Part shown: one piece after another, positions 1 to 64,000 of the stretch
Layout of the letters: each line of letters opens with the position of its first letter
How positions within the stretch are numbered: the stretch's first letter is position 1
The notes under the pieces: model-generated
Databases searched by the model: none
Seen by the model: only the letters and a program-made list of their open reading frames with translations
Told to the model about the DNA's origin: nothing
From: Chondrosia reniformis
Lineage: Eukaryota; Porifera; Demospongiae; Chondrillida; Chondrillidae
Assembly: GCA_947172415.1 (NCBI GenBank)
Contig: OX359189.1
Location: 3,362,501-3,426,500, forward strand
DNA length: 64,000 bases
Direction of reading: 5' to 3'
Program-made: the position numbers and the translations under genes

Positions 1-1390
1 ACACAGGCTAAAGGGCATGACTTTGAACCGTATAGTCCATCTGGAATGCAGAATGCTATCTTCTCCTTGTCAGCCTGAACGATTTCCACCTCCCAGTACC
101 CACTAAGTAAGTCCAGGGTGCCCAGCTAGCATGACCCAGCTAGGGTGTCCAATTTAATGTGTCATCAATCTGAGGCAAGGGGTATGTATCCCTTCTTGTC
201 ACTCCATTTAACTTTCGGTAGTCGATAAAGAAGCGAAGAGACTGCCATCCTTCTTACGTGCCAGGACTACAAATGATGGCCATGGGCTGTAGGAAGGGGA
301 AACAATTTTTGTCTCCAGCATGTCCACTAAGGATGATGGCCCTACAGCAACTGCTGGCATGATGGACAAATCTGATAGCTTCCCTATCTGTCCCAACCTG
401 GTGCCCTTGTGCAAATGTATCATCTGGGAAGTAGGGTTTATGACTCATGCAATTGCAACTTGATCTGAAGGACAATCTACAGCATGGGTAGTCATCACCT
501 GCAACCTGTCATCTGGTAAACCATCCAATAACCAGGTACCCTCTGCACCTTGAGGGGTCTCCACAACCAATTCCAGCTCACTATGGGCAGGCGCATTAAT
601 GGTGGAAACACATGCTACAGGGATTTGGGAGTTACCTTGCTCCTGATCTTTCTCACTCTGCAGCCAGGAGTTGTTGTGATCGTATGGACTGGGTTCTTTG
701 TCCAACATTGATTGAACAATCCTCACCCAGGGTGATGCATACAGATGCTGTGCCCTGTACTTGCAGGTGATTTCCATCTACTTCCACTAGATGTTGTGGT
801 GGAGGAGTCAGGGGGCTGGAGGTACGTCGAGGTGGTTCCAATGATCGGTACGGACCAAAGTGTGTGCTGAGCCAGTATCAACTAGGATTTTGGTGGGTCG
901 GTTAGCTAACATGCCCTCCAGGTAATACACCGCTGATGTACTAACGACCAATACCTGGGGGGTGGTGATCATATAATCGGCTACTCACTAGAGCTAACTC
1001 TATCAGTGCCCTTAAGTATGTGACCCATCATACTGAGGGCTTCAAGTTTCTGAGGCATATTGGCCATGGCTGTACCCCTCGGTACATGGCCTGTCATGCC
1101 GAGGGTTTCCTGTTTCCTTGCACATTGTGCTGAGCGCACCCCTGCTGGTAATTACTCTCCTGACCGTACTTAAAACAAACAACTGTCTTGGGATCCTTTG
1201 TCGTCCTACTGCCTGCCTGGTAGGATCTCCTCTGTATCGCTCCTTGGTGAGCCACTGACCCAATTTCGTGTGATTCCAGTCTCTTGATCCTCTGCACCAA
1301 CTGTGACATCAAGTCAACCATGGTATCTTGTTGTGTCTTAACGGCTGCAACCAGGGGTTCCTGGGTATTGGATACTAAACAGTAGTCAAT
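1..1390 (-). mobile_element. Ty3/gypsy-type LTR retrotransposon fragment (gag knuckle, protease, start of RT)
   Basis: Read on the minus strand, the order is a CCHC-like zinc knuckle (about 1190-1080), an aspartic protease stretch with a DTGSAHTLV-like motif (about 900-850), and the beginning of a reverse transcriptase with the family's SPWxSFVVLxRKKDGS-type motif (about 290-230). This is the gag-pol order of Ty3/gypsy elements. The copy is broken in several places and continues past the left edge. It lies upstream of the first visible Calx-beta exon in opposite orientation, so it probably sits in an upstream intron. No LTR is visible here. It is a fossil. Confidence 0.8.
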
Positions 1391-1975
1391 CTAACAAGGA
1401 GTTTCCGGTTAGAGTAAACATAAAGAACAGGGCATGTGCAGCAACTTTCTATGCATAATGATTACATGCGTGACCCCTTCCTATTTAACACAATAATGAT
1501 AAATGCAAAGCAAATGATACACTGTTACATTTATAAACATAATTTTGTAATGATTCTCTTGGTTGGTTAGTATCCACTCTTTTATCCTTTCTCCGACCTT
1601 AATTAAAATTCAATTTTAATTCATAAAATCACAGGTTTCTATAGTTCTGCTGTTTTCATCATCAGGGCTAAATCATGCATGCAATTCTACACCAATATTA
1701 TACAGAATCATAAGTGCATAAGGTCATTAGTTCAAATTCAGATATAAGGGGACATGTACGTACAGTGTGAAGATGTCCTTTTTCCTTCTATATAAATAGT
1801 GTCCCTCATTAGCAGATCTGGTATATATGCATGATTTAGCCCTGAACTATCAAATTATGTTGGCACTTTTGTGATTTTATGAGTGAATGTGATTTGCTAC
1901 TTGGAGAAAGGAGACATTAAATATAAGAAGTTTTGTAAACAACTGCTTATTAAATATATAATTGATTATTTGTAG

Positions 1976-3282
1976 GTACTCAACTGCAGTTTCAGAGATC
2001 GCTATACACTGTAAGGGAGGGAGTTGGTCTTATTGCAGTACATCTGACAACCCATGGCATACCAATTAATATGACTGTTAAAGTGAAGTGTGAAGATATA
2101 ACTGCAGGTATGCACACTTGATGTAAAAATATTAAATACCAGCTAAGCTATACACTATTCAGAAGTCATGTGTTTATTTATATAGTATATAGAGAATTTG
2201 TATAAGAAAAGTATATATGCATTTAGGTCCTCTAGAATGACCTTATATGTACATTGATATATGTAATAAGCTGATACACAGTTGCTAAATATTTAAACAA
2301 TTATTACTCCTTTTTCGTTTTGCAATTGGAGGTGTGTAGTTGCCTGCTGTAATCATGTTTGTACGTATATATATACATACATTATCCTCTTCCAAGGGAA
2401 ACTAATACTGTATAATACACAGGAACGAATAATGTGTAAATCACAGTTTATTTACACTTGCATAGTGAGTACTTATTTTCTATATCAAAACGGAACTGTC
2501 TAGGTTGAACTGACTCAGTAACTTGAGATCAGTATATGTAGGCAGAATTTATAACAAACCAATCTTTAGCACATATACATTTACAGATTTCCTTGTACCT
2601 ACATAGTTATAGGGAAAGGTTTTACATATAGCTCTGAGCTGCTAACTCTGAATTTGTAGCTTCTTCTAATTTTCACTATTTCTATGAACATCTCTAATGA
2701 ACATGTCACTTTCATTATATATACATGAGAAAGAGGAGCAAATTAAGTATATATAGCTTACGTCTTAGTCATTTTCCATACCAGCTATATATATATTTAT
2801 AGTCATGAAAACAAGGTCCTTGTAAAATATCACAGAATGTTTGCCACCTATCCAAATTCACCAGTTAATTTTTTTGCCCTTGAATACCCCTTTACCACTA
2901 AGCATATACAGTAGGTTTTATAGGTATAACATCTATTATCAGTGAATTTAGTTTATATTAACACTATAGTGGACCTCGAATGCATGTGATATATTTGATT
3001 GCCTTTATGTTTGTGCTCTATGGATTGATTACAGTGTACATTTGCACCTCACCTACTGTACATGCATTATACTTACAGAAAGTGGTTTAGACTACCAACC
3101 ATTGAATATGGAGGTGTTCTTTAATGGAAGCTTTGTATCTACTGCTTTGATGATCAATATTACTGATGATGGTGGATGGGAGAACTTGGAAAAGTTTCAA
3201 ATTTCATTTGCTCTACCAAAGGACGTCAAAGCATTGAAAGCAGAGCCACAAATAGCCATTGTTACAATAGAGGATAATGATG
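1976..3282 (+). CDS. Calx-beta module 1 (exons 1976-2107 and 3079-3282)
   Basis: The first exon follows acceptor TTTGTAG and encodes YTVREGVGLIAVHL, the typical opening strand pair of a Calx-beta domain; it ends at donor GTATGC. The second follows acceptor TTACAG and encodes GLDYQPL, then a beta strand, ITDDGGWENLEKFQISF and finally IVTIEDNDG. The DY, DD and terminal EDNDG positions match the Ca2+-binding loops of the family. The 971-bp intron between them is AT-rich with TATATA runs and holds nothing I recognise. This is the best preserved of the six modules. Confidence 0.85.
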
Positions 3283-6200
3283 GTATACTTATTTAATTAT
3301 CTACCTCCTTTACAGTAGTTAATGCATAATTTTTACGTGGACTGATAGCTAATATATTCCTGACCATGCACATATATATATTATATCAAGTTACTTTAGA
3401 TATTAATTTAGTAATGTTTGATAGGATGTTTATTTTAGCACTCTTTTATTAGTCCTAGGCCTGTATAACTTGAGGGATACGCAAGGTGCAGCCAACGTAC
3501 TGTACATCGGAACCTAAAATCTTGACTGCATTAGTTAACAATTCAATAGGAAGCTAATCACTTGATATTTTGTGATATTGGGGTTATAATAGACTACGTA
3601 TATTCATGATTAAATTGCCATTATGTAATGCAATGCCTTATGTATATTTAGTTGTATCTGTACATTTCAAGTCTGACAGAATAGAATTTTTTAAAAATCT
3701 AAATCAAATCCAACTGTTGGCTGATGGAGCATTTATGAATCCATTCAACATCACTCTTATATGTGGTTAGTTTAACATTGATATTAAACAATATCCTTAT
3801 ACAGTAACTACATGTATATGGCTTGTCATGTATATTTATAAAGCTGTAGAGGCTCATTGCTATGTAAAAATTAGACTGTATGATTTTTCAAGCAATAAGT
3901 AGCAGGAACAATGACAACAATAGTAATATAGGATGTTTTGACCATGAAGGTCTTCATCAGCTGTAAAAACTGAAATGAGTAGAAGTGTGAACTGTTAAAT
4001 AGTAGTTGGTGAGCAAAGTTATACAGGAAATGCAAATAAATGATGTCATGTCAGGAAATTGGCAACTGTTAGGTAGGGGGTTCCAAATAATTAGGGAGAT
4101 TTAGGCAACAGTCCAGGTTCATGCTCTGAGAAATACTGTGAATCTGGACAACTTCTGTAGTCCTTCTCTTGTACATTGGGGAGACAAGGAGAAATTTGAA
4201 GGTCATATTTATCTCTGATATTTGCAACCTCTACTTGTCAGTTTCCTGACATAATGTTGTTTATTTATTCATTTATTTGCATTTCCTATAAAAACATATT
4301 TCGAGTTTAAAAACTATGATTACCTCCTATGAAGATGATTGAAATATGGACCTGTCAATGCCATTTTCTTCTGACTCAAGGTCATCATGTAAGACCAGGT
4401 CATAATACATTATTTCCTATCGTTATGTAATCATTGTGCTATATCTTTCCGTAATATAAAGGCATACAACAGAATCGGTAAATGAAAACAATTAAGGCGC
4501 TGCCCCTAAAAGTTCTCACCATGGCCAACCACTATTTAACACTCACATTTCTACTCATTTCAGTTTTTAGAGCTGAGACCTTTGTGGTATTGTTATTGTT
4601 CATCAATTCCTGCTATGTTATTTGCTCGAAAAAATCGTACAGTCTAATGTATATATTTATATGTTTATATCGAGTATAGTGGTAATAGTGTTTTTATATC
4701 AGAGCACTAATTAAAGTCTGATTCTTCATTAAAGTATAATACATAATCATTAGTGAGATTGTGCCAAACAAGCCAATATAATACCCTTGGCCATGGCTGG
4801 TTTGGTATAATATCTGCGTATATATGTCTTACCACTATAGATTCTTCTTAAAAACTTCATTTTCATGTGCATAATTGTACATACACAAAATCAGTATCTC
4901 TATATATTTATGTATGTAGTTTTCATATTCCACATATAAATTGAATATTTTCAATAGGAAACACTGCTTGGGAACCATTAATTGTACAGTTCAATAATCG
5001 TGGTGGAAATCAGTCTATTTCTACTTCAGTAGAAGTTACTTTAATGGATTTGGATGTCTTAAAATGGACCAGCCACTTCTTTTGCACTATAGAACCACCA
5101 AGTCTAAAGGGAATTATTTTGGGATGTTCTAGTGTATTGGATGTTCATATTATAAAGACTAGTAAGTTGATATGTTCACATCATTTATTTTGACAATGGC
5201 CATATCAAAATTGATTGATACAAGTATGGGTAATACGACCACGACATAGAATATTAAATGTACTATGTTATGGTTCTTGGGTTTAAAGTAGGTAGAATAA
5301 AACTTCTCTTATCCAGGCAATGTGAGAAGACTGTTAAAGTATGCTGGCTTACCACTAGCATACCTAATAGTGTGAAGTATAATTTTAGTGAAGAAATATA
5401 CGTACGTACTTACTAAAACCTTTTTAATCTATATATATTTGAAAGTATCATTGAAACCATGAACCTGGTAATAGCACAGTCTGTATATATTCTTCAGAAA
5501 CAGTGATTACTCCATACCACGGGAAATAGCAGTTGTCATGGAATAGGATAGGAATGTCTATAGGGGAAACTGCAACTACAGTTTTTAATGATTTATAGAG
5601 TTATCTTTCGTAACAAGTTTTCATTTGGAAGGTCCCCTTATCAACTTGCTCATGTGTATATATTAGTGTTTAGAAATCCATACATTTGTCAAATAAATTA
5701 ATTGAAAATTGAAATTAGTATTTCAGTGTATTTATATACACTCCACTACGTATGTAGAAATATACTGTGCTTCGGGAAATTTTCATTGTTAAAATATTTT
5801 TGTGGTTAGCCCAAACGACGAAAAATCCTCACACGAAATATTTTTAACAATAAAATAATGACGCATTGTACAATCTACGTATATGCGACATACGGTCACG
5901 TAAACAGCTGAAAATAGCTTAACTGCGATACCTGCAATGCAAGGATGAACACAGAGATCCCTTTTGTAATCCTTCATTTTCTCAATGTACTGTAATTAAT
6001 TTTCGTGGTAAGATATTTTCGTGGTTGCCCCCAGACCACGACCATATTTTGACACGAAAATTTTCCCAAGAAAATTACTGACCACCTGAATTACAGTACA
6101 TCATTTTTAGTCATAGACATAGAATTTGAAAAGGCTGTTTATCTTGGAGAAGAAGGAGAAAGTGTTTACATCAGGCTTAAAGCATCCGAATCTATCACTA

Positions 6201-9200
6201 TGCCAGTGTTTGCAACAATCTTACTAACTACTATGGGTCCTAGAAACACACTTTCATCTCAAACGGCATCAGTTTATGGTGAGCTGCATCTCTGATTAAG
6301 TCTACATGAAGATATGCCTATTTACATGTACGTACACACATATAAGTAAACACATTGGTGGTGATGACATTTGACATGTGAAAAAATGTCAACTCACTAG
6401 TGTCTTAAGGTATAAATTTCAGTGTGTATATGAATAATCTAAATCTACAATTAGATTAATTTAAACGTATATCCTTTCTTCCTTTTCTCCTTTATTATTT
6501 AAGTATTTATATAAATACTTGCATTCCAAAGTGTTTATATATAATTTACTATAAATTTATGGATATGTACAATTGTGCAGATTTTCAATCACCAAGCAAA
6601 GTAAATAATGGATTAGTCACATTTAATTCATCCACTGAAAAGCTGTTTTCTTCCTCACTTGAACTTCAACTGTATAATGATGACATTGTGGAACCTACTG
6701 AATTCTTTGTTCTCACATTTACTTTAAATGCCAGTAATGGAATCCAAATGGGAAAGCAAAACAAAGCCTTAGTGGTAATTGAAGATACTGATGGTAAATA
6801 TAATAAATCATTGACTCCTTGGCGAAGTCTCAAATATATTAAATTATTTTTGTGTATGTTTAGAATTAATTCTGAAGTTTAATGCTTCTTCTAATACTGT
6901 TGAAGAAGGCCATGGCAAAATTGAAGTAGTTTTAGAAGCATGCAAACTTGATCCAATCACAATGAGAGCAAATAGTCCTGCTAGACATGACTTTCAGATC
7001 ACTGTTAATGTTCAGGTCATTGATAGAACAGCAAAAGGTACATGTACTGTATATTGAATTAACACATACATAAATATTATTCATATATACAGAGTTATAT
7101 GATGATTTTGTTTGTGAATTCCCACAGAGGGTGAAGAATTTGTGATTGCCTTAAGGAAAGTACGGTTTTTTCGTGGGAACCAGTATTCTACTCCACTAGT
7201 TATTGAGATACTGGATGATAATATAACTGAACCACAAAAGACCTTTTCCTTGAGGTATGACATACCAGAAGGGCTTGAAAACAAGATTAAGAAAAAGGGT
7301 GATGATCATCATAATCTTGAAATAACAATCCTTGATGATGACTGTAAGTTTATATACTGTAGAACTGTGTATTATGTTATATAGTAAGTCTATATCTAAA
7401 TTAAACTGTTATAACATTAACGATATGTTACTCGTACGATTCTAACTACATTTATACATGCATATATGATATATATGTGATTGATGGTCGACAACAACAA
7501 AGTTGGTTAAGGTGGCTCTTTCAACTGGAAATATATAGTCTTTGAATATCAGCTTGTTCTGATAAAGAGAATTACTACTTATTAGTGCATGTGAATAGAC
7601 ACTTGGTTAGTATAAGAGGAAAGCGTGTGAGTGGATCACTGCTATGGCAATTACAAACAATATAATACAATAAAACATTTGAAAATGAATTCAGATGGAA
7701 CACTTGAAAAAAGTAATGAACAAAAAGTTTGATCAAAAGCATATAATCAATGGAACGTACATTATGCTAAACCAGCCAAGTGACTGCAGTCTAATCTTGT
7801 GTGGGGGACCAAAGTCCTATTAAATTGTCAAGCCATAATTGCCTCCCAATCATCCAAGATGGAAGAATAATATCTCAAGTGTTTCACTGCATGTAGTGGA
7901 TTACCAAGTGAAGGTAGTCATCCAAACTCACCATCACTGAAGTGTACCACACTGATGAGCCAAAGTGAGGGTAAAACAGCTCTATATGAGGTTCTTTGAT
8001 GAATTTTGTCCATGCATGTTGGATAATTAGGAGGTGATCACTGCATGGTTGCCAATTTAATAGTCCCCCAGCCAAGATTTGGCTGGTTTGGCATATATAA
8101 TATGTTCCAGTGATTATTTGCTTATCATCACAGTCTTTACACGGTTCAGTGCAATTAACTCCCCTAATTCAACATTTTGATCATGTGATAAGGCTAATAT
8201 AACCATGCAGAAGTAGCATACTGCAATTTGTTTCTTTTTTACCCTACACTTCATTTTTGGGCACATCATGATGATGAGCCCAAACATAAAAGTGATGTCT
8301 ATGGTTAAACGTTATAGTTAAATTTCATCTGCATGATTATTCTTATATGATCTCAGCATCTTGTTTTGCTATTTTTTCCAGCTGTGCCAGTCACAATTGC
8401 AAACACTACCACCCCTATTTCTAACTTTATTTTCTTGATGTTTTATTATGTACTTGTATTCCCCCTTTCTTGTTAATGTCACATTTTTGGCTTTGAGACT
8501 TTATTTATCAGTAGGATGTTACAATAATATAACCATTCTTCAAGTGTTTTATTTTAGTAGTTTCCCCATACAGGAATTAAAACAGCTGCTAATATAATTA
8601 ATGTATATTTTCGTCCCTTAATAAATAACCCTTGTATATAATATCTAAATAGTGCATATGGTATTTTTCTTTTTAAGTATACAACATTTAAATGTGTGCA
8701 TACAAATATGAATCTATGTTTATTTTTTTGATTACAATAAAAGGGATGAATATTACCTTTGGAGGTAGACATTTAATCTACAATGTATCAGAAAATTATG
8801 GAATACTAAATGCTACGGAGATAATGCAGCTTGTTTCAAATGGAACTGCCTCACTTCCCATCTATGTAACCATTAATCCAATTGAAAGGACTGCTACAGG
8901 TTTGTGGAATCTTTCTAATATGTCTCTGAATTATACGTATACACATAGCAAAGTTAGCATATATATGTGTACATGTGTGTATGTGAACCACAAATGAAAA
9001 TCACAGAAAATGAAACCATAGCCAAAATTGAAATAATGTCAATAGGATCCTTAAAGAATGTGTGTGCCAAGTTCAAGTGAAATTCTATTCTTTTAGAAAA
9101 TATGAGTGAATGTAGGGGTGATAGAATAGAAAACTGATTGATGATTAAAATTAAAAAGTCCTAATTGCCTTTGATACAATTTTATAACTAGATGAATTGT

Positions 9201-12200
9201 GGACTAATACAAGAAAATGCAACAAAATCTAAGTACAATAAATAATACAATAAAATAAAAGAAAGATATTAGCAAAATCAAAATATATCAGTTAAATCAC
9301 TGCCAACTGGGGATGTGCCCTTCACTGCAGCAGTACATATGTCCCCTCTGGACAGCCACTGCAATCCTTTGGAGTAGGTAGTGGCACAACAAGACCTCTC
9401 CTGACTCTTCTCTGATGTGCCGGCCAAGCTCCAAGAGCCAAAAGAGTGTGCTTCTGGTCCAAAGACTCCTGTTGTTTTAACCGCCACAGGGACGAAGTGG
9501 TGTGTGGCATCTAGTTCCTCATATTTCCCTGCCTTCCATCGTTCCTCTTGACCTGCCACAGTACCTGCTTCTCTGACAGCCAGCTGCTGATGGGATGGTG
9601 TGAAGGTATCATCCCAGGTGACATCCCAGATAAGGATACGACCTCTTTGCCATGGCATGACAGTAGGACCATCCGGCCGCTTTCCATCTGCCCTGCAAAT
9701 CCTCACTGGGCAAAAAATTAAAATTAGAAATCAATTACAATTTACATTTTTAGTGTAGTGAAAATACGACGGCCAATTTTAGAAGCTGTCCTCATTATTT
9801 CTTATTAATCACTGTTGAAACCTCTCCTCTTTACCCATTGCTGGGGAGATTTTTTATTTCAGCAATACCAATTTGGATGAAATGCTAGACTTGATATCAG
9901 AGCCCAGAACGTCTGGGACCACAGTAAGGGTACCACACCCTTTGATGTTTGATTATTTAACTTACATGTTCCATCATATATTTGAAAATGGCAGTATTCT
10001 GTAAAATGAAGTTTGTTTCCTTTTTCTATCTTCTTTAAAAACTTTAAGGATATTTAACAAAATCGTTAAGAATACAACTATACAAATAAGAAGCTAGGAT
10101 TATAACTTAATTTGTACAAATGTATGTTTGTATGTATTTATATACGTACGTATATGCTAGAATAATATGTATGTATGTATGTATGTATAAAACTAACATT
10201 ATAAAATAAATACAGCATACAGCTTACTTAATGCTGATTTTATAATATACATAGAGTCTCTGGATTACTTCATAAATGGAAATGAAAATGTTGCTGTTTT
10301 TATGCCATACACAAGTATGTCCAGCCTTGCTAGGATTCATTTGGTAAATGATCATTTTCCTGAAAGCAATGAAAAATTTAATTTGTCTCTGAAGCTGCAT
10401 GGAAACACAAGTAATGAACTTAACATACTTCCTTTTACGTCAGAAGCAGTGATTACAATAACAGATACAGATTCTAGTAAGTGTCTATGAAAAGATGATT
10501 GTGCAACTTACGATTAATTGCAGACAAATTTTATTTTGTATATATATATATATTGGTTTCTTAATATTTATACATATATGTGTATATGGATATATTATGT
10601 ATATTTTTCTTTGTAAAGGTTCATCTTTCGACTTTGAGAGCGTCTAGAAATGCAGTTTTTTCGATTCTTCTTTCTGCCAAACCTTTCGACCCTGGGGGTC
10701 TTCTTCAGTGACTGATGTTGGTCTTCAAGGTGTCTTCTTTATAGGCATCTTTTCCCTGCCATTTGTGATTACCTCATCAGTGATGTCATCGGTTACATCA
10801 TTTCCGGAGGAAGGAGAAGTGAAGGGAGTATACGTAAAAAAGGGGGTTCCAACCACTTTTTAATACAATTCCTTGGTCTAAGTTCATTCTCACCTGAGGT
10901 GAGGATGAACTTAGAAGAAGACCCCCAGGGTCCAAACGTTTGGCAGAAAGAAGAATCGAAAAACTGCATCTCTAGACGCTCCCAAAATCGAGAGATAAAC
11001 CTTAACAAAGATAAGTTCGACGCAGTTAGAAGAAATCCTTATTCTATTATGTATATTTTGTTCTCGATTAGTATTACAATATGTGTAATTCGCATTAACA
11101 CGTGCATACAAAATGGCATGCGCGAATGATCCTCAGTGAATTTCAGTGATCCTCAGTAATCATTTGTGACAGGACAGTACATGTTTCACCAAGTAAAGAC
11201 TGAAAGGAAGGAAAAGATGCCAAGGTGCTGCCCGTGCATGGGCAGTGGCAAATGTTTAAGGTGCACATGCGTCAAAGTTGTCAGAAGATGCATCAATTGT
11301 GGTCTGTCTAAGTGTAATCCTGCGAGATGTGTAAACCAGACTATGGCAAGTCAGATGGCGAGTAATGTAAGCACTGAAGGTAACCAGAGTAGTGATACAG
11401 CGGTTCATAATGATTCCGAGTTTAGTAGTACTATGAGCAATGACATGAATCTATTGCAAGACGCCAGAATTAAGCCAGAGCGCAGTGAGATAGAAGCCAG
11501 AGCGCAGTGAGATAGAGATAGAGAGACAGAACCAGACATAATTCAGTTATCTTAATAATCTTAGTAATCTCTTTATCTGGGGTGAATGAGACAGTGAACA
11601 TCTCGTCCCAGCAATATCATTGGCATATAAGGAGATTGTGCACTGGCGGTGGAACAGTTTTATGATACCATCGGTTACCTCAGGCAAGGAGTTTGTCCTC
11701 GAAATGGCAAGGCTCTTTACATCATTTGCCGAGAGAGACCCTCTCTTGAGCCTATTGCCCTACAGACTGTGATGACTATGCCAGCCCTGCTATTACAGAA
11801 GCCCCACAGTCGCTCGAAAGCAAAACACCTTGTTTTTTGCCTGAAGAGGCACCTTGAGACATGGAAAGAAGGCAGAATTGAAGAACTAGTTCATGAGGGG
11901 CGAATAATTCAGAAGCACCCACCAACATCTGCAACATAGAAAAGGAGTAGATAAGTTCAACAGCACATTTGTGAGACTGGTATTTGGTGGTAAGATCAAG
12001 GCTGCCCTATGCTTACGGCCCAACTTTGAAAACAATTGAGGTGGTGTGCTTCCCTTGGGGGCACTGATTGATGGAGAAGAGTACGTGATGTCTTGAAAAA
12101 GAAGCATCCAACAGGAAAAACACCACAACCAGACACATTACTAACCAATGACAACTCTGTTCACACCTCAGTCCACCCCGTCCTTTTTGAGAGAATTGAT

Positions 12201-15200
12201 GGGGACCTCATTCGCACAGCAGCCTTGAGGACTCATGGAGGAGCTGGTCCATCTGCCCTGGATGCCAGCGGATGGTGGCGTTTCTGCACCTCTTTTGGAA
12301 CCGCATACGATGAATTATAGCAATGCCCTGGGTCTCTTCACAAGGCGTTTGTGTACAGAAGTAATGGATTTCAACAACCCACAGGCCTATGTCGCATGTA
12401 GACCGGTACTATTGAACAAGAGACCTGAAGTTTGCCCAATCGGGATTTGTGAAGTAGCAAGGTGAATTATTGGTAAAGCACTCCTTACTGTCATCAGTGG
12501 GACATTCAGCAGGTTGTAGGCACATTGCAGCTATGCGCTGGTCAGATAGCTGGAATTGAAGCTGCCATCCATGCTATGCGGTGCTTCTATGAAAGTGACA
12601 ACACCAAAGCAGTCCTTTTGGTTGATGTGGACCGGAGAACGCTTTCAATATCCTTAACCGAAGAGTAGCACTGCACAACATTGACATACTCTCTCCTGCC
12701 TTGTCAACCATACTCCAGAATACATATGGTAGAACTTACAATCTTTTTGTCGGCGGAGAGGCCATGGCCTCAGATGCAGGAACTACTCAGGATGATCCCC
12801 TGGCCATGAGCATGTATGCAGTGGGCATAATGCCACTATTGCATGAGTTACAGTCAACAGGAACAAAACAAGTTTGGTATGCAGATGATGCAACAGGTGG
12901 AGGAACACTGACAGAAGTTTGAAGCTGGTGGGATAAACTGACCTTGATATGCCCTGGGTACGGCTACCACCAAAAGGTCAACAAATCATGGCTACTAGTG
13001 AAGGAAGCAGCAGGAGAAGAAGCTAAAAGAGTGTTCACTCAAACAGGAGTACGGCTCACCACTAAAGGGACAGCACCCTTAGCAGCACGCATTGTTGAAC
13101 AAGATGCCATTAGACTGCAATTCATTCCAGGCCTGACTGGACGTAGCCCATCAGGGAACAAAGAGAGAGACCTCCCTCGCTTTACCACTGAGACTTGGAG
13201 GCTTAGGCATTGTGAACCCAAACAGGCAAACTCACAACATGTGACAGCACCCTTAGCAGCATGCATTGTTGAACAAGATGAGAGCATAGTAGACATCCAA
13301 ATGGAGAATTGAAACAACGCAGAAGAGAGGCACACCACTTCAAACGTAAATATCAAGAAGAGACAGCTGCCCAACTGAAGACAGAGCTTCCACCATCCTT
13401 GTGGAGGTTTGCAGAACTACCAAGCGAAGGGGAACATCCAATTGGTTGACAGCATTAGCACTAGATCACTATGGCTTCACCCTACACAAGGGTGCTTTTC
13501 ATGATGCCCTTTGGCTACGCTATGGTTGGCTGCCACCACAGCTTGCCTCTCACTGTGCTTGTAGACAAGCATTCACCATCAGCCATGCACTGTCCTGTCC
13601 TACTGGAGGATATCTATCCATCCATCCGCCACAGTGAGTTGCGTGACATCACTGCAGATCTACTGAAAGAGGTATGCAGTGACTACACAGTGGAATCATC
13701 TCAGCAACCTCTCACAGATGAAGTGCTGACCATGAGAACAAGCATTCGAGGAGATGAAGCCAGATGCTTCTGTGGAAGCCGGTTTGAACGGGCATTCTAT
13801 GACATAAGGGTTTTTAATCCTAGCACCCCAACAAACTGGTCCCTCCAGTTGACTGCCATTTATCGAAAACATGGGCAAGAGAAACGACAACAATTAGTGT
13901 AGTAATAATAATATGGCAGCATGCTGTCAATCACATTCAAATTCGTGCTGTTGCCCTTGTATGAAGAACGGACGATGCGTCAGATGCCAATGTGTCAAGG
14001 AAGGCCTCCCTTGCATTGATTTTCAGCCATCTACGATCCATCCTAGTCGTTGTGAAAATGCTCCCTCCCGTGAAATGCCGCTGCCTGACAATTCTGCAGC
14101 AACCATCCAAGATGATTCCCGGCAAATCTTCAGTGATTTTGACGCTGAGATCCAATCAGTGGTGAGATTTCTGATTCAGTCTACAAAGGTTTTAAAAAGA
14201 ATTCCTCGTCTACCCAGAGTATACGTAACAACTGCTAAAAAGCTTGCTGCGGTGGTAGAACAGATTGTTTCCTGTAATGACATCCCTCCTGGCTAAGATT
14301 GTTGTTGTTCCCTAAGAAGTGCTTGTGCACTCCCTGAAGAGGTGGCAAACGATGGAACTTGGCTACTTTGGTTAATAAGCAAGTGTTACAGGAGTCTACC
14401 AGCCTCGAGGTACCTGATGTCCAGTCAACTAGACAAACAGCATTAACAAGAGCCCTAAATCCAATGAATAAGCTAGCTGGAAGAGTGTCGAGTAAGCTGG
14501 AGGAGGGTGACTACAGAGGTGCAGTAAGGTTAGTGTGTAGTGAGGATGTAATTGCTGAGCATAGTAGCCACATACCCTACATGCCCTTATATAGATTGAA
14601 GCACCCCCTCCACATCCTGACTCTAGTGTGGTTGTTTTGGACTGTGACACCTGCCTGCCATTCCATGTCAATCCTGAGACTATCATGAAGGCAATCACTT
14701 CGTTCCCTTGTGACTCGAGCGGGGGCATGGACAGCTTACTCCCTCAGCATCTGAAGGACCTAACCAGTCCAGCTGCTGGGGATGGGTGAAAGGTCTCTTC
14801 TAATGGTCCTCGTACATCTGGTAACACTCATTACATCAGAACTCCACCAGCCATACGGTCCATCTTTTTTGTGCCAACCTTACTGCTCTCACCAAAAAGA
14901 GTGGTGGTATTCGCCCAATTGTACCATAAGGAGACTTGCCTCCAAATGCGCTTGCCTTTATGCCCTAAAGTCTATCCTGCAGCTTTTATCCCCTTATCAA
15001 TTGGGCTTCGGCATCCCTGGAGGAGTGGAAGCAGCCATCCATGCCGGTCGAATGTACCTCAATCATTTACCATGCACCTCAAAAGGCTATGATTAAGGTT
15101 GACTTTAGAAACGCATTCAACAGTATCTGCCGCAACATGATGCTGAAAGCAGTTGAAAACTACATTCCTGATTTGCTGCTCACTCAGCCTACTCCCCCCC

Positions 15201-17116
15201 TCGATCTTACTATGGGGCGACTCCCATGTTCCATCAGCAGAGGGAATCCAGCAGGGTGACCCTGTAGGCCCAATGTTGTTTTGTCTAACAATTCATAAGC
15301 TGGTATGCAGCCTATCATCCGAACTCAAGATCTTCTTCCTTGACGATGGTACCATCGGTGGTAACCTGGAGGATCTTCAAACTGACTTGCAGAGAATTGA
15401 AGATCAAGGACAAGCCTTAGGCTTAGAGCTCAATGTGGATAAGTCTGAATTGATTACGCATGACTGGTCAGCAGTTGGCTCCACTCTTTCCATCTTTCCT
15501 GGCCTCCAGTTTGTGGATACCCAACAGGCCATGTTGCTAGGCTCTCCCCTTGGGCATGCTGCTATGGATGCTTGTCTGGACGCCCAACTCCACCAACTTA
15601 GGTTGATAGGCAAACGTCTCTGTCACCCATGATGCCATCATCATTCTTCGCCATTCCTTTACCATTCTCAAGCTCTTACACGTTCTCTGTACATCCCCTG
15701 CCTTTTCGTCACCACTCTTAACATCTTGGAACAATCTTCTGAGGTCTTTGTTTTCAGAATCACCAACATCGATTTCAGAGCAGACAATTCATCTTGGCTA
15801 CAGGCAACCCTGCCAGTTACCTCCGGTGGTCTTGGGTTTAGGAGTGCCTCTCATCTTGCACCATCCGCCTTTCTGGCATCAGCTGATGGAGCCTCCAAGC
15901 TCATGCAGGAACTTCTACCTGCCCAACTGTCATGTGTTGCATATTGTGAAAGGAATTCTGCCTTATCTGCCTGGAACAGTGACCTGCCAGTAGATATGCC
16001 TCTTCCCACCTCTCCTAACCGCCAGAGGTCATGGGACAAACTTAGAGTTGACCATCTGTTTGATTCTCTTCTGTCCCACTGTGAAGATCCAGTTTCTAGG
16101 GCCCACTTACTAGCAGCTGGCTCAAGTGAGTCTGGAGCTTGGCTCAATGCACCTCCCATCTCCTCTCTTGGGTTGCGCATGTCCAATAGCACAATATGGA
16201 TAGCCATAGGGCTTAGGGTAGGTGCTCCTATTTGCCAACCCCACACTTGTTGTCACTGCGGTAAGGATGTTGACCAGTTCATCTGCCATGGCCTATGCTG
16301 TAGAGCAAGCCAAGGCAGATCTTCAAGACCTAATGCGCTGAATGACATTATCCATTGCTCCTTGGCTGCTGCAAAAATCCCCAGCAGATTGGAACCCTCC
16401 GGCCTACTTAGATCTGATGGCAACAGACTGGATGGTGTGACCATGATCCCAAGGTCTGAAGGGAAGTTTCTGGTGTGGGACTCCACCTGTGTGGACACCC
16501 TTTGTGAATCCCACAAGCAGAGATCTGCACTAGAAGTTGGCAGCACAGCAGCACATCCTGAGAAAGAGAAGATCAAGAAGTACTCACTTCTGGGTCATTG
16601 CTATCTCTTCCAGCCGGTTGCATTTGAGACCTTGGGCACCATTGGCCCAGAATCAATGCCCTTCTTGAATGATCTAAGAAGACGTTTGAAGCTCGTGTCG
16701 GGTGAGCCCAAGTCCTTTGTCTCTCTGCTGCAGCGACTATCAGTTGCCATTCAGGTTGGCAATTCAACCTCAGTACTTGGGACACTTGACAATTCGTGGG
16801 ATTTGGAGGGCTTCTAATAGACTATTGCTATTATTTCAGCCATAGTTATATTAATTATAATTGATTGTATCTTTCCTCATTGTATAATAATAATAATAAT
16901 AATAATTATAGTAATAGTAATAGTAATAGTAATTATTTTTTTTATTTATGGAAAAAGGATGATGATTGGTGGTAATTAGGGTATGAATGAGGTAACAGGA
17001 TTAAGAAAAGAAAAGGCCTAAGTGTCCATATACAATAAAATACTAGATGGAATAATATAGGATACACAAACATTAAATAATTATACATGAAAGGTGATCT
17101 TATAACACGTTTACTT

Positions 17117-17164
<48 letters not shown>

Positions 17165-19033
17165 CAATAAATTATATACTAATACCAGAAATCAAAATAC
17201 AACCTTAACATAAAATTTAAATTTACAATGGATAAATAATAATAATAATCACATTAAATCATAAAATCAATGTTGACTGCTGCACTGTTAGGGAGGGATG
17301 CAATTACCAATGTAGCATTCCCAACCTGGATGGCCACGGAGATCCTCTGCATTAGGAAGGCATGTGACTTTGGTTCTCCAGTCACCATCCTGAGACGCTT
17401 GCTAACCTCCCTCAGCAAAGCCCTGGACTTGGGACCTATAGAGCCACATGTCTCCATAGCTACTTGCTGGAATTGATAGAAGCTGTCGAGGTGAGCATAC
17501 TTCTTGGCCTTTTCCTCTTCAGCGTGAGTGGCAGCCCCTCCTGGCTCAACAGCAGCTCTCTGGGAGTGTAATTGACAAAAAGTGTCAATACATGTTGCAT
17601 CCCATACTAAGTACTTTCCCTATTCCCAGGGGACCATGGTCATTCCATCAGGGTGATTTCCGTCTGACCGGTGAAGCCCAGAAGGTTCTAGCCGAGACGG
17701 GATTTTCGCAGCTGTGAGGGCATGTTGCAATTGGATGATGTTTTCACTGCGTTATGGCGCGGAAATCTTCCTTTGCTGAACCTACAACTTAGACAATGCC
17801 TGGCAAATTGATTAATGCCACAATGTGCACACTGGTGGGGCTGTCCAAGAGAGGCTCCCACTCTCAGTCCCACAGCTATCTGGATGGGTAGGGTTAGTGT
17901 ATTATTATTAACTTATAATAATTGGAATTACAATATGTGTATTAATATTGCTGATTCTTTTACTGTAGACAGAGGTGTAACTATAGACTTCATTTTGAAA
18001 TCTCAAAAATCCCCTAAGCTTTTGGGATGTGAAGGAAGTACACTAAATGTTACAATTATCAGAAGAGGATATATTTCTTCACCCATCCCTGTCAGTTTGA
18101 CAGCTATAGGAACCACTAATAAGCCATTAAACTGTAAGTGTATTAGTATATAATATTACATTAAGCAAAAAGCTATTGAGGGAACATTATACGTACAAGC
18201 AGCATATATATAATTACGTATATGTATACAACACACTAGATTATGTATTCTAAGATAATGAGATTTATATACTGTATTTGTCCAAATAGGTGCCCAGGCC
18301 TCTATTTCATTCCAGTCATTCTTGACCTGGCCTCTATTTGAACCAGACTAGCTCTTATCAATAATGATCTTGGTGTACCCTTTCAGCATTAGTCTTCTTT
18401 GTTGTGTATATACGTACTTCACAGCCCTTTTTAATGGAGACACTGCAGGACTATATATTTTATTTTAACTGCTATTGCAGTTTAAACTGGTTAGGCATTT
18501 CAGTCAGTCACACCTTGACCAAATGTGTTGATGCAAGGAACCTGGACGAGACCAGGCTTCTATACAGACAAATACAGTATACAGAGAGAAAATCACCATC
18601 AGTAATTTCCATGAAACCAAGCCATATTATACATAATAATAAATGATAGACTATTTTTACAATTCAGGCATTGTGTTAAGACTATTGATTTATTATTACA
18701 CATGTAAACACTCTAATGTGATATTAATGTATATATTTGTTGTTATGCAGTATTAACATATACATATATATGTATATACGTATATATATGCTTTTTTTAT
18801 TCAAAAATGAAGTGGTAGATTTCAGAGTGATGGATACTGGCATATTCTTTGATGCCCTGAATACTCCAGAGGAGACAAAGTTTATAAGAGTTCAACTCCT
18901 AGAGGATGTCATTCAAGAGAAAGAAGAGGTCTTCGTGCTAAATATGTTTATCTTCTCCAAAGAAGTCATGTCTGAACGTCCAAGTATAACAATAGTAATA
19001 CATGATAAGATGAGCCAGTATTGCCAAAATTAG
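1976..19033 (+). CDS. Multi-exon Calx-beta repeat protein (3' part of gene)
   Basis: Twelve exons with GT-AG boundaries: 1976-2107, 3079-3282, 3652-3765, 4958-5161, 6111-6278, 6581-6793, 6864-7037, 7128-7343, 8744-8899, 10255-10476, 17969-18133 and 18813-19033. Every internal exon begins and ends in phase 1. They alternate between a short N-half (114-174 bp) and a longer C-half (204-222 bp), so two exons make one Calx-beta domain; most C-halves end in a signature such as VTIEDNDG, VVIEDTDG or ITILDDD. The last exon reads into a stop at 19031-19033. The start lies off the left edge. Calx-beta domains are Ca2+-binding beta-sandwiches of cell-surface and matrix proteins, and split phase-1 Calx-beta exons are a feature I recall for sponge aggregation factors. 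No Wreath, VWD or membrane segment is visible, so that identity is inference. The 7.5-kb tenth intron is filled with LINEs. Confidence 0.8.
3652..5161 (+). CDS. Calx-beta module 2, divergent (exons 3652-3765 and 4958-5161)
   Basis: The 114-bp exon encodes an N-half (FKSDRIEFFKNLNQIQLLAD onward, ending ITLIC) between acceptor ATTTAG and donor GTTAGT. Its partner is 204 bp, the same length as the C-half of module 1, but lacks the acidic DDxxxE and final DDD positions, reading instead through LDVLKWTSHFFCTIEPP. It keeps phase and length but has probably lost Ca2+ binding. The intron (3766-4957) carries a Penelope-like relic and otherwise no gene. Confidence 0.7.
3880..4315 (-). repeat. Penelope-like terminal-repeat relic with hammerhead-like core
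   Basis: On the minus strand around 3960-3935 the sequence reads CTGATGA, then AGACC-TTCA-TGGTC as a short stem-loop, then AAAAC. This is the hammerhead layout found in the related repeats at 37838 and 43037, with an A where the catalytic G of GAAA is expected. The far end (about 4288-4312) resembles, in reverse, the AAACTCGAAATA tail of the dispersed repeat seen at 20500, 28690 and 38361. It lies wholly inside a Calx-beta intron. The boundaries are approximate. Confidence 0.4.
5985..6101. mobile_element. 117-bp MITE with 13-bp perfect terminal inverted repeats
   Basis: The ends are ATGTACTGTAATT and AATTACAGTACAT, exact reverse complements, consistent with a TA-flanked mariner-like MITE (TA|CTGTAATT...AATTACAG|TA). 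The interior repeats TTTTCGTGGT words in both orientations. A similar block lies just upstream (about 5755-5985). The right end stops only about 9 bp before the Calx-beta exon at 6111, so the element supplies much of the 3' end of that intron. Confidence 0.65.
6111..6793 (+). CDS. Calx-beta module 3 (exons 6111-6278 and 6581-6793)
   Basis: The N-half encodes IEFEKAVYLGEEGESVYIRL between acceptor TTTTAG and donor GTGAGC. The C-half follows acceptor GTGCAG and encodes LELQLYNDDIVEPTEFFVLT and then VVIEDTDG before donor GTAAAT. The NDDxxEPTExF segment matches the family's DDxxxExxExF motif, so this module looks functional. The intron is about 300 bp with no feature. Confidence 0.85.
6864..7343 (+). 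CDS. Calx-beta module 4 (exons 6864-7037 and 7128-7343)
   Basis: The N-half encodes LKFNASSNTVEEGHGKIEVV with one cysteine, and runs from acceptor TTTAG to donor GTACAT. The C-half follows acceptor CCACAG and encodes IEILDDNITEPQKTFSLRY, a lysine-rich loop, and ITILDDD before donor GTAAGT. The introns on both sides are short (70 and 90 bp), the usual compact size outside TE-expanded introns. Confidence 0.85.
7490..8480. repeat. Decayed copy of the hammerhead/hairpin repeat family
   Basis: This intronic stretch shares several blocks with 30777-31300: CTGATGAG...AAAACAGCT at about 7953-7982, an imperfect TTTGGGC/GCCCAAA hairpin at about 8240-8295, and a tail (TCTTGTTTTGCTATTTTTTC onward, about 8365-8470). 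The blocks occur in a different linear order from the second locus, as expected if both copies were cut from a tandem or circular array. It lies in the intron between Calx-beta modules 4 and 5. No coding sequence is recognised. Confidence 0.45.
8744..10476 (+). CDS. Calx-beta module 5 (exons 8744-8899 and 10255-10476)
   Basis: The N-half follows acceptor ATAAAAG and encodes MNITFGGRHLIYNVSENYG with several N-glycosylation-type NxT/S sites. The C-half follows acceptor CATAG and encodes LDYFINGNENVAVF, HLVNDHFPESNEKFNLSL and VITITDTDS, ending at donor GTAAGT. VNDHFPESNEKF fits the DDxxxExxExF motif. The 1.36-kb intron contains an antisense 5'-truncated LINE. Confidence 0.8.
9278..9715 (-). mobile_element. 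5'-truncated RLE-type LINE fragment (endonuclease domain only)
   Basis: The 142-residue minus-strand frame begins RADGKRPDGPTVMPWQRG and continues through IWDVTWDDTFTPSH, KAGKYEELDA and FVPVAVKTTGVFGPEAHSFG. The spacing of PD, D-x-T and K-x-x-KY is that of the PD-(D/E)XK restriction-like endonuclease at the C-terminus of R2-like LINEs. It matches the last third of the element at 13903-16830, so this is a 3' fragment of the same family inserted antisense in a Calx-beta intron. The downstream flank is A/T-rich (AATAAAATAAAA-like), not a clean (TAA)n. Confidence 0.75.
10610..11045. repeat. Foldback repeat with Penelope-like terminal motif
   Basis: The block 10615-10730 is present again in reverse complement at about 10914-11040. 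The arms share GAGCGTCTAGA, TCGATTCTTCTTTCTGCCAAA and a GACCCTGGGGGTC stem. The latter belongs to an AAGACCCCCAGGGTC-gAAACG core resembling the hammerhead-like motif of the other Penelope-related repeats in this window. A nested palindrome lies at about 10876-10912 (AAGTTCAT...ATGAACTT). The third copy is at 34118-34290. The element sits immediately upstream of an RLE LINE in the large Calx-beta intron. Confidence 0.55.
11218..13902 (+). mobile_element. RLE-type non-LTR retrotransposon, degenerate copy
   Basis: An N-terminal Cys-rich module starts at 11218 (MPRCCPCMGSGKCLRCTCV, then RRCINCGLSKC). RT motifs follow: GGAGPSALDAS near 12235, AVLLVDVD near 12612, GTTQDDPLAMSMYAVG near 12780, and the catalytic YADDAT near 12880. 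The 3' part (13471-13902) encodes RGDEARCFCGSRFERAFYDI and YRKHGQEKR, resembling a second variant of the restriction-like endonuclease and stopping short of its expected end. The coding region is interrupted by frameshifts and stops (for example between AVLLVDVD and the following NAFNIL-like motif). The stop at 13900-13902 is followed directly by TAATAATAAT and the next element. Confidence 0.8.
13903..16830 (+). mobile_element. RLE-type non-LTR retrotransposon, near full length
   Basis: It starts right after a short (TAA)n run; ATG at 13913 opens a Cys-rich module (CCCPCMKNGRCVRCQCV). The RT spans about 14700-15640, with IKVDFRNAFNSIC, IQQGDPVGPMLFCL and the catalytic FLDDGT, then LELNVDKSEL. 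A 363-residue frame (15726-16817) ends the protein: a CCHC knuckle (HTCCHCGKDVDQFICHGLCC), GRSSRPNALNDII, and the restriction-like endonuclease with LVWDSTCVDT, KEKIKKYSLL and FETLGTIGPESMPFL. The RT part carries a few frameshifts, so the copy is dead but fairly young. Its 3' flank is a (TAA)n/(TAG)n tract at about 16884-16935. Confidence 0.85.
16884..16935 (+). repeat. (TAA)n / (TAG)n-type microsatellite at LINE 3' end
   Basis: A run of TAATAATAATAA passes into TAGTAATAGTAATAG directly downstream of the RLE LINE that ends near 16830. It may be the element's own 3' tail or its target. Other copies of the family also abut TAA tracts. Confidence 0.85.
17119..17165 (+). repeat. (ATT)n microsatellite
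   Basis: About fifteen uninterrupted ATT/TTA units. On the minus strand this is (TAA)n lying downstream of the antisense LINE fragment at 17235-17890, the same relationship seen at the 3' end of the plus-strand copy. Confidence 0.95.
17235..17890 (-). mobile_element. 5'-truncated RLE-type LINE fragment
   Basis: The minus-strand frames 17873-17688 (MGLRVGASLGQPHQCAHCGI, then RHCLSCRFSKGRFPRHNAV) and 17457-17254 (ETCGSIGPKSRALLREVSKR, then EPKSHAFLMQRISVAIQVGN) match the zinc knuckle and endonuclease C-terminus of the copy ending at 16817. Both flanks are TAA-rich: TAATAATAAT at the 3' side (17237-17250) and TTAATAATAATA just beyond the truncated 5' side (about 17905-17920). It ends about 80 bp before a Calx-beta exon. 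Confidence 0.75.
17969..19033 (+). CDS. Calx-beta module 6 and C-terminus (exons 17969-18133 and 18813-19033)
   Basis: The N-half follows acceptor CTGTAG and encodes IDFILKSQKSPKLLGCEGST and NVTIIRRGY; donor GTAAGT. The last exon follows acceptor AATGAAG and encodes VVDFRVMDTGIFFDAL, RVQLLEDVIQEKEEVFVLNM and ITIVIHDKMSQYCQN before a stop. LLEDVIQEKEEVFVL matches the DDxxxExxExF motif, but the closing DDD is replaced by HDK. I take this as the true gene end because no donor follows. No membrane anchor is present, so the product would be secreted. A MITE sits in the intron. Confidence 0.75.
18268..18581. mobile_element. 314-bp MITE with 15-bp terminal inverted repeats
   Basis: The ends are TATACTGTATTTGTC and GACAAATACAGTATA, perfect reverse complements including flanking TA. 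Just inside, the left end reads AAATAGGTGCCCAGGCCTCTAT and the right end carries its partial complement (AGGCTTCTATACAG). No transposase. It is a TA-target MITE in the last Calx-beta intron. Confidence 0.7.
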
Positions 19034-20480
19034 TGCCATAGAAAGTGCAAACAAACAATATTATATAAGTATTAGACAATAGTGAGGTAGACAATGTGAT
19101 TAATCAAACATTATATTATGTATAAGATTTTCTTTTGCATAGTTTATTGACATTGAATTGAATTCCTACAGTTGGATAGTGTAGCTGCTACCCATATACA
19201 TTTATATATACAAAAGCTACATATAAATAATAGCTATTAATACAATCTATAAGACACCAATATACTTGCATGGTAAACTAATTTAAACCAAGTGGGCTCC
19301 TTACAATTTAGAAAACTGTGATAAATTGTTATTACAAAATATTGATACCACTTGTGTCCAGTTGTCCAAATTGCCTTTCTTCGAATTCCTTCCAAATATA
19401 AGGTCATCATAACATTGTGGCCCTTGTCCTGAAGTCAAATGATTTGTTCTCTGTAGTAATGCATGTGACAACTGAGTTAACATGCTTTCAAGTATTTCAA
19501 GAATAATTGACGATCCGATTACAAGCCATAAAATTTTCTTTACCATGCACATATGTATTTTGCGTACCTGTAGGAAATTTTATCCAAAGCCAGCCCAAAA
19601 TTAACAGTTAAAGTGTTGCTGTGATAAGATTCTCATATAAGTGATTCAGGTGCTCTAATCTGTATTTGTTCTGTGTGGTTATTTATATATGTACTTTTAA
19701 GCAGCACTGCAGACACGCTGGGATAAAGACAGGGAAATAACTGTATTTAGTCACTTTAAAGTATCAAACATTTGCTTCTAAAAAGAAATTTTAGTAATTT
19801 AAGTGCAAAGCAACATGAAATAAACAACTTCATAAATCAAGTGCGAAACAGATGAAATTAATACAAAGCAGTTGAGCTGTGTTACTTAGGACTTGTCTCC
19901 ATTTCCATCTGAAACTGGTCATCAGACTCTAAATTAGTGAAGGTCATAAAAAATAAAGTTACTTACTGCAAGTATATTTGGTGTCCAGAGGTAATGTAAA
20001 GGCATATTATCTCAGTAAATTTAATTATAACATTGATTTAGAGTTTTAGCAAATATCCTTGGTAATTACAGAAATAGTTTGGCTAAAAATGGGAAAGTTA
20101 GTCCTGGAGACACCAAATATTGAACTAATTCTGATTATTTACAGTTTCTTGTATAGTATATTGATAAATATAAACATCGTTGAACCCCTAAATAACACAA
20201 AAACACAAATGATATAAAGGCAGTTTATGAGCTCAGTAAACATAACCCAATGATCGATGATTCTTTCAATTGTTTGTAAAACATTTCAACACTTTTTGAA
20301 TAAATATATCTACGTATGTGAGTGAAAGCCTACACAGTATACAAAAACATGGCATGCTTTTTCTAATATTAAAATAATTGCATTTTGTAAGTGTGCATAT
20401 GTATGTACGTACGTACATAGCTGTCACTTATACAGTTATTTGAATAATATATGTACACATACACATATACATGCAATCGG
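19034..20480. other. Intergenic, no gene recognised
   Basis: AT-rich 3' flank of the Calx-beta gene. I see no domain, no RNA gene and no long repeat. TACGTACGTACATA at about 20405-20420 is one of many TACGTA-type palindromes in this genome. Confidence 0.6.
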
Positions 20481-20499
20481 ATTCATTTTGCAGTACGGT

Positions 20500-20975
20500 G
20501 ATGTAGGAAGATGGTTCAAGTTAGGGGGCTAACCCTTCAAGCACCGATTGTACTATATTGATATTGGTGTGACTTCAGTGTGCATTGTTTTCATTCGCTG
20601 ATTCCGTTGTATGGCTTCATGTTAGAATACTTTTTGGTTTGGTTGCCCAGTATTGGTAAAAAGTTATCGCTGTATGCATGGTCCAGGTGATGTCATTCTA
20701 GTGGGAAAATGTATCGCAAGTGACCGATTAGCACTGTAACTTACAGAGAGATATACAGTAGATAGATACATATGTTTGTTTTGCAAATGGCGGTGTTCAG
20801 GAAGCTTTAGTTAACGTTTTGGAAGCTTTTCTATCGTTATTTATAATGTTCACGACACTTAAACGAATCGGTAACATTAAGAATATAACATTATTAAATC
20901 CTAACGATGCGGCCAAGTAGTTTGAATATAGCTAATATTCTAAGGAGGGGCTGAGCCCCCTCACTTCAATCCAAG
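20500..20975 (+). repeat. Dispersed repeat, copy 1 (GGGCT/AGCCC-ended family)
   Basis: It shares CCGTTGTATGGCTTCATGTTA, GCTTTTCTATCGTTATTTATA-like and AACGATGCGGCCAAGTAGTT blocks, in the same order, with 28690-28925 and 38361-38787. It ends near AGGGGCTGAGCCCCCT. There is no open reading frame, so it is a non-autonomous element of unknown class. Confidence 0.6.
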
Positions 20976-21165
20976 CCCACCCTGGTTGTATGGTTCCTAC
21001 ACCCCTGCAGTAGCCACCACACCATAAACATTGAAGGGGTTAGAGTTCAGGATTTGTGCATACGTACTATAGACGATTTAAACTATGCAATCATTTCCCA
21101 CACTGCATTGTGGTTGACAAACACATGGTGAGTTGTATATGGTATAATACTGGATTACAGGAACA

Positions 21166-21637
21166 GTGCCTGTCAGTTGCTGTGCTGTTAACTGTGTGAA
21201 TCGTTTTATAGCAGGCTCTGAGATTAAGTTCTATTGTTTCTCTGAAATTCCCAAAAGATGTAAACGGTGGTTAAGAGCTGTTTCTCAGACTAGAGACTGG
21301 ACGGGGGCTGAAAGACCATAATCTTCTCTGCAGTGCTCATTTTGTTTCTGGAATGCCCTCTAAAGACGTCAACGATGTGAATTACAAGCTTATTGTATTC
21401 AGCGACAAGAAGAAACGTATACAAACCAAAATCATAGTAGGACACGCTGAAAGGCAGGCAAAGGGAGCAAAACCTGTTGAGGAATCACTCAAAGCAGCAA
21501 CTGCTTTAATTCAATTACAAGAGGCTAAAGGCTCAATATCTTTCAAAGATAATTCCAACTACCTAGAAGAAGAAAGGCAACTAGATCAACATGAAACCAG
21601 TACAGCCATCAGTGAAGTATCAATAGGCTTTGAGTGA
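21166..21637 (+). pseudogene. THAP-domain gene fragment
   Basis: From 21166 the frame reads VPVSCCAVNCVNRF, KFYCFSEIPKRCKRWLRAVS and RDWTGAERP; after a frameshift near 21314 it resumes as HNLLCSAHFVSGMPSKDVND, VNYKLIVFSDKKKR and a tail with VEESLKAATALIQLQEAKGS. The C-x4-C ... C-x2-H spacing and the AVPxF-region equivalent are those of a THAP zinc finger, a DNA-binding domain of P-element-like and other transposases and of host regulators. The initiating codon is GTG where ATG is expected. The tail resembles THAP proteins joined to DDE_4 transposases, so a transposon origin is likely. No transposase domain follows. Confidence 0.7.
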
Positions 21638-21829
21638 CTTGAATGATCTCAAACTCATCATATTCAAGTTTTAATTTTACTCTCAATCACATAACATCCA
21701 TGAACGGTAAGAAAGTATATGTATGAGAAAAATGGCATGTTACAAGTTTCTTGATGATTACTGGTATGTATCTGTGTCATGCTAACCCCTGGGAATAGAC
21801 AAGAGGACTTACGTACCTAACCTTTTGGC

Positions 21830-22745
21830 ATGTCTTGCCTTCCCTCTCAATGTGGCTTTTCGGCACATCAACACACTATCAATCTGGCTCCATCTTCGTG
21901 TGTCAAAATTTCTTTGCTCGCATAACTACTCCGTTTTGCTGTGTCAATGTCCATAAGGTGCAGGAGGCCTTAAATGATGACCTTAGCAATTTGTCTCAAT
22001 GGATTCATATATATAATAACGGTCTGAAATTAAATGTCAATAAGACTAAGTGTATGAGTATGGCCAGGAGGTGTAGGATTAATGAGGGAAGTAATCTTGA
22101 TATCTCTATTGATGGCCAAATTCTAGACACCTGCCAGGTTGTTAGGTTTCTTGGTGTGGACGTTGATAGGCAGCTCTGCTGGGAGCACCACATAGTGGAA
22201 GTGAGGAGGAAGTGTCTACCTATCTTGGCCATGTATCTAGAGTAAGAAAGGCCTTGCCAATGACAGTGAAGAAGCTGCTTTATCTAGCATTCATACAGCC
22301 ACATCTAGATTACTGTTCTGTAGTATTGGCTGAATGCAGCAAACAAGAAACCCCAAAACTGGATAAAATACAAAAAGAGTGGCTTGATAATAATTTTAAA
22401 GGAGACCTGGGACTGTCCATCTGTCAATATGTAGGCTTGATGACATTGGGGAACAGAAGGCGTTTGTTGAGTATATTGTCACCAGAAGGTACTTAAAGGG
22501 AAATGTCCAGGTTACATGGCTGATTTATTCCAAACAAATCAAAGCCTAGGCTTGAAAAGTCATAGAAGGCAACATAACTTACATCTACCCACTACCAGAT
22601 AAAATTAGCTGTTCAAACCGTGTACATACAATGCTGGAAAGGTTGGAATATGTTACCTACCTCCTTGAGAAACATAGCCACAAGTGATCAATTCGTCAAG
22701 ACCAGGACAAAGCATACAATTTGTATGAACTCTATTTTCTATTAT
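21830..22745 (+). mobile_element. CR1/jockey-like LINE fragment (RT C-terminal part)
   Basis: The frame at 21958-22245 carries LNVNKTKCMSMARR and VVRFLGVDVDRQLCWEHHI, the thumb-side motifs of APE-type LINE RTs. The next frame (22212-22496) continues with AFIQPHLDYCSVVLAECSKQ and KLDKIQKEWL. The end continues weakly to about 22745. The YADD region is missing, so the copy is 5' truncated, with at least one frameshift. Confidence 0.7.
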
Positions 22746-23394
22746 TTTATTGAACATTATTAGCAATTTTAAGGTTCCTCATTTTTACCAGCCAGGCTAA
22801 TAGGGCTATGTACCTATTTTAAACAACAGCAATACAATTACAATGTGAAATCTATTATCATTGACACGTCATTTGCCTATTCTGCAACACTCTCAAATGG
22901 ACAAAGTGCCAACAGCTCTTTTGGACTTTAGGGGTCACAACTGATGGTCCAGCCGTCTCAGAATCGTCCTCATCTTCCAAAAATAAGCCTAGCTGCCATT
23001 GCGATAGGAGGCACCTGACCAATTGGCCTTTAGTATTGCTCCGATAGTGGCACATGTAAATCCCTGCGAAGGGCTTTCAAAAAGCTTTCCCTCCAAATCT
23101 TTTCTGTTGACAGATATCTCATATTAAAGTTCCTTTAAAACTTCTTCAATTTTTAGCATCGATTTTGATATGCTTTGGCTTTAGCGCATTCAAACTTAAG
23201 GCTATCTCTTTTCTCTAATATGAAGTATGAAGAAGCTAATGATAATTTAATGCTTGCATATTTGCGCTAGACCATTTGAAAAATTAACAACATACGTAAG
23301 AAAACAAAATTTGGTAGAGGCCCTAAATTTGCCTTTTCACTTTGTGACTAATGTATGAAAACAGCTCAATAAGTGTATTTAAAGGACACCTAGA
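22746..23394. other. No gene recognised
   Basis: AT-rich spacer between two LINE fragments. A 65-residue minus-strand frame (23055-22858) resembles no family I know. No repeats with other parts of the window were noticed. Confidence 0.5.
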
Positions 23395-23818
23395 CAGTCA
23401 ACTTTTCGGAGTGAATCGTGTCCCCCCCATGAATAGTGTCTCCCCGGACAGTATTCACTAGAGAACAATGTCCCCCTTAGTGAATATTGTCCCCCTCCAG
23501 AAGGCGCACGCTTTCCCATGCCATGACCATGGAAGAGGAGGAATATCATCGCATCTTCACATTCCTCATTCTTCATCGCTATCCGAGCGGTTTCAGCAAG
23601 AACATGAACAGGAGAAAATGCAGTGTAGGGTGTCCCGTCCTCCCTTTTCGTGTCTCCTGGGATTTTATTCTCTAGTGAATAATGTCCCCTCTTGGTAATG
23701 CAGTCAGTGCGGTATGCTGTATCACACTGAGTGCATTTCAGCATTGCCTTCCCCAGCGAAAAGTGGCATTGTAGCATCTGTAACCAGTAGTAACTGTTGC
23801 ATTAGTCATTATGCATTA

Positions 23819-24855
23819 TTCAACTTGGTCTCTCCTCGTCTACAGTTGCTTGGTTTAAGTCTTATCTTTCCGATCGTTACCAGGTTACTCGTGTCAGTGA
23901 TTCATTCTCCTCTCTTGGTTTTCCCACAACTGGTGTTCCCCAAGGCTCTGTGCTTGGTCCTTCTCTCTTCTCTGCCTTTATCAATGACCTGCCTTCAGTC
24001 CTGCCTGCTGATTCTGTTGTTCTCTTTGCTGATGACACTGCCATCTACATCACGAGTAGCAATCTTGCTTCTTTAAACTCTTCACTTCAACAGTGTCCAG
24101 ATACAACCAGCCCGTGGGTGGCCAGCAATGGACTGCAACTGAATGCAAGCAAAACAAAATGTATGCTCCTTCACTCTAGTAGAAGAAAAATTGAGACTGG
24201 CTTGGACGTTCATGTTGATGGTGTAACTGTTGATCAGGTACGAGTGTTTAAGTATCTTGGTGTGCTTATAAACGATACCCTAACTTGGAGTGATCATGTT
24301 GACATGATCTATAGAAAAGTAAGCTGTCGTCTCAACCTTCTTCGTAGGCTCTCTTGGTTTCTCCCTCGCTCTCTCCTCCTCACTTATCTTAAATCGTACA
24401 TCCTTCCCCACTTTGACTATTGTGATGTCGTCTGGTCTGGCTGTACTCAAGATGAATCTCGCCGCTTGGAATCGCTGCTGAACTTTGGTTGCAAGATTGT
24501 GCTTCATAGGCGTCGTGACTCTTCTTCCACTGCTGCTCTTCAAGAACTTGGATTAACGACTCTCACCTTGAGAAGAAAACTTCACATGGCTCAGTGTATG
24601 TTTCGCAGCTTATCCTCCCAGGCTCCACCTTATCTATCTCGGCTCTTCTCTTATGTTTCTTGCCACCATAACACTCGTTCCTCTTTCACTTCCCAACTTA
24701 ATCTTCCCTTGGTCAGGTCTTCATTCGGACAGAAGGCATTCAGTTTTGCCGGTGCTTCCCTCTGGCGCAGCCTACCTACAGCCATTCGTGCAACACCTAA
24801 CCTCAGCCTCAACAATTATACGGAACTATGTAAACATTTTTATTCTAATGCATGA
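23819..24855 (+). mobile_element. CR1/L2-like LINE, intact 3' half of RT
   Basis: The frame carries VAWFKSYLSDRYQVTRV, FPTTGVPQGSVLGPSLFSAF, the catalytic VVLFADDTAIYI, LQLNASKTKCMLLHS, VFKYLGVLINDTLTWSDHV and SYILPHFDYCDVVWSG, then runs uninterrupted to ...CKHFYSNA and a stop at 24855. This is the order of the RT of CR1/L2-group LINEs from the middle of the palm to the natural C-terminus. The 5' half (APE endonuclease) is missing, typical 5' truncation. The lack of stops over about 300 codons suggests a recent insertion. The 3' UTR includes CTCAGGCTATTGGCCTCCCC. Confidence 0.85.
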
Positions 24856-25197
24856 ACGACAATTTGTATTATGTAACAATATGCACACAACCGAATTGAC
24901 AATTCTATTTTTTTTATTTTTTTATTCATTTATTTATTGTACATATTGTTGTTTTTGTACTGGGTGCCTTTGTAGTAGCCTCAGGCTATTGGCCTCCCCA
25001 GTTTAAATAAGATTTCCTGATATCCTCATTATATTTGTCACTGCAGGACCCTATATAACCTTTGCTATTTCCATCTTATATCCTTGTATATATTATTGTA
25101 GCATCGATCTGTACAACCAGTAGTAAGTACCGCATTAGTGACTATAGTCCCCTCATAACCTTTGCTATTTTCTCTCATATATGATCTTTATTATATA

Positions 25198-25830
25198 CAG
25201 TGGAATCTGTACTAACGACCACCCATTCTATTACGACCACTTTCTGGGTCCCAAATTTTCGCCATATAAAAGAATACAAATAGAACTTGTATATAACGAC
25301 CACCTCTATTTAGCGACCACTTCTCTAGGTCCCAAAGTCGATTTTGACACTCCTTATAATGACCACCGTTCGAAAAGTTGGCGTAAATCATTTGAAAAGT
25401 AGGCATAAATTATAGTTTAGCACCTCAATTATTTCAATACTGTTGGTGAGAACCTTAATCAAACCAATTAACGTCATTAAACTTTCGGAGGTCAAAAGAT
25501 CAAATCCTCTGCAGAAGCCAATCTATTGACCACCCAGCTAAAGATGTGGTCTGCTTCTCTCTAAATTGCATGACTTGTTTCAGCAAGCTTTAGATGAACT
25601 TACCGTGCATAAGTACACTTCAAAAAATCAGCATACTTTAGATATTTTTTAAGAAAATAGTTTCACTTATTTATTCTGTGTTTGTAAATTATTTATATAG
25701 ATACATAACTTATACAGTGTATGTATGATAAGAAAGATCGCTTTGGATGCGACCTGTATATTAAGACCACCTGTATATTAAGACCACTTAGTTTGGTCCC
25801 ACAGGTGGTCTTTATATACAGATTCCACTG
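25198..25830. mobile_element. 633-bp pogo/Tigger-like MITE with TA target duplication
   Basis: The termini are CAGTGGAATCTGTA at the left and TACAGATTCCACTG at the right, perfect over 14 bp and extended imperfectly by inverted GACCACC words to about 27 bp; TA flanks both ends (25196-25197 and 25831-25832). The interior repeats ACGACCACC-type words. No transposase, so it is non-autonomous. The CAGT start and TA duplication fit the Tc1/mariner-pogo group. Confidence 0.8.
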
Positions 25831-26049
25831 TAGTATTATATCTAGTTGCATAATTTGCATCTCTTGCTGTCTGTTTTAATTCTCTTGTGTCTAGGTGCAT
25901 CGTTGTTTGCATGCTTTATTGCTTAATAATACTATCATGCATTCTGCATAATATCAATGTACACACCCCATGGAATTGATGAAAAGTATCATTAAATTGA
26001 GTATTTAAAAGGCTCTACGTTTGCTTTGTTTAGTTGTCATTGATCACAG

Positions 26050-26335
26050 AGGAACAACATTCACTAAGGGGGGCACTAAATTCAACAGTGAATACTGTCC
26101 TAGGGTGGAAAACATTCACCAAGGGGGGACTTATTATTCACTAGTGAATACTGTCCTAGGGTGGAAAACATTCACCAAGGGGGGGCTTATTATTCACTAG
26201 TGAATACTGTCCTAGGGGGGGAAACATTCACCAAGGGGGGACTTATTATTCACTAGTGAATACTGTCCTAGGGGGGGAAACATTCACCAAGGGGGGACTT
26301 ATTATTCACTAGTGAATACTGTCCTAGGGGGGAAA
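26050..26335 (+). repeat. 56-bp minisatellite, about five copies
   Basis: The word CATTCACC recurs at 26113, 26169, 26225 and 26281, with a shorter first copy at 26058. Each unit contains the palindrome TTCACTAGTGAA, CTGTCCTAGG and a G6-7 run. Copies differ only by a few G/T changes, so the array is young. Confidence 0.95.
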
Positions 26336-26820
26336 CATAAAAGGAGGGACGCCCTACACTATGACAAAGTCAAATATAACTGGAGTAATATTCAAAGTTT
26401 ATTTCTTGGTAAGCATAAAAACCCTATATACCAATGTTTTCTTATAGTGCATTTTAAGTTATCTATCTGTATTAAAATATATAAAAGTGCAATCCCTTTA
26501 TTGCATAAAACAATTACTTTGCGTCAGAGAATTGTTTAGGACTAACTCTATATTCAAACAATGCATTCATAACATTTCACAAATCTTTTTTCAGAAATGT
26601 TTTGGCTGGTCCGCATTTAGTTTTTGAAGTAATTATACACTGTAGTATTTGTAAATAAACACAGTACAGCTGAAACTGGTGAAACAAACATTATTCATAC
26701 TAACACATATACGTAGTTATTTCCTGATTTATCTTAAATCACTTTAGTCCATAAATTAAGTTACAGCTTATATCAGTAAACAAACTGGAAAGGAGGTCTT
26801 AGAAAAGAACTTGAGCTTAC

Positions 26821-26982
26821 CTTCAGATTTTATCTTGAAAGTAGGAGGTGGTGAAATTGGTGGTATCTTCTCATCCTTAGTTGTTACACCTGGTATTTTA
26901 GGAAGATTTCGTGGAGGAGTTTTTGACATAGGCGAATTACGCATTTCTAATAGAAATTTGCGGTCATATATGATCTTAGTGC
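26821..26982 (-). CDS. 4E-BP: eIF4E-binding protein (4E-BP) core exon
   Basis: The minus-strand exon lies between acceptor TCTTATAG and donor GTAAGC, phase 1-1, 54 codons. It encodes [18 protein letters not shown] followed by [21 protein letters not shown] is the canonical YxxxxL-phi helix that occupies the dorsal face of eIF4E and blocks eIF4G. RNSP and KTPPR correspond to the Ser65 and Thr70 phospho-sites of human 4E-BP1, and PxxPGVT to the elbow/lateral-surface segment. The exon begins at the same place as vertebrate 4E-BP exon 2. The first exon (start codon and TPGG sites) and the last (FEMDI-type TOS motif, which recruits mTORC1) were not found nearby. A minus-strand AATAAA near 26495 could be the polyadenylation signal. 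The role is translational repression under mTOR control. Confidence 0.85.
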
Positions 26983-27666
26983 CTATAAGAGAAAAACAAC
27001 AAACCTATAAAGAATGAGAAGTAGATAGTAATAAGATAAAATAATCAGGATTTCCAAAAGAAAACAAGTATTGTTAAAAAAAACTTCTGGTACCCCAAGC
27101 TTGAACTAATTACTAATTCTTAAGTGTCAGCTTTAATCATTTTAACCACATAGAGTGTATTACTAATTCCAGTTCATAATTTGACTGCTGTCAATTTCAA
27201 GTCTGCATCCCTTATAAAACCTTTGTGCAGGATTTCTGTCGGTTAAGTATTATTAACAGTAGCTTTAAACACTAGTTATTGGTTCAATTTGCGGCACAAC
27301 TGAAGTGAAAAGTCAACTTAAACCTTAGAAACCAAAGAGAGTCCTCCATGTTTCTTGACTGATGTAAATATATGTAAAATGTTGCTGGCATTATTTCAAT
27401 CCTCTGTGCGATAAATATGATCTTCATAAATAGAAGCAACCGGAAATACGCCATTTTGTTCATTATATGTTTATTTGCACTTAAAACGTCTTTGTAATTG
27501 GCGGATTATTTGGTTTAAATTACATATTAAGTAAATAAAACAGTATACATGTACGTACATTACAAAGAAGTGGTCCCTTTTACCCATACTGTCAATATGT
27601 GTGTATACCTATTAAATTTTTGAAGACTTCAGTGATCCTTTAAATGTTGGTACATCTATCCTTTAG

Positions 27667-29642
27667 GAGGTCAATGTGAATGAACAGACTGCAAATGAAA
27701 ATGAACCAGGATACGAAGAAAATACCTCAGACTTGAACACATGCACTGGTGAAGTGGGAATGGATAGCAAAGAGAAACGCTCCAATCAAGAAATTGCTGG
27801 AGCAAACTTGTCATCCTTGGTCACAACAGGAATGGTTCAAGAAAAAAGCCATCATAAGAAAGAAGGCCCAGTTTCATCTGGCAAAATGGAAAATTTATGC
27901 AATGAAAATCAATCTGATTGTAAAACCATGGGTGAAATGGTCATTAAAGAGAAGGTACCCTCAAAGTACAAGATTTATATTTCTGATGACCCTCCAACTG
28001 TAATCACAAATGAGAGCAAGACAATGAAACAGGAATGGTCAAAATCCCATGTGACTAGTGCTTCTGACATCCCTCAACCCAAAACCACTAGGAGATCATC
28101 AGTTGTCCAAATCTCTATTAGAGACATAGATGAATCACACCCCTCTCAAAGTGATGAGGAACTCTTGCTTGGCCTAGAAAAGCACCCATCACTACCTGAT
28201 TTATCTGAAAAATATGGATTAAAAGTTAGTTGTAATATGTGTATAAGCAATCCACATTATAAATTAAATCATTAATCTATGCTCATATGCTTCAGAGGCA
28301 TTACAGTCCTTAGTGAGTGTGTCTGTTTTCAGTGCACAGGTTAAAGATTTTGAAGATGAAATTATTTGCTTGTAAATACCGTATACGTACGTGGAAATGT
28401 TCGCGAGATGAATTCCCAACGAAATTGATGTACTGGGACTATACAAGGAACTGAAGTTCTATTCGAAATAGGTGAAATTTGGTTGAAAACGGATTTGAAT
28501 TAAGTGGACTGCACTATATTGTGGCATCATAATCACGTTCAACGATCACATGACCAACCCCCCAACTGTGCATGCGCTACTGAGTACTTTAATGTAAGAA
28601 GCTGTAGCACTCACACCTTGATAGGGCATGCATTAAGCACATATCACAGGGGTGTAGCAGTGATATAAGCCTTGGTCAGGCGAGCAAAAAAATTTATTGT
28701 AACGCTTAATTTATACGTCAATACATCGTTTTTGCAAATGGCGGCGTTCAGGGAGCTTTAGTTAATGAAGCTTTTCTGTCGCTATTTATAATGTTCAGGA
28801 CACTTAAGTATCCTCAATCATTAGGATTAAGAATATATATATTTAAACCCAACGATGTGGCCAAGTAGTTAGAGTTAATTTGGGGAGCGGCAGCCCCACG
28901 AGTTTTTAAACTCGAAATACTTGTTTCTTCCTCGGCTGAGAAATTATTGGTCCGGCAGCTGCCGGCTGGCCGGACCTTGTACTACGCCTATGTATCATGA
29001 CACATATCATCATAATTATCTGTATACTAAGGAATAGACTTAATAATATTTTATTGACTTATTACTTCTGATGAGGGAGTGTAAGTAATAGCAAATATAA
29101 TACTACTAACTTCAGGCAACAATAAATCTTTAAAAAAAGAAGCAAAACTAGAATTAAAAATCAAGTAGTGGGTAGTGGGGCTACCATCAACCCTTACCTA
29201 TAGCATATTCACTGTACTTGTCTAAGATTTTAATAATCCTGTATGTGTGATGTTCTGTTAGGGAAATGAGAAAATTGGTACCCTTCTTCAAGCTATATAG
29301 ATTTTTACTAATAAGCTTTTACATATATTTCTTTGTAATCCACTTGCATTGAAGTAGAAAACCTATAATAATGGGTGAGTACTTTTTTCCTTTGCTAGCT
29401 ACCTAAGTTTAGAAGCCAAATGATTATTATTAGTATCATACTTGGACATTATTTCATGCCTTGATGTAGGATCTATATGTTAACGTGTACGTATATTGTA
29501 TATGTGCATGTAGAAAGTAAAGCAACAACAGTGGAAGACTTTCAGTGATCCTAGTATTGAAGTTACAAGTGGAGCAAATAAAGAACTTAAAGAAAAATTA
29601 ACTTTGAGACATCAGTATATCGTCATTATACCTGACTCTTAA
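27667..29642 (+). CDS. Unrecognised protein, last two exons
   Basis: The exon at 27667-28224 follows acceptor CTTTAG and is open in phase 0 for 186 codons to donor GTTAGT; the exon at 29514-29642 follows acceptor TGTAG, continues in phase 0 and ends in TAA. No ATG opens the frame near the acceptor, so earlier exons must exist; I could not place them. The product is hydrophilic, rich in Glu, Ser, Lys and Asn, with no signal peptide, membrane segment or Cys pattern. RRSSVVQISIRDIDESHPSQ and SDEELLLGLEKHPSLPDL look like phosphorylatable, partly helical stretches. I assign no function. It could be the cytoplasmic tail of an upstream receptor. Confidence 0.55.
28690..28925 (+). repeat. Dispersed repeat, copy 2, in host intron
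   Basis: It shares TTTTTGCAAATGGCGGCGTT, AGTTAATGAAGCTTTTCTGT and the tail AGTTTTTAAACTCGAAATAC with copy 3 at 38361-38787. Just downstream is a GC-rich hairpin, GGTCCGGC (28949) to GCCGGACC (28976). It lies in the intron of the gene at 27667-29642. Confidence 0.7.
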
Positions 29643-30770
29643 TTCTTAGGTGTATGTATACATGCTTGTCAGATTTTTACATTTAACATTAGGAAAGCCA
29701 TTCCATTACAAATATTGTTTATCAACCACTGGCTGGACCAATAGTATTGGTATGTATAAGCTAAATGGTTCTTACTATGATGCTCTTTTGTGCAACCTAT
29801 CATGAAATGCTGTAATACAAAAATACTGTACATAGTCCCATCGTAAAGGAAGCAGTCCTTTTTAAACGGTTTTCTTTTAATCAGGATGTTCCTAAAATGT
29901 TGTTTTTATGGCTTTGACATGCAGTACATCTTTGGTAAGAGTGGGTGCAACATTTATACGTATATCAATCTTTATTAATCATATAAACATGACTTAGGCG
30001 GCATTCATGCTACAGTGAAATTGAAGGTGACGGTGATTATTACATACTATTGGTAGTACAGAATGTGACCACAAGCAATCAATCTCCCATTTCAGTAGTA
30101 ACACAGACAAATTTTACATGCCTAACATGATCATCTCATCATTTCCCTACATTCGAACAAGAAGTTAGACAATGCTACACATATGGTTTTACTGTAGAGT
30201 GGACTTAATGTGATATACAGTTGAACCTGCTTAAGATGAACTTGCTTAAGATGAAGTTTCAATTAAAATAAAAAAAATGGGCCAAATAGGCATCAAAGGA
30301 AACTTTTAAGAATAATCCAAGCCATGTATACAATTGTTAGATATTTATACTATTAAAGTTAATGAATTACTCACTGATTATTTTGGAGTTGATCAAGGTA
30401 TTATACAAAGGTGTACATGTCCTCTTTCCCTACCTTATTTTAATATTTTAGTTAATGATCTGGTATTACAGCTAATAAACAGTACATGGGCTTGGACTAA
30501 ATATAGAAGGAGATGTTGTAACTTTAAGATTGCACCAATCATGTACGTACTTGTGAATGTGTCTTATTGAGTCTAGAACATTCTACATGACGTCAATGTA
30601 TAGCCTTTATTGTAGCCTTTCTTTTTAGTGATTATTGCTGTTGTACTATAGAGTTGCTAATCAATTGTGTTGAGCACCTACATGTGTGATCTACTTGTCT
30701 GTATACCAATCGAGATATTACAACACTTACGTATATGTAGTCTTATGTGCTGAATCAGAGGATGATCTCC
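29643..30770. other. No gene recognised
   Basis: AT-rich intergenic DNA. A single pogo-like terminal word (CAGTTGAACCTGCTTAAGATG at about 30220) occurs without a visible partner. The 78-residue frame at 30334-30570 resembles no family I know. Confidence 0.5.
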
Positions 30771-30776
30771 AAGTTG

Positions 30777-30868
30777 AAGTAACTTAACCATACACTTCTG
30801 TGTTTGGGCGCACCATTCCTACTTAAGGTTAGTGCGCCCAAACACAGAAGTGTATGGTTAAGTTACTT
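30777..30868. repeat. Perfect 37-bp inverted repeat (hairpin)
   Basis: Arms 30777-30813 and 30832-30868 are exact reverse complements, separated by an 18-bp loop. The arms include TACACTTCTGTGTTTGGGCG. The same structure, decayed, is at about 8240-8295. Confidence 0.95.
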
Positions 30869-31179
30869 AAATTTCAGTATATATACAACTTTTGTATGAT
30901 TAGCCTTATCATATAATCAGTGTCTTGTTTCGATACTTTTTGCAGATGTATTAGTGAACACTGCCATTCCTACTTCTAACATCATTTTTGTAAATGTTTT
31001 TTATTTACTTGTATATATATGCATCTGAAGTACTGGAACACATGCAGCACAATCCAACACTAATAATACCTATGTCCCTTTTAATAGTATGTAGACAGGT
31101 TCTTTAGATTTGTTTTACAGAAATTAATAATATAGCATAAAACGATTGGTACAAATTATTCAAACTCTTCCATCATATG

Positions 31180-31232
31180 CCATACTGATGAGTCCTATAT
31201 AATAAGGACAAAACAGCTGTCTATGCCTCGAC
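31180..31232 (+). ncRNA. Hammerhead-ribozyme-like motif
   Basis: In order: CATA (stem I strand), CTGATGA, GTCCT-ATATAATA-AGGAC as stem II, AAAA, the self-complementary ACAGCTGT as a very short stem III, the cleavage triplet GTC, and TATG pairing back to CATA. This is the full type-I hammerhead layout except that G12 of GAAA is A, which should abolish activity. It is probably a decayed ribozyme of a retrozyme-like or Penelope-like repeat. The surrounding family (30777-31300) has a second copy at 7490-8480. Confidence 0.5.
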
Positions 31233-32110
31233 CATTTTTTGAGTAGCTAGGGGGAAACTCTGCATGGTTCCCAGAAAGCAAACTTTGGTTCTGCCCATTA
31301 GCTCATTGTACTCGATCCTCAGGGGACATGAGTGGGCCGGGCAGGGGTAATATCCAGAGTTTAATGATGATGATATGGTACAAATTGTAAATAGTGATAG
31401 TGGGTCTGGAGGCAGGTTGGCCAACTAGAGGCTCATGAAAGGTGTCCATCTGTTGAGGACTATGTACTACATGGGGGCAGGATAAGAGAAAAGTCTTGGC
31501 TTCCTTTAGGTGTGGATGCTTGCCACTTAAGATTGAAAAGGGCACAATCATCTATTCTTTGGGTGGCATTGGAGGACCAGATCTGTATAAGTTGTACAGC
31601 TCTGATGTGGTTGAGGAGGCCACCCATTTTATGTACTCCATTTTTCACATTTTAAGATTTTAAGATGTAAATTATTTAGCCCTTATTTTTTATTCTCTAA
31701 CCAATGTACAGAAGTGCCTCTAAATATGTCCTCTCCTATTGTAATGTGCTTATAACACAAATCAGTCACTAATTAGTTTTTAGATCTATGTAGTTTTGAT
31801 CACTTTCTCCATTCCAATTCAAATTGCAACTTTACTGATTTTAGTTTTGTATAGCATGTTATGATGAGAATGCTAACACCTGAAATATAATACAGTGTTA
31901 ATTTAAAGTTTACAATTAGTGAAATATTAATAATAAAAAAATAAATGCGTATAGGTATAACATAAACATAATATAACATAACATAATATTATTATGTTAT
32001 ATACACATTTGGCGGAGTGTTGAAGCCTACCCAGCTTTTACACATTTGGCGGGTTTCGAAGGAGCTATGTCAGTTATCCACATCAGGGCAGCAGCAGTCT
32101 ACTAACACAC
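31233..32110. other. No gene recognised
   Basis: Contains part of the hammerhead repeat family at its left end (CTCTGCATGGTTCCC, shared with 8050 and in part 46700) and an (ATAAC)n-like stretch at about 31955-32000. Minus-strand frames at 31221-31648 match nothing I know. Confidence 0.4.
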
Positions 32111-32290
32111 ATGCAAAAGCAGCTTAATAAGGAGATCATCTTTCTGCATGAAATGACAGCCGACAAGGGAAACGATATTCACTTTCAGCTTTTAACCATC
32201 AAAGAATTTGGAAACACTGAGTACAAAGTCGCCAATACGGAGAGGAGTACACTGCGCAACTTCGAAGCCTTCGAAACTTTATTCATCTGA
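32111..32290 (+). CDS. Short uncharacterised ORF
   Basis: A 59-codon frame from ATG at 32111: MQKQLNKEIIFLHEMTADKG, later IKEFGNTEYKVANTERST and a stop at 32288-32290. It sits in a locally GC-richer island. The frame stays open upstream to about 32040, so it could be the 3' end of a longer exon. No family is recognised. Confidence 0.25.
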   Translation: MQKQLNKEIIFLHEMTADKGNDIHFQLLTIKEFGNTEYKVANTERSTLRNFEAFETLFI

Positions 32291-34117
32291 TCCAGCTGCG
32301 CTCGATCTGCTAGTAACTTTCATGTTTTGCAGAAGAGAGGAGAATTGTGACATGATTGACTGACCTTTTTTCATTGTTATTGTAATGAAGTTGTGTTTAC
32401 AGAAAATTCATTTAACACATTGGCAATGTTATATAAGAGCCTAGATCTCCTATTGCAGTTTTACATAAGAGTGGTTGCCCCGACATTTGTATTTCAATAG
32501 TACATTTCTGTGTTAACTGTAAGGAGTCTATTTAGTAGCTGACATTTTCCCTCACTAAATTAAAGTAGGGTGATAGTTAAAAGCAAATAATATAATATGC
32601 CAGATTAAATTATGAATATTCATGTGTGCCCTACGTAGCATACTACACTACATACTACATATACTGGGATACACTGACTCAGTGTACTACCTCTGCACAC
32701 CATGCACGCATTCGACTTGCTCTATGTGCACCTGTTGATGACTCGCCCTGAGAGGGGTGCAAGGCCTCTGCAGGGGATCGAGCAGTCCTGGCGTGATCCA
32801 AGTAGTGCCATCAGACCGGCACCCTGTGCTTGATACCACGAGTAGTCCAAAAACTGCTAGTCAGCTTTAACCAGTTAAACCGCAAAGCGGGAATAGCTGC
32901 CCAGGGGTCACCACGTGGAGGCGCTGTCTGTCCTCTCTGTCCTACTGTCCTCTTTAAAACTGAGGTGTCAGGGGCATCAAAAATCGGACATCCATCTGTC
33001 ATATCGTCATATTCTATCGCATATTTTAAACTTTTCGACCGCGATATATCAGCGTATTGCTTTTAATCTTGTTGTTGAGACTTTATTCATCCCAATTTTG
33101 CAGTTTTCTTTCAAGGTATGCTGTCTATGTGAATAGTGAAATAGCCAGTCAGTTCAAATCTAGATATAGACTACCTTGAAAGAAAACTGCAAATCTTAAA
33201 ATTTTGGGTTATATTACCTGAGAGAAGTAGACTAATTCGTCCCCGAAGCGGTGGAAGATTTTGTATTTGTCCATCCATCTAATAAGTGATGTCCGATTTT
33301 ATATGGCGTCCCAATTTAGATGTCGCGCCCTACCTTGAATACCCTAATTTGAGTGTGTCGAATGTAAAGTATGGATTAGTTCTTTATAAAAGGCATGCTC
33401 GCGTTTTGACTTCAGCATTCAGTATTGAAGTCTGCCTCGGGAAGCCGCGTTTCTCGTTGATGTGGTACGTTATATAAATAGCAAGGCTTGTTCATTTAGA
33501 TCTGCATGAAGAGAATCGACGTATGTTTACTTCATAGAGGAAGGCAACAAGGTAGACATGAAAACTGTAGCTTTGAGTAAGTGCTAAGATTAAGTTTGTA
33601 GATTATTTCATGTGTCTCTACCTTATGTAGCCACGAAGGTGAAGGCTATACTAAATATAGTCCCTGGGGAATATAGGTATCTACCTAGCATAAGAAAATT
33701 AAATACACGTACGGTCATAGAGTATTCTATCTAGCGGTCCTAATCGCAGAGCTATATTTCATGCAGAGGGTAGATCTTACAACGAAGCTATGTAGAAACG
33801 CTAAGGCATCTCTTTCTTCCTCCCTCGCTGTACTTCTCTACCTCTGTTCTCTATAATGTATGATGCGGTCTCTAGGTTGGGCAACCTTTTGCGGGGACTA
33901 ACCTTGAAAGAAAACTTTAAATTATACATCGATTCTCTAGGACGTTTTTGCAAATATTATTATTATACTTCGCGCATATGTACATCTATCTATATAATTC
34001 AGTGAAGTTGGCTCGTTTGTTCTCGATTCACGTCTCAAGGACACCAAGAATATCCAGCAAAAGTCTTTTTGAAAGACGATTCTTTAATGGAATTAGGATT
34101 TCTTCTAACTGCGTCGA
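32291..34117. other. Intergenic with small inverted repeat, no gene recognised
   Basis: A GC-rich patch at about 32690-32980 resembles no RNA or protein family I know. The word TTTTGCAGTTTTCTTTCAAGG (33097-33117) recurs in reverse complement at 33173-33193 and partly at 33902. The remainder is AT-rich without domain signals. Confidence 0.4.
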
Positions 34118-34290
34118 ACTTATCTTTGTAAAGGTTCATCTTAAAGTTTCGACTTTAGGAGCGTCTATAGAGAGAAGTCACTGAAGAAGACCCCCAGGGT
34201 CGAAACGTTTGGCAGAAAGACTGAGAGTCGAAAAACTGCGTCTCTAGACGCTCCCAAAGTCGAAAGATGAACCTTTACAAAGATACGATT
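34118..34290. repeat. Penelope-like terminal repeat with inverted arms
   Basis: TATCTTTGTAAAGGTTCATC at the left matches GATGAACCTTTACAAAGATA at the right. The interior reads ACTGAAGAAGACCCCCAGGG, TCGAAACG and TTTGGCAGAAAG, the same core as in 10914-11040. Compared with the hammerhead core, CTGATGA is changed to CTGAAGA. This is a small relic; no coding part. Confidence 0.6.
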
Positions 34291-34566
34291 CTTTAATACA
34301 GCTACGATTGTGCCAATAACCTATTTTCCAGCATGGACAAGATTGTTAGCGTATACACTTTCCTCTTGTCTTGTGTGTGTGGTGTTTGTGTTGGTGCATA
34401 TGTTAGGATTCGGTTCCCCTTGAAGAAGCTTTATCATTTCCTATTTGAATGCTTGAATGCTATATACATTTACATAATGAGCTAGAGAACTGTGTCGCTC
34501 TGTCGGTGTACTTATATAGATGAATTAATGAACATTTAATTTGTTGGTAGCTTCACTAACTCTTGA

Positions 34567-36355
34567 TTGTATTATTTTGTGTCAGTACTGAGGGCCACTA
34601 GCCCAAAACAAGTGGTCCGCCCAAATTTTGTCATGAGTTTCTACCATGGTACATGGTGTGTTTGGGTGGTACCTATCTACAACATGATTGATTTCGTTCT
34701 ATGTCATCAGTCCCACAAGACCCTATTGCAAGATGTAAGGTCATACGTTTGCACCAAGTTTACTAGCGACCATTGCCTATTGCTCACATGTCAATACTTC
34801 CGTCATCTTTGGTGCATGGGGTAAGTGTGCTTGCACCACTACCAGTCCCATTCACTCAACAATTTGCGGAGCCCACAGTACACATCAAATACCAACTACA
34901 TCTTGCTCAGCATATTGCAGGCCTACAACTAAATGGCAAACCAGCATAGGAACAACGGCAATACATCACAGATGCAAAACATTCTGCTGCAAAATCTGCA
35001 ATTGGGACTGTCCCCTTAAGCCAACACCGTAAATATCAGTTTTGCCCAGATCTGGCACAGATGTCTGCTAAGCAAAGAGACCTACGCCTATGCATCAATA
35101 ACACCGCTGATGATCAGCAATGTCAGCAGCTCAAATAGCAATGCAACAGTGTGCTCCATGCATGCCATGAGAAGGAAGGCTCTTGCTAATGCATCAGCAA
35201 AACTGGAAAAGTGTGCGGCAGAAGTGGAGAGGCTGCACGATGGAGCCAGGGTATTTCTTGTAGTTTGCCTTCTCTGTCAAAGACCATACTTGCAGACAAT
35301 GGTACACAATGAGCATGGTCGCACTGTAGAAGATTCAGTACAAATATATAGGCAGATGAGTCACTAAGTATTTTGGTCAGCAGTTCCGAGAAAATGTGAT
35401 AATTGGACTTCCACCATTCAAGGGTGACATTCAACCACTTGAGCATTCAATTGAGGCAAGTGAGGTGAATATTGCAATGCAGCAGCTTAACAGGCAGCAA
35501 TATTCAACCAAGCACTGGAACACCATCAATCGCTTGAACTGGGCCATGGAATATTGATACTGTTGCAGAAGCCTGGAAAGCCAATTGGAGCTTTGTTAAG
35601 CCTGAGACCAGTAGTATTGCTTACCACCCTATGCAAGGTACTGTCTTGGTGGTATTGTCGCGAATTTCCAACAAAGTAGATGCTTATGTCTCAGCAGGAT
35701 AGAGTGGTTTTTGGCATGGCAGAGGCACTGCTGATGTTGTGTTTGTTGGATGGCTGGTAAATTTCAGAGATATCAGGAGGCCATGGAAATTTTGGGATTA
35801 GACATGAGTACGGCATTTGACACCATCAGACGTGACAGATTAATGCACATCCTGTGATGACTCAGAACTACATATGATCTGCCTCCTATAGCAGACACAA
35901 CCCTGGAACCATGTTGGCTAAGGGGCACTGTGCAGCATTTAACACCACCATTGGCACCCCCAAGGAGACAGCCTGTCACCTGTGCTGTTCATTGTGTACC
36001 TAGAAGCAGCCTTGCGTGATCTACAACAAATGATACCACAGTGCCCTCAAACAGACACATATATATAGACCTTTCCCTAGATATTGCCTACGCAGATGAT
36101 GTGGACTTTGTGAGCCACAGCCGTACCTTCCTTGATCAGATGGAGAGGATAATACCAACATGTCTGAGACACTGGTTGTTGTACTCCACAATTCTGCCAC
36201 TCGGTCAGTCTCTCGTCTCAAGGAGGTCCTCTCCGTCTTACTTGCGTTGATAACAAGGAAAGAAACTTGGATCCCTACTGGGAGATGCAGAAGATGTTGC
36301 TTGCAGGAAGCAGCTGGCTCTGGTGGCATTCCACCAGATGTGGACACAGTCTGTA
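34567..36355 (+). mobile_element. APE-type LINE, degenerate
   Basis: 34620-34800 encodes TWCVWVVPIYNMIDFVLCHQ followed by LQDVRSYVCTKFTSDHCLL, the end of an AP-endonuclease-like domain (final SDH). Further on, LSLRPVVLLTTLCKVLS (about 35600), LDMSTAFDTIRRDRLMHIL (about 35797) and DIAYADDVDFVSHSRTFLDQ (about 36071) are RT motifs. Many frame changes separate these blocks, so this is an old copy. The clade is not assigned. Confidence 0.7.
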
Positions 36356-36359
36356 ACAC

Positions 36360-37051
36360 TTATATATATATTTTGTACACTATAATTTGGCATTTACTAT
36401 ATACATGCAAGGAATATCATATATTAAAAATCATATATACGTATACATTTCCCAGTTGAGTAACCAAGCATATTAATAACCAGCTATCCAGCCTAACAAA
36501 GAAATATATTATATATAAAAAGCTTCCATAAGTTTCTTATCTTACAAACAAATTATATATATATATAGATGGAGTTTCTTATGCTTTGATGATATCAAGT
36601 TTAATTGTGATGTTTGCACCAGAAAGCGAAGGTTGCAGGTAAGTTCAATATTAATTTAATATATAAAATCTATGTTCTATACAGTGTACAATTATAATAC
36701 AAAAATTGAATTATGGAGGTTGTCTCAATTATGACCAATCAAGTTATATCTTTATGATCATCCAAAAGGCCAAATGGGTAATAAATGTACATATTATATG
36801 AGACAAAAACAACAAACAACATATTATATATATACGTATATATATATATATATAAATGAAAATAACAATTGTTACAGTGAAAAACTTGTTAAATTCACTC
36901 TGAAAGGAAAAGACCTAAATGTCCCATACAATAAAATACTAGGTGAATATAATAATTGAAATAATTAAACAAAAATATAGGAAATGTGATTGTATATACA
37001 GTACAAGTTACAATATACTAAAGTAATCTAATATAAATAAATAATATAAAT
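36360..37051. other. AT-rich spacer
   Basis: Contains (TA)n stretches and a block at about 36903-36945 (AAAAGACCTAAATGTCCCAT, then ACAATAAAATACTAG) that recurs near 17012-17050. No gene. Confidence 0.5.
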
Positions 37052-37810
37052 AATTCATATGGCTCTAGGAAAGGACCTAGCAACACAATGGGCATAGTAT
37101 CATAAAGTTTAGGGTATAAAACTCATTTTAAATTAAGGGATTTTTATTTAGGTCTTCGTTTGGTAGAAAATGGAGGACAAAAATCTGCATATAAAATACC
37201 ATAGAACTATAGAAAAGCTATAGCATTATATTAATAAAAATTATCAATTGGTCAGATCACTGTGAAACTGACATATATAATGGTACATGTGTATGACAAA
37301 CGTCTGGCGAAGTTTTGTTTAATTAAAGTTGCAAAATAAGCAAGATATAATGAAGAATTGTAGGTTTATCTAGCAATCTGGTGATGTATATGATGTTTCT
37401 CTAGTGCATCACCAACACCCTCGTATGTCGCTCCGTACAGATTTAGTGAATCATGTGACGTTGCGAAAACGTCACCGCCTCGTTGCTAGAGAAGATCATC
37501 CCTTTTGTGAATGGCTATGACAAGTCGACGCTCTCCTACGAGAAGGAGCTACCGAATAAGCGAGTTGTAGAAAGGTTATATAAAGCATATTTGTATACGT
37601 TCCCGTTAAGTTTGAGGCAGAATTGTCTCTATATTGATGCAAAAAAATCATTTAGTCGACCGTATTAAAACTTTGGTAATTTAAGCTCTGTCTTCTCTTC
37701 TTATGTTTTTTGTTCATGTTTTTACTTTTCCATGTAGGAATAGTGTTTGTTGCGATCATTATGAGAATAAAGCCTTGTTGAGCATCAGCAACATTAAATT
37801 ACTAAATTCC
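37052..37810 (+). repeat. Long dispersed repeat, copy A
   Basis: From AATTCATATGGCTCTAGGAA to GAATAAAGCCTTGTTGAGCA this block recurs at 38268-39450 with few differences, apart from an insertion in the second copy. It contains TCGCTCCGTACA, CGTCACC and GAAGATCATCCC-type words. Both copies lead into the Penelope-associated terminal sequence. Confidence 0.75.
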
Positions 37811-38080
37811 TACTTGATATTCCCATTCCTGTATTACTGATGAAGACCTGCGGGTTGAAACGTTCAGAATTAGTAAATTTATGTTACTGACATTCAACAA
37901 GCTTAAGGCTATATTCTGACCCATGTGTGTACGTTTTCCATGTGTACATACAGTAGAATCTCATGCATGACGAAATTGCTCATAGTGAATTTCTAAATAT
38001 AGTGAAATACTTTGCTGGCTAATTACACTCAAGTACACTACACAGTGAAAGTTACTGGCAAATTAAATATATATTTTAAA
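37771..38080. repeat. Penelope-like terminal repeat with hammerhead-like core
   Basis: An inverted repeat (AATAAAGCCTTGTTGAGCAT at 37772 against CATTCAACAAGCTTAAGGCT at about 37889) encloses TTACTGATGAAGACCTGCGG, then GTTGAAACG. CTGATGA, a GACC/GGTT stem and GAAAC are the conserved parts of a hammerhead. The sequence is repeated at 43022-43290, directly at the 5' end of the Penelope-like element, which ties the repeat to that family. Confidence 0.6.
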
Positions 38081-38256
38081 CAGTACAAGACTTCGGGTTC
38101 GGGCAGAGTGTCCGTTATCCGGAATTTGGAGGTTGTCCGCTATTCGGGAGTTGTTAATGTATTAATCATATATAAAATTAAGTTGGTACATTGCATGCTG
38201 TCCGTTATACGGAGACTGTCCGTTATTGGGAGTGTCCGTTAATAGAGGTTTTACTG
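37951..38256. mobile_element. 306-bp pogo-like MITE
   Basis: The ends are CAGTAGAATCTC and GAGGTTTTACTG, inverted with two mismatches, flanked by TA on both sides. The right part repeats TGTCCGTTAT-type words. A related left end is found at about 43146. Confidence 0.6.
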
Positions 38257-38267
38257 TATAATTAAAT

Positions 38268-39450
38268 AATTCACATGGCTCCAAGAAAGGACCTAGAAAC
38301 AGAATGGGTGTACATGTATTATCATAAAGTTTAGGGTATAAAACTCTTTTAAATTAAGGGATTTTTAGGGGCTGCCACTGGCAGCCCCTTATATTGTTTT
38401 CATTTGCCGATTACGTTGTATGGCTTCATGTTACGGAAAGATATATATATATATATATCTATATATATAATACGGGTTGATACGCAACTATTATAACACT
38501 TTATTTATACGTCGCTATATAATTAATACAGGTTCATATATACGCAACTATTATAATACTTTATAATACTTAATTTATACATCAATACATCGTTTTGCAA
38601 ATAGCGGCGTTCAGGAAGCTTTAGTTAATGAAGCTTTTCTGTCGCTATTTATAGTGTTCAAGACACTTAAGCGTCCTCAATCGTTAGTATTACGAATATA
38701 TATATATTAAATGCCAACGATACGGCCAAGTAGTTCGAGTTGATTCGGGGGGCGGCAGCCCGACGAGTTTTTAAACTCGAAATACTTGTTCATTTAGGCC
38801 TCCGTTTGTTAGAAAACAGCAGACAAAGTCTGCATATAAAATGCCATAGGACTATAGAAAACCTATATGAAATTTATATTGAAACCAGGTGTTATATATA
38901 TTGATAAACATTGTCAATTGGTCACATCACTTTGAAACCAACATATATCATGGTACATGTCTATGACAAACATCTGGCGAAATTGTGTTTAATTAAAATT
39001 GCAAAATAATCAAGATATAATGAAGAATTCAGGGTTATGATTGTGCAATCTGGGATGTATTATGATGTTTTTGTATTGCGTCACCAACACCTCTCGTATG
39101 TCGCTCCGTACATGCACATTTTGTGAATCTGTGATGTTGCGTAAACATCACCTCATCGTTACAAAAGAAGATCATCCTTTTGTGAACGGCTATGACAAGT
39201 CAACGCTCTCCTACTAGAAGGAGCTACCGAACAGGCGAGTTGTAGCAAAGGTTAGATAAAGCGTTTTTGTATACCTTCCTATCAAGTTTGAGGCAGAGTT
39301 GTTCCTATATTGATGCGAAAGACTGAATTCATTTGGTCGACCGTATTACTTTGGTAATTTAAGCTCTGTCTTCTCTTGTTATCTGTTAATATTTTTACTT
39401 ATCCATGTGTATCATTACAAGAATAAAGCCTTGTTGAGTGTCAGCAACTT
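38268..39450 (+). repeat. Long dispersed repeat, copy B (interrupted)
   Basis: It matches copy A (37052-37810) on both sides of a 427-bp insertion at 38361-38787. It ends in AATAAAGCCTTGTTGAGTGT, like copy A. The uninterrupted copy gives the empty site of the insertion. Confidence 0.75.
38361..38787 (+). mobile_element. Dispersed repeat, copy 3 (nested insertion)
   Basis: It begins GGGGCTGCCACTGGCAGCCC and ends AACTCGAAATACTTGTTCA, inserted in GGGATTTTTATTTAGG of the surrounding repeat with at most 1 bp duplicated. It shares internal blocks with 20500-20975 and 28690-28925. The GC-rich palindromic start and lack of target duplication could fit a Helitron-like element, but no CTRR end is seen. 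Confidence 0.65.
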
Positions 39451-39534
39451 GAATTTACTAATTTCCTATTTATACTGACTTGTATTCCCATTCCTCCTGA
39501 AAATCTAAGATACCATTTTCCTACATGCTATGCC

Positions 39535-39780
39535 TATTCTGTAAAAGAGCCTATATGGGAACTAAACCTGAAGAGAGCTTTGGACGAAGATACAGGAGTC
39601 TCAGTTTCTTCCTTCTTTTCCCTTCTTTCATCTTCTTCTCCACTGGGTCAGACATCCGTTTCTGGGAATTCCACCCTTCATCAGTGATTCTGGGAGTCTT
39701 TGTCTTTTTCTTTATCTTGCATCTTCTGTGAATCCTTGGCTCTCTATGCTAAATCCAGGGGCCTTATATACACTATTTTG
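39535..39780. repeat. Dispersed repeat shared with 47225-47425
   Basis: Both copies run GGAACTAAACCT...GA, then CATCAGTGAttCTGGGA-like, TCTTTGTCTTttt and GGCTCTCTaTGCTAAATC. The reverse strand contains CACTGATGAAGGGTG, a possible degenerate hammerhead start. Unknown class. Confidence 0.5.
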
Positions 39781-39850
39781 GCGCCACAGGTTAAATAAGG
39801 TGTTAACTAAGACACATGATGAAATTTAATTTTATCAAAGGAATGTAAGT

Positions 39851-40510
39851 CAAATTAAATTTTATGAATTAAATCTATTAGTAATCTTACTAACAGACTC
39901 AGCCTAACTATAGACACAAGTAGAACATATTACATAAGTCTACCCTTAGGTCTTATAGTGGTAGCAATTTTTTGGAGGTAGGGTAACACAGTATGGGGTA
40001 ACACAAGACAGTCCTTTAGCATACTAGCTACTTTTTGCTTATACAGCTATACTTGATTCTAACTAGAGGCTGCCAGGATAGGAAGGTTTTAAAGGTTGAT
40101 TTTAGCTTAAAGTGTTTGTAACCCTGCTTAATAAGCCTACTGCATAACTGCAAACTTTTAGCCTGAAAACTGGAGAATTCATCAAATTAAATTTTATGAA
40201 TTAAATCTATTAGTAATCTTACTAACAGACTCAGCCTAACTATAGACACAAGTAGGACATATTACATAAGTCTACCCTTAGGTCTTATAGTGGTAGCAAT
40301 TCTTTGGAGGTAAGGTAACACAGTATGGGGTAACACAAGACAGTCCTTAAGCATACTAGCTACTTTTTGCTTATACAGCTATACTTGATTCTAACTAGAG
40401 ACTGCCAGGATAGGAAGGTTTTAAGGTTGATTTTAGCTTGAAGTGTTGTAACCCTGCTTAATAAGCCTACTGCATAACTGCAAACTTTTAGCCTGAAAAC
40501 TGGAGAAGTC
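39851..40510. repeat. 342-bp tandem duplication
   Basis: CAAATTAAATTTTATGAATT starts at 39851 and again at 40193, and the two units stay near-identical up to GCCTGAAAACTGGAGAA. On the minus strand the unit covers the end of the Penelope-like RT frame and the following 3' region, so the element's 3' end is duplicated. Confidence 0.9.
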
Positions 40511-43037
40511 ACTACATATTCTGGAATACCTAATTAATTGTGAAATAAAGACACCATAGGCTGGGGTATTAGGAATATTACTATCTAAATGGGGGAAATT
40601 TACTATATCAAAGTTAAAGTCCTCTCGCTTATCATATACTTTAGTGATAAATTGATTACTAGTAATGGTTATATCTAAGTCTAAAAAGGGGGATTTCCTT
40701 GGGCTGGTATTTGTCTTTTTAAGAATAAGTTCTTTAGGGTAAATGTCACAAATTGACAGTTCGAAATCCTTGTTGTTAATACATAAAAGGTCATCAATAT
40801 ACCTATAAGTATTGGCAAATTTAATAGCTCAGGTGATGTTATCCTTAAGTAGTCCTTTCATAAACTCATACTCATAGGCAAACAGAAAAAGATTAGCAAC
40901 TACAGGGGCACAGTCAGTACCCATAGGGGATACCGACACATTGCTAAATACAGAACCGTCTACACATTCAAAAATGTTGTCAATAAGGTAATTAAAGAGC
41001 TCTACTAAATGAACAGCTGTGACTGCTTTATTGGAGACATTGTTAGACCAAAAGGCTTTATCCTGACAGACATCTATATATTGGGGCTTCCACAGGTATA
41101 TAGGCACTATGAATAAGGTTAGTAATCTTGTCTTTAAGTAGGTTATGGGGGATCGCTGTACATAAGGTAGAAAAATCAAAACTAGCTAGCTGGGCTTTTT
41201 TAGTGGGTATAGACCTAAGACTATCTAAGACTTCTAGTGAATTTTCTACTATCCAAAAGGCATTAACACCAGTATTCCTATATATACCTAGGCAGTATTC
41301 TCTAAAATGTTTGAGAATTAGTCTGAGTGCCGAATTTAGAAATCTAGAAAGGGGTTTGGTTGTACATTTGTGAGAGGCAGCTATGAATCTGTAGCTGTAA
41401 GGGTTCTTATGTAGCTTAGACATCCAAGGGGAGGGAAGGTTACACCAGTCTGGTTTAGGTTCTAAGTTCTCTATTTTTAAGAAATCTATGTATTTCCTAA
41501 TTGTTGAGGTTCTACTGTACATTTAGCATAAGTATAGGTACTGCCTAGTTCTTCATTTATGATTTGTCTATAGTAGGACTTACATATAAATATTATATTA
41601 TTAGAGGCCTTATCGGCAGGGGCTATAACATATTTATCATGCAGGTCTGCTAAGAATTTCTTAATTTTAGGGCAAGTAAGGGTCTTCTTGGCTACTGAGG
41701 ATTTGGTATACAATTTAAACAGCTTAGAGATCCTATCATTAATTTTCTTAAGTACAGCATTTTCCCACTCACTAAATACAGAAGTAGATACATTTTCTCT
41801 ACGGGCCCAGGTAATCTTATATTTTCTAAGACCTTCCTTACACATTTTTAAAGCAGTTACCCAGTTAAAGTTATTAGATTCTCTAAATTTTGGTCCTTTC
41901 TTAAGAAGTTTTCTAAGTTTTGGGTTACTTACAATACGTAGGTCACCTGTTAAAACATGGCCTAGGGGCTTGTAAATGAGGGGGACTTGTGACACTCACA
42001 TGACATCTGACTTAGAGGCTTGTGAGAAGTTAAAGATTTGAGGTCCTATTGGTTGGGTATACTTATATACTACACATGGGGGCTCTTTGTTTTGTATAAT
42101 GGGTGGGACAGTTTCTAACACTAACTTTTGGTTTAAGATACATGAGAGGCCTATTTTTTCTACACCTTTATTATGAAACACGATTTTAAGAAACCCTTCT
42201 GGACCTGTTGTTTTCGTTGGGCGTTTGGGTAGGCTGGCTGAAGCGCATGCTTTAATAACGTCTTTGATCATTAACATAAGTCTAAGCAGAAAAGGTGTTT
42301 CTGGGGTGTATATCGATGAGACATTGTACCGAGTTTAACAAACTATGAAGGTGTCAAGCTGGTAATGCAAAAGTATATCGTTTAAGTTTGGCTAGAAAGC
42401 CTACATTCTTGTAAAGTGGTAGTCGTTCTTTGAGCCATTCAGGGTCGAAGGTAGCATTATTACTACTGCCTGTCGATTTTAGATTGGAGCGTCGATGCCG
42501 TCTTTTATGAGATAAGCGATTGAAAAGGTTCCATATGATGATCTCTTTTTAAAGTTTCAAAATATTGCCAACACCTTTAATGTTATCATTAAGTCCATAT
42601 GGGTAAATAGAGCAGAGTTCCTTGTAACAGAACGCTTCTCTCAGTAGTCTGAGGCTAGTAGAATTAGGTGTCTCAGGTATCTGTTCTATGGGCATAATCA
42701 AGGCATCGTCAAAACTATGGTTATCAGAATTAAAGTGATTGTAGAGATACAGTGGCTTAAAACCTTTGGTACTAGTCCTATGGTTATTCATTCTACTCCT
42801 AAGCATTTGAGAGGTTTCTCCTACATACTGTGCATCACATCGTTTACAAGTAATAAGATACACAACATTCCTACTCTGGCATCCTAGGGGACCACAAGGG
42901 CTACGGACTTGATAGGTCCTGCCAGTAACTGAACTCTTAAAAGTAGGGCCAGTAACTAAAGAGGGACATGTTTTACACCGCTTATTACTACACTTCTTAA
43001 CTAGAGTATTCTTCATCAGCAATACTCATGTATTGCT
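39851..43037 (-). mobile_element. Penelope-like retroelement, permuted type (GIY-YIG before RT)
   Basis: On the minus strand a GIY-YIG endonuclease comes first (43022-42549, 157 codons): Cys-rich start (KRCKTCP), NVVYLITCKRCDAQYVGETS (VYL at residue 54, YVG at 66), LRSRMNNHR and LREAFCYKEL. After about 270 bp the RT follows (about 42277-40520): LPSPWMSKLHKNPYSYRFIA, ASFDFSTLCTAIP, SPMGTDCAPVVANLFLF, the catalytic YIDDLL near 40795, and SPFLDLDITIT and NFPHLDSNIP. Canonical Penelope-like elements carry the endonuclease after the RT; the N-terminal position is that of the permuted Naiad/Chlamys group as I recall it. The coding region is broken in several places. A hammerhead-like repeat abuts its 5' end. 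Confidence 0.8.
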
Positions 43038-43290
43038 GATGAAGACCCTCGGGTCGAACCGTCCAGAATTAGTAAATTTATGTTGCTGACGTTCAACAAG
43101 GCTTTATTCTTGTCCATTTTGTGTATGTTTTCCATGTGTACATACAGTAGAATCTCATAATGAAATTGCTCATAGCAAATGTCTATAAGTAGAGTGAAAT
43201 ACTTTGCTAGCTAATTACACTCAAGTACACTACACCGTGCAAGTTACTGGCAAATATATATATAAAATATTAAAATTACAATCAAGTACT
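43022..43290. repeat. Penelope-associated terminal repeat, second copy
   Basis: It starts inside the palindrome CTTCATCAGCAATAC-TCAT-GTATTGCTGATGAAG, then reads GACCCTCGGGTCGAACCG and the same AGAATTAGTAAATTTATGTT block as 37855. CTGATGA, a perfect GACCC/GGGTC stem and GAAC (for GAAAC) are present. It lies in inverted relation to the endonuclease frame that begins at 43022 on the other strand. Confidence 0.65.
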
Positions 43291-43472
43291 ACACAGTACA
43301 AGTTACAAATTTAAGTGACCCCTAGGATAATCAGTATTTTAAATAGTATGTATAGTTGCTGGCTTTGAAATCCTCAATTACTGCATAGAGAGTAGTAGTT
43401 GATACAGATCATCCAATTGCATCCTAGCTGCAAGAATGATTATACATGCATCTCTGGTAGAGGCCAGTCACT

Positions 43473-45560
43473 GTGATTGGAAATGAGGCCCAGCTTAGAA
43501 GAATGGCAGAATTTGAAGTTATCACTATGTCTGATTTATTGTTGAGATATGATGAAATTCTTAACTTATCCTCTGATCACAGCATCTTGTTCCCAGACAT
43601 AGCAACTGGCACTGCCCCCTCTCTAAACAAGGGCAAAATAAAAAAAATTGGGAAAAGGGGAGCTGCCAGACAGATTTTTGATCTCAAAATCATCCCTGTT
43701 ACATTTATGAATACTGAAAATGTCAAACGAACAATGCAAGGCTGCACTGATAAGTTGATAGGAATGCAGAGAGACATCAGCTTGACTCTGAAATATGTAG
43801 ATAGAATTAGATGAAATATGTGATGAATTTGTATCCACTGTAAAAGGAGAAATGTAAGAAAAGATACCTGGCCATAATCACTATAAAGGCAGGTCATAGT
43901 AGACAATTTAGGCTTAGCAAGACTTGGTGGAACAAGGAACTTTTTACTCTTAAAAAGCACATGAAGAGGTGTGAAAGGGAATGGCTGGATTACAAAGAAA
44001 ACCAATGAATTAAGAATGCTCTTACAGTGAAGTATATTCAATCTAGAAAAGCCTACAAAAATGCTACAAAAGAAGTATAAGAACTTGGAAATCTACAAAA
44101 GAAGTCGATATATTGATCATCTAATCAAACATAGTATGTAATACTAGATTTCCAATATATATGAAGAAAAAGGTGGATGGAATTGAGAAGCTAAAGTATC
44201 AGGGTAGGATTGAAACAGAAAGTAATGAAATAGCCAAGCCCAGGTAATATGAATTACCAAATGATATAGGGGGCTCGGAATATAATGAACGACAGAGTGA
44301 AATGCTTAATGATAAAATAAGTGAAGATGAAGTCAAAGGCGCCCACCTGGCATTACAAGATGCCAAGTTAAAGGATGATAAATCAGCAGGATATGATTGA
44401 GTTCCAGCTGAGGCTATTAAGAATGAGGCTAGTTGAAAATTTTTAACACTAACATTTGTTTTAGAAAATCATTCTCCCTAATGGAGTGGAAATACGTATA
44501 TATGGGATCATAATTCCAATCCCAAAAAGAGCAATAATATTGATTTGAATGACTATAAAGGCATAATACTGGTCCCAACCATCTATAAAGTGTTCTATGG
44601 GATCTTGAATAAAAGAATAACAAACTGGGTGCAGGCAAAAAGGATGATTAACGAGGTACAAAATGGTTTTAGATCAGAAAGGAGTTGTGTAGAACATATC
44701 TTTAACAAACATACTACACAACAGACTCCTATATACATAATAAAAATAGCTTTGTTGCATTCATTGATCTCAGAAAGGCCTATGATTCAATTAATAGAAA
44801 TATTTTATGGCAGAAATTACACAGTATTGGATTGTCTGACCATATGATTGGAATGATCAAAAACCTATATGAAGGGGTGTCTTGTGTGAAAGTAGACAGT
44901 TCCACTCACAGTGAATTCTTCCAGATTAATAGAGGAGTCAGACAAGGTTGCATTCTCTCCCCTACCCTTTTAATATCTTTATTAATGATATTATGAATAC
45001 CTTATCCGGTGATAAAGGATTAGAAATTGAGGATAATATAATCAACTGCCTAGAAGAATTATTAATGAATATAGGAAACTGCATGGTGCAAGCTAAACCA
45101 GCTGGAAATCAATGAATCCAAATCTGCCATAATCCATTTTAGAAAGAAATCAGAACTACACATAGATTTTATATTTCAGGCCATTAATAGTACCATTGAG
45201 TCCTATGAAGTACGTACTTATAGGGTTCCTACTGAATGAATTCCTGGACTTTTAATTGATTTATAACGATAGCTTAACGAAACCAAAGAGAGCATTTTTT
45301 AAGATTAAAGATGATTGGCATAGAAGAGGAGAAATTAAGTCCCATGTTTTCAAGAGGTTTATCAAAGCATTCATATTTCCAATATTCGATTATGCATGCC
45401 AAATCTGGAGTCCCTTTCTAGGAAGACATAAAAAGGATGTAATTAATATTGAAATTGAAAGAATTTTTCTAGGGGTCAGCAGATTGCACCCGACCATTGC
45501 CATAGAGAATGATATGGTTTGGGAATTAATAGAAGAAAGACATAATCTGCAGATATAGAA
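43473..45560 (+). mobile_element. LINE of RTE/CR1-like type, degenerate
   Basis: RT motifs in order: NDYKGIILVPTIYKVFYGIL (44548), NEVQNGFRSERSCVEHIF, FVAFIDLRKAYDSINRNILW (about 44752), FFQINRGVRQGCILSP (about 44922), and IKAFIFPIFDYACQIWSPF (45364). The 5' part (43473-43814) encodes SDLLLRYDEILNLSSDH, which may be the linker after the endonuclease. Several frame changes; no catalytic YADD is readable. The clade is uncertain. Confidence 0.7.
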
Positions 45561-46923
45561 GGGTACTAATTATGGACCAAAACAGGTTATGCTATAAGGT
45601 AATTGCAATGGCTAAGTTCAGAACACCACCAGAGAAGCTGGCTAAGGAATATGAAACCACTTATGAAAAAGACTGGAATTGATAGAATGATCTAAGAAGG
45701 TGGTCCTTAAGAGAAGCCAGCCAATTCATCCAATTCATGATCAGTTTATATAAACTAGAAAGATATCAATAGAATGAAGAGATCAATAATTAGCTTTTTA
45801 TAAGACAATTTTTGATTTTAAATCAGTGGCAATAGCAGATGAGGTTGATTGTCGATGCACATGCAGTTTCCTATGTAAATTAATTGGAGGAACATTGCCA
45901 CTTTGAATAGAGAGTGGAAGATAAACAAGGAAACATTGAAGATTAAACCCACTTCCTGATTGAATGCTCCAACCTAGAGGACCTAAGGGGGACTATTCTG
46001 GAACAATTATATACATTACTTATTAGCCTTCCCTCAGCAGTGGATGTACCCCTGAATACACCCCTGAATACATCCCTGACCAACCAAGAATTGGCAATTA
46101 TTCTTGTCAGTACAAGCATTTTCGATAGTAGATTGGCTAATCAACTTCAACAGCTATTTAATGTGAGGCTAATTAGAATGTCATAACCCATTGACACGCA
46201 GGACGGCTATACAGTCCCTATATATATGATATTCTCTACATGTTGGAAGTGAAGTATATACAGGAATGATAAAACTAAGCACTTGATTTAAAGAACTATA
46301 ATCTAGCTAAGTGTTAAACAAGACTAAATCTGGTCCATAGGCAAGACTAGCTGTAAAATGTACAAATAAGGTACTAAGTGTTCAATTAACACTCTGTTAC
46401 ATATGTATTTGTATATATAATTAATGGTGTATATATTATTAATATTTACACCTATATTGTGTATATATGTATTTGTTTTTTCATTATTCAGTATTAGCTA
46501 TTATACAGTCAAGTATCGAAGAATCTATACTTCAACTGGTAGTTTTCGTGACTGTTCATTTGTGGGTAGTGGAAGAGACTGTTTTCGGTGCGTAGAATTA
46601 AAACCTTTCATTCTTTTTGATAAATCAGACTCACAATCCTTGTTGAACCTAACCTATTAAGAATGAAACAGTTGATCATTCTTTTTGAATGGCTAAGGGA
46701 GACTCTGCTTCCCACTAAGCAAACTTTAGTCCATTTTACATGACTGGCCATGGTGGCTAAAAATCAGGAGTCAAGTGATTGTTGGTGCTATATATTGTTT
46801 AGTGTTTATGGTATGTTGTATGTATTGGTTGCCCAGCTGAAATATATTATTATGTAGTCTATTCCTTTACTAGACAAAGTATAACACTTTCTTACAAGGC
46901 TTTTGCTTCCATTTGTTGCTCAG
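45561..46923. other. Spacer before the EGF gene
   Basis: The first 600 bp is the decayed 3' end of the preceding LINE. The frame at 46424-46660 includes TGSFRDCSFVGSGRDCFRCV, a Cys-bearing stretch without a clear acceptor; an upstream exon of the EGF gene is possible but unsupported. A 60-bp block near 46690-46740 resembles the hammerhead repeat family. Confidence 0.35.
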
Positions 46924-46947
46924 GCTATACAGGGAGTAATTGCATTG
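46924..46947 (+). CDS. 24-nt micro-exon encoding an EGF C-terminus
   Basis: Between acceptor TTGCTCAG and donor GTAAGA, phase 1-1, reading GYTGSNCI, the last loop of a non-calcium EGF domain. The rest of that EGF would have to come from an upstream exon that I could not place. It could be a relic of a longer exon. Confidence 0.4.
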
Positions 46948-49900
46948 GTAAGACTTGCTTAATTGTAAGAGTAACAATTCATATTTGGATGAAAATTACA
47001 ATATATATTGATTTTGTTTCATGAGTGTACCAATGGAGAACATAATTGTCAACATATATGTACGTAACTATCAAATACTTGTGGAAGTTAGAACTGATAA
47101 AAAGTCCATACCTTCACATTAAAAGACATGTCTCTAAATGTGAAGGTTTGGATTTTTTATCACACTCTGACTATATGAATAATCTCACACAACATTTTAT
47201 AATATGCTACATCTACTTGACTTTGAGTTTAGGGAACTAAACCTAGTAAGACCTTTAGATGAGGATACCAGTATTTTCTCCTTAAGTTCTTAATACTCCT
47301 GAGAGCCAGACAGCTGCTTCGAGGAATGTGTTTTCATCAGTGACCCTGGGAATCTTTGTCTTCTTTTTGATAATTTGTAAGTCCCTGCATGGCTCTCTGT
47401 GCTAAATCTAGTGGTTTTGGAAATACAGTAGAATATTGATAAGACTAATCTCTGATTGAGGACTTAAATTATGATCGAATTATCAGTACTTCTACTTATC
47501 AGAATACATAACATCAATTGGCTGATAAAGTATTGTACTCACTTAGCAGGGATGGCTGAACAAACATGGCCACTTACGTATATATTCAGTGTAATATTAA
47601 TTTTTAATTATCACCTCCAAAATCAGCAATTGATGATTTTCATTGGACAATACTTAGTTATTTTATATCCTTTTCTTAACATCAAAACATTTTGCAACAC
47701 TCTACACTTTTATTATAGCAATGAAGATAATGAATGAACTACCCTGATACGTATAATTCAAAATATCTCAGATTTCCAATTTTGACTTAACAGCTTTTAG
47801 CTATATGCTATGGGTGGAACAATTAATGATATACATGTATATTTATCACTTTGTATATACATATTTTGTCAAGGTGTAGCTTGATTTAATTAAATCAAAC
47901 CTTTCTAATTTTGTTGTTACAGACATCAATGAGTGTGATGTTGATAATGGAGGATGTAGCCACATATGTCATAATACTCTTGGTTCATTCTACTGTGATT
48001 GTAAGGAAGGTTATACACTGCATTCAAATGGAAAAAATTGTACTGGTAGGTTATACGAGAGTCATTTTTCTGACTGTATATAATCTGACTTGAAGACAGT
48101 TTTTTTTCATATTGTTGTTACAGATATCAATGAGTGCAATAATAATAAAGGAGGATGTAGCGATATATGTCATAATACTCTGGGTTCATTCTACTGTGAT
48201 TGTAAGGAAGGTTATACACTGCATTCAGATGGAGAAAGCTGTTATTGTAGGTTACACGAAAGTCATTTTTTCTAACTGTATATAATTTGACTTGAAGACA
48301 TATTGTTGTTACAGATATCAGTAAATGCAATAGTGATAATGGAGGATGTAGCCACACATGTCATGATACTCTTGGTTCAGTCTACTGTGGTTGTATGGAA
48401 GGTTATACATTGCATTCAAATGGAAAATATTGTACTGGTAGGTTATACGAGAGTCATTTTTTCTGACTGTATATAATTTGACTTGAAGAGAGTTTTTTTC
48501 ATATTGTTGTTACAGATATCAATGAGTGCAATAATAATAATGGAGGATGTAGCCACATATGTCATAATACTCTTGGTTCATTCTACTGTGATTGTAAGGA
48601 AGGTTATACACTGCATTCAGATGGAGAAAGCTGTTATTGTAGGTTATACGAAAGTCATTTTTTCTAACTGTATATAATTTGACTTGAAGACAGTTTTTTT
48701 CATATTGTTGTTACAGATATCAGTAAGTGCAATAGTGATAATGGAGGATGTAGCCACACATGTCATGATACTCTTGGTTCATTCACCTGTAGTTGTATGG
48801 AAGGTTATACATTGCATTCAAATGGAAAAAATTGTACTGGTAGGTTATACGAAAGTCATTTTTTCTAACTGTATATAATTTGACTTGAAGACAATTTTTT
48901 TCATATTGTTGTTACAGATATCAATGAGTGCAATAATAATAATGTAGGATGTAGCCACATATGTCGTAATACTCTTGGTTCATTCTACTGTGATTGTCAG
49001 GAAGGTTATACATTACATTCAGATGGAGAAAGCTGTATTGGTAGGTTATACGCAAGTCATTTTTTGTAACTGTATATAATTTGACTTGAAGAATGTTTTT
49101 TCTATATTGTTATTAAAGACATCAATGAATGTGATTATTATAATGGAGGATGTAGCCACATATGTCGTAATACTCTGGGTTCATTCTACTGTGATTGTCA
49201 GGAAGGTTATACATTACATTCAAATGGAGAAAGCTGTATTGGTAGGTTATACGTAAGTCATTTTTTGTAACTGTATATAATTTGACTTGAAGAAAGTTTT
49301 TTTCCATATTGTTGTTACAGAGATCAATGAGTGCAATAATGATAATGGAGGATGTAGCGATATATGTCGTAATACTCTTGGTTCATTCTACTGTGATTGT
49401 AGGGAAGGTTATACATTGCATTCAAATGGAAAAAATTGTACTGGTAGGTTATATACATATGTGTATTACTAAACCATGGAGGGTATATACATACTTTCTC
49501 CCCTTCTGATTTCTTTACTTAACTACTTAACTATATTCCATTGTTTATTCTCATTCACCAATTGTAAATTTTAAATTTTATGTTTATACTGTATCTGAAA
49601 TTAAATATAAATATACTGTAAGTTGACTTAAAGAAATCTTTCCATATTGCATGTTGTTGTATCAATGAGTGCAATGATGGTAATGGAGGATGTAGCCACA
49701 TGTCTGTAACACTGGTGGTTCATACTATTGTCGCTGCAGGACAGGCTGTAGATTGAATTCAAAATGTTATTTCCCTATATAATGGTAGATTATGAAATTG
49801 CATCTAAATTTAAAATTGCAGATTTACAGTAAATCATTCTTTTGGTATTTGCTTTGCAGACATAAATGAGTGTTCTAATCATTATGGCGGGTGTAGTCGC

Positions 49901-52900
49901 ACATGTCATGACACACGCAGTTCATTTTACTGTAGTTTTAAACATAGGCTATGAATTGGATTCAAATGGAAAAACCTGTAAAGATAGGTTATGGCACTTT
50001 ATCTATCTGCATAGTTTGATAACCTTTCTAAATTTGTTGTTGCAGATATTGATGAGTGTTCTGAGGCTAATGGTGGATGTAACCACACATGTCATAACAC
50101 AGATGGTACCTTCAAATGTAGTTGTAACAAAGGTTTTGAATTAGATTCAAATGGAAAAGGCTGTAAAGGTAGGTTATAGATAGTTACTACAGAGCTTATA
50201 TAGGGTGTAACAAATTTGTTGTACTCACCCTTGGGCGCTTCATATCTCTGGTCTTGTACAATTAATTGTAAGAATAGTCACCCCAAAAAGACGGGTTGGA
50301 TTTTAATTGTTGTATTTTCAGCACTTGTGCTGTACCCTTCATTCTAATGGAAAAACCTGTAAAGATAGGTTATGGCACTTTATCTATCTGCATAGTTTGA
50401 TAACCTTTCTAAATTTGTTGTTGCAGATATTGATGAGTGTTCTGAGGCTAATGGTGGATGTAACCACACATGTCATAACACAGATGGTACCTTCAAATGT
50501 AGTTGTAACAAAGGTTTTGAATTAGATTCAAATGGAAAAGGCTGTAAAGGTAGGTTATAGATAGTTACTACAGAGCTTATATAGGGTGTAACAAATTTGT
50601 TGTACTCACCCTTGGGCGCTTCATATCTCTGGTCTTGTACAATTAATTGTAAGAATAGTCACCCCAAAAAGACGGGTTGGATTTTAATTGTTGTATTTTC
50701 AGCACTTGTGCTGTACCCTTCATTCTAATGGAAAAACCTGTAAAGATAGGTTATGGCACTTTATCTATCTGCATAGTTTGATAACCTTTCTAAATTTGTT
50801 GTTGCAGATATTGATGAGTGTTCTGAGGCTAATGGTGGATGTAACCACACCTGTCATAACACAGATGGTACCTTCAAATGTAGTTGTAACAAAGGTTATG
50901 AATTAGATTCAAATGGAAAAGGCTGTAAAGGTAGGTTATAGATATTTACTACAGAGCTTATATAGGGTGTAACGAATTTGTTGTACTCACCCTTGGGCAC
51001 TTCATATCTCTGGTCTTGTACAATTAATTGTAAGAATAGTCACCCCAAAAAGACGGGTTGGATTTTAATTGCTGTATTTTCAGCACTTGTGCTGTACCCT
51101 TCTATCTGTACTTCTAAGCATGTGCAACTGTGGCGTGACCTTTGGGAAGGTGTTGTCATGCATATGGCTAATTGATATAGCTACTGTATGGAGTTATTAG
51201 GGGTGCTTGTCACCTTACCTGCCCCAACCACCAAAATGATTGAAGTTGTTTATTATATTTAATGTGTTAAAATGCATGAAGGAAGTGGCATTTTCATGTG
51301 ATCTTTACATGACTGTGTAGTATAATTCTTTGTGATTCATGAAACATTAGAAATCGTCAGGACCAAGTGGCTTACAGACAAAATAACCTACTTGGCACCA
51401 TTCTGAAGTTATTCTTAACTCACTAACCACTGTTAACTTCCTGTGACAGCCATTGACTAGCATAAGCAGTAGAATATCAGTTTGTTAGTGAATACAATAC
51501 CATGTATATTTATAGATCAACTGGACCTGGGCCTCACTAGAGGATAAATCGATCGGGATATTGAGATTCTGTGGATGGTTCACTGTAGATATAGTACTGC
51601 AAATGCATGGTATAGCAGCTTTAAGGAGAGAGAATGATAATCATATAACTGTGGTACCATTTTCTTTGCTAATATTGACATCTTGTAAGCTGAGTCAAGG
51701 ATTTCCTGCATGGTGGGTTGAACACATCAAAAATACACTTCATAACTTATCCCCCCAAAGGCCACGTGCTTATACGTTATATCAAGGCTGGAGCAGTTAT
51801 ATCAGTGAGTATACATAATTGATTATAAAATGGCCATGGCCTCGTGGTTGATCTGACTTGAAAGTGATAGTACCCAAGAAAGTGTTCTTTTAAGAAGATT
51901 GGTTTAAGGAGTTTTAATTGAAGTTGTTAAAAAATTTTAGTTTCAAAACTGAATACCAGCATTGTTGTACCTGTATGAGGAAAGGAAAATGTGTGAGATG
52001 CGCATGTGTGATGACAGGGAGAGATTGCTTAGATTGTTGGCCTTCTAGGATGGGAGGTTGTCAGAATACAATAGGCACATTTGAACCTATAGAGGTGTAC
52101 AGATTGCTGATGAAGTTGTGGACAGTGGTAACAAAACCTATGCTGACCTAAAGATGAGGGAAGCATTTGGGGAACTCTACAGGAAAATAAGGAATTCCAT
52201 CAGAATGAAGGTAATGGTAATGGTAATTTGGGTCATATTTGGAGATGGATTACCAATCTACAGGGTCAAATGTATGACCTTCCAGGTGGTGCTATAGGGA
52301 GGGAATTTGTCTCCCTAATGGCTACAGAATAGAGCCTACTAGCCTCTGCCACAGTTACCTCTGAAAAACCCATATGCTTTGGTTCACTAATGTTACAGTG
52401 TGACCTAGCTATAAAGAAAGGGGATGATATATGAAGGCTTTTAAGAAGAAGACTTGACATGTGGAAGCTGAACCATATCTAGATTTAATTAATGAAGCTG
52501 AGAGATGTAATAGGAAGTTTAAGTCAAGATTAGGTAAATTCGACACCGAGCATATGGTGAAAGTGTTCACTCGTCTTATGCTAAGAGGGAAGATCAAGGA
52601 GGCATGTAGGTTCATCACTGAGCGAAATGGTGGTGGGGTGCTAGATCCTATGGCTGAAGTTGCCAAGCCAGTAGGCAAAACAGTACTTGAAGTACTAAAA
52701 CTGTAACATCCACCTCAGGCTGAAGTGAACCCAAAAGATTCTATTAATTATTCTGAACTCCCGGCACATGTTGATGTGGACATTACTGCAGCTAACATTG
52801 AGAGAGCAGCGAGGAAGCTAAGAGGTGGAGCAGGACCCAGTGGGTTGGATGCTATACATTGGCAGAGTTTCCTGCTGAGATATGGCAAACACAGTGAAGG

Positions 52901-55900
52901 ATTAAGAGAAGCAATGGCTACTGTAACAAGACGGTTAGCAAACAGTCTAGTCAATTTGGAGGATGTAAGAACATTGAAAGTGAAATGGTTAACTGCCCTT
53001 GATAAATGCCCTGGAGTTCGACCAATTGGTGTTGGCGAATGCTCTGACAGAGTGTGTGGTAATGTAACGATTGCGCTGTCTTGCAACACTCAAAATGGAA
53101 GAATGGTCAATCATTCAAAATACAACCAGCCGAAGCGTAATATCTCTCTCTCTCTTACATTCACAAGAAAAACGTACTCTCTAGTCCTCTCTTTCTGCTT
53201 TCTTTTTCTAAACAGTTATACAGGAAATTACTAATTACCTAATTTTAGTCAGACACACACAATAAGTGATAACAGCTAACACACACACACAGATTACACG
53301 TCAACCAATCACGGACAAGGTAAGTAGTTTAATGTTACTCTTCTACAGTAAAACTATGGCTGAGGTGACGGGGGATGATGTACAAGAACAATGTGGTGCT
53401 GACCAGCTCAGCTCGGGCATAAAGGACGATATTGAAGCTGCTATTCATGTAGTTAATGATACATTTGATGGAAATTCTAAGAATGGTTGGGGATGGTTAT
53501 TGATTGACCCAAAGAACGCTTTTTCTCTGAGCCGTGTGACAACATTATGGTATACAAGGGTGTTGTGGCCTAGATGTTCTTGTTACTTGTTTAATTCCTA
53601 TAGAGGGTGGTCTACACTGTTGATTTATGGTGTAAAGGAGTCTCTATGCAGTCAGGAGGGAGTTACCCAAGGTGATCCCTTGTCAATGCATCTGTACGCA
53701 GTGGGCCTGCTTCCTCGTATTCGTACCTTTAAAGAACCAGGTTAATGGATACAGAATTGGTTTGCTGATGATGCTGTCTGATACCGAGAAAATGAAGAAT
53801 CTAAGTGAATGGTTAGACAAGCTCAAGTTAAGTGGACCTGATTATGGCTATATTCCTGAACCAGAGAAGAGTTATTTAGTAGTGGCAAGTGACTTTTATG
53901 AAGAAACAAGGGTCTCTTTTTGTAAATGGGGGGTGAATGTTGTCCTTTACCATCATTTTTCAGGAAGTCTTATCGGGGACAGTATAGAGAAAAGAAGATA
54001 CATAGAACACAAGGTTGACTAAATCTGTTGAGAAACTATCAAAGGCTGCTGTAAAACAACCTCAGAACAGCTTATGTAGCTTTAACCAAGTCTCTTCAGA
54101 ATGAGTGGAAATACTTACAAAGGGTTATACGAGACCATTTCAGCAATTAAACGTCTCCATCTTTGGTGGCTTTATCCCAAAGTTGATTGGTCATGAAGTT
54201 TCTCCAAATGAAGAAAAACTGTTTTCTCTGCCAACCAGCTATGCCAGGTTAGGAATTGATGACCCTACTCAAAGTAATGCCGCATCATACTGTGCATCTA
54301 AGAATTTATTAATTAATAGAATAGTTGAAGGAAAGTGCTCCACCTGGCTGAGTGCCTGCCACTGGAATTAAGATAACCAATTTGATTTGAGTCAGAATGA
54401 ATTCACATGTGGGCTTCCAAACTAATTATGATGGATATGGTGAGAAATGTGATATGATCCATGGATTAGATTGTAAGAGAGGGGGCTTGCCAACAAGATG
54501 CCACTATGAAATAAGAGACACCCTATTTGACCTTAGAGCAATGGTATGGCCCCAAGTGAAGAGAGAGGTGGTAGTAAAGAAGCTGATGAGAATGGTACAG
54601 GTGGTTTGGTGGCTGACTATAGTGCTCGTGAAGTATGGGAACCACAGGTTGAAGCGTTGTTTGATGTATAGGCATTGTAAATGCTGACGCATCTTCCTAT
54701 GGTAACCACTCCACTGAATCCTTATTGAAAGATCATGAAACACAAAAGAAAACCAAGTACAGCAGTGCAGTTGAGGATCACAGAGGTCATTTCTCACCTT
54801 TTTTTGTAACAACTGATGGTAGTTTTGCAAACTAACTTCTTCTTGAAGTGGAGTAGACAAGGAGAATCGCAGGATTGTGCACTCATGTGGAGAGAGCTAT
54901 AGACAGAGTAAAACAGTACAAGCTCATTCAGGGTGTGTTACCCATATCACTGGCAGGCCTTGCCAATGACATTATTTGTGTTTGTTCATACCTTACAAAT
55001 TTCCTGCCGCCTATTATTTCTGATGATTCTTATGGTCACAAGCATGCAAGTTGACAGTGTACTGCATCCACTTTGAAAGATTATTAAATTTTATAATTGC
55101 ATATATAAATAAAAGAGTGACCATGCATGCATATACCATTTCACAGTAATCATCTGTTGAACTCTGCGAGATAAAATATTTGGTACCAATATATTCAAAT
55201 AGAAGTTATGTAGTTTAGGGAAGACAATGTCACTCCACAGCATTTTGTTAATGGGTATTTCTTCAATACAAATGTTAGCTTCTGTCCTTACAACAAAGTG
55301 ACACCAATTACCTCTCATGATTACCATCTCTGCTTGGACTTGATAGTAGTAATTGCTGCTCCACTTCAGTCTTAGTTTATTTTCATATTCTTCCAGAAAA
55401 AACTGTTGTGGGTAAGTCCGTACTATTTCACTTAGCGACAGTTTGTAGATCGGGTTCTTTTCAATGGAATAGGGGCACTTGATCTCCAAAACTCCACTCT
55501 CTTTATGGTAGCAGTGATTTGATATCAGCCCATCCGACAAGGCACCCAAGTTGGAATGCTGTGGCAATAGTGTTAGTCCTGTTGCTCACATCGTATATCC
55601 TTGTGGCCTAGATTCCTCATCTTGTCAATGTAGACATCCCTGGCTACAGCCTCTTTTCCTTGCCACACTGAATAGCCAAAGGAACATCAGCCATACTTGT
55701 GTACCCCATAATACGCCGTAGGATACCTGCAGGATTTGTGCTCTCCTTTCTATGCACAATTTCACCAACAGTGGAACTTGTAATCCACCCATTGTGCAGA
55801 AGCTTCCACAGTTCACATGCCCTTTGCCCATGGGTGTTCTGCTCTACAAAAGCAGTAAGTTTCTCATCAATTACCTATTCTGTTTCAAACTCATGACACA

Positions 55901-58900
55901 TTTCCTGAAAATATTCACTTTGCGTGTCTATTCCCTCCAATTCGATGGCTGACTGTGGCAGAGACATGAGGATTCCATCAAAAATAATCAGCTTCTGTGT
56001 TAGTTTCCTCAATTCATCATGTACATCATCTGCCATATGTTGATCACAGTCTACAGGTTGTTCAGGTGACACCCAAAATTGGGCAAGTCCACTGACTGGA
56101 TAACATGCTTGTACGTATACAATTGAAACAAGTGTCTCTAAAGCAGTGTTGTCTGGTACAGTTGCCTTTTCCATCCTTTCTGGCATGCATCCTTCCTGAC
56201 CTTCCCACCTTCCCATAGGCATCTTTATTGAAGGCAATAGCAGATGCTCGCTTAGGTGCTACATCGTGTTTTGGTGGTTTATGCCACTGCTGGGGTCGAT
56301 TGGTCACTGTTTTATCATCACCTGGAAGAGTGTTGATGTCTTTGAGCCACAGGTCCTCCAGATAGAATAGTAAGGCTGCTATGTGGCTGCAAGCTTCTCC
56401 CTTCCCAGCTACACAGGTACAAGCTCCCCCGATAACATCACCGGTGGTTCTGAGTACAACATACACTGTATAAATTGTCTTAGCCTTCAGGGAGGAGAAA
56501 CAATACCCTCTTACAACAATTTTGTCTTTCAGTTCCAGAGGATGTGTCCACACATTTCTCGCTAAGCCATCTGCATGGTACTTGTACACTTTTAGGGACT
56601 TGAAAGTGTTAATGCTTTCTTCGTCAAAAGTACTCTCACTGCTGTTCACGAGGTATACTCGTAGATCTGCATGAACGTGAATCCAGTTACAGACAATATG
56701 TCCTTTGTCCAAGAGCGAATGGCTTCGAAAACCGGCAGATGTCTGCTTGCATCGGTATTCAATAACTGAGAAGTACCTTGTACAAAGCTTCCTGCAGCTA
56801 TCCTCTGTCACACTCTAACTGAATGTCGCACAGCAACTTCCAATTCGTCACCAAGTGTCCGATGATTTTGGCCTTGATTTCAGAACATTTCACGGTGCTC
56901 TCCTTGCACAGGAACTTCAGTCGCTGCATTGTTAGGCTATGAAAGGTGTCCAGTAGCTCTGCTTCGCTTGCAGACTTCTGCAATTGAAATATCTCTCGTG
57001 CTAACTCCATCTTCTTACTCTTCGTCTATGGTACTCACACTTTATACCAACATTTTTGCCGACATATCCGGTATTGTGTAATAATCGTGATGATTTATGA
57101 CGTCATTACAAAAATGGTTTATAGGATATATAGGCAGAAATGTTCAAGCTAGTACTTTCTTGCATTCCATAACTTTACAAACAAAAGCCTTAACGGAGAA
57201 CCTTGTTACTCCTTGCTTTAGTTTACTAAGGCAAGGAGTAGGACAGCCCTCAGTCAGTCATGTTTTCCCTTCTTTGGGTTTCTAGCCAGAAGCCCCGGCT
57301 TTGCCTCCTTCCAGCAGCAGCAGACAGGTGCGCATCGGGTCAAAGTTGACCATCATAATAGGAGGGAGTACCTCCATACACCAATCCATCACTCCTTTCC
57401 AGAGGTTGACAGGCAAGGACTGGGACAGGACTACTTATCACCCAGGCCCCAATCCCTCAACAGAAGATATCTCCTCAATATCCTTACAGCCAAACAGAGA
57501 ACAGATCTCTGCATGGCTCTCATCACTTCTACAGCACCTTTTGACAGCTTTGGAATGCTCCTCAGGTCTTCTGGGAGCATATCCACAGTTCCCAAAGTTC
57601 CAATTATTATCGGGATTACCTTAATTTGGTAGCCCCTAAATTGTTTCCTCATCTCAGCCGCCAGTTTCTGATACTTTTGGAACTTCTCTTGCCATCTTCC
57701 ATTAAGATTGCTGTCAGTAGGAACTGACATCTCAATAATGAAGATGGACTTACATAGCCGGTCCTCAACCCACTAAGACTGGCCTTCCTTCTGTCATTTC
57801 TTCATCTGTAGTGACACTAGGATCCCACAAGATTTTGACAGACTTATTCTCATAGACTGGTTTTGCTTCTAGTTCGTACCAGGACTCTTCCCATATTCTT
57901 TCAACAATTTCCACAACACTATCAGTATTGCCCAGTCATGCCTCTCTTTGTAGAGAGAAAGTGTTTGACTGTTTCCATAGCCTTGCCGCATTCTCTGCCC
58001 ATTAGGAGGCTAGAATTCTTCAGAATCCTGTTTTGGTACCACCTAGTGTGCAGCACATCATCTTGGGATGCAAGAATCAGAGCCTCAGTTTGAGGTCGGA
58101 GTGTCCCCACAGAAAGCCACTTATAAGACTCCCTATTTGTGATTTGTCTGTAGAATGAACCCTGGTGAGACTTTTCAGCTAGGTTATTCTTTAACCTTTC
58201 AGTCTGAGCCTCCCGGAGCTCACGTGCCACTCTCCTCCATTCTCCTATACTCTCTTGAGAAGGATCTGTCTTGAACCACCTCTCCGGTTCCAGTTCTTTT
58301 CCATGGTTCTCCAGTATCAATCTGGCTTGTTTTAAGACAGTCCTCCTCTGCTTTGAGCACTCCAGCCACTTTTGGTGTTTAACCACAACAGCCGTGAGTG
58401 GATCATTGGCAGTATGGAGGTATCTTGCCAGATTCACAACAGCCCTGTCGTGATCCAAAGGAAAACTGCAGAGCCCTCTCCCACCTTGAGAGCGAGGCAA
58501 GTTCCCTCTCTCAATGGATGAGTTGTAGTGATGACACCTCATTATCCTTCCTACCATCCGGTCCAGTTTTGGAAGTTCACATTTAGTCCACCTCAAAAAT
58601 GGGTAGGAGTACCTCAATAGAGAAGCACACAACATGTTCGAGGCTTCCACAGCATTCTTACCATTGAGATGAGAGCTCCACACTTTGTGGAGTCTCTTTC
58701 TCAATTCTATGATCAAGCAATTTTTGACCTTTCTGTCATCTACCTCAAACAGTTGTTCCAGCCCTAGGTACTTATAAGTAGTATCCTTCTCAAGGCTCTT
58801 TATGGATTCTTCACTGCGTTCAGGGTTGTCTGGGCCAACCAGAACTTTCCCCTTTTACTAGGCATGTGAGCAGTTCCACACTTTCTCACTCCAAACCTCA

Positions 58901-61900
58901 TGCCAATGGCTTTAGAAGTTCTCTCCACACAAGCCACAGCTTTCTTGAGTTAATCAGGCCCTCCAGCATATATCTTAAGGTCATCCATATACAACAAGTG
59001 TGATATAGTATATATTCTTTTCTCCATGCTGCCAGAGAGTCTATCCCTTGGTTCTGTTAAAAACTTGGGATATGGGAGCAATGGCCAGGCAAAAGAGGAG
59101 TGGTGATAAGGAGTCTCCTTGGAAGAGTCCCCTGTTGTATTTCACAAGGGTGCTCTTAACCACCTTCCCTGCTGTTCTCAACTCAAGCACAGTAGCCCAG
59201 TATTTAGAAAAGAGCTCTATTGATCTCTGAATCCAGCTTGGGCAGTTGATGGCTTTCAGCACTGTCATCAACCACTCATGAGGGACTCTGTCATATGCCT
59301 TCTCATAATCAATCCATGCCACACTAAGTGGCTTGCCAGTAATCCTGGCGTCTAGACCCAATTGTTTGATCTAGCAATAGACTGTCCACACAACCTCACC
59401 TCCCTTTTCTCATGGCTCATTGAGCCATAGGTAAAAGATCGTTAGTGTAGGTGTGAGTGATTAGTTCTGATGCCAAGTATGCCGTGATGGTTTTGTACAT
59501 TGTGTTGAGTCACGCAATAGGTCGGAAGTTGGCCGCACTTTTCAGGTCACCCTTTTTGGGGATAAGTAGAGTGCAATCCCTTGTAAACCATGCAGTCAGG
59601 GACTGACAGTTCTCCACTCAACATCCTCTGTAGTACATCCACCAAGGCATATTGTGCAGAGGGGAATGCTTTCCACCAAAAAGTGTGGATGCCATCTGGC
59701 CCAGGGGCTGTCCAGTTTTTTGCCTTTTTCAAGGCTTTCCTCATTTTGGTCACATCAATGCTGTCAGGACCTTCAGAGGAGGTTGGTACTGTTGGTAAGG
59801 CCAACAATGGTGACCCAGGGGTAAAAGAATGGCTAAATGAAACCAGAAAGAGGGTGGGTAGAACAACCTTTCTCCAAAAGTCTCTTACTTGAACTGCACC
59901 ACTCCACAAGGGTTTCTATGAAAAAAATCTCCAGGTTTCCTTCGGAGACAGACATCCTTTGCTTTGCCTAAAAGTTACACGAAGAGATCCTTGCCACTGT
60001 TCTGGGGCTGGCATCAGTTTCAGCAGGATCAGTACTTAGCTCATCACCTGGTTCAGCCCTTCCACAAGGTTTAGTCTTGCAAGATTTTCGATTCTACCAA
60101 CCCTTGCAGTTAGCGCTACCTTTGTAGTTGGCATTGCAGCGTTCCAAGCCTGGTACAGCCGCTCAGCATATCCCTTTTCCATGGGCTTACTTTGTCGGTC
60201 AAGCTCCATGAAGATATTATCCCTCTGAAGGTTCCAGATTACCCCTCTGACCATTCACCTTCTTGAGGTGCCTTGCGGTGCAACATTAATCGAATTTGAC
60301 TACTTTGACTATACTAAATTGACTATCTGTTACTTGCAGTACTCCGTCTCCTGGCAAGGTCCTTTTGGCTTGACAGGCAAGGGTTCAACCTGTCTGAGGC
60401 AAATTGGGAAATTTGCTCAGCTATTCCTGCTCTAGACGTTTCAGATAGCCTCCTCTTTGGGGTTCAGATCACTCAAAGCAATCAATTAGTGCCCTAGCCA
60501 TTTCCTCAGTCCAGAGGGCTGGTTGGCCCGCCATGGGGACTGAAGAAGGGCTGTTTCTTTTAGGTACATCTACCTGCGAGGCACCAGTGGAATCACCTAT
60601 TCTGGTTAACCCAGAGTTTTCTTCGCCACTGGTTCACCTAGGCCTCAGCCTGTTTTGAAAATTGTTATTCTCATTCGGACACGTAACCCAGTAGATCTAC
60701 CAGACTGGGGGGTTAGCCCATGCTGGCATCTAATGTCAGTCCACAGTCCAGGTTGGTATTGTCTGATTTTTATTTCTACATGTATTTTATACATTATTAT
60801 TGCTATTGCTATTACTATTGCTTTATTTCTTTATTATATCTTTATTTGTTGTTGCAGACATCAATGAATGTTCCTATCGTAATGGGGAATGCAGACACAC
60901 AACATGTTATAACACAACTGATATATCCTACTGCATTTGTAATGAAGGTTATCATGAAGATAATGGAGGATGTAGTCACACATGTCATAACACCGATGGT
61001 TCATTCTACTGCAGTTGTAAAAAAGGTTTTGAATTGGATGCTAATAGAAAAAGCTGTAATGGTAAGTTAGATCACTTCTAAACTTTTCTAATGTAAATCA
61101 ACCATTTTTTTATTATTGTTGCAGACATCAATGAGTGTTCTTATCGTAATGGAGGATGTAGCCACAGATGCTATAACGTGGCCAGTTCATTCTATTGTAG
61201 TTGTTACAAAGGTTATAAATTGGATTTAAATAGGAAAAGCTGTAGTGGTAAGTTACATCACTTTTATCTGATTATAAATCAACCTTTTTTACATTTGTTA
61301 CTTCAGACATCAATGAGTGTTCTGATGGCAATGGAGGATGTAGCCACGTTTGTCACAATACTAATGGTTCATCCTACTGCAGTTGTAAAAAAGGTTTTGA
61401 ATTGGATGCTAATAGAAAAAGCTGTAATGGTAAGTTAAATCACTTCTAAACTTTTCTAATGTAAATCAACCATTTTTTTATTATTGTTGCAGACATCAAT
61501 GAGTGTTCTGATGGCAATGGAGGATGTAGCCATATTTGTCACAACACTAATGGTTCATCCTACTGTAGTTGTAACAATGGTTATGAATTGGATTTAAATA
61601 GGAAAAGCTGTAGTGGTAAGTTACGTCACTTTTATCTGATAATAAATCAACCTTTTTTACATTTGTTATTTCAGACATCAACGAGTGTTCTGATGGTAAT
61701 GGAGGATGTAGCCACATTTGTCACAACACTAATGGTTCATCCTACTGTAGTTGTAACAATGGTTATGAATTGGATTCAAATAGGAAAAGCTGTAGTGGTA
61801 AGTTACGTCACTTTTATCTGATAATAAATCAACCTTTTTTACATTTGTTATTTCAGACATCAATGAGTGTTCTTATGGCAATGGAGGTTGTAGCCGCATT

Positions 61901-63115
61901 TGTCACAACACTATTGGTTCATTCTACTGTAGTTGTAACAATGGTTATGAATTGGATTCGAATAGAGAAAGCTGTAGTGGTAAGTTATGGGTACCTTATC
62001 TAACTGTAGTGCTTTGACAACCTTTTATAATTTTGTTCTTGCAGACATCAACGAGTGTTCTAAAGATAATGGAGGATGTAGTCATATATGTAATAATACA
62101 GATGGTTCATTCTGCTGTAGTTGTAGAAATGGTTATGAATTACATTCAAATGGAAAAAGTTGTATTGGTAGGCTAAGTTACGTTTTAGTAGGAATACATG
62201 TGAAGTATATAAGTTAAGTGTATGAAGGATCAGAGTAGCAAACACCTCATATAAGTTATATTTTAATTGTGGCAACAACTGGTGAATTTGGGATTGATTT
62301 AGCTAGATTGTATAGGATGGATTGATAGCTACTTAGAAAAATATAGCAGGCAAATATCTACGTACGTATAATATTATGTACATGAACCATTTCTTGTTTA
62401 AATACTTTTCCAGAAGTCCTATAGTCACATTGCAAGGACTGTACTATGTATATCATGCATTCTTAATGTTTAAATTATGTGTACATGTGCCATCACAAAC
62501 ATTGAAAGTATAAGGTGCTCCACACCTAGAGAGGGCACTTGATTTTTTGAATAAAATGGACTCATTAAACCGAAGGGAACTCTTTTTATTACTCCCTGGA
62601 ATAGAATAATGACAATCAATATCCAAAACCTTTAGAGATGGGAGAAGTAGGTCACGTACACGTGAGGCACATATGGAGTTAAGGAATAGTTTTCTGTTTA
62701 GTATAGTTAAATAATTGCTTTTCAACAAGAAATCCTTGGACAAAAACCTGTTGTTGATACCATATTTTTAAGGGTAAAATTGCAAATCTGTTAGTTAAAG
62801 GCCACTAGCTGAGAGCCAAAGAGATCACCTACTACTGTACTAATATGACAGCAGAAGTTAAATAATTGCGTACTACTTCAGTGATGATGTGCAAATGATT
62901 TCACATGAAAGTGGCTACATTATATAGAACTTGTATGTACCTGAACAAGTATGCATGTTAGTTGTATGATGCAAGATGTATTTTTGATTCAGATATTGAT
63001 GAATGTTTTCGGTTGGAAGATGACTGTGATCATATCTGTTTAAACAAAAATGGTAGCTACACTTGTAGTTGCAGGGATGGTTATGTCTTAAACAGTGATG
63101 GAAGAACATGTGTTG
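46924..63115 (+). CDS. Large calcium-binding EGF repeat gene (internal part)
   Basis: At least twenty cbEGF exons in phase 1-1, most exactly 123 bp (41 codons), each encoding one domain with the pattern D-I-N/D-E-C, GGCSHxC, NTxGSFYCxC, GYxLxSxGxxC. The N-terminal D-I-N-E and the conserved N and F/Y mark the Ca2+-binding class used in fibrillin-like extracellular proteins. Exons cluster at 47923-49443, 50046-50930 and 60858-62167, with a last one at 62993-63115. A 10-kb block of LINE and DNA-transposon remnants splits the array, so whether both halves are one gene is inference, supported by strand, phase and sequence. Start and end lie outside the window. No membrane segment is seen. The product is presumably a secreted or surface rod. 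Confidence 0.8.
47225..47425. repeat. Dispersed repeat shared with 39535-39780
   Basis: Second copy, same order of blocks, about 200 bp. The interval 46948-47922 otherwise holds AT-rich intron sequence and a lone CAGTAGAATATTG MITE-like word at 47428. Confidence 0.5.
47923..49443 (+). CDS. cbEGF exon array 1: eight 123-bp exons
   Basis: Exons 47923-48045, 48124-48246, 48315-48437, 48516-48638, 48717-48839, 48918-49040, 49119-49241 and 49321-49443. All have an AG acceptor (mostly TTACAG; the seventh uses ATTAAAG) and donor GTAGGT. Typical product: [20 protein letters not shown], then [20 protein letters not shown]. Introns of about 70-80 bp are almost identical to each other. Exons 2 and 4 share the ending GESCY and exons 3 and 5 share [20 protein letters not shown], so a two-exon unit of about 400 bp was duplicated. 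Exon 6 has V for G in the GG pair, and exons 3 and 5 have K in place of E of the Ca2+ motif, which probably weakens Ca2+ binding there. Confidence 0.9.
49660..49984 (+). pseudogene. Two decayed cbEGF exons
   Basis: At 49660-49770 an EGF exon starts [13 protein letters not shown], lacks the AG acceptor, has lost bases after CSH so that the frame shifts, and meets a stop. At 49860-49984 an exon with a good acceptor (TTTGCAG) reads [20 protein letters not shown], then [10 protein letters not shown] and a stop after a small frame change; its donor has become GATAGG instead of GTAGGT. Neither can contribute a full domain. Because the neighbouring exons are phase 1-1, skipping them would leave the host frame intact. 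Confidence 0.75.
49965..51100 (+). repeat. Triplicated 381-bp unit, each with one cbEGF exon
   Basis: Exons 50046-50168, 50427-50549 and 50808-50930 are spaced exactly 381 bp apart. The first two are identical and the third differs at a few bases (KGY for KGF). They encode [20 protein letters not shown], then [20 protein letters not shown]. Each unit also carries the tail of the decayed exon at 49860 (GGAAAAACCTGTAAAGATAG) and a spacer ending in TTTTCAGCACTTGTGCTGTA. This is a very recent tandem duplication with intact splice sites. Confidence 0.95.
51180..51899. other. No gene recognised
   Basis: Unique intron-like sequence between the EGF triplication and a LINE. The 85-residue frame at 51561-51818 matches nothing I know. 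Confidence 0.5.
51900..54835 (+). mobile_element. RLE-type non-LTR retrotransposon with Cys-rich start, degenerate
   Basis: It opens with [20 protein letters not shown] and [13 protein letters not shown] (about 51960-52060), the same module as at 11218 and 13913. [22 protein letters not shown] (52810), [26 protein letters not shown] (about 53490), [20 protein letters not shown] (53646) and a WFADDAV-like catalytic motif near 53758. After the RT come [39 protein letters not shown] (54460) and an endonuclease tail with VNADASSYG and [20 protein letters not shown] (about 54680-54815). Several frameshifts. The 3' end is adjacent to a transposase fragment. It lies in the interval dividing the EGF array. 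Confidence 0.8.
54857..55054 (+). mobile_element. DDE_4 (Harbinger/ISL2EU-like) transposase C-terminus
   Basis: An open frame reads [20 protein letters not shown], then [20 protein letters not shown] and [13 protein letters not shown]. The HVERAIxRxK block carries the last catalytic E of DDE_4 transposases, and the CAALTNFxPP-like ending is the usual C-terminus. The first D residues and the N-terminus are absent; the LINE ending at 54835 occupies their place. It faces the YqaJ gene tail to tail, 36 bp apart. Confidence 0.65.
55091..57010 (-). pseudogene. SWIM / YqaJ nuclease gene, degenerate, transposon-associated
   Basis: On the minus strand the order is: a short N-terminal helical segment (57010-56798, [23 protein letters not shown]-like); the main frame 56811-56062 with a SWIM zinc finger ([20 protein letters not shown]); a middle part (about 56237-55600, [21 protein letters not shown]); and a YqaJ/lambda-exonuclease-like domain (55567-55091) with the core [30 protein letters not shown] and [16 protein letters not shown]-x-K and the upstream D are the usual nuclease residues. 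The frame is interrupted a few times. Such SWIM-YqaJ proteins are multi-copy in invertebrates; I recall YqaJ as the second protein of ISL2EU transposons, and the convergent DDE fragment agrees. Confidence 0.75.
57011..57419. other. Spacer between YqaJ gene and LINE
   Basis: Left part: possible promoter/end of the DNA transposon (GACGTCATTAC word at about 57099). Right part (57230-57419) is probably 3' UTR of the antisense LINE. No gene. Confidence 0.4.
57420..60760 (-). mobile_element. Second RLE-type LINE lineage (R4/Dong-like), degenerate
   Basis: Minus-strand order: [20 protein letters not shown] and FWWKAFP (about 59800-59680), [19 protein letters not shown] (about 59320), [20 protein letters not shown] (about 59140), then 58716-57922 with [39 protein letters not shown] and [12 protein letters not shown]. 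The C-terminal end (57730-57431) has [17 protein letters not shown] and [14 protein letters not shown], the K-x-x-KY and VIPVVIG signature of RLE-clade LINEs. It differs from the Cys-module family elsewhere in the window. Several frame changes; the catalytic YxDD block is not clearly readable. N-terminal boundaries (60250-60760) are approximate. Confidence 0.75.
60858..62167 (+). CDS. cbEGF exon array 2: seven exons, first one fused
   Basis: Exons 60858-61061 (204 bp), 61125-61247, 61307-61429, 61493-61615, 61675-61797, 61857-61979 and 62045-62167 (123 bp each), with donors GTAAGT or GTAGGC and acceptors GCAG or TTCAG. Typical product: [20 protein letters not shown], then [20 protein letters not shown]. 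The first exon encodes one EGF joined without intron to the later two thirds of another: [18 protein letters not shown]. Introns alternate between two sequence types (after exons 1 and 3 versus after 2, 4 and 5), showing a two-exon duplication followed by single-exon duplications of 182 bp. Confidence 0.9.
62453..62743 (-). CDS. Uncharacterised antisense ORF in EGF intron
   Basis: A 96-codon minus-strand frame with [20 protein letters not shown] and [20 protein letters not shown]. The composition looks protein-like, but no family is recognised and no splice partner is seen. It may be part of an unknown mobile element in the 62168-62992 intron; the rest of that intron shows nothing. Confidence 0.25.
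   Translation of the reverse strand: MSKDFLLKSNYLTILNRKLFLNSICASRVRDLLLPSLKVLDIDCHYSIPGSNKKSSLRFNESILFKKSSALSRCGAPYTFNVCDGTCTHNLNIKNA
62993..63115 (+). CDS. cbEGF exon, diverged
   Basis: 123 bp between acceptor GATTCAG and donor GTGAGT, phase 1-1: [20 protein letters not shown], then [20 protein letters not shown]. It lacks the GG pair and is unlike the homogenised arrays, so it is an older, independent domain and shows that the gene continues to the right. Confidence 0.85.
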
Positions 63116-63198
63116 GTGAGTACAGGTGGCATATACGTATATACGTGGACATAATATTGATAGTGATGTTATATTTGTATTTTATAAGGTTTTTTCAG

Positions 63199-64000
63199 TT
63201 ATGGTGAGATAACATCCCCTGTAAACTTGTAGACACGTTCGTAAGCCTCCTCTAGGGAATGTTTCAGCTGGGCTGCACATTTGGGTGGCTCCTTGCTCTC
63301 TGAGGCTGGATGGTACATAAGATCTACTGGTAGGACAGCTTGTCTACCAAACATCAAGTAAAAGAGCATGAATATGGTTGTTGAGTGCACACTGGTATTG
63401 TATGCAAAGCATACTTTCTTCAGATGGTCTTCCCATGTTCAAGGATGGTCCTTGGCTGCAGTGGCAAGTATGTGCAAGAGAGTACGGATGATCTACTCAA
63501 CCTCTTCGTCACTTTGGGGATGGTAAGGACTGGTGCGAGACTTTCTGATTCCCAGCTGTGTACAGATCTCTGCAATTAACTTGGACTCGAATTGTCTACC
63601 TTGGTCAGAGTGTAACTGTCCCGGTGGCCCAAAATGGCAGAAACCTCATCAACCAGCACCCTTGCTATGGTGGAGGCCTCTTGATTTGGGATGGCATATG
63701 CCTCCACCCACCAGCTGCATGAGGTATCCAGCCTGCACACTCTGTAAAGGTGCGCGATGTCTGGGTGCTGTACTCTTGCAACTGGTGCAAGTGGGGCATT
63801 TCTTGCAGAACAGCTCCACATCAGTCCAATGTCCAAGCCAATAATATCGCTCCCTGAGCCTACTGACAGTCTTCTCAATACCAGGTGGCCACTGTTGTCC
63901 CCACTGTGAAGCTGCCTGATGATCTCTCTGTGTTCAGCATGCGGGACAACATACTGAAGAGTGGTTACCTGGGGGGCACCACTGATTTCCACGTACTGTT
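63199..64000 (-). mobile_element. Ty3/gypsy-type LTR retrotransposon fragment (integrase)
   Basis: On the minus strand, from the right edge: an H2C2-type integrase zinc-binding segment (VVPHAEHREIIRQLHSGDNS), then a DDE core with SCSWWVEAYAIPNQEAST, and finally the integrase C-terminus (FYLMFGRQAVLPVDLMYHP) at about 63380-63300. Order and motifs are those of Ty3/gypsy pol. The copy is broken and continues past the right edge. It lies antisense in the intron after the last visible EGF exon. It is a fossil; age not estimated. Confidence 0.8.

Follow-up and report, generated by a model that had tools for sequence, protein, structure and literature searches.

A GIY-YIG endonuclease ahead of a reverse transcriptase

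Does a GIY-YIG endonuclease that precedes a reverse transcriptase (RT) on one strand belong to a single, permuted Penelope-like element (PLE), or to two PLE copies lying head to tail? The question is raised by the minus strand of the window, the 64,000-nucleotide stretch of the Chondrosia reniformis genome analyzed here, where a first-pass annotation had proposed a Naiad-like element with its endonuclease encoded first and had kept the head-to-tail pair as the alternative. Our answer, in which we have high confidence, is a Naiad-like PLE with a GIY-YIG-first ORF, a CxC-bearing linker, pseudo-LTRs, insertion at CA^TRYA, and the priming mechanism proposed below. The endonuclease-first order in itself is that of an already described group of PLEs, and the sponge family is a good example of it.

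The domain order reported at first pass was borne out. An ORF piece at 42549-43025 (-) carries a GIY-YIG endonuclease, with a PF01541 profile match at approximately 42765-42866 (E = 3.6e-5, 24.4 bits, cut-off 22.6), and further downstream the RT domain is split over four minus-strand ORF pieces in shifted frames at 40433-41995 (-), which we aligned to the DNA of an intact 973-aa ORF. These pieces contain the RT blocks ASFDFSTL, PMGTDCAPVVANLF, and YRYIDDLL. In the endonuclease piece, a C..C pair lies between the two motifs, with His residues downstream, and LREAFC (LREAFW in intact copies) and GLNDN presumably hold the catalytic E and N. Single-sequence structure prediction of this ORF was uninformative (pLDDT 36.5).

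The window copy is old and dead

The first-pass annotation had placed the element at 39851-43037; its location held, but its ends did not. Compared by blastn with the 3501-bp family unit (L013:3206-6706), the copy runs from 43004 to approximately 39500 (-), about 350 bp beyond the lower limit, and corresponds to unit positions 296-3498. The identity is 94% over 43004-40182 and 91% over 40181-39500. The copy is 5′-truncated, lacking the first 295 nt of the unit with the start codon included, and it is frame-shifted: the codons of the CxC motif (C-E-C-H-K) at 41986-42000 (-) have fallen out of frame after a small upstream deletion. It also contains an internal tandem duplication of approximately 330 bp at 39850-40511 (-), spanning the ORF end and the start of the 3′ UTR, which was absent from all 20 other copies compared. 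The copy carries indels of its own and represents an older lineage, with 102 ORF differences from the intact copy L013 as opposed to 1-46 for 19 others. As a member of a Naiad-like family, it is both old and dead. Adjoining it, at 44706-44996 (+), is a fragment of a different RT element (RVT_1, E = 1.1e-12).

One ORF carries both domains throughout the family

The sponge's own genome comprises 117,379,552 bases in 15 contigs, of which C15 (17,451 bases) carries a COI gene that is translated with TGA as W. We searched it with window positions 39851-43037 and obtained 42 matches, one of which was the window itself. Most of the others (28 of 41) start at query position 34, equivalent to window position 43004, end at 2836-2856 (window position ~40182), and are collinear with the window copy. 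The 20 copies fetched with their flanks were the best search candidates, so truncated and diverged copies are under-sampled among them. When the domain order was checked across these copies, the endonuclease lay on the 5′ side in 20 of 20. In eight of them, an open frame spans at least 997 aa between stops (973 aa counted from the first Met), reading GIY-YIG, CxC-bearing linker, and RT in that order, and a protein search of the same genome gave at least nine full-length (1-973), stop-free matches among the 50 matches listed. The permuted order is thus a trait of the family, and it is not the work of a chimera because it sits inside one ORF common to many loci. The spacing of about 270 bp first noted between the two domains proved too small: in intact copies, the stretch of the one ORF from the endonuclease to the first RT motif is some 300 coding residues long. 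We also considered and rejected recoding at the frameshifts or at UGA, as the ORF is spanned without a stop at those nine or more places.

Profile searches with the intact protein gave a GIY-YIG match in Pfam at residues 102-135 (E = 2.1e-4, 22.0 bits, below the 22.6 cut-off), and no Pfam RT was called in the 973 aa. Against solved structures, profile A1 matched weakly, with a best RT at E = 0.022 and the GIY-YIG endonuclease 1ln0 at E = 0.23 (positions 105-196), and phmmer of P0001 gave one match (E = 0.17) that we judged to be chance. No relatives were found in viral_contigs or genome_contigs, each of which was scanned twice.

The 3′ end of the unit, which follows the RT and reads TTTTTCA, is the same in all 20 copies, and truncation takes the endonuclease end first. 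At 14 of the 20 loci, a 5′-truncated partner unit lies upstream, head to tail, as a pseudo-LTR, ending at the last base of the unit in every case (14/14); the other six loci have none. The downstream unit of L019 has an interruption of its own. The opposite order, an RT followed by this same endonuclease, occurs only across the borders of tandem units, where the RT stop codon, 3′ UTR, and 5′ UTR intervene. A 28-base pattern of the 3′ end was found at 2731 places in the genome with up to three mismatches (reversed control, 0). Because there are so many such places compared with the 50 ORF matches listed, we infer that most copies of the family are short tails. Among the first 100 places listed, some 3′ ends face each other in pairs with 48-64 bp between them (C1:931984/932066, 3864678/3864744, and 7623046/7623122), possibly paired insertions in opposite orientation.

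Between the window copy and L013, 52 of 102 differences are synonymous, where 27.65% are expected, and the excess extends over the endonuclease (6/10, P = 0.033), the linker (16/34, P = 0.018), and the RT (30/58, P = 1.6e-4). When the differences of the other 19 copies were pooled, a clear synonymous excess appeared in the RT only (38/83, P = 6e-4), with no clear excess in the endonuclease (9/22, P = 0.13) or the linker (20/69, P = 0.52). We read the synonymous excess as purifying selection on the ORF.

A TATA box and a hammerhead-like core in the 3′ tail

The tail of the window copy holds a TATATAA box at 39764-39770 (-), upstream of a hammerhead-like core (CTGATGA..GAAAC..GTC) at 39651-39684 (-). 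The box is present in six of the seven tails compared, the seventh (L045) reading TATATAT, and is a possible promoter of the pseudo-LTR.

The core raises an additional possibility, namely that this Naiad-like element has a working hammerhead in its tail which cuts tandem transcripts to unit length. The core is common to 20 of 20 copies, 11 upstream partial units, and two of three further tails, and its pattern, although chosen after the sequence had been seen, matches the window once and none of 100 shuffles. An older tail from a related family at 47232-47414 (-), a 69% match to the 3′ tail of the unit, retains CTGATGA and GTC; however, it has lost stem II and its GAAA is changed. The core is also altered in two older relatives in L018, and the third of the further tails (L043) reads CTGATGC. 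An A.A mismatch lies beside the core at the base of stem II, Rfam gave no hammerhead match, nor a match of any kind over the whole window at the gathering cut-off, and folding produced a minimum-energy structure other than a hammerhead, with no advantage over shuffled sequences (z = 0.99 and -0.08). On balance, we consider a working hammerhead unlikely.

Loose hammerhead-like cores are frequent in the window as a whole (11, against 2.5 expected). Three of the others share the form CTGAWGAAGACC...GGGTYGAAA, at 10684-10708 (-), 34181-34205 (+), and 37837-37860 (+).

Comparison with Naiad, Chlamys, and canonical PLEs

Naiad elements reportedly combine an N-terminal endonuclease with a CxC linker, a CCHH motif, an insertion in fingers (IFD) in the RT, pseudo-LTRs, and a bias toward microsatellites. 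The Naiad-like reading made at first pass was supported, the name itself resting on features of this kind. In the sponge family, one ORF encodes the endonuclease on the N-terminal side of the RT, and the short linker carries a CxC (PEPCECHKSP, residues 392-401), in keeping with the Naiad definition. The intact endonuclease contains CKQC at residues 108-111 along with H130, H145, and H151, which we take to be the Naiad CCHH motif. Alignment with the canonical PLE of this genome shows 15-18 additional residues in the permuted ORF from RT motif 2 to motif A, where telomerases carry the IFD. The pseudo-LTR tandems, the insertion into simple repeats, and the high copy number are likenesses to Naiad. 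The tail differs in its hammerhead-like core, as the Naiad clade is not known to have canonical hammerheads, and the nine intact sponge ORFs have no in-frame UGA, unlike the Naiads of spiders and clams, which are said to be selenoproteins with in-frame UGA. The Chlamys elements of algae, spike mosses, and slime moulds also encode the endonuclease first, but Chlamys is not known to carry a CCHH motif, and the sponge family has one.

The CxC, the C..C with its His residues, and the extra stretch separating motif 2 from motif A are all consistent with Naiad, which weighs against an endonuclease-first order gained independently by a lineage outside Naiad and Chlamys. What favors such a gain is the host, since it is a sponge and no report of Naiad in sponges was found among the papers listed from the open-licence literature searched, a body that excludes the key Naiad paper (Craig et al. 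2021, MBE 38:5005); we regard it as very improbable. PMC10941475 uses Naiad as a class name. The sponge family is young, present in many copies, and endonuclease-first, and it shares its genome with a canonical PLE.

Canonical PLEs (Penelope/Poseidon, Neptune, and Nematis) resemble the sponge family in their PLE-type RT and GIY-YIG endonuclease, but they carry the endonuclease after the RT and have nothing extra inserted ahead of motif A. Elements of this type are also described as having pseudo-LTRs, 5′ truncation, and target duplications (PMC3846280, PMC11167929). The canonical PLE of this genome (L039) reads RT then endonuclease, has 54 matches among those listed, and shares 23% identity with the permuted ORF over the aligned RT. 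L039, L040, and further places comprise this PLE, with an 831-aa open frame, and relatives of approximately 73% identity, with 858-aa frames. That two canonical copies stand in tandem in the window, the leading one lacking an RT and the trailing one an endonuclease, is hardly conceivable: PLE tandems are common, according to PMC11167929, and truncated tandem partners abound at the loci studied here, but the pair is ruled out because the endonuclease and RT share a single open frame at the full-length places and the sequence end that follows the RT does not vary, while truncation starting from the endonuclease end and the low RT identity of the resident canonical family speak against it too.

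Insertion sites and a proposed mechanism

The Naiad-like family inserts mostly at CA^TRYA, with target duplications of about 6 bp. In a test covering 19 of the 20 loci, the longest match between borders averaged 6.7 nt (median 6) versus 3.0 for derangements, none of 1,000 of which reached 6.7; this mean is pulled up by loci in arrays, among them L017 (19 nt) and L021 (11 nt). The match was free to lie within 34 nt at the left border and to start 0-2 nt into the word. L019 was left out because its left border is complex, and for L028 that border was moved 9 nt to the right by eye. The bases after CA in the 19 loci were T in 17, R in 18, Y in 17, and A in 17. The full CATRYA was present at 14 loci, and the other five differ from it at one or two positions. 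Genome-wide, TRYA follows 745 of 1618 exact 3′ ends, where 2.4% would be expected from the base composition of the window.

Nine of the 20 loci lie in CATACAACTAGT-like minisatellite arrays, compared with none of 200 window stretches. The period is approximately 13 bp (13 in L013), making these arrays simple repeats but not strictly microsatellites. CATACA occurs within the CATACAACTAGT-type minisatellite, and such repeated targets fit the presence of the element in arrays. Full sites are found at eight of nine loci in arrays and six of ten outside; since the arrays are rich in CATRYA, target preference and array context are partly confounded. The putative CA^TRYA target offers a testable reason for the siting of such elements in simple repeats, in that the minisatellite contains the target. 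A stronger proposal, which joins a hammerhead-derived self-cleaving RNA in a Naiad-like pseudo-LTR, used to process tandem transcripts as no other Naiad is known to do, to a sequence-specific CA^TRYA endonuclease that would explain the preference of the clade for simple repeats, strikes us as unlikely.

The window copy is flanked by CATGAG at 43025-43030 (-) on its 5′ side and by CAGGAG, with one change, at 39494-39499 (-) on its 3′ side. This target-site duplication was identified against unoccupied relatives of the target, which read CAGCAATACATGAGGAATGGG or one base off in seven of seven cases (L032-L038). The site CATGAG matches CATR only. Between the 5′ duplication and the element lies a 20-nt filler at 43005-43024 (-), in which 15 nt (43010-43024) equal the inverted target flank and 5 nt are unmatched. 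The same arrangement appears as a 16-nt inverted repeat (I9), 100% complementary, between 43010-43025 and 43030-43045. In PLEs, inverted junctions with palindromes have been described (PMC3846280).

We propose the following sequence of events. Transcription would begin at the TATATAA box in the pseudo-LTR of an upstream partial unit. The endonuclease would nick the target at CA^TRYA, and the DNA 3′ end would prime reverse transcription at a fixed point of the RNA. Early stops of reverse transcription would yield the 5′ truncations, the second strand would be cut about 6 nt away, and template switching could generate the tandems. In the window copy, template switching would have let the polymerase snap back onto the target flank and leave a filler; a reversed copy of that flank, as seen in 15 of the 20 nt, is what such a snap-back would be expected to give.

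The flank at 43010-43113 bears a hammerhead-like core of its own and was considered as a part of the element. We rejected this candidate: it is the target, a separate repeat that is unoccupied in all seven relatives read. Genome-wide, this repeat had 545 first-look candidates, 75 matches with inverted arms counted, and 40 scored places. It scores below the Rfam cut-off as microRNA hairpins. The repeat lies at 43010-43113 (+) and in L032-L038, and in some copies, L034 among them, its long inverted arms enclose the hammerhead-like core CTGATGAAGACC...GGGTCGAAACGTC.
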